NCBI RefSeq assembly: GCF_021389955.1
Contig: NZ_CP089980.1
Coordinates: 4,149,001 to 4,213,000, forward strand
DNA from: Fulvivirga maritima
GTDB taxonomy: Bacteria; Bacteroidota; Bacteroidia; Cytophagales; Cyclobacteriaceae
DNA: 64,000 nt
Reading direction: 5' to 3'
Positions 1 through 64,000 of the stretch are shown here, piece by piece (within the stretch, counting starts at the first letter, position 1; each line of letters begins with the position of its first letter). The position numbers and the translations under genes are program-made. The notes below the pieces were generated by a model. The model was given only the letters and a program-made list of their open reading frames with translations. It ran no database searches and was not told the DNA's origin.

Positions 1-110
1 AAATTACTTATTCTATTCCAAGTATAATGGGGTATGTAGTTGATAGATAATAAAGAATCTTTTTTTAAAAGAGATGGCTATATGTGAATCAATTGTATTA
101 ATATATTTCT

Positions 111-1187
111 ATGAAATCAAAGTGTATTTTTTTGTTAATTTTTATATTCTCTTTTCAGGGAGCATTTTCTCAGAACGTTGACTCAACTCTGATTAAACAA
201 TTATATTTTATAAAGAAAATCTCTTATGGGGCTGGTTCAAGTTTATTTAATGACAGTAAGTTGTATTATAAAACAAAGGAGGCAGATGAATTACCATGGA
301 AAAGAGAAAGAAGGTTTTCAGAGAAGGAATTAGTTACTATCACGGATACATTAATTCATAACTCAGAGCTTAGTTTAAATACAGGCAAATATTCTGGAAC
401 TAGTATTAGGCTATTTACCACCTTTCCCAGAGACATACTCAATATAGATGAAGTTTTTCGGATTCAAGTTGAACAGAGCAACTTATTGGATTCTATGAAT
501 AATATTGTAACTATTGATCCCCAGCCTTCTGTTTTTTATGGCTCAGAATTTTCCAGTAGGTATATAAATGGTGAAAATTATTCACACAACTGGCAAAATT
601 TAACAGCTTCTTTCTCAACAAACCTTAACATTCAAACCAAGGCTGTAAAAGGAGAAATAACATTTCAGGTAGATTTTATTTTAGGCTATGATTATGTGGA
701 AATTACTCCTGATGATATAGGGAAAGTATTCTCTTTAAATAATCATGATTTTAAGGTTGTAGATATTATTGATAATAAAGTGGTATTGTCGATTCATAAT
801 GAGATAGAGGAGCCAGAAATTGATTTTAAGTTTGTAAACTTAAATGATAAAGGTTTAGAAGTTAGCCCACTTTCTTTGGAAGACTTTAACGAATTAAAGA
901 TGCAAGACAGTACATTGTCATTTTTTTCTATGGGTACAGGTACGGGTAAATTATCACAGGCAGTCTATGATATTTTTAAATCCAAACCTAACATTCAATT
1001 TGAAGAATTTGATGAAAAGATTCATAGTAAGTTATTGCAACTAATAGAAGCTGAAGATAAGGAAGGAGCTGAATTGAAATATTTAGGTCCAAAATATACT
1101 GTAATAAAGACTGCAGGTCCAATAAGTAACCTTTATTTATATTGTCCCATTTACGGTGAGGTAAGAGAATTTGATTTGCAACTATAG
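111..1187 (+). CDS. secreted protein of unknown function
   Basis: I do not recognise this 358-residue protein. The first ~20 residues are a clear Sec signal peptide (short basic start, hydrophobic run IFLLIFIFSF, then a FSQ cleavage site), so it is exported to the periplasm or outer membrane. The remainder is rich in Asn, Asp, Ser and Lys, has no transmembrane segment, Cys cluster or catalytic motif that I can see, and alternates short hydrophobic strands with polar turns, as expected of a beta-rich exported protein. The ATG is preceded by an A/T-rich stretch with no strong ribosome binding site, as is usual here. It stands alone, 150 bp before the next gene and with no obvious partner. The coding call is firm; the function is open. 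Confidence 0.8.
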   Translation: MKSKCIFLLIFIFSFQGAFSQNVDSTLIKQLYFIKKISYGAGSSLFNDSKLYYKTKEADELPWKRERRFSEKELVTITDTLIHNSELSLNTGKYSGTSIRLFTTFPRDILNIDEVFRIQVEQSNLLDSMNNIVTIDPQPSVFYGSEFSSRYINGENYSHNWQNLTASFSTNLNIQTKAVKGEITFQVDFILGYDYVEITPDDIGKVFSLNNHDFKVVDIIDNKVVLSIHNEIEEPEIDFKFVNLNDKGLEVSPLSLEDFNELKMQDSTLSFFSMGTGTGKLSQAVYDIFKSKPNIQFEEFDEKIHSKLLQLIEAEDKEGAELKYLGPKYTVIKTAGPISNLYLYCPIYGEVREFDLQL

Positions 1188-1338
1188 TAATCAAATAATA
1201 ACTGTATTGATTGACTTATACCCCTAATTCCAAGTGGTTGTTACCAGAACCTGGTATTTGAGTAATTGAAAATATCAAAATAAACTTGGATTAAATAAGC
1301 ATATGACATTCAAATAATAGCTCATACCCATCTAACCA

Positions 1339-1882
1339 ATGAATTTTGAAGAATTAGAGCGTAAAATAGAAGCTGCCACTAAAAAGGCATTTATAGAAAT
1401 ATATGATCAGCACCAAGACGAAGGCATATATGGTTTTGCCTTGTACAGTGATGGTGGGGCTATGACTGTTTGTCCTTCTGCAAATACCCAGGATTTTTTG
1501 GAAGATTTGGATGACGAGGAAAAGGAAGATCTCGCGTTTTATAAGTTTGAGCCAGCTGAATGGAAATATGAAATGGTGGGAGCAGATGAAGCGTTTAATG
1601 ATATTTCTAAAGAATTAAGAACGGAGTTGGGTGAAAACTGGTTTGAAGATGAGGCAACTTTTGTGTTTTAGAAAGAGCCTTTTTAGCACTTGTATTAATG
1701 TTTTGAAAAAGCTTAAGGGAGAGAATTTCTTTAAAAACATAACAGGTGAGGAGGTGTTTTTAACTTTCACCGTTTCTGATTATGAGTTTGAAAATAAGGA
1801 AGTTGAGGATATTATTATTCAATTAAACGATAATGATTATCAAACGGAATATCTGGAATGGATGAAAAGTTGGGCAGATTAA
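1339..1882 (+). pseudogene. DUF4303-family protein, frameshifted
   Basis: The N-terminal part (1339-1671, 110 residues) has the DUF4303 pattern: an amphipathic first helix, then IYGFALYSDGGAMTVCPSAN. It ends abruptly at a TAG. The +1 frame carries straight on with FRKSLFSTCINVLKKLKGEN and a C-terminal strand/helix pattern to a stop at 1882, giving the usual family size of about 180 residues. Removing one T from the TTTT at 1666-1669 joins the two halves without loss. Function of the family is unknown. The gene is followed 16 bp later by another small unknown, with which it may be co-transcribed. The frameshift may be real or a homopolymer read error; three other genes in this window show the same kind of lesion. 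Confidence 0.7.
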
Positions 1883-1897
1883 TATTTAAGTGGCGGA

Positions 1898-2437
1898 ATG
1901 GATCAAAATGAATTTGCAGTAATACACAAAAAGACCTCTGAGCTTTTGGTAGCGGCCTTAGAGCGGTATAACCAAAATGCATGTCAATGTGCGTACCCAA
2001 GATTTCAGCAGCTCATTGGGATTGACTGTACTGAAACAGGTGATGCCTTTCACTGCTATGATACAGAATTGCTCATTAATCTTTCAAAAAAGTACTTTAA
2101 TATAGGTGTGAGTAATCTTAATAATGAAAATGCCAATGAGAAATGGACTTGTAAAAAATGCCAATCGGTTTATGAATATGGGTGGCAAGATTTCAGCATA
2201 GCTGTAGAAAGGCAAAAATTAGAGTTGGTAGAGTTAAAGGCGAAGCCAATAGGGAAGGAGGCCAGTAAGCCCATTCCACTTTATTTAGGCCTGGCAGGAC
2301 ATACCTATCCTCCAAGAACAGAAATAGATCAGGTGAGCTTTGAAGAGTTTGAGAGCTATTTAATGGAGAAGGATAGAAGCGCTTTATGGAAATGTTTAGG
2401 TAATATAAATTGGCTTAGAGGTATAATTAAAAAATGA
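1898..2437 (+). CDS. small cytoplasmic protein with CxC and CxxC motifs, unknown
   Basis: A 179-residue protein without signal peptide or membrane segment. It has a helical start, a CQC near residue 28, and a WTCKKCQSVYEYGW segment in the middle that looks like half of a zinc ribbon (CxxC followed by aromatic strands). The C-terminal third is charged. It begins 16 bp after the frameshifted DUF4303 gene, so the two may be an operon. A metal-binding role is an inference from the Cys spacing only. I do not recognise the family; a toxin-immunity type accessory protein is possible given its small size and neighbour, but nothing in the sequence proves that. Confidence 0.65.
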   Translation: MDQNEFAVIHKKTSELLVAALERYNQNACQCAYPRFQQLIGIDCTETGDAFHCYDTELLINLSKKYFNIGVSNLNNENANEKWTCKKCQSVYEYGWQDFSIAVERQKLELVELKAKPIGKEASKPIPLYLGLAGHTYPPRTEIDQVSFEEFESYLMEKDRSALWKCLGNINWLRGIIKK

Positions 2438-2543
2438 TTAATTATAAGAGGTTATGCTTAATTGATGTAGATTTTAGTTTCGTAAACTACCTTTTAATAC
2501 TTATATAAGGACGTACCTTCACTAATTGATCAACCCTGAGTTA

Positions 2544-3369
2544 ATGAAAAAATTAATTTTCTTATTAATAATTGCCGCCTTAGCAGCTAGCTTTAAAAAT
2601 CAAGACCTGGCAATTAATGATCCTATTCCAAAGCATGATAGCTTAACTATCACCTCAAAATATGTGAATGAAGACAGGGTAGTTAACATTTGGATCCCGC
2701 CCAATTATGATGAGTCAAAAGACAGTTATCCGGTGCTGTACATGCCAGACGTTGGCATAAAAGAGGATTTTCCTCATATTGCTAATACTCTTGGTCAGCT
2801 ATTGGCTCAGAAAAAAATACCACCAGTTATTTTGGTAGGTATTGAAAATACAGAGCGTGGAAGAGATTTAACCGGTTATTCAGAGGCTGAAGATGACGCA
2901 CAGTATTGCCCGCTCACTGATGGAGCTAAAGATTTTAGAGGTTTTATTGTGGAGGAGCTAATGCCTATGATCAACAAAACCTATAGAACATCTGATAAGA
3001 AAGGAATTATAGGAGAATCACTGGCCGGACTCTTTGTTATGGAAACCTTTTTTTACCCAACCCAAAACCTTTGATTTTTATATTGCCATGGATCCTTCAC
3101 TTTGGTGGAATAACCATTTCTTAGCCAAAAATGCGGATGCCTTATTATCAGATTTTCCTGAAAAGGATATAAAATTATGGTTTACAGGTTCTAATACAGA
3201 AAGCATATTTGAGTACACCAGAAGTGTAGAAAAATCCTTAGAAAACAGTGCCCCAGCACAACTAACCTGGAAATACTCAGATGAACCAGGTGAGAAGCAT
3301 CATACCATTTTTAGAGCTACTAAAGAGAAGGCCTTGTTATGGATTTTGTCTGACCAGAATGCTAACTAA
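2544..3369 (+). pseudogene. secreted alpha/beta-hydrolase of the esterase D/enterochelin esterase type, frameshifted
   Basis: The best start is ATG 2544, which gives a signal peptide MKKLIFLLIIAALAAS; an in-frame TTG at 2526 would only add residues in front of it. The protein follows the PF00756 putative-esterase plan: VNIWIPPNYDESKDSYPVLYM, then GIIGESLAGLFVM, where the Ser of GESLAG is the expected nucleophile. The frame then breaks. The +1 frame continues with FTQPKTFDFYIAMDPSLWWN and ends with EKHHTIFRA, whose His fits the catalytic triad. Deleting one T from the T7 run at 3048-3054 restores a single reading frame of normal length (~275 residues). Substrate unknown; such enzymes hydrolyse siderophore, acetyl or feruloyl esters. 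Whether the break is biological or a read error cannot be told here. Confidence 0.75.
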
Positions 3370-3402
3370 TAGAGGAATAGGCTGTCAAATCTTTGACGGA
3401 AA

Positions 3403-3759
3403 TCACTTTTCCATAATCTTTTGTTTATGCGCTTTGCCCCAGGCAGTGAGGTGATTGATAATGGTTTGTAATGTTTTACCATGATCAGTTAGGGTGTAAA
3501 CCACGGTGATAGGTTGCGTATCCATTATGGTGCGGTTGATCAATTTATTGAGCTCCAATTCCTTTAGCTCTTTGCTCAGCATACGATTAGAAATACCATC
3601 AATATCATTTAAAATATCAGAAAATCGCCTTTTGGTATAATAGCAGATAGAGGTGAGAATGGGGATTTTCCACTTTCCATTTAGCACATACATGGAGTCT
3701 TGTATGGCACGCATTTCTTCCTTATGCTCTTGTTTGAAATCAGCTGCTTCGCACTTCAT
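3403..3759 (-). CDS. HxlR-family winged-helix transcriptional regulator
   Basis: 118 residues, the normal length for HxlR regulators. The signature is clear: VLNGKWKIPILTSI, then RRFSDILNDIDGISNRMLSK, LKELELNKLINR, and YTLTDHGKTL followed by the C-terminal dimerisation helix with AWGKAHKQ. The Cys in the first few residues (MKCEAAD) lies where several HxlR proteins have a redox- or aldehyde-sensing Cys, so thiol sensing is possible but unproven. It is convergent with the esterase gene and divergent from the DUF4139 gene; the ~160 bp between its start and the next gene would hold its operator. Confidence 0.92.
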   Translation of the reverse strand: MKCEAADFKQEHKEEMRAIQDSMYVLNGKWKIPILTSICYYTKRRFSDILNDIDGISNRMLSKELKELELNKLINRTIMDTQPITVVYTLTDHGKTLQTIINHLTAWGKAHKQKIMEK

Positions 3760-3921
3760 GGTATTATATTTTTATTTTGTTATTAGGAGGTATAAAGTTA
3801 CTTAAAATAACTGGAATTGTCAGGCGTTGATTATTAGTTGCGCGATTTATCATGAGCTTAAAAAATTTATAATCCTTTATGGAATTTGGTGTTTTCATGC
3901 ATCTCACTAAAAAAAAAGATC

Positions 3922-5802
3922 ATGAAATACGTTATACTATTAGTGCTATTGCTGTCTAATCAAGCTTTTTCACAGTCATTTACCGAACGTGAACTTAAAA
4001 CCCGGATTGATGAAGTAACCATTTATGTTCAGGGTGGGCTGGTAACCCGAACAGGAAAGCTTGAGATTCCATCAGGCAAATCTACTCTAGTTGTTAAGTC
4101 TCTTTCTCCGCATATTGATAATAAAAGTGTGCAGGTAAAGGCTACAGGTGATTTTACCATACTATCAGTAAATCATAAGCTTAACCATCTGAACAGACTG
4201 AAAAAGGACAAGCAAATTGATAGTCTGAAAGGGCAAGTGGAATCTTTAGAGTTTGAAATATCAATGGCCGAATCTAGGCTTCAGATACTGGCAGAACAGC
4301 AAAGCTTGCTTAATGAAAATAAAAAGCTGGGAGGTGAAAATTCAGGTGCATCTTTAACTCAAATTAAACAGGCCATTGATTTTTATGATCGTGAGCTGAC
4401 CGCAATCAAATCAGAAGAGATTAAGACCAGGCTTAAAATGAGGGAGTTGAATAAAGAAAAAGGCCAAATAGAGCAAGAAATATATAGGGTAGAAGGAAAA
4501 GATGAGCTGCCAACCAGCGAAATAGAAATAAGAGTAGATTCTAAAGGCAAGAGTGTAGGAGATTTTAAAATCACTTATTTGGTTTCGAACACCGGTTGGT
4601 ATCCTAAATATGACGTGAGGGTAACAAGCGTGGCGGAACCAATAGAGCTAAAGTATAAAGCAGATATTTATCAAAATACAGGGGTAAACTGGGAGAATGT
4701 AAAACTTAAGCTATCAAATGGAGATCCTAACCAAAGTGGTGTGGCTCCCCAGTTAGAAACATGGTACCTCAATTATGCCCGAAACACTGTTAGAAATAGA
4801 TCAGCCAATGGAGGAATCAATAGCGCAGTGCGAAATGTTTCCGGTAAGATTTTAAGTGAAAGTGGGGATCCGATTCCTGGAGCCAATATCTTAGTAAAAG
4901 GAATGAATATAGGTACTATCTCAGATATAGACGGCAACTACTCATTAACCCTGCCTAATGGGGCTACGCATTTGTCAATATCCTTTGTGGGCTATGCGCC
5001 AACAGTGTTACCAATTACATCTGAAAGGATGAATGTAAAGTTGAAAGCCGATGTATCTTCTTTAGAAGAGGTAGTGGTAACTGGTTATGGCATCGAAAGA
5101 GCATTGCCAGGACGTGTGGCAGGTATATCTATCCGTGGGAATAACAGTCTGGAGAAAAAGGCGAAGAGTGTAACTACTACCACCATAGAAAACCAAACCA
5201 CAGTGGAGTTTGAGGTAGATGAGCCTTACTCTGTTAAGTCTAATGGCGAAAAGCTATCGGTAGATTTGAATAGCTTCAATATTGAAACTATATATGAATA
5301 TTTTGCCGTGCCTAAGCTTGATAAAGATGCTTTTCTGATAGCGCGCATAATTAATTGGGATCAATATAATCTACTTGAAGGTGAAGCCAATCTGTATTTT
5401 GAAGATGCTTATGTAGGCCGATCCATTCTTGATGCCCGCTCTTTAGAAGATACCCTAAACATTTCTTTAGGTAGAGACAAAAGCATAGTTATAGGAAGAG
5501 AAAAGGTGGATGAGTATTCTAAACGAAGAACCATTGGCAGTAATAAGATTGAAAGCCGCGGGTACCAGATTTTTGCCAGGAATAAAAAATCGAAGAACAT
5601 TAAATTGACCCTCTTTGATCAAATACCTGTAGCTGTCATTAGCGATATTTCTGTGACGGAAAATAACCTTTCAGGCGGAAAGCTAGACGAAAAAACAGGC
5701 GAAGTGACCTGGGAGCTTAACCTGGAGCCACAAGAGCAAAAAGAATTAAAATTAAGCTATGACGTGAAATACCCTAAGTATGAGAAGGTGATTTTGGAGT
5801 AA
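3922..5802 (+). CDS. MuiA/DUF4139-like exported protein with inserted carboxypeptidase-regulatory and SusC-plug-like module
   Basis: I start the gene at ATG 3922, which gives a signal peptide (MKYVILLVLLLSNQAFSQ); an upstream ATG at 3886 would bury it. Residues ~20-120 match the DUF4140 N-terminal domain of mucoidy-inhibitor (MuiA) proteins, ~90-190 is a coiled coil, and DUF4139 begins near 205 (NTGWYPKYDVRV). At about 305-375 the domain is interrupted by a carboxypeptidase-regulatory-like beta-sandwich (VSGKILSESGDPIPGANILV... SISFVGYAPTVLPI). This is followed by EEVVVTGYGIERALPG, the motif that normally opens a SusC-type TonB receptor plug, and then DUF4139 resumes to the C-terminus (LEPQEQKELKLSYDVKYPK). 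The family is thought to act in the envelope; its biochemical role is not established. The gene is monocistronic. Confidence 0.85.
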   Translation: MKYVILLVLLLSNQAFSQSFTERELKTRIDEVTIYVQGGLVTRTGKLEIPSGKSTLVVKSLSPHIDNKSVQVKATGDFTILSVNHKLNHLNRLKKDKQIDSLKGQVESLEFEISMAESRLQILAEQQSLLNENKKLGGENSGASLTQIKQAIDFYDRELTAIKSEEIKTRLKMRELNKEKGQIEQEIYRVEGKDELPTSEIEIRVDSKGKSVGDFKITYLVSNTGWYPKYDVRVTSVAEPIELKYKADIYQNTGVNWENVKLKLSNGDPNQSGVAPQLETWYLNYARNTVRNRSANGGINSAVRNVSGKILSESGDPIPGANILVKGMNIGTISDIDGNYSLTLPNGATHLSISFVGYAPTVLPITSERMNVKLKADVSSLEEVVVTGYGIERALPGRVAGISIRGNNSLEKKAKSVTTTTIENQTTVEFEVDEPYSVKSNGEKLSVDLNSFNIETIYEYFAVPKLDKDAFLIARIINWDQYNLLEGEANLYFEDAYVGRSILDARSLEDTLNISLGRDKSIVIGREKVDEYSKRRTIGSNKIESRGYQIFARNKKSKNIKLTLFDQIPVAVISDISVTENNLSGGKLDEKTGEVTWELNLEPQEQKELKLSYDVKYPKYEKVILE

Positions 5803-5966
5803 GCAACGCTGAACTGTAACTAAAAACATAAATTTGAACTTAAAGGGGCAAAGGTTAATGGTCTTATAATTGATCCTTGTCTTATTAATGTGGTTTTGTA
5901 ACTCACCTCATTCATTACTTTTTAAAGGGAGAAGAGGTAGCCGAAACTGATCCTAACTAATAAAAC

Positions 5967-6776
5967 ATGGCATTTCAAAACGAAATACTAAAAATACCTA
6001 TTGAGAAACGTTGCGTTCAAACGCGAGGAGGAAGTTGGAACTTGCCTTTAGAGGATTGTTATTTTGGAGTGCCAGAGAGTGAATTGTTTGGGTGGACGCC
6101 ACTGCATGAAATTCCTGCTCATACCAAAGGTTTCCATTTTTATTTAGGCAGTGATGGTCATAGTCTTATCCATGAATTTGTGAAATCAGAGTACCCGGAG
6201 CAAATAGAAAGATTGTCCATAGGTAATTCTTCTTTTGCCCTTGGCTCTGGGCTGAATTATGAGCATATAGCTAAGGTTCTATCTTCTGCTAAATTCCCTG
6301 ATTTAAAGGTGTTTCAATTAGGCGTATGGGAGCTTTACCATAATGCTCACGGCTCGTATGGAAACCTGGGCGATGTTACAGAAATATTAAAAAGCATGCC
6401 GAATTTAGAGGTGTTATTGCTCGGTGGAGCTTTTACATTGCAGTCGCCCGTTACTTTGGCCAATCTTAAAGATATATCTGTTTTAATAGATGACCCGATA
6501 ACAGGAACCAACGGAGGTAGTATTGATGACGATACCTTTAATCACCTACAGGAGTCATTCTTCCCTGAATTAACTGAGGCATTCCTTGATCTTGAATGCG
6601 ATGATAGTAATGAAGATTATAAAATCTCTAAGGCATTAATTTCAGGTGCTAGCTGGCCAAAACTTCAAAAAATTGAGTTTACAGGCCTTTATAACCATGA
6701 TGAGCAACAAAAAATGAAGAATAGCCAGTTTGTGATTAATAATAACATAAAGGTTTATTTTTCAGATCTTGAGTAG
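5967..6776 (+). CDS. leucine-rich-repeat-like cytoplasmic protein (STM4015-like)
   Basis: 269 residues, no signal peptide or membrane helix. The middle and C-terminal parts show spaced LRR-type units, for example FPDLKVFQLGVWEL, MPNLEVLLLGGAFTL, LANLKDISVLIDD, FPELTEAFLDLE and WPKLQKIEFTGL, each with the LxxLxxL/I strand pattern. The layout resembles the STM4015-type LRR proteins, but I cannot confirm that without a search. Such proteins are binding scaffolds with no known catalytic residues. It lies alone between the DUF4139 gene and a degraded small gene. The coding call is secure and the fold likely; the partner is unknown. Confidence 0.72.
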   Translation: MAFQNEILKIPIEKRCVQTRGGSWNLPLEDCYFGVPESELFGWTPLHEIPAHTKGFHFYLGSDGHSLIHEFVKSEYPEQIERLSIGNSSFALGSGLNYEHIAKVLSSAKFPDLKVFQLGVWELYHNAHGSYGNLGDVTEILKSMPNLEVLLLGGAFTLQSPVTLANLKDISVLIDDPITGTNGGSIDDDTFNHLQESFFPELTEAFLDLECDDSNEDYKISKALISGASWPKLQKIEFTGLYNHDEQQKMKNSQFVINNNIKVYFSDLE

Positions 6777-6841
6777 GGGGTATAAAACCCGTTGCCGTTC
6801 TTAGCCTTAGGCTACGTACTATCCAATGATCACCAGTGTTT

Positions 6842-7240
6842 GTGAAAATAATATTGAAGAAATTAGCAATCATTTTAATATTTATAGGGCTTGTAAGCCT
6901 ATATGTTTATGATCCTGCAATAGAAAGGAAGGTGGCCTTTGATCACTATTCAGTTAAATAGGAATGGAGGCTGTTTAATAATTCATTTTGCAATTCAAGA
7001 ACCGCGGGGCATTGTTATACCAATGAAACGAACAGGATAAATGCTGAGATGGAATTGTACTTAAAGCTTTTAGAAAATGTAGGAGGCAATGAGCCTGTTA
7101 AAATTAAACTGAAATCTGTTATACAAAAGGTATATCGGTTTGATATGGCATATTCTGAATTAACCAAAGCAAAAGAATTTAAAATAGACTCTCTTCAAAA
7201 ATACAAGCACCAAATCTTCAGAAAGATAATGTTGAAATAA
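6842..7240 (+). pseudogene. possible small membrane protein gene interrupted by an in-frame TAG
   Basis: From GTG 6842 a frame runs with a single hydrophobic segment (KKLAIILIFIGLVSLYVYD), then FDHYSVK and a TAG at 6959-6961. The same frame stays open after the stop for 92 more codons to the TAA at 7238-7240 and includes a helical, charged tail (SLQKYKHQIFRKIMLK). One nonsense codon therefore separates what looks like one N-terminally anchored protein of ~132 residues. Alternatives are a 39-residue peptide, or a 63-residue peptide from ATG 7049. There is no good ribosome binding site. I recognise no family, so confidence is low. Confidence 0.3.
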
Positions 7241-7800
7241 AAATAGCCTTCTTAATTTACCTTTCCCTATCTCGTTGCTATTCTCCTCACCCAACAGACA
7301 TCACCCAAACCCCTCGGTAAGCATTTCCATTCCGGTAATTCTAGCATTTCATTAAATGCTATTGAAAAAATATTTCTCTTCAATTTGCTCATATTCAGCG
7401 ATATAAGTTCTTTTTGAAAGTACTTATAGCACGTGCCGCACTGTGCCTTATGTGCCAAAATAACCTACTTACATTTGATTCATCAAGTTCCTGATGGTAT
7501 TATGACGCCGGACGGATGCATCCTGATTTAGACCTACCCGCGGATAATTAAAAGGTCTATGTAAGCACAGATATAATGAAGAGCTTATCACTTAATCCAG
7601 GTATTAGGTAGTGGGCTTATAGAAAAACATTATGTCTACATGTCATGCCTGATATAGAAGCAAATAAGTACGGCCTGGAGGCGCTGTGTTGATTTGCGAC
7701 TGTATCCTTTTCCTCCTGCCATGGGGAACATGTGAAAAACATGTTTAACCCGGCTTGCCAGGCTCATGAGAGCTTGGCAGAGCCAAAAAAAGTGTAGGAA
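7241..7800. other. 560-bp region without a convincing gene; hairpin before the lipoprotein start
   Basis: No open frame here looks coding; the longest (63 codons, minus strand, 7267-7458) has no ribosome site and no protein-like pattern. At 7756-7779 there is a 10-bp stem (TGCCAGGCTC / GAGCTTGGCA, one G-T pair) with an ATGA loop, 21 bp before the next start codon. It is followed by A, not T, so it is not a plus-strand terminator; it could shape the lipoprotein leader. The rest shows no repeat or tRNA-like fold that I can support. Confidence 0.4.
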
Positions 7801-7992
7801 ATGCCTAGATTATTTAATAATGCAGCAGTAATAGTTTTAATATTTGTATGTGCAGTAGCTTGTGAAAGTGAAGATGTAAAACCCATACAAAAAAATGACA
7901 CTCAGCTATCTGAGTTCAATGGTTCACAATTCTTTGCCGATGATACTGGTGGAGGTGGTGAAGATGAAGAAGATCCTATAATACAGGATTAG
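7801..7992 (+). CDS. small lipoprotein of unknown function
   Basis: 63 residues. A hydrophobic leader (NNAAVIVLIFVCAVAC) ends in a lipobox-like VAC with the acylated Cys at about residue 20, followed by Glu-Ser-Glu, so it is probably lipidated and exported. The mature part is short, acidic and unstructured, with a GGGG stretch and EDEEDP near the end. No domain is recognisable. A weak GGA lies just before the ATG. It sits tail-to-tail with the TPR kinase gene; a 13-bp inverted repeat spanning the gap could end its transcript. Confidence 0.6.
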   Translation: MPRLFNNAAVIVLIFVCAVACESEDVKPIQKNDTQLSEFNGSQFFADDTGGGGEDEEDPIIQD

Positions 7993-8004
7993 TCTAATAG
8001 AACG

Positions 8005-8130
8005 AAAAGGGCTATCTAAAAGCAACTTGTATGTCCGATTGAGGTCTCTCGAAATCTTTATTATTCTCAATAGGAAGAGATTTTAAGTCACAATCATTAA
8101 CTAAGTTACTACTCTTGAGATAGCCCTTTT
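8005..8130 (+). terminator. long-range 13-bp inverted repeat, possible terminator of the small lipoprotein gene
   Basis: AAAAGGGCTATCT at 8005-8017 is a perfect inverted match to AGATAGCCCTTTT at 8118-8130, which runs into seven T in all. The arms are 100 bases apart and the right arm lies inside the last codons of the convergent kinase gene. On the plus strand this has the stem-plus-T-tail form of an intrinsic terminator, but with a very long loop, so efficiency is uncertain. Confidence 0.4.
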
Positions 8131-9998
8131 TTTATGAATTTTATTTTAAAGTCAGAGGAGCCATTTTCGCCATAACTGTAATCAGCACGAAGTTGCTTTC
8201 CAAGCAGTTTTATGATCTCACTACCTTCTCCTTTGCGTTCAGTGTCATTGCTAAAACCATTGCCTTGGTCTTTTATCTCCAATGTTATTTCATTATTGAT
8301 TTCAGATAGCATAAATTCTAGTGTCAGGTGTCCTTGGTCATTCTTTCCATATTTAATAGCATTAGTAATTACCTCATTTACTATGAGTGCTAACGGATTA
8401 CATTGTTTTTCATGAATGTTAACTTGCTGCATATTATTGATTATGGTATAGTCGTCCACTTTTAGTCCTACAGCCAGGCATAAGCTTTCGCAGATATGTA
8501 ATATATAATTATCAAAAGCGATCCATTTACTGTTAGATTGAGTAGGATTTGCGAGTAATCTATATACAGAATTAAGTATATCTACCTGACTTTTGATCTT
8601 TTTGAAAGCATTTAGCTCAGCAGTAGTGGTTAATTTCATTTCTTGTAAAATGATGAGGCTACTGAAAATGGAAAGTAAATTATTGGTTCTATGGTTAAGC
8701 TCTTTAAACTGAATTTTGGCTTTTTTAGCTTCTCTGGAACGAAACCAGGCATAGAGTAGCATGCAGAATAAAGTAATGAGTATGAAGGTGGCAATCCATC
8801 GGTAAGTGGTTTTATCTTGTTTCCGTTGCAGTGCTTCTAATTCAAAAGCCTTTTTCCATTCGTTTACACTAAAAGCAACTTCATATCTGCTTATAAGCTG
8901 CTGCTTTTGTTCGGAAATCAGTGAATCTTTTAGTGCTATAAGTAATTCTGCCAGTTCTAATGCTTTCTGTGATTGACCCTGAGCAGAAAAAGCCTTGTAT
9001 TTTACATCATTAAAATCATAAACTAAGTTAAGAGGTACAGATACGCTACTTAGTATGGAGTCTGCTTGAGAGATATAGAAATCAGTGCTATCGTTATCTC
9101 CCGATAATGTATTGAGCCTGATTAGTTCAATGTAATATTTGAAAATTGATACGCTTGAACCATTTGTGTTTCGTAAACTATAAGATAAGTTTAGATAGTG
9201 TCTTGCGGAGTCATACTTTTGTAAGGCCATATAACTTAACCCAAGATTGAGCAATGTGGTAGCCTGTCTGGAGCCTTTAGGTTTTAATGCCAGACTCTTT
9301 TTGTAATAGAAAATGGCACTATCAGATGCTTCCTCGTCGTGATAATAATTGCCAATGTTGTTATATACTTTGGCTACATGTTGCTTGTCATCGAGTTCAT
9401 GAGCTATGGTCAGTGATTTTTGAAAATAGGCCAAAGGCGAATTGCTGCCTGAATTTCTAAGTGTAGTGGCTAAAATGTTATAGCCATTCATAAGATCAGG
9501 TTTTGATTTGAGCCGCTCTAATATTTTAATGCCTTTGTGAAGGTTTACCATGGCGGAGTCATACAAATCAATTTTTTTATAGGCCAATGCTATATTAATT
9601 AACGTCTGAGCATATAGTGTATCCTGGTTATGTTTTTGGTAAATATCAATAGCCTGTAAATAAAGGGGCAGTGCTTCACCATATCGCTGCTGATTAAGAA
9701 GAGAACTAGCCAGATTACTAATGCATTTCCCCTGATTTATGGGGTCGTGTTCTCTCTTAGAGGCATTTATACAGGAAAGAAAAGCGGAATCAGCAAGAGT
9801 ATATTTCTTTTCAAGTAATAAAGCAATTCCTAGTTTTTTTAAGCTGTCGTTAGATAAAGTGTTATCAAGGGTAGGTTTTTCTGTTGGAATTAAATCATTT
9901 CCCTGCGTCTCACTAATACAAAAAATAAAGAGGAGCAAGACCATTAAAATGCCTCTTGTTTGGTTTTTAAATGTACAAAATTGGCGTTGCCTATACAT
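8109..9998 (-). CDS. TPR-containing sensor histidine kinase (HisKA_2/HWE-like)
   Basis: 629 residues. After an N-terminal hydrophobic leader (ILMVLLLFIFCIS) come about seven tetratricopeptide repeats (for example YGEALPLYLQAIDIYQK, YDSAMVNLHKGIKIL, SDSAIFYYKKSLALK). A transmembrane helix near residues 398-416 (WIATFILITLFCMLLYAWF) and a kinase core follow. The phospho-acceptor region is FKELNHRTNNLLSIFSSLII, the HRxxN form typical of HisKA_2/HWE kinases. The ATPase domain has NPLALIVNEVITNAIKYGKN (N box) and IKDQGNGF (G box). TPRs outside the membrane with a cytoplasmic kinase are a common Bacteroidota sensor design. It is divergent from the LytTR regulator gene 113 bp away, which is its likely partner. 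The signal is unknown. Confidence 0.93.
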   Translation of the reverse strand: MYRQRQFCTFKNQTRGILMVLLLFIFCISETQGNDLIPTEKPTLDNTLSNDSLKKLGIALLLEKKYTLADSAFLSCINASKREHDPINQGKCISNLASSLLNQQRYGEALPLYLQAIDIYQKHNQDTLYAQTLINIALAYKKIDLYDSAMVNLHKGIKILERLKSKPDLMNGYNILATTLRNSGSNSPLAYFQKSLTIAHELDDKQHVAKVYNNIGNYYHDEEASDSAIFYYKKSLALKPKGSRQATTLLNLGLSYMALQKYDSARHYLNLSYSLRNTNGSSVSIFKYYIELIRLNTLSGDNDSTDFYISQADSILSSVSVPLNLVYDFNDVKYKAFSAQGQSQKALELAELLIALKDSLISEQKQQLISRYEVAFSVNEWKKAFELEALQRKQDKTTYRWIATFILITLFCMLLYAWFRSREAKKAKIQFKELNHRTNNLLSIFSSLIILQEMKLTTTAELNAFKKIKSQVDILNSVYRLLANPTQSNSKWIAFDNYILHICESLCLAVGLKVDDYTIINNMQQVNIHEKQCNPLALIVNEVITNAIKYGKNDQGHLTLEFMLSEINNEITLEIKDQGNGFSNDTERKGEGSEIIKLLGKQLRADYSYGENGSSDFKIKFIKKGLSQE

Positions 9999-10111
9999 GA
10001 GAAGTGTTGCTTGATATGCAATATTAATTTAATAATTATATCTTTATATATAGCTTTTGCGCCTTAGAAGGTGATTTTTTGCATTAAGAATACTTTAAAA
10101 TAGTTGGCTAG

Positions 10112-10855
10112 GTGATGATGAAAATAATGATAGTTGAAGATAATCCATTGATAGCTTTTAACTTATCTAAAAGCATAAAGCAGTTTGGCGATTACGATAT
10201 ACTCACTTATGATTCCGGAGAAGAGGCTATTAGGAATTTTGATAATGACTCTCCAAATGTGGTTTTTATGGACATCAAATTAGCCGGTGACTTAGACGGA
10301 ATCAGCACGGCCAATATTCTACAGCAAAAAACCAGAGTGCCTATTGTATTTCTTACTGATTATGCTGATCCTGAAGTGATGAGGCGGGTTTCTTATCTGG
10401 AAGTAGTCAACTTTTTGATGAAACCCTTTGATGATGCTCTTATTATAAAAAGCCTTGATAAAGCGCTTTCCATAGTAGAAAATAGCACTGTTTCTACTAA
10501 AAAAGTGATGGAAAACACTAATGATCTTTTTATTCATGAGAAGGAGGGGAGGTTCAAAAAATTATCACTTAATGATATTATTTATCTGGAAGCTGATGGT
10601 TCTTATTGTACCATACATTGTCTGGAAGAGACAATTTCATCGATACCCAAAAACATGAAGACCATTTATGAGAATGTCATAAAGGCTGCTTCCTCACCCG
10701 AGAAATTTGTCAAGGTACATAAATCTTATGTCATTAATACTGACTGCGTAAACTACATTCAGGGAAATCAATTAGTGCTAAAAAATGGCCATAAGGTAGA
10801 TATAGGAAAGACTTATCGACCTCTGATAAAAGAGATATTTAACATAGTATCTTAA
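10112..10855 (+). CDS. LytTR-type response regulator
   Basis: A receiver domain (residues 4-120) has the acidic pocket (IMIVEDN), phospho-acceptor Asp54 (VVFMDIKL), Thr/Ser switch (IVFLTDY) and Lys (NFLMKPFD). It is followed by a LytTR DNA-binding domain (~150-245) with IIYLEADGSYCTIHC and FVKVHKSYVINTDCV. The start could be GTG 10112 or either ATG at 10115 or 10118; all keep the receiver complete. It is divergent from the TPR kinase and so probably its cognate regulator. It ends 102 bp before the membrane-protein/cas operon on the same strand. LytTR regulators bind paired direct repeats ~21 bp apart, and such a pair lies just downstream, so it may control the cas operon. Confidence 0.95.
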   Translation: MMMKIMIVEDNPLIAFNLSKSIKQFGDYDILTYDSGEEAIRNFDNDSPNVVFMDIKLAGDLDGISTANILQQKTRVPIVFLTDYADPEVMRRVSYLEVVNFLMKPFDDALIIKSLDKALSIVENSTVSTKKVMENTNDLFIHEKEGRFKKLSLNDIIYLEADGSYCTIHCLEETISSIPKNMKTIYENVIKAASSPEKFVKVHKSYVINTDCVNYIQGNQLVLKNGHKVDIGKTYRPLIKEIFNIVS

Positions 10856-10862
10856 AAACGCG

Positions 10863-10893
10863 CTTTCACAAAGTAATTCCTGCCTTTCACAAA
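10863..10893 (+). promoter_or_regulatory. direct repeat pair CTTTCACAAA, 21-bp spacing; candidate LytTR operator
   Basis: CTTTCACAAA occurs at 10863-10872 and again at 10884-10893, exactly 21 bp apart start to start, between the LytTR regulator stop (10855) and the first gene of the membrane-protein/cas operon (10958). LytTR proteins bind two ~9-bp direct repeats on one face of the helix at this spacing. The 9-mer does not match the AgrA/ComE consensus, so the assignment rests on position and spacing. Confidence 0.45.
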
Positions 10894-10957
10894 ACAGAAT
10901 TTTTCCCGCCTTACCGAATACTCATATTGCCTTCATAATTAATGAAATGAAGATAAT

Positions 10958-11995
10958 ATGGCTGATCAAAGTTATCCTGTCCAAGTCTGTCTTAAGTTAT
11001 TGGAAGAGCTGGCTATTAAGCATGGATATAAATTTACTGGAGGAGGTCTCCATAAATTAGTAATAGACGGAAAGATTGAAAATGTAAAGGAGAAATATTT
11101 AAAAAATACTTTCTATGAATGTAGGAATGCTGAAAAACTAGATCCTCAAGCTACTAAATCTTTCCGAATTGAAAACATAGATGCCATAGCCAAATCAGCT
11201 GGTTATGATGACATGAAGGATTTTCTGAGCAAGCATAACCTTTATGCTTCTTCAGATCCATTTGAGGTTAAACTGAGTAATAAATTACTAACTGACTTTA
11301 ATCCTAAAGAATCAAATGAATGGCTAGATAAATACATGTTGGGAGCACGGTTTTTACCTGCTTTATTAGGTCTTATTCCTTTGATGATATGGATTTATTT
11401 CTCCGCTCTGAAAGATAATGACGGAACTCCAACGCTGTATGTCATAGGCTTGTTCATTTGTGTGGCGCTTGCCTGGGGGCTCAGTGCCTGGCTAGCCACA
11501 TTAGGTAAAAAGTGGGAAAAGAAAATCTTTTTTGCTGAGGGGCAAAAAGGCTTTCCTACTGCTTATATGATGCTCTATGGTACCACTTCTAAATATTCTG
11601 AAGATCAGAAGATAAAGTATAGAGACAAGCTTATCCGGTATTTTGATATTGAAATACCTACCAAATTAGAAGAGCAGGAGAATGAGGCCCTGGCAGTTCA
11701 AAAATTAAATCAGGCATCTTATCAGCTTAAAAATGTGGTGAAATCAGTGGTCATTCGTTCGGCTCTAATCCGATATGGTTTTTTAAGAAATCTCATTCCA
11801 TCTGCCTGGCTGGCCATAATTCTAAGTCTGCCGGCATTAGCGTATGCCTGGTGGCATGCAGATATACTATTGCTTTCAATCTTATCCATCTATGCATTTG
11901 CCGCAGCTTGTTACTGCATGTTTTATGAAGACTCTGTGCGGAAATCATCTGAGGCCTATGGCCGATACCTGATTGATGAGTTTATGAGCAGGTAA
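10958..11995 (+). CDS. four-TM membrane protein of unknown function, first gene of the cas operon
   Basis: 345 residues. The first ~110 are soluble and helical (VCLKLLEELAIKHGYKFTGGG... SFRIENIDAIAKSAGYDDMK) and resemble a small adaptor or DNA-binding-like module, but I cannot name it. Two membrane hairpins follow: helices at roughly 132-151 and 160-182, then a ~90-residue cytoplasmic loop (AYMMLYGTTSKYSEDQKIKYRDKL... ALIRYGFLRNLIPS), and helices at 276-295 and 297-316. The loop plus FLRNLI motif recalls an uncharacterised 4-TM family I associate with bacterial defence islands; that is from memory and unverified. It ends 38 bp before cas10d on the same strand with no terminator between, so it is probably co-transcribed. 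It is not a known Cas protein. Confidence 0.8.
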   Translation: MADQSYPVQVCLKLLEELAIKHGYKFTGGGLHKLVIDGKIENVKEKYLKNTFYECRNAEKLDPQATKSFRIENIDAIAKSAGYDDMKDFLSKHNLYASSDPFEVKLSNKLLTDFNPKESNEWLDKYMLGARFLPALLGLIPLMIWIYFSALKDNDGTPTLYVIGLFICVALAWGLSAWLATLGKKWEKKIFFAEGQKGFPTAYMMLYGTTSKYSEDQKIKYRDKLIRYFDIEIPTKLEEQENEALAVQKLNQASYQLKNVVKSVVIRSALIRYGFLRNLIPSAWLAIILSLPALAYAWWHADILLLSILSIYAFAAACYCMFYEDSVRKSSEAYGRYLIDEFMSR

Positions 11996-12033
11996 TTTAT
12001 TCTATACATGATGCTTTACTAAAAGGTTAAAAA

Positions 12034-14853
12034 ATGAAATATCAATTAATAGAAAACTATTTTGAAACCGAGCTTTTTCAAAATGTAGTGCGCGAATATT
12101 TTGATACCGTACTGGCTAAGTTAATCGGTCGACACACTACCACTTCAGCCAAAGGGTTGTTTATAGTAAAAGGTAAACAGTGGGCAGATTATTATGATAT
12201 GCCTTACCATGTACACATTCTTACCGGTCTTATTCCTGCGCTTTTTCTTTATGAAAAGTATATGCAGGAGCGCGGTTATGACACAGATACTGAGGCTGAC
12301 CTTTATCTGAGGGTGTTCATTTTAGGCTTTACTTTTCATGACTCTAATAAGCTCTTACATGCACAGCAGACTTCTGATCGGTCAGACCTTGAAGTAGGGG
12401 TTTCTCAGCTAGATGAGCATGTGGCTGAATTAGCAGTGTATGAATTTTTGCCTTCTTTTGATCAGCATAAAAATAATGTATACTATCTGGCTCTTGCAGC
12501 TGAAGATGGTAGCTGGGTGGCATCAGAAGATTATCCTATAACGCTTAATAGAGATGAAATAGCTGGTGTGCAAAGGAAGCTCGCACATTTGGCTGATGGC
12601 ATTGCTTCTATACAAAATGAAAATCTTGAGAGTATAGAAAGGCTACATGATAGTATTAGTCGCAAGCTTCGAGGCATTCAGGCTATAGTGCCTATGTCTG
12701 TTTCCTTTATTAAGGTGAGACATAACCCTTATACTCTATTAAGTCAGAACCTTTTGCAGGTTGCCAGAAAGGTGCTGCTCAAAAATGGTAAAAAGGTGAT
12801 TTTGGCACTTCGAGAGGGTTTCGTGTTTTGGGGCGAACCCGTAACAGAAGCGGAGTATGCGGCCATAGAAAAGGAATATGAGCAGGGTAGCGTGGAGGAT
12901 ATCAAGTTTGTAGAGCTCACTAATGTTGATGCGCAAAGATGCACTTTCGGCTTCATCGGCTCCGCACCGTTTACTTATGAAGTATTGGATGAAGTGACTG
13001 ATGTGATGAAGAACCGTTTTCTGGCTTTATCTCCTAATACACCTGCTAAAATTGAAGATTTTGATGCATTTGTAACCTTTAGCAAGCAGCTGGTGGCGGC
13101 TTATGGATTGCCGCTAGAATGTAAGGATGACAATGGCCGTTTGTTAATTAATTACTTTGAGACTTTTGATGATGGTGAGGATGAGCTTTTTATGAAAGTT
13201 TATAACCTTCATAAAATACAGTGGCTAAATACAAAAGAAAATTCAGAGTGGAATAAAGATTTTAAAAAGTGGACAGAGGAGCAAAGAAAATTGCCCAAAA
13301 TCATAGTGCTAAAAGACACCGGAGAGGAGGTAAGCACCATACCAGCCTTACTTCAATTCATATCTGATAAGGTAAACAGTACCAATGCTCTGTATAAAAC
13401 CTATCTCAATTTTATAAAAACATGGTTAGCCATTCGGGAGCAGGATGATGTTGATGAGTATTTGGAAGAGCTTCAGAATAGCATAATTAATCATTTTGAA
13501 TCTCAGGAAAAGAAAGACTCCGTAAAGCAGCAGATTTTTCTAAAATACTTTGAATGTCCCGGGCATGTAAACCTTCAGTTTTTAAATGATTATTCTCCGG
13601 AAGTGCCTATTAAAAAGGAAATGTGCGCATTTACCGGATCGGAGGGTACGGTTCCTTATAAAGCAGTGGTTGCTTTTGGTATGAAAGCCAGAGGGTTTAG
13701 TAATCGTACCGTTACTTCACTGAGCAATAAAGCAAGTCACATTTCATCGCTTTTTGCTGAGGAAAATAAGCTCAGAGCCTCCATGTTCTCCACAGGAGAT
13801 GCTAACCTTATGATTTATCATGATTTTTTCGAAGCTCGCTTAGATATTGATCGTGATATAGTGACTAGCTGTGTGAAGGCTAAAGATGAATTAAGTGTTT
13901 TGGAAGATGGCGTTATTCAGTTTGATAAGAATGCTAAATTCCATTATAACCTATATAATCTTGACTTTATAAAATTAGCCCCCAAGGTAGAACCTACCTT
14001 TTTTCTTGTAAGAAAGTGTCTGCGGCTAGTGCAGCATATGGGGTTGCGTACCTACATATCAGGTATTATGACTCCTTACACTCCCCATAGGGCCGTTTTT
14101 CATTTTGATAATGCTCCTCGTTTTCTAAAACTTTTACAGTGGGATAGCATACGCCTTATTCATGTAGAAGAAGTGCTAGATGAAATGTATTTGGTGTTGC
14201 GCTTTGGTAAAGACAGGATAGAAAGCAACCTGTTGAAAATAGCTCAGAGCAGGAGTGCTTACTTTAAACTCTACTACCTCTTAGGGGATGAGGATCAGAA
14301 TAAAATATTTGACTCACTTCAAAAATTCTATAAAAAATATCCACAAAAATTTAAAGGAATGACAGTAACAGAACAGCTAGTGAAACTGGCAATAAAGATT
14401 GATGTTGGTTTCAGAAGTGGTGCAGAAGAAACCTGGATGATTCGCACCGCCATGGAGTATTTGCGGAAATATCACAAACAAGGCAGTACCAGAGAGGATA
14501 TCATACAAAAAATATGCGGCGAGATTTATCGCAAATTAAGACTGCAAAAGCATGATAATATGGAAGTCATCAAAGACTTCGCTACTGCAGTTTATGATGA
14601 TCTTTTTATTAATGATTGGAAAGGAAGTATTCCTCCTGTCAATGTAGAAAAAGACTGGATCTACCAGTTCGCCTTTTTATTCAAAGAGCATTCATTAAGT
14701 TTCATGAGAGAAAATACAGCTCGAAAAGTATATCAACAACTGGTAGATAAGGATCAGGAGGTAAATGAAGAAAACGTGAAATCTCTTTTGTCTAAAAACA
14801 GTCAAAAATATGTACATGAGTACATGGATCTAATTTCAAACCTTAAAAACTAA
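12034..14853 (+). CDS. cas10d: type I-D CRISPR effector large subunit Cas10d (Csc3) with HD nuclease
   Basis: 939 residues, in the size range of Cas10d. The N-terminus carries an HD nuclease signature: MPYHVHILTG (His59, His61) and FTFHDSNKLLH with His102-Asp103, matching the HDxNK form of type I-D large subunits. The middle has sparse Cys (ECPGH, then MCAFTGSEG) where the family has a Zn-binding region, here probably incomplete. There is no GGDD cyclase motif, so cyclic oligoadenylate synthesis is not expected. The C-terminal third is helical. In type I-D the Cas10d HD domain, not Cas3, degrades DNA. The csc2 gene starts 4 bp after its stop. The family call rests on the HD motif, the size and the neighbouring csc2-csc1-cas3 order. 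Confidence 0.9.
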   Translation: MKYQLIENYFETELFQNVVREYFDTVLAKLIGRHTTTSAKGLFIVKGKQWADYYDMPYHVHILTGLIPALFLYEKYMQERGYDTDTEADLYLRVFILGFTFHDSNKLLHAQQTSDRSDLEVGVSQLDEHVAELAVYEFLPSFDQHKNNVYYLALAAEDGSWVASEDYPITLNRDEIAGVQRKLAHLADGIASIQNENLESIERLHDSISRKLRGIQAIVPMSVSFIKVRHNPYTLLSQNLLQVARKVLLKNGKKVILALREGFVFWGEPVTEAEYAAIEKEYEQGSVEDIKFVELTNVDAQRCTFGFIGSAPFTYEVLDEVTDVMKNRFLALSPNTPAKIEDFDAFVTFSKQLVAAYGLPLECKDDNGRLLINYFETFDDGEDELFMKVYNLHKIQWLNTKENSEWNKDFKKWTEEQRKLPKIIVLKDTGEEVSTIPALLQFISDKVNSTNALYKTYLNFIKTWLAIREQDDVDEYLEELQNSIINHFESQEKKDSVKQQIFLKYFECPGHVNLQFLNDYSPEVPIKKEMCAFTGSEGTVPYKAVVAFGMKARGFSNRTVTSLSNKASHISSLFAEENKLRASMFSTGDANLMIYHDFFEARLDIDRDIVTSCVKAKDELSVLEDGVIQFDKNAKFHYNLYNLDFIKLAPKVEPTFFLVRKCLRLVQHMGLRTYISGIMTPYTPHRAVFHFDNAPRFLKLLQWDSIRLIHVEEVLDEMYLVLRFGKDRIESNLLKIAQSRSAYFKLYYLLGDEDQNKIFDSLQKFYKKYPQKFKGMTVTEQLVKLAIKIDVGFRSGAEETWMIRTAMEYLRKYHKQGSTREDIIQKICGEIYRKLRLQKHDNMEVIKDFATAVYDDLFINDWKGSIPPVNVEKDWIYQFAFLFKEHSLSFMRENTARKVYQQLVDKDQEVNEENVKSLLSKNSQKYVHEYMDLISNLKN

Positions 14854-14857
14854 TACT

Positions 14858-15805
14858 ATGAAGACCATATATGATTTAATACCTGAAAAATTTTTTACTA
14901 CCAGCCTTAAGGATAATGCACTGGGCTCTATCAAGATCGCTGTATTAAGAGAGGTGATTGGTAATGCCATCATCCGTAGCAACTATCCTGATGAGACTAT
15001 CACCTTTAAACTTTCTGAAATGCGGGATGTAGTGGAAGTGCCAGCGCGAAAGCTGAAAAGCAGAGAAAAACTGTTGGGCTTAAAGTTATGTCGTGAATTT
15101 GGGGTAGTAGACAAAGAGCTAAGGTATAATGTAATTAAGAAAAGTCAACAATTGGCTAACCCAAATTCTGTGCTTTTTGGAGATAGCGTTACAGAAAGTG
15201 GAGACTCCGTAGCATTAACCAGCCGGGTGATATATGATTGGGCCTATTCACTGAGAGATATTAATCAGATTACCGCTACGCTGCAGCATAATGCCCTAAG
15301 TGAAGGCGGCACTATGTGGAATGAGGAGGAAGGCAAGTTAAGGCAATCTCTCTTTCAGGTACAATATGTGAAGCCAGGCACCTACCTGCCTCATTTTATT
15401 ACCCTGGAAAATATAACGCCAGAGCTTTTTGTGCACCTTTTGTTATGCGTGATGAACGAGACCCGCTACTTTGCTCAAAGCACTACTACCAGTACCGCTA
15501 ATGTTAAAAATCATATCCTAGGTATTGGCTTTGCGGATTTTGAACAACCCGTTAACAGCTATAGCATCTCTAAAAATTGGAATAATGATGATGTTAACTA
15601 TGAAACCACTTCAGCCAGCATAGATGCGGCCATGACTAAAGCTTATGGGGAGCAAGGTTATGTGAAAGGAGAGAAGCTCGTCTCTTTGGTTAATGAGCTG
15701 TGGCAAGATAAAGAAGGTATGAATGCGCTCTACGCCAAAGCACATGCTGACTGTGAACAATACCTTAAAGATATTCACATAGTGAAGGCCAAAGGAGGTA
15801 AGTAA
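14858..15805 (+). CDS. csc2: type I-D CRISPR backbone subunit Csc2 (Cas7d)
   Basis: 315 residues. Csc2 forms the helical filament that covers the crRNA in the type I-D surveillance complex. The sequence shows the family landmarks: a central ANPNSVLFGDSVTESGDSV, then LTSRVIYDWAYSL, a glycine-containing NALSEGGTMW, the VKPGTYLPHFITLEN strand, and ETRYFAQSTTTSTANVKNHI followed by LGIGFADFEQPVN. It lies 4 bp after cas10d, and its stop overlaps the csc1 start by one base, so translation is coupled and the subunits are made together. Confidence 0.93.
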   Translation: MKTIYDLIPEKFFTTSLKDNALGSIKIAVLREVIGNAIIRSNYPDETITFKLSEMRDVVEVPARKLKSREKLLGLKLCREFGVVDKELRYNVIKKSQQLANPNSVLFGDSVTESGDSVALTSRVIYDWAYSLRDINQITATLQHNALSEGGTMWNEEEGKLRQSLFQVQYVKPGTYLPHFITLENITPELFVHLLLCVMNETRYFAQSTTTSTANVKNHILGIGFADFEQPVNSYSISKNWNNDDVNYETTSASIDAAMTKAYGEQGYVKGEKLVSLVNELWQDKEGMNALYAKAHADCEQYLKDIHIVKAKGGK

Positions 15806-16473
15806 TGGAAGCTCAGGTAATAAGGTTATCTCTGATGAGTCATCTCTTCTATTTTACTGAAGTATCAGGAGGAAGTACCTCAGCAGCCGTAACCGGTGAT
15901 TTTCTGGGAGATTTAGCGCTTAACTATGCTATAAGAAATGCTTTGGGGCAAAGAGATTATACGCATAGGAAAAAGCCAGAGTATGCAGAAATAGCTGATT
16001 TTGGCTTCTATTGTACCGTGGCGAGACCTGTTTCTCATCATGATAAAACAGAAGCCTATATTCAAAATACACTTTTTAATGTAGATGGCTACATTGATGT
16101 AAAGGCTATTGAAAATTCAGGAAAGTCGCCATTTAAGAACTTCAGACAAGTGCAGGGCATTCGGTTGGGGTCAGAGTTTGAGGCTCTGGTACTTTCTGAA
16201 AAGCCCATAGCGTTGCCTCCGGTTATACGTATGGGCAGAGCTTTAGAAACTATGGTAGTAATAGAGAAAGCGGAGGAAAGTAGAACGCAGGATTTTTGGT
16301 TAAATGCATTTTCGCTTAAAACCGTTTTTAACAATCTCAATATTGCTACAGCGCTCATGCTGGAGAAGGATAAGGTGAACTTCTCCTTCTTGCTAGAGAA
16401 TTACAACCTGATCAAGCAAATGAATAAGGAAGACGTTCTGGAAATTTTTAAGCCAGTATTTAATAATGGATAG
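15805..16473 (+). CDS. csc1: type I-D CRISPR subunit Csc1 (Cas5d-type)
   Basis: 222 residues, the usual size. Csc1 is the Cas5-like subunit that caps the 5' handle of the crRNA. The RAMP-like start (AQVIRLSLMSHLFYFTEVSGG) is followed by DFLGDLALNYAIRNALG, the family's conserved NYAL-type helix, and by a FRQVQGIRLGSEFEALVLSE strand region. The ATG overlaps the csc2 stop, and its stop overlaps the start of cas3 by 8 bp. Csc1 is weakly conserved, so the call leans on gene order as well as sequence. Confidence 0.88.
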   Translation: MEAQVIRLSLMSHLFYFTEVSGGSTSAAVTGDFLGDLALNYAIRNALGQRDYTHRKKPEYAEIADFGFYCTVARPVSHHDKTEAYIQNTLFNVDGYIDVKAIENSGKSPFKNFRQVQGIRLGSEFEALVLSEKPIALPPVIRMGRALETMVVIEKAEESRTQDFWLNAFSLKTVFNNLNIATALMLEKDKVNFSFLLENYNLIKQMNKEDVLEIFKPVFNNG

Positions 16474-18508
16474 CTTTAAAATAAATATTAAACCTCAGTA
16501 TGTAAAGCAAACAGATGAGGTAGAAATGATTAACGGTAATCAATGTGCTTTGCATGAAGTGCAGAAGCGCATAAAACTTGATTTCGGTAAACTTCCTGAA
16601 TTTACAATCATAACCGCACCTACTGGCACAGGCAAGAGTTATGCCTTTCCGTTCCCTGTTCTTAATGCTAAAAAGGCTAAGCAGGGTATAGGAGGTAGTG
16701 CCAGAGTAAGAGGGTTGATTGTTTTGCCCACCAATGCGCTAATCAGGGAGCTTACCGCTAGTTTCACGAAGACCTATCCGCAAATAAAAACCCGGCAGCT
16801 TACAGGTTCGGAATTGTCTAAAGAAGGTGTGAAAGGCCATGAAAGATGGAAGAAAGCACTTGAAATAGTGGAAGATAGTGATCTGATCATTACCAATCCG
16901 GATATTATCAATTTTGCCATGCATGGAGGCTATCATCAGTTATCTAGAACTAGCCAGACAGGATCTACTCGCTTTTCTCAGTTTATGAGTTTATTGAGTT
17001 ACATAGTTTTTGATGAATACCATCTGTATGACGAAGCACAGATAGCCAATATTCTCACTATGGTGAAAATTAGAGAAATGTTTTTACCTCATTTCGATCC
17101 TGCCAAGTCTACAGGAAGTAGCATTCGTTTTCTTTTTGTTTCAGCCACGCCAGAAGAAGGTTTAAAGCAATTGCTCCAAGAAAATGGCTATGCATTTGAA
17201 GAAATTATAGAAGAGATAGTGTCAGACCCAAATGAATCCAGGCCTATACACGGAGAGCTAGAGGTGGAGTTTGTTGATTCTGATGATATGACTCGGTTAA
17301 TAGAGGAGAAGCTGCCCGAACTAAAAGAAGTGCTGAAAGGGCAGCGGGTATTATTGATTTTAGATCAGCTTCGGCATGTTCAGGAATTGGCGGATTATCT
17401 GAAAGGTGAGTTACCAGAGTATGAAATATATCAAAGCACGGGTTATGTGGCTGAGGGTGAGCCGGAGCAGGAATATATCAAAGGGGCTAATCTCATATTG
17501 GCTACCAACAAGGCCGAGGTAGGGGTAAATTATGATGTGACCTACTGTATAATGCAGCCAGGGAAGTATTTCCAGAATTTTGTTCAGCGTTTTGGCAGGG
17601 TTTCGAGAGGTGATGTAGAGGGTAAGGTGGTCATGTGTACAGATAGAAAGTATTACCGCTTGCAAGAAAAACTAAGTGAATCTAAGGAATGGTCTTACTA
17701 TGATTTTCTTGCAGTAATGAAAGATGAACTCCAGGGCAGAAAGTTTTATACTGAAAGGGTTCCGCTTTATCTGGGCGAATATTTATGGTGTATTAAAAAC
17801 AGCATTATCAGATATCAGGATTATGATATTTATAAATACATGACCAGAAAGAAAAATGAGTTGGATAACTATGATGATATATCTAAAGCAAGGTATAACC
17901 TGTTTGAATCAATCGATCGAAAGATAAACAGTTTGGTGAAGGAGTCGCTTAAGCTCTCGTCGGTTCCTAGTAATGAAAAAGGATGGAAGTCTCAGAAGTT
18001 ATATGAGAAATTAGAACAGAGGGCTCCCCGAGCGTGGCAATGGGTCAGCTGGTGGAGAAATTATATTAGCACTTACCTCACCTTTAGAGAAGGTGGCATG
18101 GTGGTTAAAATCCATGATCGGGTGCAGCAAAAGGAATTGGAATATTCCTTAGACTGGATACTTCAGCATAAAATAATTGATGACATAGAAGTACTTCAGG
18201 AAGAGCCTTATAAAATAATCCGTTATACGGTAAGTAACCTTAAAGAGAGGGATAAAGATTTGCAGTATGAGGTGAGCACTGTTCCTAATCAAGGAATGCA
18301 TGAGAATAATTTTCTTAGTTATAAAGAGGTTTTTGATCTCAAAAGATCCTTTGAAAGAGCCGCTAAAGGAGTTTATGATAAGCTTAGGCGCGGAGGCACA
18401 GAATGCACTCAAATAGAACTGGCTAAGCTAGTGAAATTACTTGCTGTAACTTTTGATAGAAAGCGACTTCACATTGTAGATATTAAATCTGAAGACAGGT
18501 TTATATAA
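16466..18508 (+). CDS. cas3: type I-D CRISPR helicase Cas3 without HD domain
   Basis: 680 residues. A superfamily 2 helicase with Walker A at 51-58 (TAPTGTGKSYAFP), a DExH-type box DEYH near 183-186 (VFDEYHLYDEA), motif III FVSATP near 224, and motif VI FVQRFGRVSRGD near 372-380. No HD nuclease is present at either end, as expected for type I-D, where the HD is on Cas10d. Cas3 is recruited to the R-loop and unwinds target DNA. The first residues overlap csc1 by 8 bp; cas6 follows after 42 bp. Confidence 0.95.
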   Translation: MDSFKINIKPQYVKQTDEVEMINGNQCALHEVQKRIKLDFGKLPEFTIITAPTGTGKSYAFPFPVLNAKKAKQGIGGSARVRGLIVLPTNALIRELTASFTKTYPQIKTRQLTGSELSKEGVKGHERWKKALEIVEDSDLIITNPDIINFAMHGGYHQLSRTSQTGSTRFSQFMSLLSYIVFDEYHLYDEAQIANILTMVKIREMFLPHFDPAKSTGSSIRFLFVSATPEEGLKQLLQENGYAFEEIIEEIVSDPNESRPIHGELEVEFVDSDDMTRLIEEKLPELKEVLKGQRVLLILDQLRHVQELADYLKGELPEYEIYQSTGYVAEGEPEQEYIKGANLILATNKAEVGVNYDVTYCIMQPGKYFQNFVQRFGRVSRGDVEGKVVMCTDRKYYRLQEKLSESKEWSYYDFLAVMKDELQGRKFYTERVPLYLGEYLWCIKNSIIRYQDYDIYKYMTRKKNELDNYDDISKARYNLFESIDRKINSLVKESLKLSSVPSNEKGWKSQKLYEKLEQRAPRAWQWVSWWRNYISTYLTFREGGMVVKIHDRVQQKELEYSLDWILQHKIIDDIEVLQEEPYKIIRYTVSNLKERDKDLQYEVSTVPNQGMHENNFLSYKEVFDLKRSFERAAKGVYDKLRRGGTECTQIELAKLVKLLAVTFDRKRLHIVDIKSEDRFI

Positions 18509-18550
18509 AGGCTACATCAACACATTTATTACCATTAAATATTATCGATA

Positions 18551-19346
18551 ATGAGACTTCAAATAACGTTTAGTTTGGGTGAAGGCGAGCCTTTTTTTGC
18601 CTGTTAATTACCAATATTATATAAGTAGCTGGATTTATAAATCAATAGCTGCAGGCAACTCAAAATACGCTGAATTTCTTCATGATAAGGGGTATGGAGA
18701 ACGGAACAAATTCTATAAATTTTTCAATTTCAGTGCTCTAGATATTCGTCCTTATTACTTACATAAAGAGAAAGGCCTATTTGAGCTTTTGGGTAATCAT
18801 GCTTCTATAGAAATAGGCTTCCTGTTACCAGAGGCAGCTGAGCACTTTATAAATGGCATTAATAAGGCAAATGACACTTTGAATATCTCAAGTTCGGGTT
18901 ATCAGCTAGCATTAAAAGTAAGTGAAATTAGAGTTGTGCCACCACCTTTAATGATGGGCACAATGACTTATAAGCTCATTTCTCCATGTTGTGTTACTCG
19001 TCCTGCCCATGACGGTGAAAGATACACCCAATTCTTAGCACCTCAAGATAAAGCCTTTAAAGAGAAGTTAATGAATAACCTCAAACTGAGGCATAAGAAG
19101 GCAGCCGAAGTTTTGAGTTTGGTAGGTGACTCCAGTTCGCAGGAGCCAGACATTAACATCGAAATAATAAAGGGGAATCATAGATCTAAACTCATATCTG
19201 TTAAACAAATCGATGGTAAAAATATAAAAATAAGAGGCTGGCTTTTTAGTTGTAATGTTAGCGCCAGTACAGAGGTGCAAGAGCTGATATGGAGCACTGG
19301 CTTGGGAGAGAAAGGGAGTATGGGTTTTGGTATGGTGACCGTGTAA
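18551..19346 (+). CDS. cas6: CRISPR pre-crRNA endoribonuclease Cas6, apparent frameshift at codon ~15
   Basis: Cas6 cuts the array transcript inside each repeat. The true start is ATG 18551 (MRLQITFSLGEGEPF), which is the first strand of the ferredoxin-like fold. That frame stops at TAA after FFAC. The body, starting LPVNYQYYISSWIY, lies in the +1 frame. Removing one T from the T7 tract at 18592-18598 joins them into a ~264-residue protein. A GTG at 18579 could start a shortened form lacking strand one. The C-terminus has the Cas6 glycine-rich loop GLGEKGSMGFGMV. The rest of the locus is intact and the gene otherwise shows no decay. Read error, tract slippage, or a true loss are all possible. 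Confidence 0.85.
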
Positions 19347-19357
19347 ACTATATCTAA

Positions 19358-19858
19358 ATGATAATTACGGCTACGCATATCAACTACTATCATATTTGCC
19401 ATCGTAAATTATGGCTTTTTAGTAGAGGAATACAGATGGAGCATACTTCTGAAGTGGTGGAAGAGGCAAAGCTTATTCATGAGAGTAGCTATCCGCAAAG
19501 ATCTTCAAAATATACAGAACTGGATTTGGGTGTAGCTAAAATTGACTTTTATGATGAGAAGAATAAGGTGGTTCATGAAATAAAAAAGAGCCGAAAAATG
19601 GAGACTGCTCATCAGTGGCAGGTGAAATATTACCTGTTATTATTACGTAGAGCAGGAGTGCCAGAGGCTACAGCTATTCTGGAATACCCTACCTTAAAGA
19701 AGACTATGGAAGTGTTTCTTTCTGATGATGATGCCCATTATTTAGAAGAAGTAGAGCAGGAAATAGAACAAATTACCCGTCAGGAGAAGGTTCCTGAGAA
19801 GATAAATAAGTCCTTTTGTAAAAAGTGTAGTTATTATGATCTGTGCTGGGTAGAGTAA
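19358..19858 (+). CDS. cas4: CRISPR adaptation nuclease Cas4
   Basis: 166 residues. A RecB-like nuclease with a Fe-S cluster. Four Cys are in the expected places: Cys14 (YYHICHRKLWLF) and the C-terminal set Cys154, Cys157 and Cys163 (FCKKCSYYDLC). Catalytic motifs are AKIDFYD and VVHEIKKSR, followed by the QWQVKYYLLLL helix. Cas4 trims prespacers and selects their PAM end with Cas1-Cas2, and most type I-D loci carry it. It sits 11 bp after cas6 and 21 bp before cas1. Confidence 0.96.
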   Translation: MIITATHINYYHICHRKLWLFSRGIQMEHTSEVVEEAKLIHESSYPQRSSKYTELDLGVAKIDFYDEKNKVVHEIKKSRKMETAHQWQVKYYLLLLRRAGVPEATAILEYPTLKKTMEVFLSDDDAHYLEEVEQEIEQITRQEKVPEKINKSFCKKCSYYDLCWVE

Positions 19859-19879
19859 TGAGTATTAATTTTAAAATAG

Positions 19880-20884
19880 ATGAAAAAGACATACTATCTT
19901 TTTAATCCCGGCAGACTCAGTAGAAAAGATAATACGCTGAAGTTTACTCCGGTAGATGATGACGGGAAAGAGTTAATGCCTAAATATATTCCTGTAGAAA
20001 ATGTTTCGGATCTATACCTATATGGCAGTTTAGATGCTAATTCCGCATTGTATAACTTTTTAGGGAAGAGCAGAATAAACGTCCATTTTTTCGATTACTA
20101 TGAGCATTATACAGGTAGCTTTTATGCCAAAGAATATTTGCAGGCAGGCAAGTTACAGGTTGAGCAAACCCGGCATTACTTATCTGATAAAAACCGTCTC
20201 GAAATAGCCAGGCCGCTAATCAAAGGAGCTGCGCATAATATGCTTCGTAATTTGAAGTATTATAAGAATAGAGGTAAAAATACTACTCCGGCTATTGATA
20301 CTATAGAGCAGTGGATCTCAGATATTGATCAAAGTCAGGCGATAGATCAGTTAATGGGTATTGAAGGGAATATCAGACAGTGCTACTATATTGGTATTGA
20401 TGAGATTTTGAAAGATTTGAAAATGGAGGGCAGGAGTAAGCAACCTCCAAAAAATGAAGTCAATAGTCTGATCAGTTTTGGCAATATGATTTGCTACACC
20501 ATTTGTCTTGATCAGATTTATCATACGCAGTTAAACCCTACCATCAGCTTTTTACATGAACCAGGGGCTCGTAGGTTTAGTTTAGCCTTAGATATTGCAG
20601 AAATATTTAAGCCATTGTTAGTCGATAGGGTCATTTTCTCACTTTTGAATAAACAGCAGCTCAAGGCTGATGATTTTCATGATGGTACGGGTAGAATTAC
20701 CCTGAAGGAAAAAGGCAAGAAGGTTTTCTTAAAAGCCTGGGAAGACCGGCTTAACCAGACCATAAAACACCGCAGTTTGGGGAGGCATGTAAGTTATAAG
20801 CATCTTATTAAACTAGAATGCTACAAGCTTTGTAATCATTTAATTGGAGCGAAGGAGTATCAACCTTTTAAGGCCTGGTGGTAA
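19880..20884 (+). CDS. cas1: CRISPR spacer integrase Cas1
   Basis: 334 residues, full length. It begins with the typical YYLFNPGRLSRKDNTLKF strand. The metal-binding triad is visible: Glu in MGIEGNIRQCYY (~157), His in SFLHEPGARRFSL (~227) and Asp in SLALDIAEIFKP (~238). Cas1 with Cas2 inserts new spacers at the leader end of the array. The stop is 4 bp before cas2. Confidence 0.97.
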   Translation: MKKTYYLFNPGRLSRKDNTLKFTPVDDDGKELMPKYIPVENVSDLYLYGSLDANSALYNFLGKSRINVHFFDYYEHYTGSFYAKEYLQAGKLQVEQTRHYLSDKNRLEIARPLIKGAAHNMLRNLKYYKNRGKNTTPAIDTIEQWISDIDQSQAIDQLMGIEGNIRQCYYIGIDEILKDLKMEGRSKQPPKNEVNSLISFGNMICYTICLDQIYHTQLNPTISFLHEPGARRFSLALDIAEIFKPLLVDRVIFSLLNKQQLKADDFHDGTGRITLKEKGKKVFLKAWEDRLNQTIKHRSLGRHVSYKHLIKLECYKLCNHLIGAKEYQPFKAWW

Positions 20885-20888
20885 AATT

Positions 20889-21149
20889 ATGTATGTTATT
20901 TTAGTATATGATATGAACCAAAAGCGAGTAGCGAAGATGTTGAAACTGTGCCGACGCTATTTGCATTGGATCCAAAATTCTGTATTTGAAGGCGAGCTTA
21001 CAGGAGTTCAGCTGAAATCATTAAAAATAGAGGCCAAAGAAATTATGAGGGGTGATGATAGCCTGATAATTTTTAAAAGTAAAGATGAAAGATGGCTGGA
21101 AAAAGAGGTGGTGGGAGATGAAAAAAATAAGATTGATAACTTCTTATAG
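20889..21149 (+). CDS. cas2: CRISPR adaptation protein Cas2
   Basis: 86 residues from ATG 20889, which gives the canonical MYVILVYDMNQKRVAKMLK start with the conserved Asp at residue 8. An in-frame upstream ATG at 20844 lies inside cas1 and would add 15 residues not seen in Cas2, so I reject it. FEGELTGVQLKSL and the SLIIFKS strand complete the ferredoxin-like fold. It is the last gene of the operon; the leader begins right after the stop. Confidence 0.96.
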   Translation: MYVILVYDMNQKRVAKMLKLCRRYLHWIQNSVFEGELTGVQLKSLKIEAKEIMRGDDSLIIFKSKDERWLEKEVVGDEKNKIDNFL

Positions 21150-21353
21150 TCGTCGGTCTCATGATGATGGAGTGGAGTGATTGAATGTTTTAGTGTTTTG
21201 TTTTGTAATTGTTTGATTTTTAGTTATTTACAGTGTCGTCGATCTCCAGGGTAAATTATACTATCGGGGGTCGACGACATTTTTGTAAAAAAAGTTATTT
21301 GAAATGTTGTTTTAAACGCCATTTAGCCTGTTTTTTATATTAAAACTGGCGGG
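21150..21353 (+). promoter_or_regulatory. CRISPR leader with repeated GTCGTCGRTCTC motif
   Basis: The 204 bp between cas2 and the first repeat are A/T-rich and without genes, as expected of a leader. GTCGTCGGTCTC at 21149-21160 recurs as GTCGTCGATCTC at 21235-21246, and TCGACGAC at 21271-21278 is an inverted partial copy. The second and third copies pair into the hairpin listed separately. The array polarity (degenerate repeat at the far end) places the leader here. No clear promoter for the pre-crRNA could be pinned down. Confidence 0.75.
21234..21285 (+). terminator. hairpin plus T-run after cas2 inside the leader
   Basis: TGTCGTCGATCTCC (21234-21247) pairs with GGGGGTCGACGACA (21266-21279), a 14-bp stem with two G-U pairs and an 18-base loop, followed by ATTTTTGT. 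It has the form of an intrinsic terminator for the cas operon, which would separate its transcript from the array. It could instead be a leader element for integration. Confidence 0.6.
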
Positions 21354-23946
21354 GCCCTAATCGCACCTAAGAGGAATTGAAATTCTCTTAACCCTCCTGC
21401 CTTCCAGCAAGGTAAATAAGCCCTAATCGCACCTAAGAGGAATTGAAATTATAAAAATATGTATTGTCTTCAGCTTCAGAATAGAGCCCTAATCGCACCT
21501 AAGAGGAATTGAAATTGGCTCAAAGTGGTACTACTTCCCTGTAAAGGGTAAGCCCTAATCGCACCTAAGAGGAATTGAAATATTTGGAAGGTCGCCACCC
21601 CTTTATACGGGATAATGCCCTAATCGCACCTAAGAGGAATTGAAATAGCATATTATTTTTATTGTTCATTTTTTAAAATCCAAGCCCTAATCGCACCTAA
21701 GAGGAATTGAAATATTATATCACCAATTTTCGTAGCGTTAAGGAGTTGCCCTAATCGCACCTAAGAGGAATTGAAATTAACAGAGCTGACATTTATAAAC
21801 ACATCTAAATAAAGCCCTAATCGCACCTAAGAGGAATTGAAATTTGTTCCTCCGGTGCAGTGTTGAATATTTCTAAAGGCCCTAATCGCACCTAAGAGGA
21901 ATTGAAATGAAGATTGGGAAGAAGTGATAGAGGACTGGGAAGAAGCCCTAATCGCACCTAAGAGGAATTGAAATTTCTCTTTTCCGGCCTCATATCTTTC
22001 TTTTTTCTCATGCCCTAATCGCACCTAAGAGGAATTGAAATTGTATGGCAGCAGCGTAGTTATTACTTACGGAGGAGCCCTAATCGCACCTAAGAGGAAT
22101 TGAAATTGGCGTATTCTGTTGCGCATTGAACAGAACAAACAGACGCCCTAATCGCACCTAAGAGGAATTGAAATCAGTGGAATGCATACCAGGTACACGG
22201 CAGAAAGTTGGAGCCCTAATCGCACCTAAGAGGAATTGAAATCTTGGAATACACTATTAACAGCATTAGGGGTATGAGCCCTAATCGCACCTAAGAGGAA
22301 TTGAAATGCTAATTATAGCTACTATTAAGAAAGATAAGGCTAAGCCCTAATCGCACCTAAGAGGAATTGAAATTGTGATCGTTTGGGGATGGTGTAGCAG
22401 AACATGCCAGCGCCCTAATCGCACCTAAGAGGAATTGAAATTTACTTTTTAATATCCTACTACTTCAGTAATTATCTGCCCTAATCGCACCTAAGAGGAA
22501 TTGAAATGTCTATGAAATTTGTCATTTCTAAAGTGTCTAAATGCCCTAATCGCACCTAAGAGGAATTGAAATTGATATAGCCTTATTTCCTTTTACGTGT
22601 CTCCTGGGCCCTAATCGCACCTAAGAGGAATTGAAATAACCAATTACAACAATCGCTCAGTGCCACATTTGCCCTAATCGCACCTAAGAGGAATTGAAAT
22701 ATTTTGACCTTCTTTTTTTTTGCTTTGGTTTTTCTTGCCCTAATCGCACCTAAGAGGAATTGAAATGAGTGCCATCCACCGTGCCGCCTGGTGTATCCAT
22801 GTGCCCTAATCGCACCTAAGAGGAATTGAAATTACTAGAGAGAATAACAAAAACACAAGGTGAAGCAGCCCTAATCGCACCTAAGAGGAATTGAAATTCA
22901 TCAGGGTCAGCTACATATATTGAGTTTTGGTTTGCCCTAATCGCACCTAAGAGGAATTGAAATCAACATACCACTTCATTGTTTCTAACAGGTACAGGCC
23001 CTAATCGCACCTAAGAGGAATTGAAATTGAATATCTATTAAGGCTAAAGAGAGAAAAGGAGTGCCCTAATCGCACCTAAGAGGAATTGAAATGAATTTCG
23101 AAATATGCAACGGAGGTTTTTCCGGTAGCCCTAATCGCACCTAAGAGGAATTGAAATATACATGTTGTTGTAGAAACAGCAGACACTTGATGAGCCCTAA
23201 TCGCACCTAAGAGGAATTGAAATTCTTCATTATCTCTTAGTAATAATTCAATAGATGGCCCTAATCGCACCTAAGAGGAATTGAAATTCTTCATTATCTC
23301 TTAGTAATAATTCAATAGATGGCCCTAATCGCACCTAAGAGGAATTGAAATGCAGGTGTACCAGTTTTGCATAACATTTATATTTAAGCCCTAATCGCAC
23401 CTAAGAGGAATTGAAATGAGTTAGATGAGGGCTTCACAACTATTAATAACCTTAGCCCTAATCGCACCTAAGAGGAATTGAAATAACATTTCATCAAACG
23501 CTAGATAGTTAGGCGTCCCAGCCCTAATCGCACCTAAGAGGAATTGAAATTTTTAGGGGGTTTAAATGATGGAGGGGGACCGCTCGCCCTAATCGCACCT
23601 AAGAGGAATTGAAATTTCTTGACTGATAATAGTATAGATTCAAAAGTAAAAGGCCCTAATCGCACCTAAGAGGAATTGAAATACTGCTATCAATATCGGC
23701 GTTACTATGCAAATTAAAAGCCCTAATCGCACCTAAGAGGAATTGAAATGAATCACATAAAAAGTACGCTCACTAGTTATGAGACCCCTAATCGCACCTA
23801 AGAGGAATTGAAATGTGGCTATTGATGATCTAACCAGCTCGATGTATGACGCCCTAATCGCACCTAAGAGGAATTGAAATATGATGGCATTCATGAATGC
23901 TGTCTTAGCCAGCCTGTGCCCTAATCGCACCTAAGAGGAATGAAAA
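21354..23946 (+). CRISPR. CRISPR array, 40 repeats of 30 bp, 39 spacers
   Basis: The 30-bp repeat starts GCCCTAATCGCACC and ends GAGGAATTGAAAT, the ATTGAAA(N) tail typical of crRNA 5' handles in type I-B/I-D/III systems. I count 40 copies; the first is 21354-21383 and the last 23918-23946. Spacers are about 33-38 bp (mostly 35-36). All repeats read identically except number 38 (23785-23814, first base C) and the last, which has lost a T and ends AAAA. The degenerate end marks the distal, oldest end, so the array is read away from cas2 and new spacers enter at 21354. Spacers 29 and 30 are identical. The length and uniformity suggest an active or recently active locus. Confidence 0.98.
23224..23321 (+). 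repeat. duplicated spacer (numbers 29 and 30)
   Basis: The 34-bp spacer at 23224-23257 (TCTTCATTATCTCTTAGTAA...) is repeated exactly at 23288-23321, on either side of one repeat (23258-23287). The 64-bp period shows a tandem duplication of one spacer-repeat unit by recombination between repeats. It is less likely to be two independent acquisitions of exactly the same protospacer. Confidence 0.95.
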
Positions 23947-24016
23947 ACCCATACCCTTCTCATACAAACCTCTCGCAGCATCCAGGTACTGCGAGGGGGG
24001 ATTCGTTGGCATATTA

Positions 24017-27000
24017 TCAAATCACCACTTTACTCTTGCCATTGCTTTCCTTTACTACGTGGATTTCTACGGGGATGCGCTCTTTCATTTCTTCTACGTG
24101 AGAAATTACTCCTACTTTTCGACCCTGATTGTGCAGCCTCTCCAGGGCATCCATAGCTATGTTAAGTGTAGTAGGGTCCAGCGTGCCAAATCCTTCATCA
24201 ATAAAAAGGGATTCTACCTTCATTTTGCTGGATGAAATGGAAGCCAGCCCAAGTGCCAGCGCCAGAGAAACGAGGAATGACTCACCTCCCGAAAGGCTAT
24301 AAACGGTGCGGTATTCATCTCCCATGTCATGATCCAGCACCTGTAGGCCGAGGGTGTCTGGTATTCGTTCAATGCGGTAACGTGGTGTCAGGTTTTTCAG
24401 GTGAACATTAGCGTGTTGCAGCAATACGTCAAGTGTATATTCCTGCGCTATCTGTCTGAATTTTTTGCCGTCAGCAGAGCCGATCAATGAGTTAAGTTTA
24501 TCCCACTCGTCAAAAACCAATCGCTTTTTTTCTATTTGCTCTAACAGTCCGCCAATTCGCTGCTTGTTTTCCTGATCCTTTTGTAACTCAAAGCCAATTT
24601 CACTGATCCTGTTTTTAGACTTTTCCAGCTCACCTTTCACCATTTCAAGCTTGCTTCGTACTTCTTCAAAATCAATAGAAGTATCGCGAGTAGCTTCATG
24701 GTCAGTCAGTTGCCGCTTACGTTCATCTCTGGTGGCTTTGGCTTTATTTACTTCATCAGCCAATTGCTGCAGTGCTGCTCGTTCATTACGAATCCAGTCC
24801 GTAGAAATAGTTAACAATTCATGAAGTGATTCGGAAGTTAGCGATACTTCGTGCTGTTCATTGTACGTCTGGCGCCATTGCTCCACTTGGTCAGACAGGC
24901 TGGAGATTTCTTGCGTCAGCTGAGTTATGGTTTCCTGTCCCTGCTCAGCCTTCGTGTTATTGGCAACTAATCGAGATTGAATAGCCTCGTTTCTTTCGGT
25001 CAGTGCTTTTATCTTATCCTCGGCTTGAATGCGGTCATCTTGCAAAGACTTTCTAATTTCAACTACCGGTTTTCCCTCAAAAAGCGCTTGTCGCTCTTGC
25101 GCTAATTCATTTAGCTTTTGTTTGGCTTCTGTAAGTATTTGATTAGCCTTTTTTTGTTCCGCGCTGGCATGCTCCTCTTGTGTTTTAGCCTTTTCATAAG
25201 CGGCCTGAAGGTTTTTAAGGTTCTCTCCGGCTTCAGTCAGTTCTTCTTCTTTATTTTTCCATTCCAGAGCAAATCCTTTCAATTTATCAATGAAAGTTTC
25301 AGGATTAGCTTTCCAGTTATCCATCCATTCGCTATGCTCAAAAAACGGGTTCAGAGATTTCTCCACATCGGCCAAATCACTTTCTAGTCGCTCCTGATCC
25401 TGTAGATCCCGTTCGGAGTTAGACCTCAATGTTTTTAGATCAAATGCCGCCTCCTGCAAGTTCTTTTCTGCCTTATTCAGTTGCTCTTTTAATTGCTCAA
25501 GAGCCGTTTTTTGTGCTTCTGATTCATGTAGTATCTTTCGTTGAGACTCCAGTTGCTGCTGAATTTCCAGCAAATTACTATTTACCGTGTCCCATTCTTG
25601 TTGTAACCAGGCAGTACGTTCTTCTAAAGTGATCTTTTCTGCTTCTGTGAATATTTTTTGAGACTCCCAATCTTTCTGAGCGTCCTGCTTTTTGGAGGAG
25701 GCAGTTTTTAGTTGCTCTTCGGTGTCTTGCTGGCTGACTTTCAGAGTTTCCAGTTCTTTTACCAAACTGGATTTTTGTTGGAGAACATTCAGGTACTGTT
25801 GCTCATTTTCCTGATGGCTTTTTTCTAAAGATTTCAGCATATTCTCTACAGGAGAGTGTCCCGCAGCGTAGGGGTGATGGGTGCTGCCACAAACCGGACA
25901 AGGCTCATCCTCTTCCAGGTTTTGTCGTAGCGTTTCTACATCTTTAGCGGACTCCAGTTTGGCCCGATCGAGCATTTTTAAACTGGCCTTTTTAGCAATA
26001 TCAGCGGCCTCAAGTTCTTGCTCTATGAGTTTTAATTGCTTTCGCGAAGCATCATTTCTTTCTATTAACTCATTTATTTGCTTTTGCAGATGAGCTTCTG
26101 ATTCCCATAATTCCTGAACTTTCTTCCAACTATTTAACCCCTCACTTAAAGCTTCCTTTCTGGTTTGAATCTGACCAGCTTTAGACTCTAAATCCATCAA
26201 AGGATTTTTATTGACTTGTGCATGGAGCTTTTCCCAGTTTGCTTGCCTGCTTGAAATGTCTTCCTGAAGAGTTTTACATTGGCCTTCTAGTTGCTGAACG
26301 GCTCGCTCTTTTTGCTTTATTTCTGCTGTTACGGATTCTAGTTTTTCTTTGGTTCCCTGCAGTTCATTCCAGTCCTTTTCGGCATCGGTAAGTTTGGAAA
26401 TGATCAAGGTCTGATTCTCAGCAATGGGCTGCCGGGCTGAATTGGTCTGTTGCCATTGTTCAATTTTTTCTATCTGCAGCTTTACCTGCTCTTGAGCTTT
26501 GTCTGATTGCTGCAAAATGTCATTTACCTGCTGAAATGCTTCACGTGCTTCTTTTGCGTTGGCCTCAGATTTTGCCTGATGCTTATGAGCTTCCTCTAAT
26601 TGTGTATCTAATTTAGAAGCCTGATCCAGTAAAGGTTCTGCTTTTTTAATGTTGTCATTGGCCGTAGTGAGGGCTTGAGCAGCGGTTTCGCGCAATGAGT
26701 TAAGTTCATCGCTTTCCTCTTTTAGCTTTGCTATTTCCTCTTTTAGCGTTGCCACCATAGCTTGCTTTTCGCTGTATTCTTTTTGCTTTTGCAGCAATGA
26801 GGAGGCTTCTGTTCTTATGGATTGTATGCTGTCTAATAAAGCTAGTTTTACCTTTCTTTCTTCTGTGTTAGCCTCAGTTTGGCTGGCTTCGTCAAGTGCT
26901 TTTTCTGCTTGTTGGTACTGCTGTTTTAATTTCTCTAGCTGAGTCTGCCAATCTAAAGCCTTTTGATATTGGCCTACCTGATTATCCAGTGTTTTTGCCG

Positions 27001-27742
27001 TTTGGGTAAGCTGCTTTCTTTCTTCTTCTAATACTTCAATATCCACATCAGTCAGGCGCTCTACACCATCAGCTTTGATTTGCAGGGTGTCTAGCTCTGA
27101 CTTTACGGCTTTATGTTGCTCGTAAATACCGATACTAATTTCGGAATAGATCTGTGTACCCGTAAGCTTTTCCAGTAGTGAGGATTTATCATCTTTGTTG
27201 GCTTTGAGGAAGGCCGAAAAATCACCTTGTGCCAGTAAAACAGATCGAGTAAACTGATCAAAATTTAAACCAATGGCCTGTTCTATTTTTTTCTGTGCTT
27301 CAGTTTTTTTTGAGGCAATTACTTTACCGGTCTCCAGACTCTCTAACTGAAGACTGTCAGGCTGAATTGGTCCATCTGCCCGCTGGCGAGCGCGACGCAC
27401 TCTCCAGGTGGCGCGGTATTTTCTTCCGTCTACGCCTTCAAAGGCCACCTTGGCAAACCCCTCAGCGGTGCCATCACGCAGAATGCCACGCACGTCTCCC
27501 TGATTGATTTTGGAGCCACGCACATCTTCTACTTCTATACCTATTTCTTTTCCTTGCAGGTATCTGGGCGTTTTGCCATACAGTGCCAGGCAGAGTGCGT
27601 CCAGCAGGGTAGACTTACCGGCTCCTGTAGGTCCGGTAATAGCAAAAATGCCCGCTGAGGCCAAAGGCTCTGCGGTAAAATCTATTTTGGTATAGCCTTC
27701 TAATGAGGCCAGGTTGTTTATTTCTATTGAGAGGATTCTCAT
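24017..27742 (-). CDS. sbcC: exonuclease SbcC, SMC-like ATPase subunit (Rad50 type)
   Basis: 1241 residues. The N-terminal ABC half has Walker A GPTGAGKSTLLDAL. A very long coiled coil (~180-1000) is broken near the middle by the zinc hook CPVCGSTHHPYAAGH. The C-terminal half has the signature LSGGESFLVSLALALG and Walker B VESLFIDEGFGTLD. SbcC partners SbcD to open hairpins and trim protein-blocked or broken DNA ends. Its start overlaps the sbcD stop by 4 bp (ATGA), so the two are translated together. Its stop is only 70 bp from the far end of the CRISPR array, which is convergent. Nothing is odd in length or motifs. Confidence 0.97.
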   Translation of the reverse strand: MRILSIEINNLASLEGYTKIDFTAEPLASAGIFAITGPTGAGKSTLLDALCLALYGKTPRYLQGKEIGIEVEDVRGSKINQGDVRGILRDGTAEGFAKVAFEGVDGRKYRATWRVRRARQRADGPIQPDSLQLESLETGKVIASKKTEAQKKIEQAIGLNFDQFTRSVLLAQGDFSAFLKANKDDKSSLLEKLTGTQIYSEISIGIYEQHKAVKSELDTLQIKADGVERLTDVDIEVLEEERKQLTQTAKTLDNQVGQYQKALDWQTQLEKLKQQYQQAEKALDEASQTEANTEERKVKLALLDSIQSIRTEASSLLQKQKEYSEKQAMVATLKEEIAKLKEESDELNSLRETAAQALTTANDNIKKAEPLLDQASKLDTQLEEAHKHQAKSEANAKEAREAFQQVNDILQQSDKAQEQVKLQIEKIEQWQQTNSARQPIAENQTLIISKLTDAEKDWNELQGTKEKLESVTAEIKQKERAVQQLEGQCKTLQEDISSRQANWEKLHAQVNKNPLMDLESKAGQIQTRKEALSEGLNSWKKVQELWESEAHLQKQINELIERNDASRKQLKLIEQELEAADIAKKASLKMLDRAKLESAKDVETLRQNLEEDEPCPVCGSTHHPYAAGHSPVENMLKSLEKSHQENEQQYLNVLQQKSSLVKELETLKVSQQDTEEQLKTASSKKQDAQKDWESQKIFTEAEKITLEERTAWLQQEWDTVNSNLLEIQQQLESQRKILHESEAQKTALEQLKEQLNKAEKNLQEAAFDLKTLRSNSERDLQDQERLESDLADVEKSLNPFFEHSEWMDNWKANPETFIDKLKGFALEWKNKEEELTEAGENLKNLQAAYEKAKTQEEHASAEQKKANQILTEAKQKLNELAQERQALFEGKPVVEIRKSLQDDRIQAEDKIKALTERNEAIQSRLVANNTKAEQGQETITQLTQEISSLSDQVEQWRQTYNEQHEVSLTSESLHELLTISTDWIRNERAALQQLADEVNKAKATRDERKRQLTDHEATRDTSIDFEEVRSKLEMVKGELEKSKNRISEIGFELQKDQENKQRIGGLLEQIEKKRLVFDEWDKLNSLIGSADGKKFRQIAQEYTLDVLLQHANVHLKNLTPRYRIERIPDTLGLQVLDHDMGDEYRTVYSLSGGESFLVSLALALGLASISSSKMKVESLFIDEGFGTLDPTTLNIAMDALERLHNQGRKVGVISHVEEMKERIPVEIHVVKESNGKSKVVI

Positions 27743-28983
27743 ACTTCCTTTTGATCAATAAGATTGGCTACTGTTCTAAAATGCTTTTCTAATGTTTCAG
27801 GCAACTCTATTTGGTAGCGCTTTTCATAATGTCGGGTAAAAATCTCTAACGGACTTAAAGAATGCAATACATCAGGAGAAACAAGCTCTTCCCCTGAATC
27901 TGATTTTTGTTTTGGATATCGAACATCTATTCGTGCTAAACGAGCATATTTTCCTTCAAGCACCTGCTCTATTTTATGACGAAGAGAGGGTTGGGGCCCA
28001 TCCAGAAAAACACGCACTTGTAAATATGGAGCCAAACTCATGTCTCTACCCTCTGCATTTTCAAGCTTCATTAAAGCTTTTATCACTTCATCTAAAGGTT
28101 CATGTTTAGTAGGGACACTCATTAGAGGAATAGTTACGGGCACCTCAATACGGGCTACCTCACTGCTTAAACCTTTTTCATCTAATTCAAAAACCAACAC
28201 CTGATGCTGGTAGCCTCGTTCACCAAAAGACATTGGAATAGGGCTGCCAGAGTAACGGATCTCCGTATGTCCACCAATCTTTTGTGATTTATGAATATGG
28301 CCCAATGCCACATAACTGATCTTTTCAGGAAATGCCGTGCCCGGTATGTATTCCACGCCGCCCATAATCAGGCGCTCGCTCTTATCCAGGTCCGTAATCT
28401 CTGCATTGAGCGCATGCAAGTGCCCAAGTGCTATAACAGGCTGATTTTCTACCCTCAAATCATCTACATACGCAAATGCCTCTTCATATAAAGCACAAAC
28501 GCCATCTACATAATTGTTTTTGCTGCCCTTCACTTCAGGGTAATCGCCCATTCGTAAAAAAGGAATGGCCAGGCACCAGCCGAAAGTGCCCGCTTTTGAT
28601 TTTATAGGAATAGTGAGCGTTTCATAATCAATAGAGCCATCATCTTTACGGGGCATAACACCAATAATATGGATGTTGGATGAGCTAAGTAATGGTCTTG
28701 GCGCTTCTAGCCGCGAAGCAGAATCATGATTACCTGCCGTCACTATCACTTGCAGATCAGGGCAGGTGGCTGTAGCCTCATTAAGAAAGGTGTAAAACAA
28801 TCGAATGGCTGCAGCAGAAGGGTTGGCCTGATCGAATATATCTCCGCTGATCAGCAGCACATCGATCTGCTCTGACTTCAGGGTTTGTACCAGCCAGTTA
28901 AGAAACTGCTGATGTTCAAAATGCCGGTCAAACTCATGAAAAAGTTGACCTATATGCCAATCTGCGGTATGAAGAAATTTCAT
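27739..28983 (-). CDS. sbcD: exonuclease SbcD, Mre11-type nuclease subunit
   Basis: 414 residues, the usual length. All calcineurin-like phosphoesterase motifs are present in order: FLHTADWHIGQ (metal Asp/His), ISGDIFDQANPS, VTAGNHDSASR, ALGHLHA and VALGHIHKSQ. The C-terminal cap (LEVPVT... to KYARLARIDVRYPK) fits SbcD. It forms the nuclease head with SbcC and is the first gene of the sbcDC operon. The 303 bp upstream hold its promoter and that of the divergent secreted protein. Confidence 0.96.
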   Translation of the reverse strand: MKFLHTADWHIGQLFHEFDRHFEHQQFLNWLVQTLKSEQIDVLLISGDIFDQANPSAAAIRLFYTFLNEATATCPDLQVIVTAGNHDSASRLEAPRPLLSSSNIHIIGVMPRKDDGSIDYETLTIPIKSKAGTFGWCLAIPFLRMGDYPEVKGSKNNYVDGVCALYEEAFAYVDDLRVENQPVIALGHLHALNAEITDLDKSERLIMGGVEYIPGTAFPEKISYVALGHIHKSQKIGGHTEIRYSGSPIPMSFGERGYQHQVLVFELDEKGLSSEVARIEVPVTIPLMSVPTKHEPLDEVIKALMKLENAEGRDMSLAPYLQVRVFLDGPQPSLRHKIEQVLEGKYARLARIDVRYPKQKSDSGEELVSPDVLHSLSPLEIFTRHYEKRYQIELPETLEKHFRTVANLIDQKEV

Positions 28984-29286
28984 TAGAAAAACGTGCTTAA
29001 CCTAACAAAGAAAGACTGCCATGCAGTCCTGTTAATGAAAAGTAAAATTAAGAGAAATGAACGGATTTATTTGCCTTGTGAAGTTTTAAAGGCGGCGGGG
29101 TGGGTTTTGAATCAGCAGAAAATATTTAATTGAAGCTATCATGTGGTAATTATGATAAAATAGTGAGTTTATAAGGAAGGGATATTTGTTGAAAAATTAT
29201 TTTCAACGGAATCAACTCTCTGTGTTAGTTATGTTTATAACTTATATTAATATTGTTTTAATTTTTTAACGTATTAATGAAGTAGC
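28984..29286. promoter_or_regulatory. intergenic region between divergent sbcD and a secreted-protein gene, with a palindrome
   Basis: No gene is seen in these 303 bp. At 29188-29207 GTTGAAAA and TTTTCAAC form a perfect 8-bp inverted repeat with a 4-base ATTA centre, immediately after GATATTTG (29181-29188), which is one base off the Bacteroidota TAnnTTTG -7 element. This could be an operator or a promoter-proximal hairpin for the gene at 29287. A GGCGGCGGGGTGGG run lies at about 29090-29103. Confidence 0.35.
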
Positions 29287-29787
29287 ATGAAAAAGGTAAT
29301 CCTAATTGTGATTTTTATGGTAATGATGCAGTCAATGATGGCTCAAAAATTAAGTTTAAAATTAAATCATTCTTCAGATGCAATCAAGGTTGGAGAAACC
29401 TTGTGGTATTCGGTAGAATTAAAAAATGATAAGGAAGAAAGCTTAGTTTTATTTCGTTCTATAATGGCTGATTATAAAGTTGGGGGATATGAGTATACGA
29501 TAAGCTATAATGATAGTATTATTATGCATAAGGTTACAGATTGGTTAGATATGAACGAAAGATATTCAGAAAATAATATTATAGAATTATCTCCTGGAGC
29601 GACTGAGGCCCCTATGGGTTTTCGGTTTCCTGTAACAGGGGAGGGGAAATACGTCATTGATTTCACCTATTATCAAGATCCATCTGATGTCAATAAAAAA
29701 TGGGCAAAAAATAAAAGAGCATTTTCTCTAGCTAAAACTATAACTGCGTTTAAGGTTAATGCCCATGAAGAAATAATTGTTAAATAA
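29287..29787 (+). CDS. small secreted protein of unknown function
   Basis: 166 residues with a signal peptide (MKKVILIVIFMVMMQSMMAQ). The mature part reads as a single beta-sandwich: LSLKLNHSSDAIKVGETLWY, SVELKNDKEESLVLF, then GYEYTISYNDSIIMHKV, and FRFPVTGEGKYVIDFTYY near the end. The layout (KVGE..WYSVELKN, then a closing GKYVIDFTY strand) is like an Ig-like or cohesin-like exported domain, but I recognise no named family. It is monocistronic and convergent with the tRNA. Confidence 0.7.
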   Translation: MKKVILIVIFMVMMQSMMAQKLSLKLNHSSDAIKVGETLWYSVELKNDKEESLVLFRSIMADYKVGGYEYTISYNDSIIMHKVTDWLDMNERYSENNIIELSPGATEAPMGFRFPVTGEGKYVIDFTYYQDPSDVNKKWAKNKRAFSLAKTITAFKVNAHEEIIVK

Positions 29788-29917
29788 GGAGATATAAAAT
29801 ATTCCTTGAAAGGGAAAGTACTTTCGGGGAATAGCTTTTGAAAGAACACTAATTTTCTTGGCATCTTAATCTTTCTTATTTTCTCAGATAAAAGATAGCC
29901 TCCTAAAACCTGGGCAT

Positions 29918-29950
29918 AAAAAAAGCCTTCAGAAATTTCTGAAGGCTTTG
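29918..29950 (-). terminator. intrinsic terminator of the tRNA
   Basis: GCCTTCAGAAATTTCTGAAGGC (29925-29946) is a perfect 11-bp palindrome. Read on the minus strand it directly follows the tRNA 3' end and is followed by a run of T (plus-strand A run at 29918-29924), a standard intrinsic terminator. Confidence 0.85.
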
Positions 29951-30024
29951 TGGGCCCACCTGGGCTCGAACCAGGGACCCCTTGATTATGAGTCAAGTGC
30001 TCTAACCAGCTGAGCTATAGGCCC
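29951..30024 (-). tRNA. tRNA with CAT anticodon, probably Ile2 (lysidine-modified)
   Basis: The 74-base minus-strand sequence folds as a complete tRNA: acceptor GGGCCTA pairing with TGGGCCC and discriminator A, a D arm with AGCTCAGCTGGTTAGAGC, anticodon stem CTTGA/TCAAG around CTCATAA, and a T arm with CCTGGTTCGAGCCCAGG. The anticodon is CAT. Acceptor pairs C4-G69 and C5-G68, with the GGGCCTATAGCTCAGC start shared by tRNA-Ile, favour Ile2-CAU over elongator Met; the call needs a model to settle. CCA is not encoded. Confidence 0.93.
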
Positions 30025-30121
30025 GTCAAACTTTTGCTCGGCTTTTTTGCCGTTATTGTGTTTGATTTGGGAGTGCAATCTTACATATTTGCTGAGAATT
30101 ACACAAACAATTTTAAAAAAA

Positions 30122-30745
30122 TTGAGAGAACAAGAAATAAAAAATATCATTTTCGATTTAGGAGGCGTAATAATTAATCTCAAACCGGCGAAAACAATTG
30201 CTGCATTTGCCAGATTGTCAGGGCTTAACGAGGAAGAGGTGGCTCAGAAGTACTTACATGACGAGCCATTTAAAAAATATGAGAAAGGTCTGATCAGTGA
30301 TGAAGAATTTAGAAGTTATCTGAAAAATATAACTGGTTGTGATAATGATCAGGAGCTGGATGATGCCTGGAATGCTATGTTGCTTGATGTGCCGCAGGAA
30401 AGATTGGAGCTGCTCAAAGATTTAAGAAAGCATCATAAATTATTTTTACTGAGCAATACTAATGACATCCATCTTAAATGCTTTACTGAAATTTTAGAAA
30501 GGGAAAATAATTGTTCTATTGATCAGTTTTTTGATCATGTATACTATTCTCATCAAATGCATAAGCGCAAGCCCGATGCTGATATTTACGAGCAGGTGCT
30601 TAATGAGCAGCAATTGGTGCCCGAAGAGACATTATTTATTGATGATAATGCTGATAATATTGATGGAGCGGCTAACTTAGGCATTCAAACAATACATATC
30701 ACGGGTGAGACTACCATAATGGAGGTTTTTGATGAAGGAGAATAA
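30122..30745 (+). CDS. HAD-superfamily phosphatase (YihX-like)
   Basis: About 207 residues. HAD motif I is IIFDLGGVII (the DxG form common in this subfamily), motif II is LFLLSNTNDIH, the Lys is in HKRKPDADIY, and motif III is TLFIDDNADNIDGA. The alpha-helical cap between them fits sugar- or nucleotide-phosphate phosphatases. There is no ATG in front of the conserved core; TTG 30122 (LREQEIKNIIF) is the closest choice and TTG 30047 is possible, so the start is uncertain. Its end overlaps the protease start by 14 bp, indicating co-translation. The promoter would lie between here and the divergent tRNA. Confidence 0.9.
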   Translation: MREQEIKNIIFDLGGVIINLKPAKTIAAFARLSGLNEEEVAQKYLHDEPFKKYEKGLISDEEFRSYLKNITGCDNDQELDDAWNAMLLDVPQERLELLKDLRKHHKLFLLSNTNDIHLKCFTEILERENNCSIDQFFDHVYYSHQMHKRKPDADIYEQVLNEQQLVPEETLFIDDNADNIDGAANLGIQTIHITGETTIMEVFDEGE

Positions 30746-31991
30746 TAGAACGTATTTACTACATGCTTTACTTTTTATAACTACATTTTTCACTACCACA
30801 CTGGCAGGAGAGTGGTGGGTACATGGAATCATGTGGCCGTGGGATGATTACAGCTGGACAGATTTCAGTCATGGCTTACCTTATTCGATTCCTTTTTTGT
30901 TAATTCTTAGTGTGCATGAGTTCGGTCATTATTTTATTGCCAGATACCATAAAATAAAAACCACTTTACCGTATTACATTCCTTTGCCTCCCATACCACT
31001 ATTTATTGGTACTATGGGAGCTTTAATTAGAATAAAGCAACCTGTTTTATCTAAGAAAATTCATTTTGATATAGGTATAGCTGGTCCTTTGGCTGGTTTT
31101 GTAATCGCCTTGGGCGTTCTGGTCTATGGCTTTACGCACCTTCCTGAGCCTGATTATATTTATAGTATTCATCCGGAATATGAGCAGTTTGGAGAAGACT
31201 ATGCTGATCATGTTTATACCTATGAGTTTCAGCGTGCGCAAGATTCATTGCGCTATGCAGAAGCTCGCACGGCTGATTCGCTTAGTTTTATAGAAGAAGG
31301 AAAAGGAGGGGAGTGGAGCTTTCCTGAGTTTACTGCACCAGCAGAATACCCAAATATTTATATTACCAAGCCATTGCTTTTTGTAGGTATGGAAAAACTT
31401 TTTGTTAGTGAGCCTGAAAAGATTCCTAATAGCAGAGAGCTGATGCATTATCCTATACTGTTGGCTGGCTTTTTAGCGCTTTTGTTCACCTCATTGAATC
31501 TGATGCCCATTGGTCAGTTAGATGGTGGACATGTTTTATATGGCCTTTTAGGTTATAAAGGGCATAAGCGAGTGGCATCGGTTATATTTATAGCCTTTCT
31601 GTTTTATGCTGGTCTGGGCTATATTTCTCCGGCAGATGGTATGATGTATGAAGAAGGTCTTTTTGGCTTACCAGAATTTTTCATCAGTATACCTTTATAC
31701 ATCGGCTTTTTATATTTAGCACTCAGAGGGCTAAGAAGAAGTAAAAAAGATACCTGGATGTACGCAGTAGTACTATTCGCGGTGCAGTTTTTCATCTCTT
31801 ATCTATATCCTGATGTAGAAGGCTATTCAGGATGGTTATTATTCGGTTTTATAGTAGGCCGGGTTATAGGGGTGCATCATCCTAAATCATTAGTAGAAGA
31901 GCCACTGGATATGAAAAGGAAAATATTAGGCTGGATTTCGCTGATCATTTTTATCATTTCATTCAGCCCGGCACCTATTATGTTAATGTAG
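30732..31991 (+). CDS. site-2 protease family (M50) membrane metalloprotease
   Basis: 419 residues from ATG 30732, chosen because GGAGG at 30721-30725 is placed as a good ribosome site (an in-frame TTG at 30729 is less likely). Zinc-binding HEFGH lies in LILSVHEFGHYFIARYHKI, and the second motif LNLMPIGQLDGGH supplies the Asp ligand. Several membrane helices surround both motifs. A soluble insert (~130-215) between them is longer than usual. M50 proteases cut transmembrane segments, often releasing regulators, and no anti-sigma partner is nearby. It overlaps the HAD gene. Confidence 0.92.
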   Translation: MKENNRTYLLHALLFITTFFTTTLAGEWWVHGIMWPWDDYSWTDFSHGLPYSIPFLLILSVHEFGHYFIARYHKIKTTLPYYIPLPPIPLFIGTMGALIRIKQPVLSKKIHFDIGIAGPLAGFVIALGVLVYGFTHLPEPDYIYSIHPEYEQFGEDYADHVYTYEFQRAQDSLRYAEARTADSLSFIEEGKGGEWSFPEFTAPAEYPNIYITKPLLFVGMEKLFVSEPEKIPNSRELMHYPILLAGFLALLFTSLNLMPIGQLDGGHVLYGLLGYKGHKRVASVIFIAFLFYAGLGYISPADGMMYEEGLFGLPEFFISIPLYIGFLYLALRGLRRSKKDTWMYAVVLFAVQFFISYLYPDVEGYSGWLLFGFIVGRVIGVHHPKSLVEEPLDMKRKILGWISLIIFIISFSPAPIMLM

Positions 31992-32000
31992 CATGTCTAT

Positions 32001-32038
32001 AAAACAGCTATCCGCTGGCCTTACAACCAACGGATAGC
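32001..32038 (-). terminator. intrinsic terminator for the yceI-like gene
   Basis: Minus-strand stem GCTATCCGTTGG / CCAGCGGATAGC (32027-32038 with 32007-32018; one G-U) is followed by TGTTTTA. The odd pair is a G-U only on the minus strand and a C-A mismatch on the plus strand, which supports its use by the minus-strand yceI transcript. Confidence 0.6.
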
Positions 32039-32094
32039 CTCATACATGCTTACTTAACCAAACCTTTTAATTATTCAAGCTCGTTTAGAGCGTC

Positions 32095-32679
32095 TTATTG
32101 CTTTATTAGTTCTGCATTAATAATAATATCTACTTTTTCGCCCACTATTAGTCCGCCATTGTCTAGCACATCATTCCACTGCAGTCCATAGTTAAACCGA
32201 TTGATGGTTCCTGTGGCTTTAAAGCCCGCTTTTTGTCTATTATTAATGGAGATGATACCTCCAAATTCGGCCATTAATGTTATTTCTTTAGTAACTCCTT
32301 TTATGGTTAGGTTACCAGTAATTTTATAGTGATTACCCGATGTTTTAGTAAAACTGGTACTCTCAAACTTAATTTCCGGATATTTGGCCGCGTTAAAGAA
32401 ATCTTCATCTTTAAGATTTTTATCCCGCTCCATATTATTAGTAGTAATGCTGTTTACTTCTATGGTGGTAATAATCTTAGCGCCTTCAAAATCTTGCTTG
32501 CCTTTAGAGGTAAAGGTACCCGCATAACTAGTAAAACTGCCCGTAACGGATGATACCGTCATATGAGGAACTTCAAACTGAATGGACGAATGTGCAGGGT
32601 CTATTATCCAGGTAGTTTGCCCATAACCTATACCGCACATCATCACCGAAAAAACCAGGGAAAATAGAATATTTTTCAT
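32095..32679 (-). CDS. secreted YceI-family lipid-binding protein
   Basis: 194 residues from ATG 32679, which begins a signal peptide (MKNILFSLVFSVMMCGIGYGQ). The YceI barrel follows: TWIIDPAHSSIQFEVPHM, a VTGSFTSYAGTFTS turn, VNSITTNNMERDKNLKDEDFF, YPEIKFESTSF, GNLTIKGVTKEITL and the closing FNYGLQWNDVLDNGGLIVGE strand. YceI proteins bind polyprenoid-type lipids in the periplasm. An upstream in-frame ATG at 32748 would hide the signal peptide. A minus-strand terminator lies 57 bp after the stop. Confidence 0.94.
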   Translation of the reverse strand: MKNILFSLVFSVMMCGIGYGQTTWIIDPAHSSIQFEVPHMTVSSVTGSFTSYAGTFTSKGKQDFEGAKIITTIEVNSITTNNMERDKNLKDEDFFNAAKYPEIKFESTSFTKTSGNHYKITGNLTIKGVTKEITLMAEFGGIISINNRQKAGFKATGTINRFNYGLQWNDVLDNGGLIVGEKVDIIINAELIKQ

Positions 32680-32792
32680 GATGGTAAAGAGATTTAATGA
32701 ATTTACTGCAACTAGGAAGAAGATAACGATATTAATTGAATTTAGCAATCGTTTGCAGTAATTTAATTGATGTAATAATTAGGTGGTGTATA

Positions 32793-32930
32793 AAAGAAAA
32801 AGGCTGCCAAACTAATGACAGCCTTTTCTACTCCTCAACCTTCCGTTCTTCCTTCTCTAAACCAACTTCACTTCTCTTCCCTTTACCAACCGCACTTCTC
32901 TCGCTTCATTCAACTTCACTAACTAAACTA
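32793..32930 (-). ncRNA. candidate purine-rich small RNA divergent from the hybrid kinase
   Basis: Read on the minus strand, a ~138-base stretch is very poor in C and rich in G/A, with repeated GAGAAGTG[CA][GA]GTTGGT units and several GGA motifs. It is closed by a terminator: GGCTGTC/GGCAGCC (32817-32823 with 32802-32808; G-U only on this strand) and a CTTTTTCTTTT tail. Upstream is GACATTTG, 32 bases after AATTACGCA, the same promoter layout as two other units nearby. Start estimated at ~32930. A GTG-started 20-codon frame (32857-32919) with repeated REVRLV/REVKLV is also open, so a peptide is an alternative. No homolog known to me. Confidence 0.5.
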
Positions 32931-32935
32931 CATTA

Positions 32936-32984
32936 CAAATGTCCTCATTATATGGTATTTTTATTTAAGAGAAATTGCGTAATT
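32936..32984 (-). promoter_or_regulatory. promoter with AATTACGCA box, small RNA candidate
   Basis: On the minus strand AATTACGCA (32984-32976) stands exactly 32 bases before GACATTTG (32943-32936), one base from the TAnnTTTG -7 element, followed by TA. Box, spacing and the ATTTGTA continuation match the promoters at 36449 and 37419. Confidence 0.6.
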
Positions 32985-33042
32985 TGAAAATTAAGTATTT
33001 CACTTAATTGATGATTTTTAGTTTTAATTCTACCAAAAACCT

Positions 33043-35778
33043 ATGGTAAGGAGGTTATATTATGTTATCCTGATGTTTTTTTTATGCCAAAGTGCACTGG
33101 CTCAGAGGGTAATCATGGGAGTATATGAAAATTACCCACTAGTTTATACTGATGGAGTAGACCAGCCACAAGGTATTTTTGTAGATATAGCCAGGTATGC
33201 TGCTAAGCGTGAATACTTAGATTTGGAATTTAGAGTTGGCACTTTAGACCAATGCTATCAGTGGTTGGAAGCAGGAGAAATTGATGTTATAGCTGAACAT
33301 CCTGATTATAAAAACAGAGATTCCAAGTATGAAGAGCTATCTTCAGGAGTGATTTCTTCTTGGGCTCGGGTTTATGCTAAAGAGGGTACAGACTATACCT
33401 CTCTTATTGATTTAAATAATAAGAACGTAGCAGTATTAAGTAAAAGCCAATATATTAATAGTCCTTATAAGGGATTATACCATTCTTTAGATGAGCGGGA
33501 TGTAAACTGTAATATTTACCTGGCACACAGTTATCAGGATATTTTTCGGTTGCTCAATGAGAAAAAAGTAGATGCAGGAGTTATTGACAGGGTGTATGGA
33601 GATATCAATGAAGGGTCTTATGATGTGATTCAAACGCCGATTTCTTTTGCCCCTTCTCGGCTCACTTTTCTATTTCACAAAGCAGATTCGCCCAACCCTT
33701 TGGTGCCCATCATAGAGGAGCATCTGAGAGTGCTGAAAGCCGATAAAAATTCGCTGTACTATACTAACATTCGCAAATATTTTGAAAAGGACCGTACCGT
33801 AAATATTCCCTTTTGGGCATATATAGTTATGGGAGTGCTGGTGTTAGGCGTTATTCAGCTAATTATTTATGTAAAAGTGCTAAGAAGCACTGTAGCGAAT
33901 AGAACCTTGGATCTGAGAAATGCTTACGCAGATATAAAAGCCAGGCAGCAAACCCTTTCATTGATCTATAATAATGCCTCAGAGTTAATCGCCTTGTTTG
34001 AGGTACATGAAGATGGAAATATCACATTGGCCAAGTTGCCTGATTGGTATTTACAACAGCTCTATGAGGCCAATATAGATTATCCGCCATATAAGATTTT
34101 GGGTATTTCTATTCGGGAGCTTTATAAAGATTTGCTCAAGCTGGAGCAAGCGGAAATTAAAGAGCGAACTGACCGGCTGGAAAGTGTAATAAGAAACAAG
34201 CAGAATGTGGTGTATGAAGAGAATTTCAAGTCTCCAAGGGGCAATTGGGGTGTTGCGGAATCTAACCTCGTGCCTATATTAGATAAGGATAAGCATTGTA
34301 CTCATATCCTTTATGTATCCAGAAATATCACTCATCAGAAGAAGATGGTTGAGGATCTTACAGAAACCAAAAACCGACTTCAAATGGCTATTGAAGGAGC
34401 TAGAGAGGGTATGTGGGACTGGGATATTACCACTAACGAAGTGGTTTTTAATGAATACCATGCTTCCATGCTGGGCTTTACGCCTACTATGCTTAAAGGT
34501 AATTTTACTGAATTCTCTCAGCGTATTCACCCGGAAGACAGAGACAAGACCTTTTATGCCTTGATGAGTCATTTGAATAATGAATCTGACTTTTATGAAA
34601 CTGAACATAGGCTGAAGACCTATAATGATGGTTGGAAGTGGATCATGGTGCATGGTAAGGTAATGACCCGTGATAGTGAAGGGAAGCCACTTAGAGTAAT
34701 CGGTACAAATGTGGATATTCATGATCGGAAAATGGCCGAGCTTGCCCTGAAGAAAAATCAAAGACGATTGGCCACCCTCATGTCTAACCTGCCAGGTATG
34801 GTTTATAGGTGTCAAAATGATGAAAAGTGGAGTATGATTTTTACCAGTGAAGGGGCTTTGGAGCTTACAGGGTATGATTCATCAGATTTTATTAGTGGTA
34901 AATTGAGCTTTGTTAGCTTAATAGTAGATAAGTATAAAAAGGAAGTATGGAAAACGGTGCAAAAGGCAATATCCAAAAAAGAGCCTTTTACGCTGGAATA
35001 TGAGATAACCACAAAATGCGGAGAAAAAAAATGGGTTTGGGAGCAAGGGCGTGAGGTAGAAGATGGTATTTTAGAAGGCTTTGTGAGTGACATTTCAGAA
35101 CGTATGAATGCTCGCGAGAAAATTATTTCTACTATTATAGAAACAGAAGATAAAGAAAGAAAAAGAATAGCCAAGGAGCTGCATGATAGCCTGGGACAAA
35201 AACTAACCACGGTTTCATTAAACTTTAATTCTTTGAAGAAGGACCTGCAGTTGAGTGATTCTGGTGAGAAAAAGCTGAATACAGGCCTGAATTATTTAAA
35301 AGAAGCTATTAAAGACAGTAGAGAAATTGCACATAACCTTATGCCACAGAGCATAGAAGATTTTGGGTATGTGCTTTCAGTGCAAAGTTTAATGGCGGAT
35401 ATTGACAGAGTTTCAGAAACCAAATTTGAGTTTTATGATAACCTTAAAGGCGCAAGATTGCCTAAAAATTTGGAACTCCATCTTTATCGTGTTACGCAAG
35501 AGGCGATTAATAATATCTTAAAGTACGCTAAAGCCAGCCAGGCATCTGTACAGCTGATGGCTTATAATGATGAAGTAGTCCTCACCATAGAAGATGACGG
35601 CATAGGCTTTCTTTATCATGAAAAAATGGAAGATGAAACACAAAGTTTTGGATTGCGTAGCATGAAAAACCGGGTGAATTCTCTTTCCGGAAATATAGAA
35701 GTAGAAACCAGTCCGGAAAACGGAACAGTAATAATAGTAGAAGTACCCTTCAAATATGAGTATAATGAAACCAACTAG
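33043..35778 (+). CDS. hybrid sensor: solute-binding domain, three PAS domains, HisKA_3 histidine kinase
   Basis: 911 residues. Signal peptide MVRRLYYVILMFFLCQSALAQ; then a periplasmic SBP_bac_3-type domain (~22-250: YPLVYTDGVDQPQGIFVDI, AARYAAKREYLDLEFRV); a TM helix at ~258-280 (PFWAYIVMGVLVLGVIQLII); PAS domains at about 305-440, 450-570 and 580-690; then HisKA_3 with ERKRIAKELHDSLGQKLT, the phosphorylated His in ELHDSLG; and an ATPase domain (QEAINNILKYAKAS, IEDDGIGF). The small ligand is likely amino-acid-like but unproven. The ATG overlaps no upstream gene; the stop overlaps the regulator gene by 23 bp. It is the probable partner of that NarL-type regulator. Confidence 0.95.
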   Translation: MVRRLYYVILMFFLCQSALAQRVIMGVYENYPLVYTDGVDQPQGIFVDIARYAAKREYLDLEFRVGTLDQCYQWLEAGEIDVIAEHPDYKNRDSKYEELSSGVISSWARVYAKEGTDYTSLIDLNNKNVAVLSKSQYINSPYKGLYHSLDERDVNCNIYLAHSYQDIFRLLNEKKVDAGVIDRVYGDINEGSYDVIQTPISFAPSRLTFLFHKADSPNPLVPIIEEHLRVLKADKNSLYYTNIRKYFEKDRTVNIPFWAYIVMGVLVLGVIQLIIYVKVLRSTVANRTLDLRNAYADIKARQQTLSLIYNNASELIALFEVHEDGNITLAKLPDWYLQQLYEANIDYPPYKILGISIRELYKDLLKLEQAEIKERTDRLESVIRNKQNVVYEENFKSPRGNWGVAESNLVPILDKDKHCTHILYVSRNITHQKKMVEDLTETKNRLQMAIEGAREGMWDWDITTNEVVFNEYHASMLGFTPTMLKGNFTEFSQRIHPEDRDKTFYALMSHLNNESDFYETEHRLKTYNDGWKWIMVHGKVMTRDSEGKPLRVIGTNVDIHDRKMAELALKKNQRRLATLMSNLPGMVYRCQNDEKWSMIFTSEGALELTGYDSSDFISGKLSFVSLIVDKYKKEVWKTVQKAISKKEPFTLEYEITTKCGEKKWVWEQGREVEDGILEGFVSDISERMNAREKIISTIIETEDKERKRIAKELHDSLGQKLTTVSLNFNSLKKDLQLSDSGEKKLNTGLNYLKEAIKDSREIAHNLMPQSIEDFGYVLSVQSLMADIDRVSETKFEFYDNLKGARLPKNLELHLYRVTQEAINNILKYAKASQASVQLMAYNDEVVLTIEDDGIGFLYHEKMEDETQSFGLRSMKNRVNSLSGNIEVETSPENGTVIIVEVPFKYEYNETN

Positions 35779-36418
35779 AATATTAATAGTGGACGATCAT
35801 AAAGTGGTAAGGGATGGTGTAGCCATGTACCTGGAAAATAACCCGGCCTATGAAGTAGTAGGATTAGTGGCCAGTGGCATGGAGGCTATAGAGGAGGTAG
35901 GAAAGAATGATTTGGACCTGATTATTATAGATATAAATATGGATGGCATGGATGGCATAGAGGCCACCCGAAAAATAATGGAAATAAATCCTGATATCAA
36001 GGTTTTGGCCCTAACCATGCATAATGACTATCAGCATATTAAAGCCATGATGGATGCTGGCGCCAGCGGCTATGTGCTTAAGAGCTGTGATGAAGTAGAA
36101 ATGAGAGGAGCCATTGATACCATATTGAATGATGATATATATTATAGTAGTGAAGTAGGGCAGACGGTAATGAACAACCTGGCCAAGAAAAAGCCTAAAG
36201 CCTCAGGAACGGCACCTACTCCGCTTACACCAAGAGAGAAAGAAATATATAAACTCATATTAGAAGAATATTCCAATCAGGAAATCGCAGATAAATTGTT
36301 TATAAGCGTGAGGACGGTAGAGGTTCACAAAAGAAATTTATTAGAGAAAACAGGTGCGAAAAACTCTACAGGACTAGTGCTTTTTGCTATAAAAAATAAC
36401 TTGTTTGATGATATTTAA
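35756..36418 (+). CDS. NarL/FixJ-type response regulator
   Basis: 220 residues. Receiver with RILIVDDHKVVRDG and phospho-acceptor Asp in LDLIIIDINMDGMDG, Lys in GYVLKSCDEVE, and a C-terminal LuxR helix-turn-helix (LTPREKEIYKLILEEYSNQEIADKLFISVRTVEVHKRN). The start ATG 35756 lies inside the end of the kinase gene, so the pair is co-translated. NarL-type proteins bind short boxes upstream of promoters. The AATTACGCA boxes that flank this gene pair are its most likely targets. Confidence 0.96.
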   Translation: MSIMKPTRILIVDDHKVVRDGVAMYLENNPAYEVVGLVASGMEAIEEVGKNDLDLIIIDINMDGMDGIEATRKIMEINPDIKVLALTMHNDYQHIKAMMDAGASGYVLKSCDEVEMRGAIDTILNDDIYYSSEVGQTVMNNLAKKKPKASGTAPTPLTPREKEIYKLILEEYSNQEIADKLFISVRTVEVHKRNLLEKTGAKNSTGLVLFAIKNNLFDDI

Positions 36419-36448
36419 AACCTAATTAAGTGAAACGCGTAGTGCGGG

Positions 36449-36497
36449 AATTACGCAAAAAGCCTTAACATTTTTTAACAGCGTATAGATAAATTTG
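36449..36497 (+). promoter_or_regulatory. promoter with AATTACGCA box, receiver-like gene
   Basis: AATTACGCA at 36449-36457 stands 32 bases before TAAATTTG at 36490-36497, an exact TAnnTTTG -7 element. The start codon is 26 bp further on, with an AGGGAG ribosome site between them. Confidence 0.65.
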
Positions 36498-36523
36498 TAT
36501 GTACGTTGTGAATAGGGAGAATA

Positions 36524-36943
36524 TTGAAAGAGTTAAGGAATATAGCGTTTTATAGTAGGTCTAATGAGGTTTTTGATTGTTTGGATGAAGAGATTTTCCA
36601 AAGGTGGAATTTCTTTTTGGCCTCACCTGATATTGCCTCTCCAAAATTAGATAGAGTTTACAACCCTTCATTATTAATTATAGATACCTATTCTCTGGGT
36701 ATAGAGTTTCTGAATTTCATTTTTGAGCATTCCAGGTATAAAACTACGCCTGTCTTGGTGTTAGATTTTTATACTGAAAAACCATTCATTGAAAATTTGA
36801 TATATAAAGGAGCTTCAGGGTACCTATTAGTACATTCTTTTGCTGATGAACTGGATACAGCTATGTCGGCGATTTTAGAAGGAAGGAATTATGTTTCTGA
36901 CCAGTTAGAAATTTATAAGGGAAACACGTATTTAATAAAATAA
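36524..36943 (+). CDS. stand-alone degenerate receiver-like protein
   Basis: 139 residues from TTG 36524, with AGGGAG eight bases upstream. The pattern is that of a CheY-like receiver: NIAFYSRSNEVFDCL, then SLLIIDTYSLG with an Asp at the phospho-acceptor strand, TPVLVLDFYTEK, and GASGYLLVHSFADELDTAMSAIL. The early acidic pair of normal receivers is replaced by YSRSNE, and the conserved Lys after the last strand is replaced by VHS. Phosphorylation is therefore doubtful; it may be a pseudo-receiver or a decoy. The promoter carries the AATTACGCA box. It follows the regulator gene but is a separate unit, and its terminator is at 37097. Confidence 0.72.
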   Translation: MKELRNIAFYSRSNEVFDCLDEEIFQRWNFFLASPDIASPKLDRVYNPSLLIIDTYSLGIEFLNFIFEHSRYKTTPVLVLDFYTEKPFIENLIYKGASGYLLVHSFADELDTAMSAILEGRNYVSDQLEIYKGNTYLIK

Positions 36944-37031
36944 GTAAGATTGCCTATGAAATATTACATGAAGATGTGTAGGTTTGTAGTGTAATAAAAA
37001 AATAACTGATCCACAATCCAGATATTTTTTT

Positions 37032-37075
37032 AAACTAATTGACAAAGATTTTTAAGAGTAGGTTTAGGTTGATTA
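37032..37075 (+). repeat. 3' UTR motif, copy 1 of 2
   Basis: AAACTAATTGACAAAGATTT followed by TTTAAGAGTAGGTTTAGG and TTGATTA closely resembles 37601-37641 (AAACAATTAAAAATATTTAA, then GAATAGGGTTTAGGTTGATTA). Both copies end 13-21 bp before a terminator stem and lie downstream of genes that share the AATTACGCA promoter box. Confidence 0.6.
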
Positions 37076-37096
37076 ATGGTTTAGATTAATCATGGT

Positions 37097-37130
37097 AACA
37101 GTCGGGAGAGGTCCCGACTGTTCGTTTTTT
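37097..37130 (+). terminator. intrinsic terminator after the receiver-like gene
   Basis: AACAGTCGGGA (37097-37107) and TCCCGACTGTT (37112-37122) form a perfect 11-bp stem with a GAGG loop, followed by CGTTTTTTA. It is 150 bp after the gene's stop, giving a long 3' untranslated region. Confidence 0.9.
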
Positions 37131-37288
37131 ATACCTACTTGTTTTTATATCCTCCCTGGTTTTTTCCTTAAGAGCTTTCCCTTACTTCTGTAATTTCGCT
37201 TAATTCGAAGACATGTCAGGAAATGGGTGTATTTGTTACATTTATTTTGATTCCTTTTCTCTACTTTTGCCTAGTTTTTATTAATCCT

Positions 37289-37332
37289 AACTCAATTGAG
37301 TTCCTTTTTTTAATTGTGCGACCGCACAATTA
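37289..37332. promoter_or_regulatory. two adjacent palindromes in the 36.9-37.5 kb gap
   Basis: AACTCAATTGAGTT (37289-37302) is a perfect 14-bp palindrome. TAATTGTGCG/CGCACAATTA (37311-37332) is a perfect 10-bp inverted repeat around AC. Nine bases separate them. The 554-bp gap otherwise holds only the terminator at 37097 and the promoter at 37419. They may be operators; the second one is G/C-centred and could also be a hairpin with T's on its left side. Confidence 0.4.
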
Positions 37333-37418
37333 TATCTCTTCCTGTTACCTCAGCATTGAAAATCAGAGTTTTATCTAAGTATATTTTACGATAAGTAAGG
37401 GTAATCACTTACCTGATA

Positions 37419-37467
37419 AATTACGCATTTCCCCTGATTGATAAAACTTTATTCTGTTATACATTTG
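37419..37467 (+). promoter_or_regulatory. promoter with AATTACGCA box, small lipoprotein
   Basis: AATTACGCA at 37419-37427 stands 32 bases before TACATTTG at 37460-37467, an exact -7 element. TTG at 37438-37440 fits the -33 element. The start codon is 30 bp downstream. Confidence 0.7.
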
Positions 37468-37497
37468 TATTGTAATCGTTGTCAAACACAACATATT

Positions 37498-37620
37498 ATG
37501 AAAAGAATAATAATGATGACAATCATTTGTTTAACGGCTTTCACGCTGGGGTCATGCAGCCAATATACTTGCCCCACATATTCTAAAAATGAAAACCAGA
37601 AAACAATTAAAAATATTTAA
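37498..37620 (+). CDS. 40-residue lipoprotein with CPTYSK motif
   Basis: From ATG 37498: a hydrophobic leader (MKRIIMMTIICLTAFTLGSC) ending in a lipobox-like LGSC, then the mature peptide SQYTCPTYSKNENQKTIKNI. Small lipoproteins with a YTCPTYSK-like motif just after the Cys recur in Bacteroidota, as far as I recall, but their role is not known. An in-frame upstream start at 37438 would lie inside the -7 promoter region, so I reject it. The gene has its own boxed promoter and terminator, so it is a deliberate single-gene unit and not debris. Confidence 0.75.
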   Translation: MKRIIMMTIICLTAFTLGSCSQYTCPTYSKNENQKTIKNI

Positions 37621-37641
37621 GAATAGGGTTTAGGTTGATTA
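37601..37641 (+). repeat. 3' UTR motif, copy 2 of 2
   Basis: This overlaps the last codons of the lipoprotein and continues through GAATAGGGTTTAGGTTGATTA, matching the copy at 37032-37075. The conservation crosses from coding to non-coding sequence, which suggests a selected RNA element or a recent duplication. Confidence 0.6.
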
Positions 37642-37654
37642 GTTAAGTAAAAAG

Positions 37655-37683
37655 GAGCGGTCTGATATCAGTCGCTCTTTTTT
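37655..37683 (+). terminator. intrinsic terminator after the small lipoprotein
   Basis: GGAGCGGTCTGATATCAGTCGCTCTTTTTT: GAGCG/CGCTC outer pairs and a CTGATATCAG inner palindrome with a small bulge, followed by TTTTTTC. Confidence 0.75.
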
Positions 37684-37812
37684 CATTTTAGACCCTTTAC
37701 TTAACTCTGGTACGCGAAATACGTATTTTTTGAAATAAGACCCTACCCTTAAGAAAAGCTGCTTTTTACTCCCCATCTTTGTGTTGTTATTGTACTTAAA
37801 CCTAAATGAAGT

Positions 37813-37899
37813 ATGAACAATCGACTAATTGACAATAGCTTTTTTCTTTTTTTTACATTCATTCTTGCTCTGGTGAGTTTGGTTATAGAAGTTATTTAA
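37813..37899 (+). CDS. possible 28-residue membrane peptide
   Basis: ATG 37813 opens a 28-codon frame: a short polar start (MNNRLIDNS) and one hydrophobic helix (FFLFFTFILALVSLVIEVI), ending 12 bp before the PAS kinase start. A -7-like CATCTTTG lies at 37774. A single-helix peptide just ahead of a sensor kinase could be a regulator of it. Short length makes chance possible. Confidence 0.35.
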   Translation: MNNRLIDNSFFLFFTFILALVSLVIEVI

Positions 37900-37911
37900 A
37901 CCCTTTTCGCC

Positions 37912-39018
37912 ATGAGTATAACCACGCGAGAAGAAGAACAAGTTAATCTGACTAATGAATGTATTCACTTATTAGATGGCCTTAATGATGGCCTTCTGTG
38001 GGTAAATAAATTTGGAGACATAGTACAGGTAAATGCTGCTTTTGTCCGTATGACAGGATATGAAAAAGCAGATATAGAGCAAAAGAAGGTATTCCTTTAT
38101 TTCAGAGAGATAAGTATGCTTTCCTGGGAGCTTTATTGGCGCAAGATGAAGGAGGGTGATAAGCCCGAGGCTGAAGGGAGAGTAGTGGATAAGGCTGGTA
38201 TTTTAAAGCCAGTGCACATTAAGTTTAATGGCATAAGTTCTAAAAGAGACCTGGCCTGTCTGGTAGTGCAGGATGTTGCCTATAATATAAGTGATAGCCA
38301 AAGGCTTAAGCGAGTGAGTTATGAATATGATAGACTCATGTATCGTACTTCCCATGATCTTAAAGCACCTATTTCTACGATTTTGGGGTTGGTAGAGTTA
38401 GTAAAGAGAGATGCTACCAGTAATCAGCGAGAGTGCCTTTCGCTGATAGAAAAAACCATAAGAAAGCAAAACGCTTTGATGGGAGATATCAATCACCTGG
38501 CCTTTATAGAATCATCTAGAGTGGTACTTGATAGGGTGGATATTGAAGCGTTAACTAAAAGCATAATTTCAGGGTGTTTAATAGATAACCCTAAAGGTTC
38601 ACAAATAGAATGGGAGTTAGATTTTAATACGAAAATCCCTTTTACTAGTGATGAAAATCTACTCAGTAAGGCGCTTTCGCCATTAATTAAAAATGCTATA
38701 GAATACAAAAGGGAAAATGCGCCTGATTGTAGAATAAGCATTCATGTTTTAATTACCGAGCAGACGCTCACGTTTAATATTGAAGATAATGGTATTGGCA
38801 TATATGAAGATCTTCATAAGAAGATTTTTGATATGTTTTATCGGGGTACAGAGCGGTCCACTGGATCAGGCCTGGGTTTATATGTATCTCTAATTACTAC
38901 TTATAAGTTAAAAGGGCACGTAGAGTTGGTAGAGTCTTCAGAGGGGAAAACAGTTTTTCAACTGGTGGTGCCAAATAAATTTTGTGTAAGAAGTAAGGCC
39001 ATATCACATGAGCTGTAA
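37912..39018 (+). CDS. cytoplasmic PAS-histidine kinase
   Basis: 368 residues, no membrane segment. PAS domain ~20-125 (LLDGLNDGLLWVNKFGDIVQVNAAFVRMTGY); HisKA with the acceptor His in YRTSHDLKAPISTILGLVEL (~148); ATPase domain with SPLIKNAIEYKREN and FNIEDNGIGIYEDLHKKIF, then GSGLGLYVSL. No receiver is attached and none follows, so its partner is elsewhere or is the NarL-type regulator upstream. The 291-bp gap before it holds a short membrane-peptide frame and an AAATACGTATTT palindrome (37717-37728). Confidence 0.94.
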   Translation: MSITTREEEQVNLTNECIHLLDGLNDGLLWVNKFGDIVQVNAAFVRMTGYEKADIEQKKVFLYFREISMLSWELYWRKMKEGDKPEAEGRVVDKAGILKPVHIKFNGISSKRDLACLVVQDVAYNISDSQRLKRVSYEYDRLMYRTSHDLKAPISTILGLVELVKRDATSNQRECLSLIEKTIRKQNALMGDINHLAFIESSRVVLDRVDIEALTKSIISGCLIDNPKGSQIEWELDFNTKIPFTSDENLLSKALSPLIKNAIEYKRENAPDCRISIHVLITEQTLTFNIEDNGIGIYEDLHKKIFDMFYRGTERSTGSGLGLYVSLITTYKLKGHVELVESSEGKTVFQLVVPNKFCVRSKAISHEL

Positions 39019-39033
39019 TATGGCCTTATTTAT
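38995..39033 (+). terminator. terminator overlapping the end of the PAS kinase
   Basis: AAGGCCATAT (38995-39004) pairs perfectly with ATATGGCCTT (39018-39027), 13-base loop, followed by ATTTATCTATTTTCTTT. The left arm is within the last codons of the kinase. The convergent M16 gene ends 27 bp beyond. Confidence 0.6.
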
Positions 39034-39053
39034 CTATTTTCTTTAGGTCTTAT

Positions 39054-41903
39054 TTACATGGCAGGCTCAGGTTCTCCTGTTTTATCTACTAGAACAGGAC
39101 TGCCCATTCCTTCCACTTTAAGTCTGTCATATTGCGTTTCTTTGTCGCCTACTATAACATAGGTCATATTTTTCAGATCCATATACTTTCTTACTAATCC
39201 TTGAACATCTTCCATGGTCATGTTTTGTAAGGTGCGTTGTTCCTGATCTATATAATCTAGCGGTAAGTCGTAAGCACTGATGGTTTCTAAAATACCGAGT
39301 AGAGAATTTAAAGTCTCAAACTTCCTAGTATTTTGTTTTATCAAAGCATTTTTAGTCTTATCCAGGTCTTCTTCAGTATAGGTTTTACCGTAGTTGCCTA
39401 TTACTTCTTTGAAGGTTTCTAAAGACTCCAGGGTAACGTTAGACTTCACGCTAGATGAGGCTACGAAAGGCCCGGGATAAGTGCTTCTGTCTACATAAGA
39501 GTAAGCGCCATAGGTATACCCTTTCTCTTCTCTCAATACTTGGAATAGCCTGCCTCCAGAACCAGAACCGAGACGATAATTGGCTACGGTTAATGGGTAA
39601 AAGTCAGGGTCGTTACCATCTACAGTAAGTCTGGCTATTTCTATAACTGATTGCTTAGCTTTAGGTATATCTACAAAATATACTTGAGGCTCATCAGGCA
39701 CAGGAAGTGTGGCAGGCGTAGGTATGCTTACTTCTTTAGCGGCCCACGAGTCTTCAAAAGAGGCGATTGATGATTTCACGTCATCTTCACTGATATTACC
39801 CGCAATATGGAATTTAGAAATAGAAGGAGAGAAGTATTGGTTATAAAAAGCCTTCATATCTTCTATGGTAATGGACTCAATAGAGCTAACATCTCCTGAA
39901 GAAGGTGTGCCTAGAATGCTTTCTTTACCGTAAAGCTTTGTGTTCAACACCATATTAGCTATGGCATTAGGGTTTACATCTCTTTGCTGAATATAGTTAA
40001 TAGTGGCCTTTTTAATTCTATCAAACTCTTTCTCGTCCCATCTCGGCTCCAGCAGAATTTCTTTCACTAACTCCAAAGTAGCCTGGTAGTTTCTTGAAAG
40101 GCAGTTGGCTGATATGGTAATGAATTCATCAGAAGTATACATTCTTACATTAGCTCCCAGCTGACCAATGGCATCTTCTAACTCTTCTGGTGTTTTGGTT
40201 TTTGTGCCTTCCATCATTATGTCAGTGATCATGTAAGCTACTCCCACTTTATCAGGGTTGTCTGCTTTATGTCCTCCGCTTATTTTTATGCTGAAGTTAA
40301 CAAGAGGCAGTTCGCTGGTTTCAATACCATACACGCCCATGCCATTAGCCAGTTCGCTAGTCCATATTTTTGGAGGACTAAGCAGAGGTGCATCGCCTAA
40401 AGGAGGCTCTTGGGTACGATCAAAAGAACTTTCGGTGCGAGGGTAATCATCGCTGGGCTCCTGATCTACCATAGCACTTTGCTCATTAGGTACTATGGCT
40501 TCTTCTTCTATTTCAGCTACTACACTTTGCCCTACAGCAAGATCAGGCTTACCGGAAGGAACAAAGCTGGTAAGAACATAATTTTTGCCTTTTATATACT
40601 TGTTATAGGCATCCATCACCTCTTCTTTGGTCACGGATTTAATATTGTGAATATCAGTAGTTACATAATCAGGGCTGCCAGCGTATTCATTATAAGTTGC
40701 TAATTGAAATGCTTTGCCTAGCACGCTTGAAATACCGTTATAAAAACTAGTTTCTAGTCCGGCCTTAATTCTATCAAGGTCTTTTTGATTAACACCTTCT
40801 TTTTCAAACTTGGTTAATGCTTCAAATATGGCGATTTTAACGCTGTCTAGGTTTACGCCTTCATTGGCTCTAACTCTTATAGTGAAGGTTCCCGCCAGCT
40901 CATTACTACTGTTATAAGCTACAGGGTTAGGCGCTAACTCTTTTTCTTCTACCAGTACTTTATATAATGGTGCGCGCTTGCCATCAGATAAAATTTCACC
41001 TAATACATCCAGAGCCCACTGATCTTTATGGTATTGCTCTACTGTAGGCCAGGTAAGTGTAAGTTCGGGCAAACTGGCAAAGTTATCTTCATAATATAAT
41101 TGAATGGTAGAATCTAACTTTACAGGCTGTGGCTTTAAGGGCTTATCTACTCCTCTGGAAGGTATTTCACCAAAATACTTTTCAATCAGTTTTTTAGTTT
41201 CTTCAAGATTAAAATCGCCGGTTAATACCAAAGTGGCATTGTTAGGCCCATAATATTGCTCATAAAATTCCTTTACATCATCAAGCGTTGCATTTTGTAA
41301 GTCTTCTAACTCACCTATGGTAAGCCAGTTGTAAGGGTGCGAAGCAGGATATAAGGCCTTGTTAATCACTGCTCGGGTGTTGCCGTAAGCTACATTATCA
41401 TAGCGCTGACGTTTTTCGTTTTGTACTACCGGTTTTTCCCCTTCAAGGCTGGCTTTAGTCACTGAGTTAATGAAATAACCCATGCGGTCAGATTCCATCC
41501 ATAATACTTTCTCAAGAGCATCTTTAGGTACTACCTCGTAGTAAACCGTGCCATCAGTCCAGGTACCTCCATTAAAGGTGCCGCCCCATTCGTTAATGTT
41601 TTTGAAAAAGGCTCCTTGTGGTAAATTTTCAGAACGCTGAAATAGCATGTGCTCAAAAAAGTGAGCAAACCCGGTACGCCCCGGTTTTTCACGGTTAGAG
41701 CCTGCGTGTATGAGTATGGCTGTGGCTACAATAGGATCAGAGTGATCTTCATGTAAAATAACATCCAACCCATTACTCAGCGTGAATTTTTCGTAATCAA
41801 TTGACAGCTCACCGTCTGATGAGCCCTTATTTCCTTCAGAATTATCACAAGCTTGAAATAATGCTAGTGTGATGAAGAAAATGATTGAGTAAATCTTCTT
41901 CAT
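39054..41903 (-). CDS. M16-family zinc metallopeptidase lipoprotein, two-domain
   Basis: 949 residues. A lipoprotein leader (IIFFITLALFQAC) is followed by the first M16 domain with the inverted zinc motif in FAHFFEHMLFQRSEN (HFFEH) and the downstream Glu region (VVQNEKRQRYDN). The second half repeats the fold without the motif (KADNPDKVGVAYMITDIMME... LREEKGYTYGAYSYVD), as in pitrilysin-like enzymes that form a clamshell. It degrades short peptides at the periplasm or surface. The coding strand is opposite to its neighbours on both sides. Confidence 0.95.
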   Translation of the reverse strand: MKKIYSIIFFITLALFQACDNSEGNKGSSDGELSIDYEKFTLSNGLDVILHEDHSDPIVATAILIHAGSNREKPGRTGFAHFFEHMLFQRSENLPQGAFFKNINEWGGTFNGGTWTDGTVYYEVVPKDALEKVLWMESDRMGYFINSVTKASLEGEKPVVQNEKRQRYDNVAYGNTRAVINKALYPASHPYNWLTIGELEDLQNATLDDVKEFYEQYYGPNNATLVLTGDFNLEETKKLIEKYFGEIPSRGVDKPLKPQPVKLDSTIQLYYEDNFASLPELTLTWPTVEQYHKDQWALDVLGEILSDGKRAPLYKVLVEEKELAPNPVAYNSSNELAGTFTIRVRANEGVNLDSVKIAIFEALTKFEKEGVNQKDLDRIKAGLETSFYNGISSVLGKAFQLATYNEYAGSPDYVTTDIHNIKSVTKEEVMDAYNKYIKGKNYVLTSFVPSGKPDLAVGQSVVAEIEEEAIVPNEQSAMVDQEPSDDYPRTESSFDRTQEPPLGDAPLLSPPKIWTSELANGMGVYGIETSELPLVNFSIKISGGHKADNPDKVGVAYMITDIMMEGTKTKTPEELEDAIGQLGANVRMYTSDEFITISANCLSRNYQATLELVKEILLEPRWDEKEFDRIKKATINYIQQRDVNPNAIANMVLNTKLYGKESILGTPSSGDVSSIESITIEDMKAFYNQYFSPSISKFHIAGNISEDDVKSSIASFEDSWAAKEVSIPTPATLPVPDEPQVYFVDIPKAKQSVIEIARLTVDGNDPDFYPLTVANYRLGSGSGGRLFQVLREEKGYTYGAYSYVDRSTYPGPFVASSSVKSNVTLESLETFKEVIGNYGKTYTEEDLDKTKNALIKQNTRKFETLNSLLGILETISAYDLPLDYIDQEQRTLQNMTMEDVQGLVRKYMDLKNMTYVIVGDKETQYDRLKVEGMGSPVLVDKTGEPEPAM

Positions 41904-42038
41904 TATGTAAGTTTAGTTAAGAATGATAAAGACTATCAATTTATAAATAAAAATTATAAAATGCAGGTTCTTAATGTTTGAAAGGAGTTTTTCTTGTAAT
42001 GAGTGGTGCTTTTATTAATTTGGAGGAAATATTGTAAA

Positions 42039-44954
42039 ATGAAGTGTATTAAGTCTTTATTCTTTCTTTTGAGCTTTTTAAGCGCGCTCTCTGCTGTAGC
42101 TCAGTCAGATCTAATATTAGAAAATTCTCAACCCTCCATTAAATGGAAGCAGGTAATTACTCCCGGCTTTAGGGTAATTTATCAGGATGGTTTCGATGAG
42201 CAAGCACAACAAGTAGCCGGTAAATTACAATATTTAAGAGCTCCGGAGTCTGAAAGTCTGCTAGGCGATAAGGAGCCCAAAAGAATATCCGTTATTCTAC
42301 AAAACCGAAACTCTATATCCAATGGTTTCGTAACGTTGGGCCCCAGAAGGTCTGAGTTTCAGACTATGCCGCCTCAGGATTATAATTTTGTGGGTAACAA
42401 CCGCTGGCTTGATCTGCTTTCGGTACATGAGTTTAGGCATGTGGTGCAAAACCAGCATAGTAAAAGAGGATTTAACAAGGTTTTCTATTATGTGTTTGGT
42501 GAAAATACGCAATCTGCCATGGCCTTTTGTGCCGCTCCACGCTGGTTTTGGGAGGGAGATGCAGTAGCCATAGAAACGGCTCTAACCAATAGCGGGAGAG
42601 GAAGAATGCCTTCTTTTAATCGTGAATTTAGAGCTAATACACTGGAAAAAAAGAGATACAACTATCATAAGCAACATTTAGGTTCTTATAAAGATTTTAT
42701 TCCTAATCATTACGTGCTGGGCTATCATTTTGTGGGTAGTCTGAGAAAGAGAACAGGGGACAAAAATATATGGGGCAGGGTCACTAAAACGGCTTTTTTA
42801 TTTCCTTTTATACCTTTTACGTTTTCTAATTCACTCAAAATACAAACGGGAAGCTTTTTGGTGGATAATTATGAATTAATGATGAATGATTGGGAAAATA
42901 CCTGGCATGAGCAACTGCAGGGCTTGGAAATAACTGACTTCACTACTATAAACAAAAGAGAGTCAGAGGTTTTTAGAAATTATGAGTTCCCGCAACCGCT
43001 GGAAGATGGCAGAGTGTTAGTGCTAAAATCAGGCATTAGTGAGATTCAAAAGTTCGTGATTTTAGATGCTCAAGGCAAAGAAGAGGTGGCCTATACACCA
43101 GGAATTATGAATAGTTCAGGTATGCTTTCTCTGCAAAACGGTCAATTGGTTTGGAATGAATACCGCTATGATCCACGCTGGAGACAGAAGAATTATTCGG
43201 TGATTAAATCCCTCGATTTGGAGAATGGAAAATCCGAAACCATCACGCGCAAAAGTCGTTATGCAGCCGCAGCATTGTCACATAAAAAAGGCAAGATAGT
43301 AACAGCCATGAATACCATTGAAGGAGAGAACTATTTGGTGGTGATAGATGATGTAAGCGGAGAGGAGATAAAAAGATTTTCGGATGCTAACAATGCTCTC
43401 TACGCTATGGCACGCTGGAGTGATGAGGATAATGCCATTGTAGCTCTAAAAGTGAAAGATTCAGGCAAAGCGGTGGTAAAAATCGATTATAATACCGGCG
43501 AAGAAACTATATTAATTACTGTAGACAATGAGAATATTGGTCATCCGGTATTGAAAGGTCAGTATTTGTTTTATAATTCTCCTTACAGCGGCATTGATAA
43601 TATTTATGTGAAAGACCTGAAAAGCGGTACAGCGTATCAGGTTACAAGCAGTAAGTTCGGAGCCTATAACCCGGCCATTTCGCCTGATGGAAAGTTTATT
43701 TACTATAATGATTATACCGTTAATGGTTTTGATGTGGTTAGAATTCCTTTTGCAAAAGACACTTGGAAACCCCTGGAACAGGTCGAAGATAGGAGCTATA
43801 CATTGCCAGAGCTATTAACCGAACAAGAAGGGAATCCTGATATGCTCAGTCACGTTCCTGATGAGCGTTATCCCGTGAAAAAGTATAGCAAATTAGGTCA
43901 TATGTTTAATATTCATAGCTGGGGGCCTTATGCTACTACAGACCTTACCAGAGCGCAGTTAGGCGTGTTTTCCAGAGATGTATTGAGCACTACTGATATT
44001 TCATTAGGCTATATTTATGATGTGGAGGAGGAGACAGGCTATGCTTCTGCAGGTGTAACTTATCAGGGTTGGTATCCTATTATTGATTTGGAAGTGACCA
44101 GAGGGAATAGGTCTACTACTGAAAGTTATCAGGGTGAGGATATAGGATTTAAGTGGAATGAGACCACGGTCGATGCCGGTTTTAGAATCCCATTATTGCT
44201 TACCAGATCGAAATTTCATAGTCAACTAACTGTTCAGAATAATTTTAGTCTCACGCGGGTATCAGACTATAACCAGCCAGAGAGAATATACATAGACCAG
44301 CAGGCCAATGGAGACTTGTTAACCAATGAGACTACCCTGAGCTATTACAGGCTCCTGAAGCAAAGTACGCGTGACTTGTACAGTAAATGGGGGCAATCTA
44401 TTACCATCAATCATACAACTTCCCCTTTTGGAGGTGATTATGATGCCGGGCAGACTGCACTTAGAGGTAGCTTTTACTTTCCAGGCCTATCAGCCAATCA
44501 TAGTTTTTATTTAAGAGGTGCTTATCAACATAGAAAGTGGAAATTAGATACGCTCAGTAATGATACTTACATCCTCAGAAACCAGATTCCGCTTACACGA
44601 GGTTATTCTCATTCTACCTGGGAAGATTTTGTGTCTCTTTCTGCTAACTACGCTTTACCCCTTTGGTGCCCTGATATAGCCTTTGGCCCTATATTGTATG
44701 TTAAAAGAATAAGAACTAACTTATTTTATGATTACGGGTATGCAAGCACTGATCTGGTAAATAATCAGCAAAGAGTACAGTTAAAAAGGGACGCCATATA
44801 CCAATCTTTTGGTGCAGATTTCTTATTTGATATAAATATTTTTCGATTCCCGCCAGAACTTTCACTAGGATTTAGAATTTCCTATGCAAAAGCCAATGAT
44901 TATAGCTCAGGAGGTAGTAAGTTTGAGCTACTGATATCAAATATTAGTTTTTGA
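42039..44954 (+). CDS. outer-membrane protein: HExxH zincin domain, TolB-like propeller, C-terminal beta-barrel
   Basis: 971 residues from ATG 42039, which starts a signal peptide (IKSLFFLLSFLSALSAVAQ). Residues ~30-290 hold a gluzincin-type site: LLSVHEFRHVVQNQHSKRG (HExxH, ~130) and APRWFWEGDAVAIETALT, whose Glu would be the third ligand. Residues ~300-590 are TolB/WD-like propeller blades (NPAISPDGKFIYYNDYTVNG). From ~640 to the end there are alternating amphipathic strands and a terminal aromatic (ELLISNISF), typical of an outer-membrane barrel. So a protease or binding head is tethered to a barrel. I know no characterised member. It is divergent from the M16 gene. Confidence 0.8.
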   Translation: MKCIKSLFFLLSFLSALSAVAQSDLILENSQPSIKWKQVITPGFRVIYQDGFDEQAQQVAGKLQYLRAPESESLLGDKEPKRISVILQNRNSISNGFVTLGPRRSEFQTMPPQDYNFVGNNRWLDLLSVHEFRHVVQNQHSKRGFNKVFYYVFGENTQSAMAFCAAPRWFWEGDAVAIETALTNSGRGRMPSFNREFRANTLEKKRYNYHKQHLGSYKDFIPNHYVLGYHFVGSLRKRTGDKNIWGRVTKTAFLFPFIPFTFSNSLKIQTGSFLVDNYELMMNDWENTWHEQLQGLEITDFTTINKRESEVFRNYEFPQPLEDGRVLVLKSGISEIQKFVILDAQGKEEVAYTPGIMNSSGMLSLQNGQLVWNEYRYDPRWRQKNYSVIKSLDLENGKSETITRKSRYAAAALSHKKGKIVTAMNTIEGENYLVVIDDVSGEEIKRFSDANNALYAMARWSDEDNAIVALKVKDSGKAVVKIDYNTGEETILITVDNENIGHPVLKGQYLFYNSPYSGIDNIYVKDLKSGTAYQVTSSKFGAYNPAISPDGKFIYYNDYTVNGFDVVRIPFAKDTWKPLEQVEDRSYTLPELLTEQEGNPDMLSHVPDERYPVKKYSKLGHMFNIHSWGPYATTDLTRAQLGVFSRDVLSTTDISLGYIYDVEEETGYASAGVTYQGWYPIIDLEVTRGNRSTTESYQGEDIGFKWNETTVDAGFRIPLLLTRSKFHSQLTVQNNFSLTRVSDYNQPERIYIDQQANGDLLTNETTLSYYRLLKQSTRDLYSKWGQSITINHTTSPFGGDYDAGQTALRGSFYFPGLSANHSFYLRGAYQHRKWKLDTLSNDTYILRNQIPLTRGYSHSTWEDFVSLSANYALPLWCPDIAFGPILYVKRIRTNLFYDYGYASTDLVNNQQRVQLKRDAIYQSFGADFLFDINIFRFPPELSLGFRISYAKANDYSSGGSKFELLISNISF

Positions 44955-45040
44955 TAAAGATCATATTTTATTTGAAATCATTTATTTGAATAAAGGGATT
45001 TTAACCCTTATTTTTGGCACACAAAATTTAATAGAGACCT

Positions 45041-46693
45041 ATGGCAGAAGTAATACGTATGCCCAAAATGAGCGACACCATGGAAGAAGGTGTGATCGCG
45101 TCTTGGTTAGTGAAGGAAGGAGACAAGGTAAAGTCGGGCGATATTTTAGCAGAAGTAGAAACAGATAAAGCAACAATGGAGCTGGAATCCTATGAAGATG
45201 GGACATTGCTTCACATTGGTGTAAAAGAAAAAGATGCAGTGCCGATTGATGCTGTAATAGCCATCATCGGTGATGAGGGTGAAGACATCAGTGGCTTGCT
45301 GAAAGAGATTGAAAGTGGAGGTTCTGATAATGGAGCCGCCAAAGAAGAAGAGCCATCGGATAGTGGTGCCGCTGCTGACGAGGATGTAGAAGAAATCGAC
45401 GCCTCTGATGTGAATGCCACCATCGTGACTATGCCGAAAATGAGTGATACCATGACAGAAGGTACCATTGCAAGCTGGCAGAAAAAAGTAGGTGACTCTG
45501 TATCTTCAGGCGATGTAATGGCTGAAGTAGAAACAGATAAGGCTACTATGGAACTGGAAGCTTACGAAGATGGAACTTTACTATACATAGGTGTAGAAGA
45601 AGGTGACTCTGTTGAAGTGGATGGTGTGTTAGCCATTGTAGGAGAAAAAGGTGCTGATTTCGAAAAACTTCTTAAAGCACATCAGGCAAAAGCCAAAAAA
45701 GGTTCTGGTGGTGAAGAGAAGAAGGAAGCCAAAAAAGAGGCTCCTAAGAAAGAAGAAAGCAAACCTGCTGCTACACAAGAGAGTGCTGCTCCTTCAACTA
45801 CAGAGGGTGGAAGAGTAAAAGCATCTCCTTTAGCTAAGAAAATGGCTGAAGATAAAGGGTATGACATCACTAAGATCAAAGGATCAGGTGATCATGGCAG
45901 AATTGTTAAGAAAGATGTAGAAAACTATACTCCTGCAGCTCAGGCACCTGCACAACAGGCTGCTGCTGGTGGAGAAGGTACTACAGTGAACATCCCTCAG
46001 GTAATAGGTGAAGAAAGCTACGAAGAGGTGAATGTTTCGCAAATGAGAAAAACCATTGGTAAGCGTTTAGCTGAGAGTAAATTTAGTGCTCCTCACTTCT
46101 ACGTAACCATGGAAATTAACATGGACAAGGCTATTGAAGCCAGAAAGGCCATGAATGAATATTCTCCTGTGAAAATAAGCTTTAACGATATTGTTATTAA
46201 AGCGGTAAGTGCTGCTTTGAGACAACACCCTAAAGTGAACTCATCTTGGTTAGGAGATAAAATCAGATATAACAAGCATATCCACGTAGGTGTGGCTGTA
46301 GCAGTAGATGAAGGTCTTTTAGTACCTGTAATCAGATTTGCTGATAACAAGTCATTATCTCACATCTCTGCTGAGGTGAAAGACTTAGTGGGTAAAGCTC
46401 ATAATAAGAAATTACAACCTAGCGAATGGGAAGGTAACACTTTTACAGTGTCTAACCTGGGAATGTTTGGCGTAGAAGAATTTACTGCCATCATTAACCC
46501 GCCAGATTCTTGTATCTTAGCTATCGGAGGTATCAAACAAACTCCTATAGTTAAAGACGGACAAGTGGTGCCTGGTAACGTAATGAAAGTAACCCTTTCT
46601 GCTGACCACAGAGTAGTGGATGGTGCTTTAGGAGCTGCTTTCTTACAAACACTAAAAGGACTACTTGAAAATCCGGTAAGAATTTTGGTTTAA
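45041..46693 (+). CDS. pyruvate dehydrogenase complex E2, dihydrolipoamide acetyltransferase
   Basis: 550 residues. Two lipoyl domains, each with an ETDKATMELE loop whose Lys is lipoylated (~45 and ~170), Ala/Pro/Lys-rich linkers, a peripheral-subunit-binding domain (VKASPLAKKMAEDKGYDITK... GRIVKKDVENY) and the catalytic domain ending in LSADHRVVDGALGAAFL with the HxxxDG motif. E2 transfers the acetyl group to CoA in the pyruvate dehydrogenase complex. E1 and E3 genes are not in the window. It stands alone and is followed by a weak terminator. The two-lipoyl form fits pyruvate rather than 2-oxoglutarate dehydrogenase. Confidence 0.95.
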   Translation: MAEVIRMPKMSDTMEEGVIASWLVKEGDKVKSGDILAEVETDKATMELESYEDGTLLHIGVKEKDAVPIDAVIAIIGDEGEDISGLLKEIESGGSDNGAAKEEEPSDSGAAADEDVEEIDASDVNATIVTMPKMSDTMTEGTIASWQKKVGDSVSSGDVMAEVETDKATMELEAYEDGTLLYIGVEEGDSVEVDGVLAIVGEKGADFEKLLKAHQAKAKKGSGGEEKKEAKKEAPKKEESKPAATQESAAPSTTEGGRVKASPLAKKMAEDKGYDITKIKGSGDHGRIVKKDVENYTPAAQAPAQQAAAGGEGTTVNIPQVIGEESYEEVNVSQMRKTIGKRLAESKFSAPHFYVTMEINMDKAIEARKAMNEYSPVKISFNDIVIKAVSAALRQHPKVNSSWLGDKIRYNKHIHVGVAVAVDEGLLVPVIRFADNKSLSHISAEVKDLVGKAHNKKLQPSEWEGNTFTVSNLGMFGVEEFTAIINPPDSCILAIGGIKQTPIVKDGQVVPGNVMKVTLSADHRVVDGALGAAFLQTLKGLLENPVRILV

Positions 46694-46720
46694 GAAATAA
46701 GATAAATCATTAAACAATAT

Positions 46721-46757
46721 ACCCTGGTAGTTCCTTAACTATCAGGGTTATTTATTT
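46721..46757 (+). terminator. terminator after PDH E2
   Basis: ACCCTGGTAG (46721-46730) and CTATCAGGGT (46739-46748) form a 10-bp stem with one G-U pair and an 8-base loop, followed by TATTTATTT. It is a weak intrinsic terminator just before the hslV start at 46768. Confidence 0.6.
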
Positions 46758-46767
46758 AAAAGAACTG

Positions 46768-47316
46768 ATGGGAAAAATTAAAGTAAGATCTACTACGGTA
46801 TTGGCCGTGGTGCATAATGGAGAAGTAGCCATAGGGGCTGATGGACAAGCTACCATGGGTAACTATGTAGCTAAAGGCAACGTGAAGAAAATCAGAAAGC
46901 TGCAAAATGGTAAGATTGTAACTGGCTTTGCAGGATCAACGGCTGATGCTTTTACCCTTCTGGAAAGATTTGATGAGAAGCTTAATAGCTACGGCGGCAA
47001 TATGAAGCGTGCAGCCATAGAGCTGGCTAAAGACTGGAGAACAGATCGATATCTAAGAAAGCTGGAAGCTATGCTTATTACTGCAGATAAAGATGAGGTG
47101 CTGATTGTTTCCGGTACAGGAGATGTGCTTGAGCCTGATCATGAAGTGGCAGCAATAGGTAGTGGTTCTATGTATGCTCAAAGTGCTGCTTTAGCATTGA
47201 AAAAGCATGCTACTCACCTGAGTGCCGAAGAAATGGTGAGAGAGAGTCTTAACATAGCCGCTGATATTTGTATCTATACTAATCATAATTTAATAATCGA
47301 AAAAGTAACGGGCTGA
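46768..47316 (+). CDS. hslV: HslV, peptidase subunit of the HslUV (ClpQY) protease
   Basis: 182 residues, normal length. [26 protein letters not shown] is diagnostic; the Thr after KVRS is the N-terminal nucleophile after processing of an 8-9 residue prefix. [29 protein letters not shown] and [13 protein letters not shown] follow. HslV forms the double hexameric proteolytic core fed by HslU. No hslU gene is in the window. The stop codon overlaps the next start by one base, so the arsC-like gene is co-translated. Confidence 0.96.
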
Positions 47317-47657
47317 TGCTAACTATATATCATAACCCCAGATGTACCAAGAGCAGAGAAACACTTCAGCTCATAGAAGAGCATGGAGATATGGTTGAAG
47401 TGGTAGAATATTTAAAAATGCCACCCAGCAAAGCTGATCTGGAAAAAATTGTAGAAAAGCTGGGTATAAAACCCCATGATCTGATCAGAACAGGCGAAGC
47501 AATCTATAAGGAGAAGTACAAAGGCTCAGAGCTTTCTGACGATGAATGGCTTCAGGCAATGGAGGAACATCCAAAATTGATTGAACGCCCCATAGTGATT
47601 AAGGGCGACAAGGCAATCATTGGAAGACCTCCTGAAAAAGTGAAAGAGCTTTTCTGA
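47316..47657 (+). CDS. ArsC/Spx-family thioredoxin-fold reductase (arsenate reductase-like)
   Basis: 113 residues. NPRCTKSRETLQLI has the catalytic Cys (CTKS), then EYLKMPPSKADLEKIVEKL and ERPIVIKGDKAIIGRPPEKV, the conserved RPxxxxxxxAxxGRP of glutaredoxin-linked arsenate reductases. It may reduce arsenate, but many homologs with this form act in general thiol chemistry, and no ars operon is here. It overlaps hslV by one base. The glycosyltransferase on the other strand is annotated as overlapping its 3' end, but I think that overlap is artefactual. Confidence 0.9.
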   Translation: MLTIYHNPRCTKSRETLQLIEEHGDMVEVVEYLKMPPSKADLEKIVEKLGIKPHDLIRTGEAIYKEKYKGSELSDDEWLQAMEEHPKLIERPIVIKGDKAIIGRPPEKVKELF

Positions 47658-48679
47658 ATTCCTTGTTTTAGGGTAGAAAAAAAGTCAAAAACAAGGTTAT
47701 TCATACATTTGAAATGGCCCTTAGGACATTTGTCATACCCTATTTTGGAGCACGGTCTACAATCTAGTTTGTTATTTTCAAGAATAGTGAAATGAGTTCG
47801 GTAGGGGTACATGCCAAACATAGGAATGGTGTTGCCCCATATGCTGAATATTTCCTTTTTAAACGCTGCCGCTATATGCATAAGACCGGTATCATGGCTA
47901 AATACATAGCGAGCTTGTTTTACAAGTGATGCAGACTGGTTCAAATTAAACTTGCCACAAGCGTTATAGATAACCGTTTTTTTGTTAAGCTTCACTAGCC
48001 CTTCTTCCATAGGTTCAGATTTTTCTGATCTTTCGAAGAAGCGTTCTATAGCCTGGGCGGTTTCATTGTCGCCAGGACCTCCTAATAAGATGATAGGCTT
48101 ATTAATTTTATCGCAAAGCTCTATCATTCTGTTAATGGGTAGCTTTTTAGTGTTGTGCTGTGCGCCGATAGCATAAGCTACATATTCTTTCTGATGCGTT
48201 TCAGGGAGCCACTCCAAAGGCACATTATCTTTATCAGGGATAAAGTAATCTAAGCCCAGGTTATCCATTTTTACTCCTAAGGGTTGGGCTGTTTCCATGT
48301 AGCGGTCTACAATATGCCTATTAGGCAACTTGTTGATTTTCATATTCACCATAAGCCATTTCTCTTTGTTCAGCTTTTTGAAAGAAGCGCTTCTGGCGGC
48401 TAATCTGGTTTTGATAATTTTGGTACGCAGGTTTTTATGTAGATCTATGATGTAGTCATAATGCTCTTTCTTTAAATCTGCCACCAAATCGCCCATACTA
48501 TCCTTTAAATAGTGGATCTTATCAATATAGGGGTTGTTTTCAATGATCTCCTTAAATTGATATTTGGTACAGTAATGTACTTCAGCGTTTTCTACCTGGG
48601 TTTTTACGTTCCTTATTACCGGTGTGGTTAGCACTATGTCTCCAATAGAAGAGAAACGTATAATAAGTATTTTTGTCAT
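47552..48679 (-). CDS. glycosyltransferase family 9 (heptosyltransferase-like)
   Basis: 375 residues as read. The N-terminus is ILIIRFSSIGDIVLTTPVIRN, the GT9 signature; the C-terminal half has KPIILLGGPGDNETAQAIER, SHDTGLMHIAAAFKK and GYDKCPKGHFKCM. It probably adds a sugar to lipopolysaccharide or another envelope glycan, with a nucleotide-sugar donor. The last ~40 residues run antisense through the arsC-like gene and look non-native. Reading one base fewer in the A7 run at 47677-47683 ends the protein at 47668 after FDFFLP, clear of arsC. The real end is therefore probably 47668. Confidence 0.88.
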   Translation of the reverse strand: MTKILIIRFSSIGDIVLTTPVIRNVKTQVENAEVHYCTKYQFKEIIENNPYIDKIHYLKDSMGDLVADLKKEHYDYIIDLHKNLRTKIIKTRLAARSASFKKLNKEKWLMVNMKINKLPNRHIVDRYMETAQPLGVKMDNLGLDYFIPDKDNVPLEWLPETHQKEYVAYAIGAQHNTKKLPINRMIELCDKINKPIILLGGPGDNETAQAIERFFERSEKSEPMEEGLVKLNKKTVIYNACGKFNLNQSASLVKQARYVFSHDTGLMHIAAAFKKEIFSIWGNTIPMFGMYPYRTHFTILENNKLDCRPCSKIGYDKCPKGHFKCMNNLVFDFFSTLKQGIQKSSFTFSGGLPMIALSPLITMGRSINFGCSSIA

Positions 48680-48690
48680 GAGGTTGAGGG

Positions 48691-50409
48691 TTATCCTACT
48701 TGGGTTAAAGCTTTTTCTTTTTTTGTAGTAAAGTACGACTCTAAATCATTCAAAGACAAGCTGTTAAGGTTCATTTCTTTTGTGAGTCCTCCTTTTCTGC
48801 CTACGCATAGTCCATAATACATGTCATGGTAGCCAGCTTTAGCGTGAGCATCAGGGTTAATACTAAGCATTACGCCTTGTTCCAGAGCATAATGAACCCA
48901 TCGCCAGTCAATGTCAAGTCTTCTTGGGTTAGCGTTTATTTCTATCACTACTTTGTTTTTGGCGCAGGCATCAATAATAGTTTTATGGTCTACAGGATAG
49001 CCTTCGCGCTGTAGTAGCAGGCGGCCAGTCATGTGGCCAAGAATAGTAGTGAAAGGATTTTCTACCGCTTTGAGTACACGTTCAGTGGCTTTCTGAGCAT
49101 CCATGTTAAGTACAGAATGTACAGAGGATACAATGAAGTCAAAGCTGGCTAGCACTTCAGGATCATAGTCTAAGCTGCCATCAGGGAGGATGTCGCACTC
49201 TATGCCTTTGAATATTTTAAAGTCTTTGTAAGTTTTATTTAGTTCATCTATTTCTGCTTGCTGCTCTGTTACGCGTTTTTCATAAAGGCCATTAGCATAG
49301 TAAAAAGATGATTTACTGTGGTCTGTAATGCCAAGGTATTCATACCCTAATTCCTGGCAGTAGTCGGCCATTTCTTTTAAAGTATGCTTACCATCACTGT
49401 AAGTAGAGTGGTTATGTAAAATGCCTTTGAGGTCAGACATTTCTATGAGTTTTGGGAGCTTGTTTTCTGCTGCCAGACCTAACTCAAACTGTCCTTCTCG
49501 TAGTTCAGGAGCTATAAAAGGCAAGTCAGCTAATTTATAAATATCTTCTTCTGAAGCTATAGTGCTTTCTTTTACAAGGTCAGCAAGACTTTTCTCTTCT
49601 TTTACAGGTGTATGAATGTGAGTAGGAGTACTAGTAGTTAGGAAAAGTTGCTTTTGGAACTCTTCAGCCGAAGTAAACCTTACCCTTACGGCGGTATTTT
49701 CTTGAGTGAGGTGACCTCGCCAGTTAAAAGGACTGCTTTTATCTTCTTCCGCAGTAAGGCTTTCATCATTATCTAAAAATGCCCTCACCTTACTTTCATC
49801 AGTGGTGGCGCAGAGCAGCATAATTTCCTCTATTACTTCTACTTTTCTTCTAAGCGCTCCTGAAGTAGATATTTGTATGTCATTAAACTCAGCCTTGAGC
49901 CTTTCAATAAGTGCTTCTGCCAGGGTTTCAGCCTGAGCATATAGTAGTTTGCCTTGATGTGCATTTCTGAATAAAATGGCCTCTTTAAGATTTTTCTGAG
50001 TCTTATCTCCAAAACCTTTGAGTTTGGTCAGTTCACCTTCATTTATGGCTTTTAATAACCCCTCACTATCCTGAATATCAAGGTCTTTCCATATCTGCCT
50101 GATTTTTTTAGCTCCTATGCCTTTAAGGCTCAATAAATCCAATATGCCCTCAGGGGTTTCAGAAAGATATTTTTCCAGAATGGTTAAACTGCCTTCTTGG
50201 TTAATTTCATCAATAGCTGCGGCAATGCTTTTGCCTACACCGTTTAATTTTTCGAGCTCTGCCAAGCTAAGCGAAGCCAGTTGCACGGGCTCTCTTTCAA
50301 GGTTAAAAATGGCATTATTATAGCTCTTAATTTTAAATTCGTTTTCACCATGAAGCTCCATTAACTGAGCCGTGGTTTTTAATAATTTGATAATTGATTT
50401 GTTATCCAA
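48691..50409 (-). CDS. polX: PolX-type DNA polymerase/PHP protein with degenerate polymerase site
   Basis: 572 residues, the family's usual length. N-terminal helix-hairpin-helix regions (LEKLNGVGKSIAAAIDEI, LKGIGAKKIRQIW, LKGFGDKTQKNL) and the palm start TSGALRRKVEVIEEIMLL follow the PolX order. Where active PolX has GDIDLL, this has EEIMLL, so at least one catalytic Asp is missing and polymerase activity is doubtful. The C-terminal PHP domain is complete (ILHNHSTYSDGKHTLKEM, YLGITDHSKSS, GIECDILPDGSLDY, VSSVHS, GHMTGR, EINANPRRLD, NPDAHAKAGY). So it is likely a nuclease or phosphoesterase acting in base-excision repair. The glycosyltransferase start is 11 bp away on the same strand. Confidence 0.93.
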   Translation of the reverse strand: MDNKSIIKLLKTTAQLMELHGENEFKIKSYNNAIFNLEREPVQLASLSLAELEKLNGVGKSIAAAIDEINQEGSLTILEKYLSETPEGILDLLSLKGIGAKKIRQIWKDLDIQDSEGLLKAINEGELTKLKGFGDKTQKNLKEAILFRNAHQGKLLYAQAETLAEALIERLKAEFNDIQISTSGALRRKVEVIEEIMLLCATTDESKVRAFLDNDESLTAEEDKSSPFNWRGHLTQENTAVRVRFTSAEEFQKQLFLTTSTPTHIHTPVKEEKSLADLVKESTIASEEDIYKLADLPFIAPELREGQFELGLAAENKLPKLIEMSDLKGILHNHSTYSDGKHTLKEMADYCQELGYEYLGITDHSKSSFYYANGLYEKRVTEQQAEIDELNKTYKDFKIFKGIECDILPDGSLDYDPEVLASFDFIVSSVHSVLNMDAQKATERVLKAVENPFTTILGHMTGRLLLQREGYPVDHKTIIDACAKNKVVIEINANPRRLDIDWRWVHYALEQGVMLSINPDAHAKAGYHDMYYGLCVGRKGGLTKEMNLNSLSLNDLESYFTTKKEKALTQVG

Positions 50410-50585
50410 AAGGTGTTTTCTTTATTGGTCTACTACAAAATAAAGGAAACATTTCTATCAACCCACTATTATTTGAAGGCTAACTGTGATTTAGAATATT
50501 TATAATTAGGGAGTTGTTTACATGATACTGTCTAAATCAGTATATTTTAGGTGTATTCTAAACCATTTCGTTCATACATTACATT

Positions 50586-52169
50586 ATGAAATTTAACACT
50601 ATTCTGTTATTCTTTCTTTTGTGCTCATTTAGTGCCTTTTCTCAGCTTAAGCAGCTTACCCGCTATGAACTGGACAGAAAAAGCGGAGATGATTTCTTTA
50701 CTGTTATTTCTGCAGGTAATGAGGGACTGATAGTGATACAAGAAACCGATGAGTATGAAAAAGGTCAAGGCAATACCTGGAAGGCAATATTGCTGGATAC
50801 GCTCATGCAAGAGCGGTTTAGATATGACCTGGCTATTGAAAGCACCTATATCTTTAGAGGGTATGACTTTAACAATGGTATATTTTATATGCTATTCAGA
50901 CATGATGAAGGCTTAAAAAGTGATTTTCACCTCATTACCTTACATGTGGCTACTGGAGATTTAAAACGTTATGATATTAAAAATGAAATAGAGCTGGAGC
51001 TGTCTCATATGATAGTAGTAGGCGAACGAGTGGTGCTGGCTGGTTATGTGCGCTACAGCCCTACGCTGGTTTCTCTTACCATGGGCGAAGACAATCTCTC
51101 TGTAATTCCGGGTTATTTTAAGGATAGAAGTGATGTTATAGACCTGCGGGCTAACCATAATAGCACTTTTAATGTGCTTACCAGGGAGAAGAATTATGAT
51201 GGCTATTATCTGCGTATGCGTACTTACAGCCCTGAAGGACGGATATTATTTGAGAAGGAAATAGAAGTGCCATTTGATTATCGCGTGGTAGATGCTAAGA
51301 CTACTGATTTTGTGAGTGGCAATATAGCTGTGGTGGGTACTTTTAGCAGGGGGAGCACCTCTTCATCTCAAGGAATATTTTTCACTATAGTGCAGCCCGA
51401 AGGGAAAAGGGAAAAAATGATATATTTTGGTTATGGTGATCTGGAACATTTCTTTGATTATATGGGGGAAAAACGATCTGCCCGAGTAAGAAGGCGGGTG
51501 GAGAGGAAAAAGCAGAGGGGTAAAGATTTTAACTATAGTTCTAAATTATTATTACATCAGGTAAGAGAAGAGCAGGACGCTTACATTATTGCAGCTGAGA
51601 TTTATGATCCTGAATTTGAGCGATATCAGGATCCGTCTATGTTCTCTCCTTATTATGACCCTCGTGGTTTTAATCGATATAATTCTTTTAGCCAGCAGCG
51701 CTATGTAAGAAGGCCTTATGGTTATCAGGGGCCTCATGAACCTAATCACTTCAAATACCTGGAAACTATAATAGTGAAGCTGAATGATGAAGGTCATCTG
51801 CTGTGGGATAACAGTTTTGCCATAGAAGAGGTGGAGTCCAATTCATTAGAGGCTGTTACTGATTATAATGTAAAAGGAAATGATATTAGCATGATATATA
51901 AGTCTGATGAAAAGCTCGCTTATAAAATTGCTGAAGGCAGTGAAAGCATAGTGGAAGATGCTGACGAAATGGCCCTGCTTTATGAAAATGATGAACTGGA
52001 TCATGAGTATGAAGGCGTAGGAGGGGTGAGTCATTGGTATAATGATACCTTCTTTGTTTGGGGCTACCAAAAGGTGCAGAATAAGAAAAATGAAGCGGTT
52101 GATAATCGTCGAAGTGTGATCTACATAAACAAGGTGGAAATTGATAAAACCCTCCAAAATGAGCAGTAA
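50586..52169 (+). CDS. secreted protein of unknown function, 527 residues
   Basis: Signal peptide MKFNTILLFFLLCSFSAFSQ. The mature protein has repeated beta-strand pairs of the kind seen in propellers (WKAILLDTLMQERFRYDLAI, FHLITLHVATGDLKRYDIKN) and a charged middle (RRRVERKKQRGKDFNYSSKLLL). A Tyr/Pro/Arg-rich segment (SMFSPYYDPRGFNRYNSF) precedes the C-terminal strands. I recognise no family and no catalytic motif. It is monocistronic, between polX and a small Cys-rich gene. Confidence 0.7.
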   Translation: MKFNTILLFFLLCSFSAFSQLKQLTRYELDRKSGDDFFTVISAGNEGLIVIQETDEYEKGQGNTWKAILLDTLMQERFRYDLAIESTYIFRGYDFNNGIFYMLFRHDEGLKSDFHLITLHVATGDLKRYDIKNEIELELSHMIVVGERVVLAGYVRYSPTLVSLTMGEDNLSVIPGYFKDRSDVIDLRANHNSTFNVLTREKNYDGYYLRMRTYSPEGRILFEKEIEVPFDYRVVDAKTTDFVSGNIAVVGTFSRGSTSSSQGIFFTIVQPEGKREKMIYFGYGDLEHFFDYMGEKRSARVRRRVERKKQRGKDFNYSSKLLLHQVREEQDAYIIAAEIYDPEFERYQDPSMFSPYYDPRGFNRYNSFSQQRYVRRPYGYQGPHEPNHFKYLETIIVKLNDEGHLLWDNSFAIEEVESNSLEAVTDYNVKGNDISMIYKSDEKLAYKIAEGSESIVEDADEMALLYENDELDHEYEGVGGVSHWYNDTFFVWGYQKVQNKKNEAVDNRRSVIYINKVEIDKTLQNEQ

Positions 52170-52259
52170 CCTTAATTTAGTTTAATTATAAATTAAAATC
52201 GCAATGAACATTTTCCCGTTTTTTATCCTTTCTTTGATATAAACTAAAACGGAAGAACT

Positions 52260-52487
52260 ATGGAAAATGTATGTAAAAACTGTAACCACTGGGCGCCAGA
52301 AGCACCAGTAGTTGCTAATAAGGAAAATTACGGAGAGTGTAACAAATTAAGTCATGTGGAGTCTAAAATGGATCCTGACTTCATCATTCCTGTACTTAAT
52401 GGTGGTAAACCTGTGAATAGTGAATCTAAAGAGATTGAATACATCACTGGTTCTACTTTCGGTTGTAACCAATTCGCACAAGCGTAA
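52260..52487 (+). CDS. small Cys-rich protein of unknown function
   Basis: 75 residues. VCKNCNHWAPEAP (CxxC) near the start, GECNKL in the middle and FGCNQFAQA at the end give four Cys, enough for one zinc or Fe-S site. The pattern CxxCxxW...GxC...FGCxxF appears in small proteins of unknown role. No signal peptide. Followed by a strong terminator at 52498. Confidence 0.7.
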   Translation: MENVCKNCNHWAPEAPVVANKENYGECNKLSHVESKMDPDFIIPVLNGGKPVNSESKEIEYITGSTFGCNQFAQA

Positions 52488-52497
52488 ATAATATTTC

Positions 52498-52558
52498 AGC
52501 TGTTTTAAAAGTAAGGGTTGCTCAGCAATATCATTCTGCTTTTAAAACAGCTTTTTTT
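52498..52558 (+). terminator. strong intrinsic terminator
   Basis: AGCTGTTTTAAAAG (52498-52511) pairs perfectly with CTTTTAAAACAGCT (52539-52552), a 14-bp stem with a 27-base loop, running into seven T. It serves the Cys-rich gene; the minus-strand small gene ends 3 bp beyond it. Confidence 0.85.
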
Positions 52559-52560
52559 CT

Positions 52561-52683
52561 TTAATGACTCGCCAGTTCATAGATAAAGTATCCTATTATC
52601 ATCAGGATCATAGCTGCATACATTAGCAGATCTACCCTTACATATTCTTTATATTTCCTGTACAAATTCATTAATTCTCTCAT
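52561..52683 (-). CDS. small single-helix membrane protein
   Basis: ATG at 52683 opens a 40-residue frame on the minus strand: a basic start (MRELMNLYRKYKEYVRV) and one hydrophobic helix (LLMYAAMILMIIGYFIYELA). The arginine-rich then hydrophobic order suggests an inner-membrane protein with a cytoplasmic start. It lies divergent from the large transporter gene, with its start 67 bp from that gene's start. No family name known to me. Confidence 0.5.
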   Translation of the reverse strand: MRELMNLYRKYKEYVRVDLLMYAAMILMIIGYFIYELASH

Positions 52684-52750
52684 GTGCTCTAAGATAAGTG
52701 TTTAATTTATTTTAAATACTTTGAATTTGCCGTTATATTGGTCTTAAGTT

Positions 52751-54976
52751 ATGAGTACTACATTAAGAGAAAAGAAGGCCGGGTTCGGAACGGGTCCCGT
52801 ATTCTTTACAGCAATATCTACTATTTTGGGTGCCATTATGTTCCTGAGATTTGGTTATGCTGTAGGTAGCGTAGGGTTTGCAGGTACTATTGGTATTATC
52901 TTATTTGCTAATTTGGTTACCATACCTACTGCTATGGCTATAGCCGAAATAGCTACTAACCAGAAAGTAGAGGGTGGAGGTGAATATTATATCATTTCAC
53001 GTTCTTTTGGCATTAATGTAGGTGCCGCCATTGGTATAGCTCTATATCTGTCTCAGGCCATAAGTGTGGCTTTTTATACCATCGCTTTTGCCGAAGCTTT
53101 TGGGCCAGTGTTTGATTATGTTAACACTCAGTTCGATCTCAATCTGTCTGATAAAAGGATTATAAGTCTGCCTGCTGTGATATTGCTGAGTATACTTATG
53201 ATTAAAAAAGGGGCCGATTTAGGCATGAAGGCTTTGTATGTGGTAGTAGCCATCCTTTTTCTGTCACTTATTATGTTTTTTGTAGGCTCTACAGATTACA
53301 ATTCAGCCATGGTAAATCTCCGCTGGACTGATCATATTGATAATCCTGATACCTTTTTCGCGGTTTTTGCCATTGTCTTCCCTGCCTTTACCGGTATGAC
53401 GGCCGGTGTAGGGTTGTCTGGTGATTTAAGAGATCCTAAAAAGTCTATTCCATTAGGTACACTGGCAGCTACTATTGTGGGTATGGTAATTTATATATTT
53501 ATTGCCTATAAGCTGGCTGTATCAGCTGCTCCTGGTGATTTGGTAGAAGATCCTTTGATTATGATGCGCATAGCGGCTCTGGGTCCTATTATACCTATTG
53601 GCTTGGCGGCAGCCACCATTTCTTCTGCACTGGGCAGTATTATGGTTGCGCCCAGAACTTTGCAGGCACTGGCCAGTGACAAGGTGTTTCCTTTGCCTCA
53701 TATTAATACGTATTTGGCGAAAGGGAAGAAAGGCTCCAATGATCCTATCAATGCTACTATAGTCACCAGCCTCATAGCCATTGTTTTCGTTAGTCTGGGC
53801 GATGTAAATGCCGTAGCGGAGATCATCTCTATGTTCTTTATGATTACCTACGGTTCGTTATGCCTTATTTCATTTCTTCAGCATTTTGCGGCTGATCCTT
53901 CATACAGACCTTCTTTCCGGTCTAAATGGTATGTTTCTTTACTAGGGGCAGTGTTATGTGTGTACCTCATGTTTAAAATGAATGCACAGTATACCATTAT
54001 TTCAATTATTTTAATGACGGGGATTTATTTCTTCGTAACCCAAACGAGCAAATCAAAAGAAGGACTGGCAAAAATATTTCAAGGCGTTATCTTTCAGCTG
54101 AGTAGGCAGCTGCAGGTGTTTTTGCAGAAGGCTGAACGAGGAGAAGAGGGGTGGAGGCCATCCGTAATTTGTATTTCCTCTGATTTCTTTAAGCGCCCGG
54201 CGGCTTTTCAGTTTATGAAGTGGATATCTCATCGCTATGGTTTCGGAACTTATCTACATTATATTAATGGATATTTCTCAAAAGATTCCTATCAAAAGTC
54301 GCAGGAGCAAATACGCAGGTTATTGAAGGTGACAGGCTCCACCCGCAATAAGGTGTTTGTAGATACCCTCATTTCGCCCTCCTTTACCAGTGCTGTGGCT
54401 CAGGCCATACAGTTGCCTAGTGTTTCCGGTAAAGAGGTGAACATGATTTTGTTTGAATTTGCCAAAGACAACATCGCTAACCTAACGGACATCATAGATA
54501 ATTTCACTATGGTGAAAGCTGCTGAATTTGATATTTGTGTGCTGGGCTCCTCAGACCGGGAGTTTGGCTTTAATAACAGTATTCATATCTGGCTTACACC
54601 TAATGATCTAAAAAACAGTAGTCTTATGATTTTGATGGGCTACATCATTATGGGGCACCGTGATTGGAAGAATGCAGAGATCAAAATTTTTGCAGTGGTA
54701 AATGAAAAGGAAATGTCTGAGCAGGAGGAAATGCTCATATCTATGATTAAGGCAGGTCGTTTGCCTATCTCTCCTAAAAATATTGAGCTCATAAAGCATA
54801 AGCTGGAGGTGAGTACTAAAGAGATTATTAATGATAAGTCACAAGATGCTGATCTTACTATTGTAGGATTCAGGGCTGAAGCTATAAAACAGCGCGGTGC
54901 AGAAGTATTTAAAGGGTATGAAGGAGTAGGAAATATTCTATTTGTGAACGCTTCTAAAGAAAAGGAGATACAATAG
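52751..54976 (+). CDS. APC-superfamily transporter of the cation-chloride cotransporter type
   Basis: 741 residues. About twelve membrane helices (FFTAISTILGAIMFLRFGYA... ) with the APC opening GTGPVFFTAISTILGAI, the EGGGEYYIISRSFG loop and FTGMTAGVGLSGDLRDPKKS, which together resemble SLC12 (Na-K-Cl) proteins. A large cytoplasmic C-terminal domain (~460-741: ICISSDFFKRPAAFQFMKWI ... ILFVNASKEKE) with Rossmann-like strands is typical of that group. So it probably moves Cl- with Na+ or K+, or amino acids. The divergent small membrane protein may share its promoter region. The next gene is convergent. Confidence 0.85.
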   Translation: MSTTLREKKAGFGTGPVFFTAISTILGAIMFLRFGYAVGSVGFAGTIGIILFANLVTIPTAMAIAEIATNQKVEGGGEYYIISRSFGINVGAAIGIALYLSQAISVAFYTIAFAEAFGPVFDYVNTQFDLNLSDKRIISLPAVILLSILMIKKGADLGMKALYVVVAILFLSLIMFFVGSTDYNSAMVNLRWTDHIDNPDTFFAVFAIVFPAFTGMTAGVGLSGDLRDPKKSIPLGTLAATIVGMVIYIFIAYKLAVSAAPGDLVEDPLIMMRIAALGPIIPIGLAAATISSALGSIMVAPRTLQALASDKVFPLPHINTYLAKGKKGSNDPINATIVTSLIAIVFVSLGDVNAVAEIISMFFMITYGSLCLISFLQHFAADPSYRPSFRSKWYVSLLGAVLCVYLMFKMNAQYTIISIILMTGIYFFVTQTSKSKEGLAKIFQGVIFQLSRQLQVFLQKAERGEEGWRPSVICISSDFFKRPAAFQFMKWISHRYGFGTYLHYINGYFSKDSYQKSQEQIRRLLKVTGSTRNKVFVDTLISPSFTSAVAQAIQLPSVSGKEVNMILFEFAKDNIANLTDIIDNFTMVKAAEFDICVLGSSDREFGFNNSIHIWLTPNDLKNSSLMILMGYIIMGHRDWKNAEIKIFAVVNEKEMSEQEEMLISMIKAGRLPISPKNIELIKHKLEVSTKEIINDKSQDADLTIVGFRAEAIKQRGAEVFKGYEGVGNILFVNASKEKEIQ

Positions 54977-56212
54977 TTAAACTTCTTTTTTGAACCTTAC
55001 GAAGAAGCTGGCTCCTTTTTTTAGCTCACTTTCGCACCAGATTTCAGCATTAATAGCATCGGTGTATTTTTTCACTATTGATAGTCCCAGGCCTGTAGAT
55101 ATTTCATTACCTGTAGGTCTGGCTGATAGTTTTTGGTATTTTCTGAATAGCTTATTCTTGTCTTCTTCGCTAAGGCCAGGTCCTTGGTCTTTTACTTCAA
55201 AAAGAGCATGATCTTCATCTTCAGTTAAGTTGATGGTGATAGTGGTTCTGCGTGGAGAAAATTTAATAGCATTAGAGATCAGATTTTCAAGAATTTGATG
55301 GGCCAAATCTTCATCTGCTTCAGCTATAATAGGCTTGTTGATTTCATATTCCAGAGATATAGATTTTTCCTCTGCATTGAGCTTATAGTTAGCAATGATC
55401 TCATGTAATAACTCAGTCAGGTTGATGTCAGAAAACTCTACATTGAGTGCATTAGCCTCCATTGATTCTACATCTAATATGCGAGTAATCATGTCGTTAA
55501 GTTTACCTGCACTATACTCTATAGTGTTCAGGTATTTCATGGTCTCTTCGTCTATCCTTTCCGGGTGGATTTTTATCACACTGACCAAACCTTTTATCTG
55601 ACTCAGTGGACTTTTTAAATCATGAGCTACTATGCCAATAAGGCTGTTCTTTTCTGAGTTTAAGTTAATGAGCTCTATGTGCTTTTGCATAAGCTCGTCT
55701 TTCTGTTGGCGAGCCACATCATGCATATTGCTAATGGTTTCATTAGCATTATACAGGTAGTCAGCCTGATCTTTTAGCTCCTCATTCTTTTCAGTAATGG
55801 TATCATTGGCTTCTTTTAACTGGTAGGCCTGGTCTTCTATTTTCTGCTTTTGACGGCTCAGTTCTTCATTTTTATGCCATATATTTTCATAGGCATCTTC
55901 AAGATGATCCATTAGTTTGAGAAGCTCCTTTTTCTTATGTTCTAGCAGATAATTATCAGAGGAGACTATTTCATTCTTCCTTTTTAGTTGATTGGCTTCA
56001 ATTTTAAGGTTGTCGATTTCTGTGATAAAATCTTTCACACATTCATCATTAGAGGGAAGGGCGTGCTTAATAAACTCCTGATGCTTTTTTACAAAGTTTT
56101 TGAGCTCAGGGTCTTCTGAATTTGCTGCAAGAGTAAGCAAACCATTTATAAAACCTTTCGGCAAATAAGTATATTCAGATGTTTTTGCTTTTTTTTTAAT
56201 GTTAGTCATCAC
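54977..56212 (-). CDS. soluble histidine kinase with long coiled coil
   Basis: 411 residues with no membrane helix. After a short N-terminal domain, a coiled coil runs ~75-185 (KKKELLKLMDHLEDAYENIW..., EKNEELKDQADYLYNANETI). HisKA follows with the acceptor His in VAHDLKSPLSQIKGLVSV (~198), and an ATPase domain with NLISNAIKFSPRRT, VKDQGPGLSEEDKNKLF and STGLGLSIVKKY. It is an orphan kinase: no receiver gene is adjacent. The coiled coil may link it to an upstream sensor. The stop abuts the convergent transporter stop. Confidence 0.94.
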   Translation of the reverse strand: MMTNIKKKAKTSEYTYLPKGFINGLLTLAANSEDPELKNFVKKHQEFIKHALPSNDECVKDFITEIDNLKIEANQLKRKNEIVSSDNYLLEHKKKELLKLMDHLEDAYENIWHKNEELSRQKQKIEDQAYQLKEANDTITEKNEELKDQADYLYNANETISNMHDVARQQKDELMQKHIELINLNSEKNSLIGIVAHDLKSPLSQIKGLVSVIKIHPERIDEETMKYLNTIEYSAGKLNDMITRILDVESMEANALNVEFSDINLTELLHEIIANYKLNAEEKSISLEYEINKPIIAEADEDLAHQILENLISNAIKFSPRRTTITINLTEDEDHALFEVKDQGPGLSEEDKNKLFRKYQKLSARPTGNEISTGLGLSIVKKYTDAINAEIWCESELKKGASFFVRFKKEV

Positions 56213-56531
56213 ACGCCATTTTACTGGCTAATGAAATTAATTGAATGCTATGGATTATGCTATTATTTGTAAGTTAAATATAAAAAATTATTATTTTATT
56301 ATCTTTCTAAATAAGGGATTGTGTGTAAAGTGCTGTTAATGCGTTCCGTTCACAATTAACTCAATCTATGACATTATCCCTTGTTATCCGTTATAGGATA
56401 GACACTCACAATTAATGTTCAATATCTAATTTCAAAAATTAAAATTTATTTTCATATACAATGTCTAAATTAAACCTAGATAAGAATTAATCTTGATCTA
56501 GATAAGGCAGATACTAAACGAGAATTATGGG
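56213..56531. other. 319-bp intergenic region, no gene seen
   Basis: Very A/T-rich. Small repeats: TCACAATTAA at about 56349 and 56410, CTAGATAAG twice at about 56477 and 56498, and TATCC/GGATA around GTTATA at ~56388-56403. None forms a clear promoter, tRNA or terminator. Confidence 0.35.
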
Positions 56532-57257
56532 TTAAAGCCTCCCTGAATGCAAAAAGATAGGAAAGCTGATCTTATCCTCATTCCACACTTTCTTTAATTG
56601 GCTTATTACATCCGAAACGGGATTTTTTTGATGAGTTGAAATATACTTTTGAACAGATGACCAGGTGTTAAGGTAGCCTTCCATGTGTTCTATAGTCCAA
56701 GGCAGTGTATATTTGAAATACTGTTTTTCATAATTTCTAAGTCCGAAAGAAATACCATCATATTCATTCATAAGTATGGTTCTTTCAGGGTCCCAATTAG
56801 GTCCAATTATATCGTCATGGAAGTGTCTGATGATTTTGTTAGCTTCCTTATTAATATCAATAAGCCCATACCCCCAGTAGCAGAGCCAGGCCTCTGGAGT
56901 AGCTACTTTTCTTGCTTCTTTAATAAAAGCCTCATGATTGAACCAGTGGAGTGCCTGTGCTACCGTAATCAGATCTACAGATGCCGCAGGGATTGAACTG
57001 TCTTCGGCGGAAGCCACTAAATATTCTATATTATCTAGTTGAGGAGCCTGATCTAATTGTTTTTTACTGATGTCTGTGGCTATTACTTTTTCGAATTTTT
57101 TAGCTAATTGCTGTGCTACCTGCCCGTTACCTGTAGCACAATCCCAGGCACAAGAAAATGAAGTGACACGTGCGAAAAGTGTATCATAAAGTTCTTGAGG
57201 GTAGTGAGGTCGGTACTGTGCATACCCTTTTGCCTGTCTGGAAAAGTTATCCTTCAT
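56532..57257 (-). CDS. class I SAM-dependent methyltransferase
   Basis: 241 residues. The start QAKGYAQYRPHYPQELYDTL is common in this methyltransferase group. Motif I is AWDCATGNGQVAQQLAKKF, then VIATDISKKQLDQAP, and SVDLITVAQALHWFNHEAF, all consistent with SAM binding. Substrate unknown: similar proteins are involved in secondary metabolism or RNA modification. Ends with FPIFLHSGRL. Convergent with nothing close; divergent from the GH31 gene 90 bp away. Confidence 0.9.
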   Translation of the reverse strand: MKDNFSRQAKGYAQYRPHYPQELYDTLFARVTSFSCAWDCATGNGQVAQQLAKKFEKVIATDISKKQLDQAPQLDNIEYLVASAEDSSIPAASVDLITVAQALHWFNHEAFIKEARKVATPEAWLCYWGYGLIDINKEANKIIRHFHDDIIGPNWDPERTILMNEYDGISFGLRNYEKQYFKYTLPWTIEHMEGYLNTWSSVQKYISTHQKNPVSDVISQLKKVWNEDKISFPIFLHSGRL

Positions 57258-57347
57258 AAAAAATGCCTAATTTTAGATGATAAATAATGAACAGATAAAT
57301 GATATTATCCATTAAAAGTTACTGGTACTCAACCTAAATTTACAGTC

Positions 57348-59498
57348 ATGAAACGCTCAAACATACTACTACTTATAATTTTAATTTATGTAACCACAGC
57401 CTGTGGTCATAAAGAAACGGAGGATACTGCTGTTAAAGATCGGAAAGCGGGGCTTGTAGAAGCAGACGTAGCTGTTTTTTATCCTGATGAGTTCGATTCC
57501 GTTCAAACGCTACCTTCTCTGGCTATTATTAAAGATTTAGAATATACTAATGATCTGCCTGATGATTGGAATATAAAACCTGAATTTAGCGCTAATGATA
57601 GTGCCAGTGTTGTGAAAATAGCCTTTCTGGAGGGAACGGATTTATATGGGAATGGTGAAGTAACCGGCCCTTTGAGAAGAAATGGCACTAAAATAAAACT
57701 ATGGAATACTGATAATTTTGGCTATGGCAAGTTTGATGGTAAGCAGCTTTATCAGGCACATCCCTGGGTGATGGGTGTACGACCAGACGGAAGCAGCTTC
57801 GGAATTATAGCGGACAACACTTATCGTCAGACTTTTGAACTGAATAACCCCATAACCATTACCTCTAACGGCCCATCTTTTAGAGTGATAGTGATTGAAA
57901 AGGACAGTCCGGAGGAAGTTTTGAAGAGTCTGGCTGACCTTACCGGAAAAATGAACTTGCCTCCTTTGTGGGCTTTGGGTTATCAGCAGAGTCGTTATTC
58001 TTATTATCCTGATTCGCAGGTGAGGGAGATAGCCAAAACCTTTAGAGAAAAGCAGATTCCTTGTGATGTCATCTGGATGGACATTAACTATATGGATGGT
58101 TTCCGAATTTTTACCTTTGACGAAAAGGGCTTTCCTGACCCTAAAAAGCTTAATGATGACCTGCACAGCATGGATATAAAGGCGGTTTATATGATAGATC
58201 CGGGAGTTAAAAAGGATTCCGCTTATTCTATTTATCAGCAGGGTAGTGAGGGCAACCACTGGGTGCAAGATGCTGATGGAAATGAGTTTAATGGAGAAGT
58301 ATGGCCTGGCCAGTGTGCCTTCCCCGATTTTACCCGACCAGAAACGCGAGAGTGGTGGTCTGGCCTATATCAGGATTTTATGCAGTTAGGTATAGATGGT
58401 ATTTGGAATGATATGAATGAGCCAGCTGTATTCGATGGCCCGGAAGGAAGCATGCCTTTTGATAATATTCACCGTGGTGGTGGCTACTTGCCGGCTGGTG
58501 AGCATATCCGCTATCATAATGTGTATGGCTTGCTTATGGTTAAGGCTAGTAGAGAGGGAATGATGAAAGCGAAGCCTGAAGAGAGGCCTTTTATATTATC
58601 AAGAGCGAATTATTTAGGAGGGCAAAGATATGCTGCTACTTGGTCTGGAGATAACGTTTCTACTGATGCTCACATGAAAATGTCTATTCCTATGACTATC
58701 ACCTTGGGGCTTTCAGGTCAGCCATTTAATGGACCAGATATCGGTGGTTTTACGGGTGATACTAATGAAGAACTTCTGGCTCAGTGGATGTCACTGGCTC
58801 CATATTATCCTTTTTGCAGAAATCACTCTGCTATAGATGTGATAAGGCAGGAACCCTGGTCTTTTGGCAAAAAGACAGAAGATGTTTCGCGCACAGCAGT
58901 GAACAGAAGGTATAAGATGATGCCTTATTTATATACCCTTTTTCATGAGGCCTCACTAACTGGTGTGCCTGTGATGAGACCTGTATTTTTTGCTGATATT
59001 AAAGACAAGAAACTTAGAAAGGAAGAGCAGGCATTTCTTCTGGGTGAACAATTACTGGTAGTGCCTCGTTGGGCTACAGAGCCAGCGCTGCCAGCAGGAG
59101 ATTGGAAAGATATTCCTTTTGAGAAAAAGGATGATGGCTATCAGGCTACAGTAAAGTTAAAAGATGGCGGTATAGTGCCTATGACTAAGCTTATTCAAAG
59201 CACGGAAGAATATTCAGCGGATTCTTTAACATTATATGTAAATATAAACGAACAGGGAAAAGCGGAAGGAGAACTATATAATGATGCTGGACAAGGTTAC
59301 GAATATGAGTCCGGAGGATATGAATGGTTACATTTTCTTATTAATTCTGAAAATGAAAGTAGCTTTGCTCTGGAAGTAAACAAAAAGGAAGGCAATTGGG
59401 ATAAGAATCATACTTATAGGCTGGCCTTAGTTACAGATGGTGGTATCAAATACACAGAATGGAAAACTGAGGATCTTACATTTTCTTTGAAGAATTAA
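57348..59498 (+). CDS. GH31 alpha-glucosidase-type lipoprotein
   Basis: 716 residues. Lipoprotein leader MKRSNILLLIILIYVTTACG (Cys19). The catalytic barrel has WMDINYMDGFRIFTFD, then the nucleophile in GIWNDMNEPAVFDG (~354), and the acid/base Asp in ATWSGDNVSTDAHM (~435), followed by GLSGQPFNGPDIGGF. A C-terminal beta domain closes it. It cleaves alpha-glucosides such as maltose or starch fragments, or alpha-xylosides, at the cell surface or in the periplasm. No SusC/SusD pair or other carbohydrate genes are next to it, so it is not in a polysaccharide-utilisation locus here. Confidence 0.95.
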   Translation: MKRSNILLLIILIYVTTACGHKETEDTAVKDRKAGLVEADVAVFYPDEFDSVQTLPSLAIIKDLEYTNDLPDDWNIKPEFSANDSASVVKIAFLEGTDLYGNGEVTGPLRRNGTKIKLWNTDNFGYGKFDGKQLYQAHPWVMGVRPDGSSFGIIADNTYRQTFELNNPITITSNGPSFRVIVIEKDSPEEVLKSLADLTGKMNLPPLWALGYQQSRYSYYPDSQVREIAKTFREKQIPCDVIWMDINYMDGFRIFTFDEKGFPDPKKLNDDLHSMDIKAVYMIDPGVKKDSAYSIYQQGSEGNHWVQDADGNEFNGEVWPGQCAFPDFTRPETREWWSGLYQDFMQLGIDGIWNDMNEPAVFDGPEGSMPFDNIHRGGGYLPAGEHIRYHNVYGLLMVKASREGMMKAKPEERPFILSRANYLGGQRYAATWSGDNVSTDAHMKMSIPMTITLGLSGQPFNGPDIGGFTGDTNEELLAQWMSLAPYYPFCRNHSAIDVIRQEPWSFGKKTEDVSRTAVNRRYKMMPYLYTLFHEASLTGVPVMRPVFFADIKDKKLRKEEQAFLLGEQLLVVPRWATEPALPAGDWKDIPFEKKDDGYQATVKLKDGGIVPMTKLIQSTEEYSADSLTLYVNINEQGKAEGELYNDAGQGYEYESGGYEWLHFLINSENESSFALEVNKKEGNWDKNHTYRLALVTDGGIKYTEWKTEDLTFSLKN

Positions 59499-59603
59499 GT
59501 TGAATTGAAAACCTTTTTTTAAAAATGGTGTCTTTCTTCGTGAGGATGGATTTCTCGATTATTTGAAATAAGTCGAGCTCATGAAGAAAGAGTTAAAGCA
59601 TAT

Positions 59604-62600
59604 ATGACATTAAGACATAAATATTTTAATCTGCGTTCGTTAAGAAGATCTCGTCGAGGTCTTCTTATCAGCCTTTTAATCTTTGTGTTTGTTATCGTAT
59701 TTGCACTGTTGCTTACCTATGAGAAGCTGATCAACTACTATGCTTATGACCTGTTAGGGAGAAGTATTCAAAAAACGGTAGAGATTAAAACAGATGGCCT
59801 TTACAGTATTTCCTATGATAGTATAGCGGTCGATTTTTTTAAATCAAAGGCTACGCTATATGAATTCGAGGTAAAAATTGATAGCTCCCAAATAGAGGAG
59901 AATGATCAGCGCACACTCTTTGCAGCTAAGGTGCCGCTGATGGAGGCCAATATCATTAACCTCATTGAGATCATTTTTAAAGATGAACTCAAGATAAAAT
60001 CCATGTCATTAGAAGATCCTGAGGTGTGGATAGCTCAGCCCCGCAGGAGTGATAAAAGTCTGGGGTTATCTAAAGAAAGTGGTGACGTTTATAAAACCAT
60101 CACCGAACAAATAAAGGCCTTCAACTTAGGTGAATTTAAGCTTAATCATGCTAAAATAAGCTATAAGCGAGAGCTTCTGTCTCCTCATTATGATTTTGTA
60201 GCCAGCAATATATCTTTTACTATTAAGAACTTTGGTTGGAATAGAAAAAAGGCTGATTCAGACCAGAAATTTTATACTGATCATATTAGCCTCATGCTTA
60301 AGAATCAGTCTTTTAAACTAAGAGACTCTATTCACGAAGTAAATTTTGATTCTGTATTTCTATCTACTAAGGATTCTAAAATGAGCTTGATGAATGTTCA
60401 TTTGTATCCACGTTTCGATAAGCTTAACCAACCGGAATTAATAGGTAAAAATGCCTATTATGTAGAGATTCCTGCCCTAAAGCTCAGAGGGCTCAATTTT
60501 GGAAAGGCCTATGATGATAACATTCTGGATATAGACAGCATAGACTTGGTATCTCCTAAGTTTGCTATGGATAACTTTCATGGCGCCAACCCTGATCAGG
60601 AGTTAAGTCCTTCTACTGAGCAGCTTATTAAGATTATCGCGCAGCTATTCAACGTTATTCAAGTGAGTAATGTAAATATCGATGATGGTAATATCAATAT
60701 ACTTAGAGATAGGGCTACATCTACCTCACGGTTTAAGGCCAGTAATATTTTTGCCAGAGTTAAAAATGTGAAAATAGACACGCTGGCTTATAGCGAAATT
60801 GGTTATGACAGCGCCACTGTGGGCTTAAAAGATTACCTCTACACCATGCCTGATAGTGTGCATGTGCTTAAGTTCGGCAGTTTATTTTTTACCACTACAG
60901 ATAAATCTAATATTAAGGTAGATTCAGTACAAGTGTTTGATCGCCTGTCAGATGCAGAAAAGAGGGATAACGGTGGCGTAATTAATATAGTTGCTCCTCA
61001 CATGGAAGTGACCGGTTTTGAGTTTGAAAATTTCATAGACAACAATGAACTGGTAATGAATAAGGTAGAGGCTATGCGGCCAGATATCACTTATTATATG
61101 AAGAGCGGTGCCGGGAGCGCTAATAAGGAGTTTAACCTTCCGCATCAGGTACGTAACATTTTCAGCCTTCTAAAAGCGGATAGCATTAAAATTAATGATG
61201 GTAACGTAAGATTGGTAAAAAAAGGTGTAGACCAGGTTAATGTGCAGGGATTAAAAACCTCAATAGGGGAGATCTATAATGATAGTAATAAGTCCAATCT
61301 ATATTTGGACAGTGTGCGCATGTCTATCAAAGCCCGTAGAATATTACTGCATCCATCTTCTGATTTTCATGGCGAGCTTAGCTACGTCACACTTATACAA
61401 CAAGAAGAAGCAAAGGCTCATATTAATAGAGTAGAGATTAATCATGATAAAGGAATAACTGCAGATTTTGATCATGTTGAGACCTCAGCCAAAGGATTAG
61501 CGATACTACTCAATAACCCAGAAAAGGCTATGAAAGGTCTTACGGCCAGGCATTTTAAGATGACAGTAGATGCTGATAAGCTTAAGGCAAGTGCCAACAA
61601 GGCCGGTAAACAGCGTGCTTCTACAGTCTTCAGTAACATTAGTCTTGGGGAAGGTGAGGTGACCATTCTTAAAGATGGTAGCGAATGGTTACATACCAAT
61701 GTGCACAAAGCCGGATTTTCGCGTCTGGAGATAGGTAAGAAAACTAAAGTGTATGGCGTGTATGGTAACTTTGGCCGTACTTGGCTAGAAAAAGGAGAAA
61801 ACAAAATTTCTGTAAGTAAGCTCAAAATATCTGGCTACAGAAATGAGTTTGCCGCTAAAGATCTCATTATTAATGGTAAAAACCACCTGTCCATAGATAG
61901 CGTGGCTATGATGGGCGCTGACGTAAGCGGCCTTATAAATGACGGTAATTTATATGCCCGACACCTGGTGATGCGCAAGCCTGAGCTACATTTAAAAAAG
62001 GCGGCAGCTAATACTAGTAAAAAGCAGCAGCTCACTATAGATGATGTAAGAAAGGCGCTTAACGAGACCTTTGCCGATATAAATGTAAGAAAAGTATCTT
62101 GGGATAAAGCCCATATTTATAATGATGATGGCTTTGAAATAAGAAACTTCAATGCTGATCTGAAAAATGTAAAAGTGTCTCAGACGGCGGGAAGAAAAGG
62201 TAAAATTCCTTTTATGCAGAGCATCACTGGTAATATTCAAGAGATTAAATTGCCTCTTAAAGACGCCTCGGTTACGTTAAAAGGTATAGTGGTAGATTCC
62301 AGAGATGACATGATCAGAATCAACGAATTTAGTTATTCTGATTTTGCAGGAATGACTTCTGTAAACTTGCCGCAATTTCAGAGTACCATACCTGATGTAC
62401 ATGCACTTTTAGATGACCAAAGACTGGTTTTTAATAAAATCACCTTGCCGCACCCTAAACTTGCTTTTGAAAAGAAAAGCGAAGGTGGAGATAAGAATAA
62501 GTTCCTATCTAACACGGCTTTAAAAAGCATAAGCATTAAGCATCTTGACCTTCAGCATGGGGATTTACTTTTAAAAAGGGAAAAGAAAGATTTTGAACTA

Positions 62601-63737
62601 GATGACTTTTCTATTGATGTTTTCGGTATTGTGCTTAACGAAAACACAGATCTAAGTAAAGACCTTCTGGTGTTTGATAACATACGGCTGGCTACGCCTA
62701 ATCTTACTTTTTACACTAAAAATAAGTTAAATAAGTTGGTGCTGGGTAATGTGAAGTTCGCTTCTCAGGATTCAAGTCTTACGGTAACAGACATGTCCTT
62801 TTCTCCTGTATATGGCAGAGAAGAGTTTTTTCACCACAAGAAATATGAGAGTGATTATATAAAGGCCGATGCCAAGCTGGTAAAGCTATCTGGTATTAAC
62901 CTGGATAAGTTCTTGAACCATCAAATTATTGATAGCCGATTACTGCTTATTGAAGGGGCTGAAGTGGATGTGTTTAGAGATAAGAATATGCCAGATCCAC
63001 CACGTAAGGAGAAGGTGATGTATCAAATGGCTCTGATGAATTATGACAAACCCTTTAATATAGAGAATATACAACTTAGGAATGTAGATATTGCCTATAA
63101 TGAACATGCTGAAAAGGCGCTGAAGCCAGGAACTATTACTTTTAATGACCTCAATGCGGATTTTAAAAATGTGACTAATCGCAAAGATCTGTTAAGAAGG
63201 AATAAAAACATGGTAGTGAATGTTAATGCCCAAGTGATGGGTAAAGCACCATTAAACCTCACCGTTACTTTTGATATGCTGTCTAATGATGGTGCTTTTT
63301 CACTGGGAGGTAATCTGGGAGCCACATCACTAACAGTCTTCAATGATATTACAAGAAATAATGCTTTTATAGATGTGAAAGACGGCTATGCTAATAGTCT
63401 TATGTTTAGCGTAAAAGGAGATGAGAAGGTGGCTTATGGGAATATGGATTTTCATTATGAAGACCTGAAGGTTACAATACTCAATAAGCATTCGGGAGAT
63501 TCTAAGCTGGTGAAATCTATTGCTTCTTTCTTTGCCAATACCTTCGTGATTAATAAAAATAATCCGCACTTATTTAAGTTCAGGGAGGGAAAGATCTATT
63601 TTGAAAGGAACCCTAATAAATCATTATTTAACTACTGGACTAAGTCCTTCTTAAGTGGGTTGGTAGCCAGCATAGGTGTAAATAATAACCGCAAAGAATT
63701 TGAGAAAGTCACTAACGGAGATCAGTCTGATAAGTGA
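59604..63737 (+). CDS. very long AsmA-like envelope protein
   Basis: 1377 residues. One N-terminal membrane helix (RRGLLISLLIFVFVIVFALLL) after a basic start; the rest is a long periplasmic chain of repeated beta-strands, with the recurrent pattern SxxxxDGxVxxxxD/N seen many times, such as VNIDDGNINILRD and IKINDGNVRLVKK. The C-terminal part (SGDSKLVKSIASFFANTFVI... FNYWTKSFLSGLVASIG) resembles the AsmA/DUF748 closing region. Proteins of this sort form hydrophobic grooves that carry lipid between inner and outer membranes. I infer that role from shape only. It stands alone downstream of GH31. Confidence 0.75.
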   Translation: MTLRHKYFNLRSLRRSRRGLLISLLIFVFVIVFALLLTYEKLINYYAYDLLGRSIQKTVEIKTDGLYSISYDSIAVDFFKSKATLYEFEVKIDSSQIEENDQRTLFAAKVPLMEANIINLIEIIFKDELKIKSMSLEDPEVWIAQPRRSDKSLGLSKESGDVYKTITEQIKAFNLGEFKLNHAKISYKRELLSPHYDFVASNISFTIKNFGWNRKKADSDQKFYTDHISLMLKNQSFKLRDSIHEVNFDSVFLSTKDSKMSLMNVHLYPRFDKLNQPELIGKNAYYVEIPALKLRGLNFGKAYDDNILDIDSIDLVSPKFAMDNFHGANPDQELSPSTEQLIKIIAQLFNVIQVSNVNIDDGNINILRDRATSTSRFKASNIFARVKNVKIDTLAYSEIGYDSATVGLKDYLYTMPDSVHVLKFGSLFFTTTDKSNIKVDSVQVFDRLSDAEKRDNGGVINIVAPHMEVTGFEFENFIDNNELVMNKVEAMRPDITYYMKSGAGSANKEFNLPHQVRNIFSLLKADSIKINDGNVRLVKKGVDQVNVQGLKTSIGEIYNDSNKSNLYLDSVRMSIKARRILLHPSSDFHGELSYVTLIQQEEAKAHINRVEINHDKGITADFDHVETSAKGLAILLNNPEKAMKGLTARHFKMTVDADKLKASANKAGKQRASTVFSNISLGEGEVTILKDGSEWLHTNVHKAGFSRLEIGKKTKVYGVYGNFGRTWLEKGENKISVSKLKISGYRNEFAAKDLIINGKNHLSIDSVAMMGADVSGLINDGNLYARHLVMRKPELHLKKAAANTSKKQQLTIDDVRKALNETFADINVRKVSWDKAHIYNDDGFEIRNFNADLKNVKVSQTAGRKGKIPFMQSITGNIQEIKLPLKDASVTLKGIVVDSRDDMIRINEFSYSDFAGMTSVNLPQFQSTIPDVHALLDDQRLVFNKITLPHPKLAFEKKSEGGDKNKFLSNTALKSISIKHLDLQHGDLLLKREKKDFELDDFSIDVFGIVLNENTDLSKDLLVFDNIRLATPNLTFYTKNKLNKLVLGNVKFASQDSSLTVTDMSFSPVYGREEFFHHKKYESDYIKADAKLVKLSGINLDKFLNHQIIDSRLLLIEGAEVDVFRDKNMPDPPRKEKVMYQMALMNYDKPFNIENIQLRNVDIAYNEHAEKALKPGTITFNDLNADFKNVTNRKDLLRRNKNMVVNVNAQVMGKAPLNLTVTFDMLSNDGAFSLGGNLGATSLTVFNDITRNNAFIDVKDGYANSLMFSVKGDEKVAYGNMDFHYEDLKVTILNKHSGDSKLVKSIASFFANTFVINKNNPHLFKFREGKIYFERNPNKSLFNYWTKSFLSGLVASIGVNNNRKEFEKVTNGDQSDK

Positions 63738-63828
63738 TTTTGGTCATTTGATTTTTCTTGTGAATGAGGCACATTGAAATACCCTTCTTTTAAAATGAGG
63801 AAGGGTAATTACTTAAACCTCATGAAAA

Positions 63829-64000
63829 ATGACCTACAATAGACAAGAAGCTAACAAAGAGCTTGTAATTCGATTTAATAGAGAGTTTCTGGAACAAGGA
63901 GACTTTGCTGTACTTAATCAGTTGATTGATCCTGATTTTATTAATAGAACACCATTTCATGGCACTCGTACTGTAGAGAGCCTGATAATGTTTAACCGGT
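63829..64000 (+). CDS. SnoaL-like/NTF2-fold protein, truncated by the window end
   Basis: From ATG 63829 the frame is open to the window edge (57 codons seen). RFNREFLEQGDFAVLNQLID and PDFINRTPFHGTR are the opening helix-loop and strand of SnoaL-type (ester cyclase-like) NTF2 proteins. The catalytic region is outside the window. An earlier ATG at 63822 stops after six codons. Function unknown. Confidence 0.75.
   Translation, partial: MTYNRQEANKELVIRFNREFLEQGDFAVLNQLIDPDFINRTPFHGTRTVESLIMFNR

Follow-up and report, generated by a model that had tools for sequence, protein, structure and literature searches.

The nearest parallels to the locus studied here are the GacA/UvrY and RcsB systems. 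GacA/UvrY is the LuxR-type regulator of the two-component system GacS/GacA (BarA/UvrY), while RcsB is a NarL-family regulator that binds the promoter of the small RNA RprA, according to the title of a PDB entry; the RcsAB box has a TAAG-type half-site. GacA/UvrY is described in the sources cited as activating small RNA genes via an upstream 18-bp palindrome, TGTAAG-N6-CTTACA (PMC4950607, PMC2375449), and the -7 element of Bacteroidota sigmaA promoters is given as TAnnTTTG at -12 to -5 (PMC9723704, PMC7366714). Open-access literature listings yielded neither a published operator for any NarL-type regulator of the present group nor a two-component system reported to drive small RNA expression there.

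Our starting point is a 9-mer, AATTACGCA, in a stretch of 64,000 nucleotides of the Fulvivirga maritima genome, called the window below. The initial annotation had reported three boxes at a constant distance from a -7 element, and these are real: AATTACGCA is located at 32984-32976 (minus strand), 36449-36457 (plus) and 37419-37427 (plus), with no other copy in the window, the gap to GACATTTG, TAAATTTG and TACATTTG respectively is exactly 32 bases, and TA follows each of the three -7 elements. The shuffled window contains on average 0.44 copies, and 0 of 100 shuffles reached the observed three. By itself the 9-mer shows no enrichment across the genome, a single contig of 6.39 Mb, where it has 39 copies vs 34 of the reversed control. 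The suggestion that box and spacing together would exceed chance across the genome and recur in relatives is borne out on both counts: NAnnTTTG stands at gap 32 in just these 3 of the 39 copies, where 0.06 are expected (P for three or more about 3e-5, for a box and a gap chosen after being seen), and box and spacing are conserved in the relatives.

The 9-mer is only a half-site. It forms the left arm of dyad 2 in an arrangement of two dyads in tandem. The overall layout is TAMGKG-N3/4-CACKTA, a gap of mostly 10 bp, TAMG-N8-CKTA, 22 nt and the -7 box, with dyad lengths of 15-16 bp and core gaps of N7 or N8 (TAMG-N7/N8-CKTA). Dyad 2 spans -50 to -35 on the published -7 scale and is centred at -42.5, which is a class-II activator position, and the distal dyad is centred at about -68; the centre near -48 proposed before thus holds for the half-site only, the whole proximal dyad being centred at -42.5. 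When operators were sought, without the -7 box, in 30 sources, NAnnTTTG was present 8-36 nt from the operator in 59 of 79, and the spacing was 22 nt in 53 of these 59 (42 of 47 within the 16 cluster loci), the orientation having been picked to favour the one with a -7 box; the other 20 of the 79 operators lack NAnnTTTG in range, and not all 79 need be real. Among 30 aligned sites the invariant columns consist of half-site and -7 letters only, so that half-sites stay while spacers diverge, and no conserved column is present at the place of the -33 TTTG, about where dyad 2 ends.

For scoring, the model R1 was built from 30 of 38 PWM-found sites in 11 other Fulvivirga genomes, with the source genome and its nearest relative excluded and eight sites dropped by hand: off-register forms, sites whose -7 box lay at a different distance, or near-duplicates of kept ones. 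R1 ranks four of the five sites in the window first in the genome (E 3.5e-10 to 1.1e-6). The three units noticed initially stand and their total does not, the window having five; those at 36916 and 37711 were overlooked because their second dyad starts with TAAG. ANNTTTG is present at all five sites, with T as its first base in three. Operator-promoter 1 (32936..33006, minus; 42.8 bits, E 3.5e-10), proposed for the T1 RNA, has dyad 1 at 33006-32992, dyad 2 at 32981-32966 and GACATTTG at 32943-32936, and holds the minus-strand copy of AATTACGCA. Operator-promoter 2 (36427..36497, plus; 31.6 bits, E 1.1e-6), ahead of the pseudo-receiver REC2, has dyads at 36427-36441 and 36452-36467 and TAAATTTG at 36490-36497; the REC2 sites of three relatives (G001, G014, G008) end in TATTTTTA instead of TAnnTTTG. 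Operator-promoter 3 (36916..36986, plus; 36.7 bits, E 2.8e-8), proposed for the T3 RNA, has dyads at 36916-36930 and 36941-36956 and TAGGTTTG at 36979-36986, and overlaps the end of REC2, dyad 1 and most of the gap lying in the last codons and dyad 2 across the stop codon. Operator-promoter 4 (37396..37467, plus), ahead of the lipoprotein, has a 16-bp dyad 1 at 37396-37411, dyad 2 at 37422-37437 and TACATTTG at 37460-37467; its PWM score is 32.2, and because of one extra base R1 matches it partially (16.7 bits, E 0.055). Operator-promoter 5 (37711..37781, plus; 38 bits, E 1.1e-8), ahead of the PAS kinase, has dyads at 37711-37725 and 37736-37751 and CATCTTTG at 37774-37781.

Below we report the genes and predicted transcripts around these sites. 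The sensor histidine kinase (33043..35778, plus) has SBP_bac_3, PAS, HisKA_3 and HATPase_c domains in Pfam, and its earlier description as a hybrid has to be withdrawn, since Pfam finds no receiver domain in it. The NarL-type response regulator (35756..36418, plus), the proposed binder, matches Response_reg (E 2.3e-29) and GerE (E 4.6e-17) above the cut-off, the domain composition of the NarL/FixJ family. For the kinase-regulator operon, no -7 box is evident to the plus side of site 1, hence autoregulation of the pair is unsupported. REC2 (36524..36943, plus) has no Pfam match above the cut-off; its predicted fold (mean pLDDT 85.5) is best matched in the PDB by LuxR-family and RcsB receivers, and with the phosphoacceptor Asp kept and the acidic pair and Lys lost, it is read as a pseudo-receiver. 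The predicted lipoprotein of 40 residues (37498..37620, plus) is found in six relatives with the pattern C-x-x-Y-[ST]-C-[PA]-T-Y-[ST]-K, most change falling at third codon positions, and its transcript is predicted to end in a 3' element GGGTTTAGGTTGATTAGTTAAG with terminator (37619..37685, plus; z -3.5; R2 match with E 0.0064). The PAS histidine kinase (37912..39018, plus) has PAS, HisKA and HATPase_c domains in Pfam. Elsewhere in the relatives, sites stand upstream of YfiR-like, ECF-type sigma and HisKA-only genes.

T1 (32797..32931, minus) is predicted to be an RNA poor in C, about 135 nt long, with a terminator hairpin at its end and a start placed from the -7 box; 3 C occur among the 90 nt taken as its body, and its whole fold is not unusual (z -1.3). 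A second RNA candidate beyond the initial list, T3 (36991..37130, plus), would be a structured RNA of about 140 nt with a hairpin and a terminator, its start likewise putative; it is strongly conserved, much better than T1, and its core fold has z -4.6, with 0 of 200 shuffles as good. Neither T1 nor T3 matches Rfam at the gathering score, tRNA alone being found in the window, and at E up to 0.1 the loci L106, L110, L112, L113 and L061 yield one tRNA and a sub-threshold match over that tRNA only. The motif TTTAGGTTGATTA is common to T3 and the lipoprotein 3' end, and RNAs transcribed from sigma54-type promoters also carry it close to their 5' end. It may be an antisense pairing seed, but motifs like it also sit ahead of terminators of ordinary genes, with GGTT[AG][AG] in 37 of 112 pre-terminator stretches vs 207 of 4560 noncoding controls, a set biased by the inclusion of small RNAs and motif-chosen loci; a search for sites complementary to such a seed, in cluster loci and between two genomes, gave no convincing target.

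Across the genus, sites are identified in all 14 Fulvivirga genomes with a regulator ortholog, the best E in each being at most 4.6e-7; the source genome, G005 and G006 are held out from R1, and the other 11 of the 14 supplied model sites. The sole genus genome without the regulator, G010 (36% match only), has no site of comparable score (best E 0.115). In 58 family genomes outside the genus, R1 reaches at most 21.3 bits vs 32-48, and 18 of the 58 have a match at E up to 0.05, showing that R1 E-values are rough. There are 12 non-cluster R1 matches at E <0.01, with PWM support for 10 of the 11 checked (G011:C1:720732, E 0.006, and most matches above E 0.01 were left out). Matches at L212, L215, L216, L218 and L220 were dropped for want of PWM support, and L217, with a PWM score of 15, was set aside; a looser scan including the -7 box gave many low-scoring matches and was used only for sites also seen otherwise. 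Sites also follow more distant regulators, and most of the distant ones have no R1 match alongside. Beyond the genus, the dyad after the regulator scores 24.4 (L075) and 30.1 (L139), and these putative sites are weaker evidence because among 23 other distant loci the best dyad scores in that place reach 24.1 (L144) and 25.6 (L147), neither with a -7 box in register. Motif, register, conservation and co-occurrence with the regulator are all computed.

The best reading of these results, in agreement with the initial annotation, is an operator common to these promoters that the local NarL-type regulator would recognise, as suggested by sites in 14 of 14 genomes with the ortholog, with none comparable where it is absent, and by their placement right after regulator genes. 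We consider it likely that the box belongs to a composite operator for this regulator, whose gene lies between the sites and which would switch on its own neighbourhood. The phosphorylated regulator may bind as two dimers, one per tandem dyad (distal at about -68, proximal at -42.5), and would then act as a class-II activator, bringing RNA polymerase to sigmaA promoters whose -7 box is TAnnTTTG-like and which lack a conserved -33 element; its targets would be T1, T3, the pseudo-receiver, the small lipoprotein and the PAS kinase. Since the site type is common to related regulators, specificity for the local one is unproven. Similar sites lie directly after two paralogous regulators of the source genome, in L120 and L121, and a search with the regulator gives 56 matches in that genome at E up to 0.001, so one of its NarL-type paralogs, reading the same half-sites, could be the real or joint binder and the sites a shared hub instead of a private operator; this is unlikely, however, as the five strong sites all surround the local regulator and G010 has paralogs (37 matches) yet no operator of comparable score.

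The same regulator might also bind and repress, given that dyad 2 (-50 to -35) extends into the -33 region on the published scale and could block polymerase. The lack of a conserved -33 element, a fixed register, here of 22 nt, and an extra dyad further upstream are commoner where a regulator activates, and we regard repression as quite improbable. Chance resemblance, or neutral sequence simply inherited from a common ancestor, deserves hardly any credence: many of the compared promoters are orthologous and hence not independent, but the identical architecture stands ahead of unrelated genes, and half-sites are kept while spacers diverge.

The known YfiR acts together with a diguanylate cyclase. 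In six relatives a YfiR/HmsC-like gene (DUF4154, PF13689) occupies the T1 slot downstream of the site, and PF13689 proteins follow three further sites, whereas the source genome has a predicted RNA in that slot instead. Compared with Bacteroidota sigmaA promoters, the Fulvivirga sites share the -7 element and lack the conserved -33 TTTG. CsrA (PF02599) is found in 0 of 38 genomes, a control search detecting it in 3 of 14 named genomes including E. coli, and Hfq and ProQ are not found in 15 genomes each. A Csr/Rsm sponge is rejected, since no CsrA was found in 38 of 38 genomes and none of 11 T1-type RNAs has more GGA motifs than its shuffles (lowest P 0.14). A precise motif with its register, regulon members in 14 genomes and a strongly conserved RNA would open control of RNAs by the regulator to direct tests in bacteria without detected CsrA (38 genomes), Hfq or ProQ (15 each), and the motif is usable for searches beside other NarL-type regulators. 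Like RcsB at RprA, the NarL-type regulator here is proposed to bind small RNA promoters; the two systems differ in phylum, in the genes involved and in the number of dyads. The Gac half-sites TAAG/CTTA resemble those of Fulvivirga; unlike the N6 palindrome, which is not present here, the Fulvivirga sites consist of two dyads in tandem, each 15-16 bp long and with an N7 or N8 core, and proteins would be regulated as well as RNAs. Tentatively, and with rather more doubt than confidence, the locus may represent a Bacteroidota counterpart of the Gac/Rsm logic where CsrA, Hfq and ProQ are not found: a two-component system of NarL type that would act mainly through new-family RNAs and its own phosphorelay parts (pseudo-receiver, PAS kinase, HisKA-only proteins), to which particular species would add YfiR-like and ECF-type sigma genes, and with one fixed-register tandem-dyad code that would also mark sister systems and reach other Bacteroidota.

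The initial annotation had noted three copies of AATTACGCA in the window, each exactly 32 bases before a TAnnTTTG-like box, and both statements hold. The 9-mer alone is not special, since the genome has 39 copies against 34 of a reversed control. Among the flanks of all 39 copies, NAnnTTTG stands at gap 32 only in the three window copies, with 0.06 expected, though box and gap had been noticed before testing; with that caveat, the shared box at 32-base spacing is a real observation. When the cluster is aligned across relatives, a conserved pattern is indeed present, but the 9-mer is not its unit: it resolves into a longer pattern, in which the box reads as half of a dyad. In the relatives' loci this pattern opens with dyad 1, TAMGKG-N3/4-CACKTA, which is 15 or 16 bp long; dyad 2, TAMG-N8-CKTA, follows after 10 bp in most cases, and NAnnTTTG (-7) after a further 22 nt. 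Over 30 aligned sites the invariant columns are all dyad or -7 letters, with none in the 22-nt spacer, and a -33 TTTG, as described in Bacteroides (PMC7366714), is not among the conserved columns. NAnnTTTG follows within 8-36 nt at 59 of 79 operators sought without the -7 box, and in 53 of these 59 at 22 nt (42 of 47 in the 16 cluster loci alone), where the set includes 14 further sources picked via the model or a shared RNA motif and the orientation was picked to favour one with a -7. The pseudo-receiver units of two relatives, G006 and G004, have dyad 1 sequences that are exact reverse complements of each other, as a symmetric site allows. A start-site map of Flavobacterium puts TAnnTTTG at -12 to -5 (PMC9723704). 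On that scale dyad 2 would span -50 to -35, centred at -42.5, and dyad 1 would be centred at -68. The placement of dyad 2 is that of a class-II activator.

All three promoter units first proposed stand, but the window has five complete ones, the others preceding the predicted T3 RNA (36916-36986, running over the 3' end of the pseudo-receiver gene) and the PAS kinase gene (37711-37781). The T3 operator overlaps the last pseudo-receiver codons (36916-36943), and relatives without this site lack the YKGNTYL-K tail. An operator model, R1, was trained on 30 sites from 11 genomes, with the source genome and G006 left out. In the source genome it gives four units E values of 3.5e-10, 1.1e-8, 2.8e-8 and 1.1e-6; the lipoprotein unit, whose dyad 1 carries one extra base, has E 0.055, and C1:1750281 (0.0024), C1:1493708 (0.013) and C1:4374838 (0.038) rank between it and the fourth. 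The NarL-type regulator is present in 13 of 14 genus relatives with 59-90% identity, G010 having only a 36% match. The best R1 E is at most 4.6e-7 in the 14 genus genomes with an ortholog, 11 of which fed R1 (the source genome, G005 and G006 being held out), and 0.115 in G010; in 58 family genomes outside the genus the maximum is 21.3 bits, compared with 32-48.

Farther away, dyads follow the regulator at two loci, in an Algoriphagus MAG (L139, regulator identity 46%, -7-like box GATATTTG) and in a further genus of the family (L075, identity 42%, imperfect -7-like TAACTTCG). In both the -7-like box keeps the same distance from dyad 2, and 1000 random windows drawn from each locus include none with so high a score. 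L139 (30.1) is the better of the two and L075 (24.4) weak, since sequence behind further distant regulators scores 24.1 and 25.6 at best with no in-register -7. In a Saprospiraceae MAG (L136, regulator 55%), the perfect palindrome TAGGTGATTCACCTA with TACTTTTG, one base off register, is only suggestive of a related site. Most of the distant regulator loci have no R1 match.

The best explanation, and in our judgement a quite probable one, is that the local regulator (35756..36418, plus strand) would bind the two dyads and activate the five promoters; the main rival is that a paralogous regulator binds instead or as well. Outside the cluster, R1 gives 12 matches with E <0.01, of which 11 were examined and 10 are supported by a weight-matrix score (PWM). 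By Pfam, PWM-supported sites precede YfiR-like genes at L124, L207 and L211 and ECF-type sigma genes at L208, L209 and L213; HisKA-only proteins lie downstream of the sites at L206 and L210, and a PAS protein 573 nt downstream of that at L125. The L120 site precedes a HisKA kinase gene behind a paralogous regulator, an arrangement repeated, as judged by eye, at L219 (G006), and a weaker source-genome site (L214, E 0.038, PWM 32.2) stands before a PAS-MCP gene. The predicted outputs linked to the sites share a theme, signalling parts together with RNAs. Similar sites lie directly 3' of two NarL-type paralogues in the source genome (L120 4282-4352 and L121 4709-4757); the first precedes the HisKA kinase gene and the second is close to a receiver gene.

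Among the outputs, the T1 RNA is predicted from 32931 to 32797 (minus strand), where the 90 nt assigned to its body contain 3 C and its fold is not unusual (z -1.3). In the 13 genomes read, its slot holds a short terminator-ended RNA candidate in 7 and a DUF4154/YfiR-like protein in 6, all six matching PF13689; G009 and G012 have three tandem RNA candidates each. At these two loci (L067, L069), upstream of the kinase on the opposite strand, three operator-driven units in tandem stand in place of the one T1 unit, and 4 of the 6 predicted RNAs start GTTGAT. The T3 RNA (36991-37130) is predicted to form two hairpins; its core (z -4.6, 0 of 200 shuffles as good) is near-identical in six genomes, with tandem second copies in three, and a covariance-model search recovers it from 7 of the 15 genus genomes, with one weak match among 43 others (G026, E 0.0017). 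No Rfam family matches T1/T3-type RNAs in the window or the relatives' loci scanned. The lipoprotein is present in six relatives with the pattern C-x-x-Y-[ST]-C-[PA]-T-Y-[ST]-K, and its gene differs from that of G006 at 4, 4 and 12 sites in codon positions 1, 2 and 3. A dispersed copy of its unit in G004 (L113 3777-3627, minus) keeps operator, 3' element and terminator with the lipoprotein frame lost, which hints that the 3' RNA end of the lipoprotein transcript may matter. The pseudo-receiver retains the phosphoacceptor Asp, lacks the acidic pair and Lys, and has a predicted fold resembling NarL-family receivers.

Other elements are also seen. RNAs beginning AGGTTTAGGTTGATTA occur at L106 (2493, 7917, 8179), L108 (1768, source genome), L110 (5 copies), L112 (4) and L113 (8137); some form tandem arrays close to genes that by eye resemble rpoN and asnS, and in 13 of 14 a sigma54-type TGGCA-N6-TTG precedes TTTAGG by exactly 30 nt. 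In Fulvivirga, intrinsic terminators, also those of ordinary genes, often have a G/U-rich GGTTTAGGTTGA-like element directly before them (L262, L265, L274, L277 and others, a biased sample), and CCGATTGGGTTTAGGTTGATTA and like forms, then hairpins, make a conserved stretch in three Fulvivirga genomes (L116 2126, L119 2061, L122 2042).

Hfq and ProQ were each found in 0 of 15 genomes. In the open-access literature searched, nothing was found on such regulator-small RNA control, and the one paper matching Fulvivirga and small RNA concerns carbon sources. Membership in Gac/Rsm is rejected on three points: CsrA is found in 0 of 38 genomes; the Gac/Rsm small RNAs carry GGA motifs, whereas the T1-type RNAs have no GGA excess; and the GacA site, TGTAAG-N6-CTTACA upstream of Rsm/Csr small RNA genes (PMC4950607, PMC2375449), has similar half-sites but another spacing than the dyads described here.
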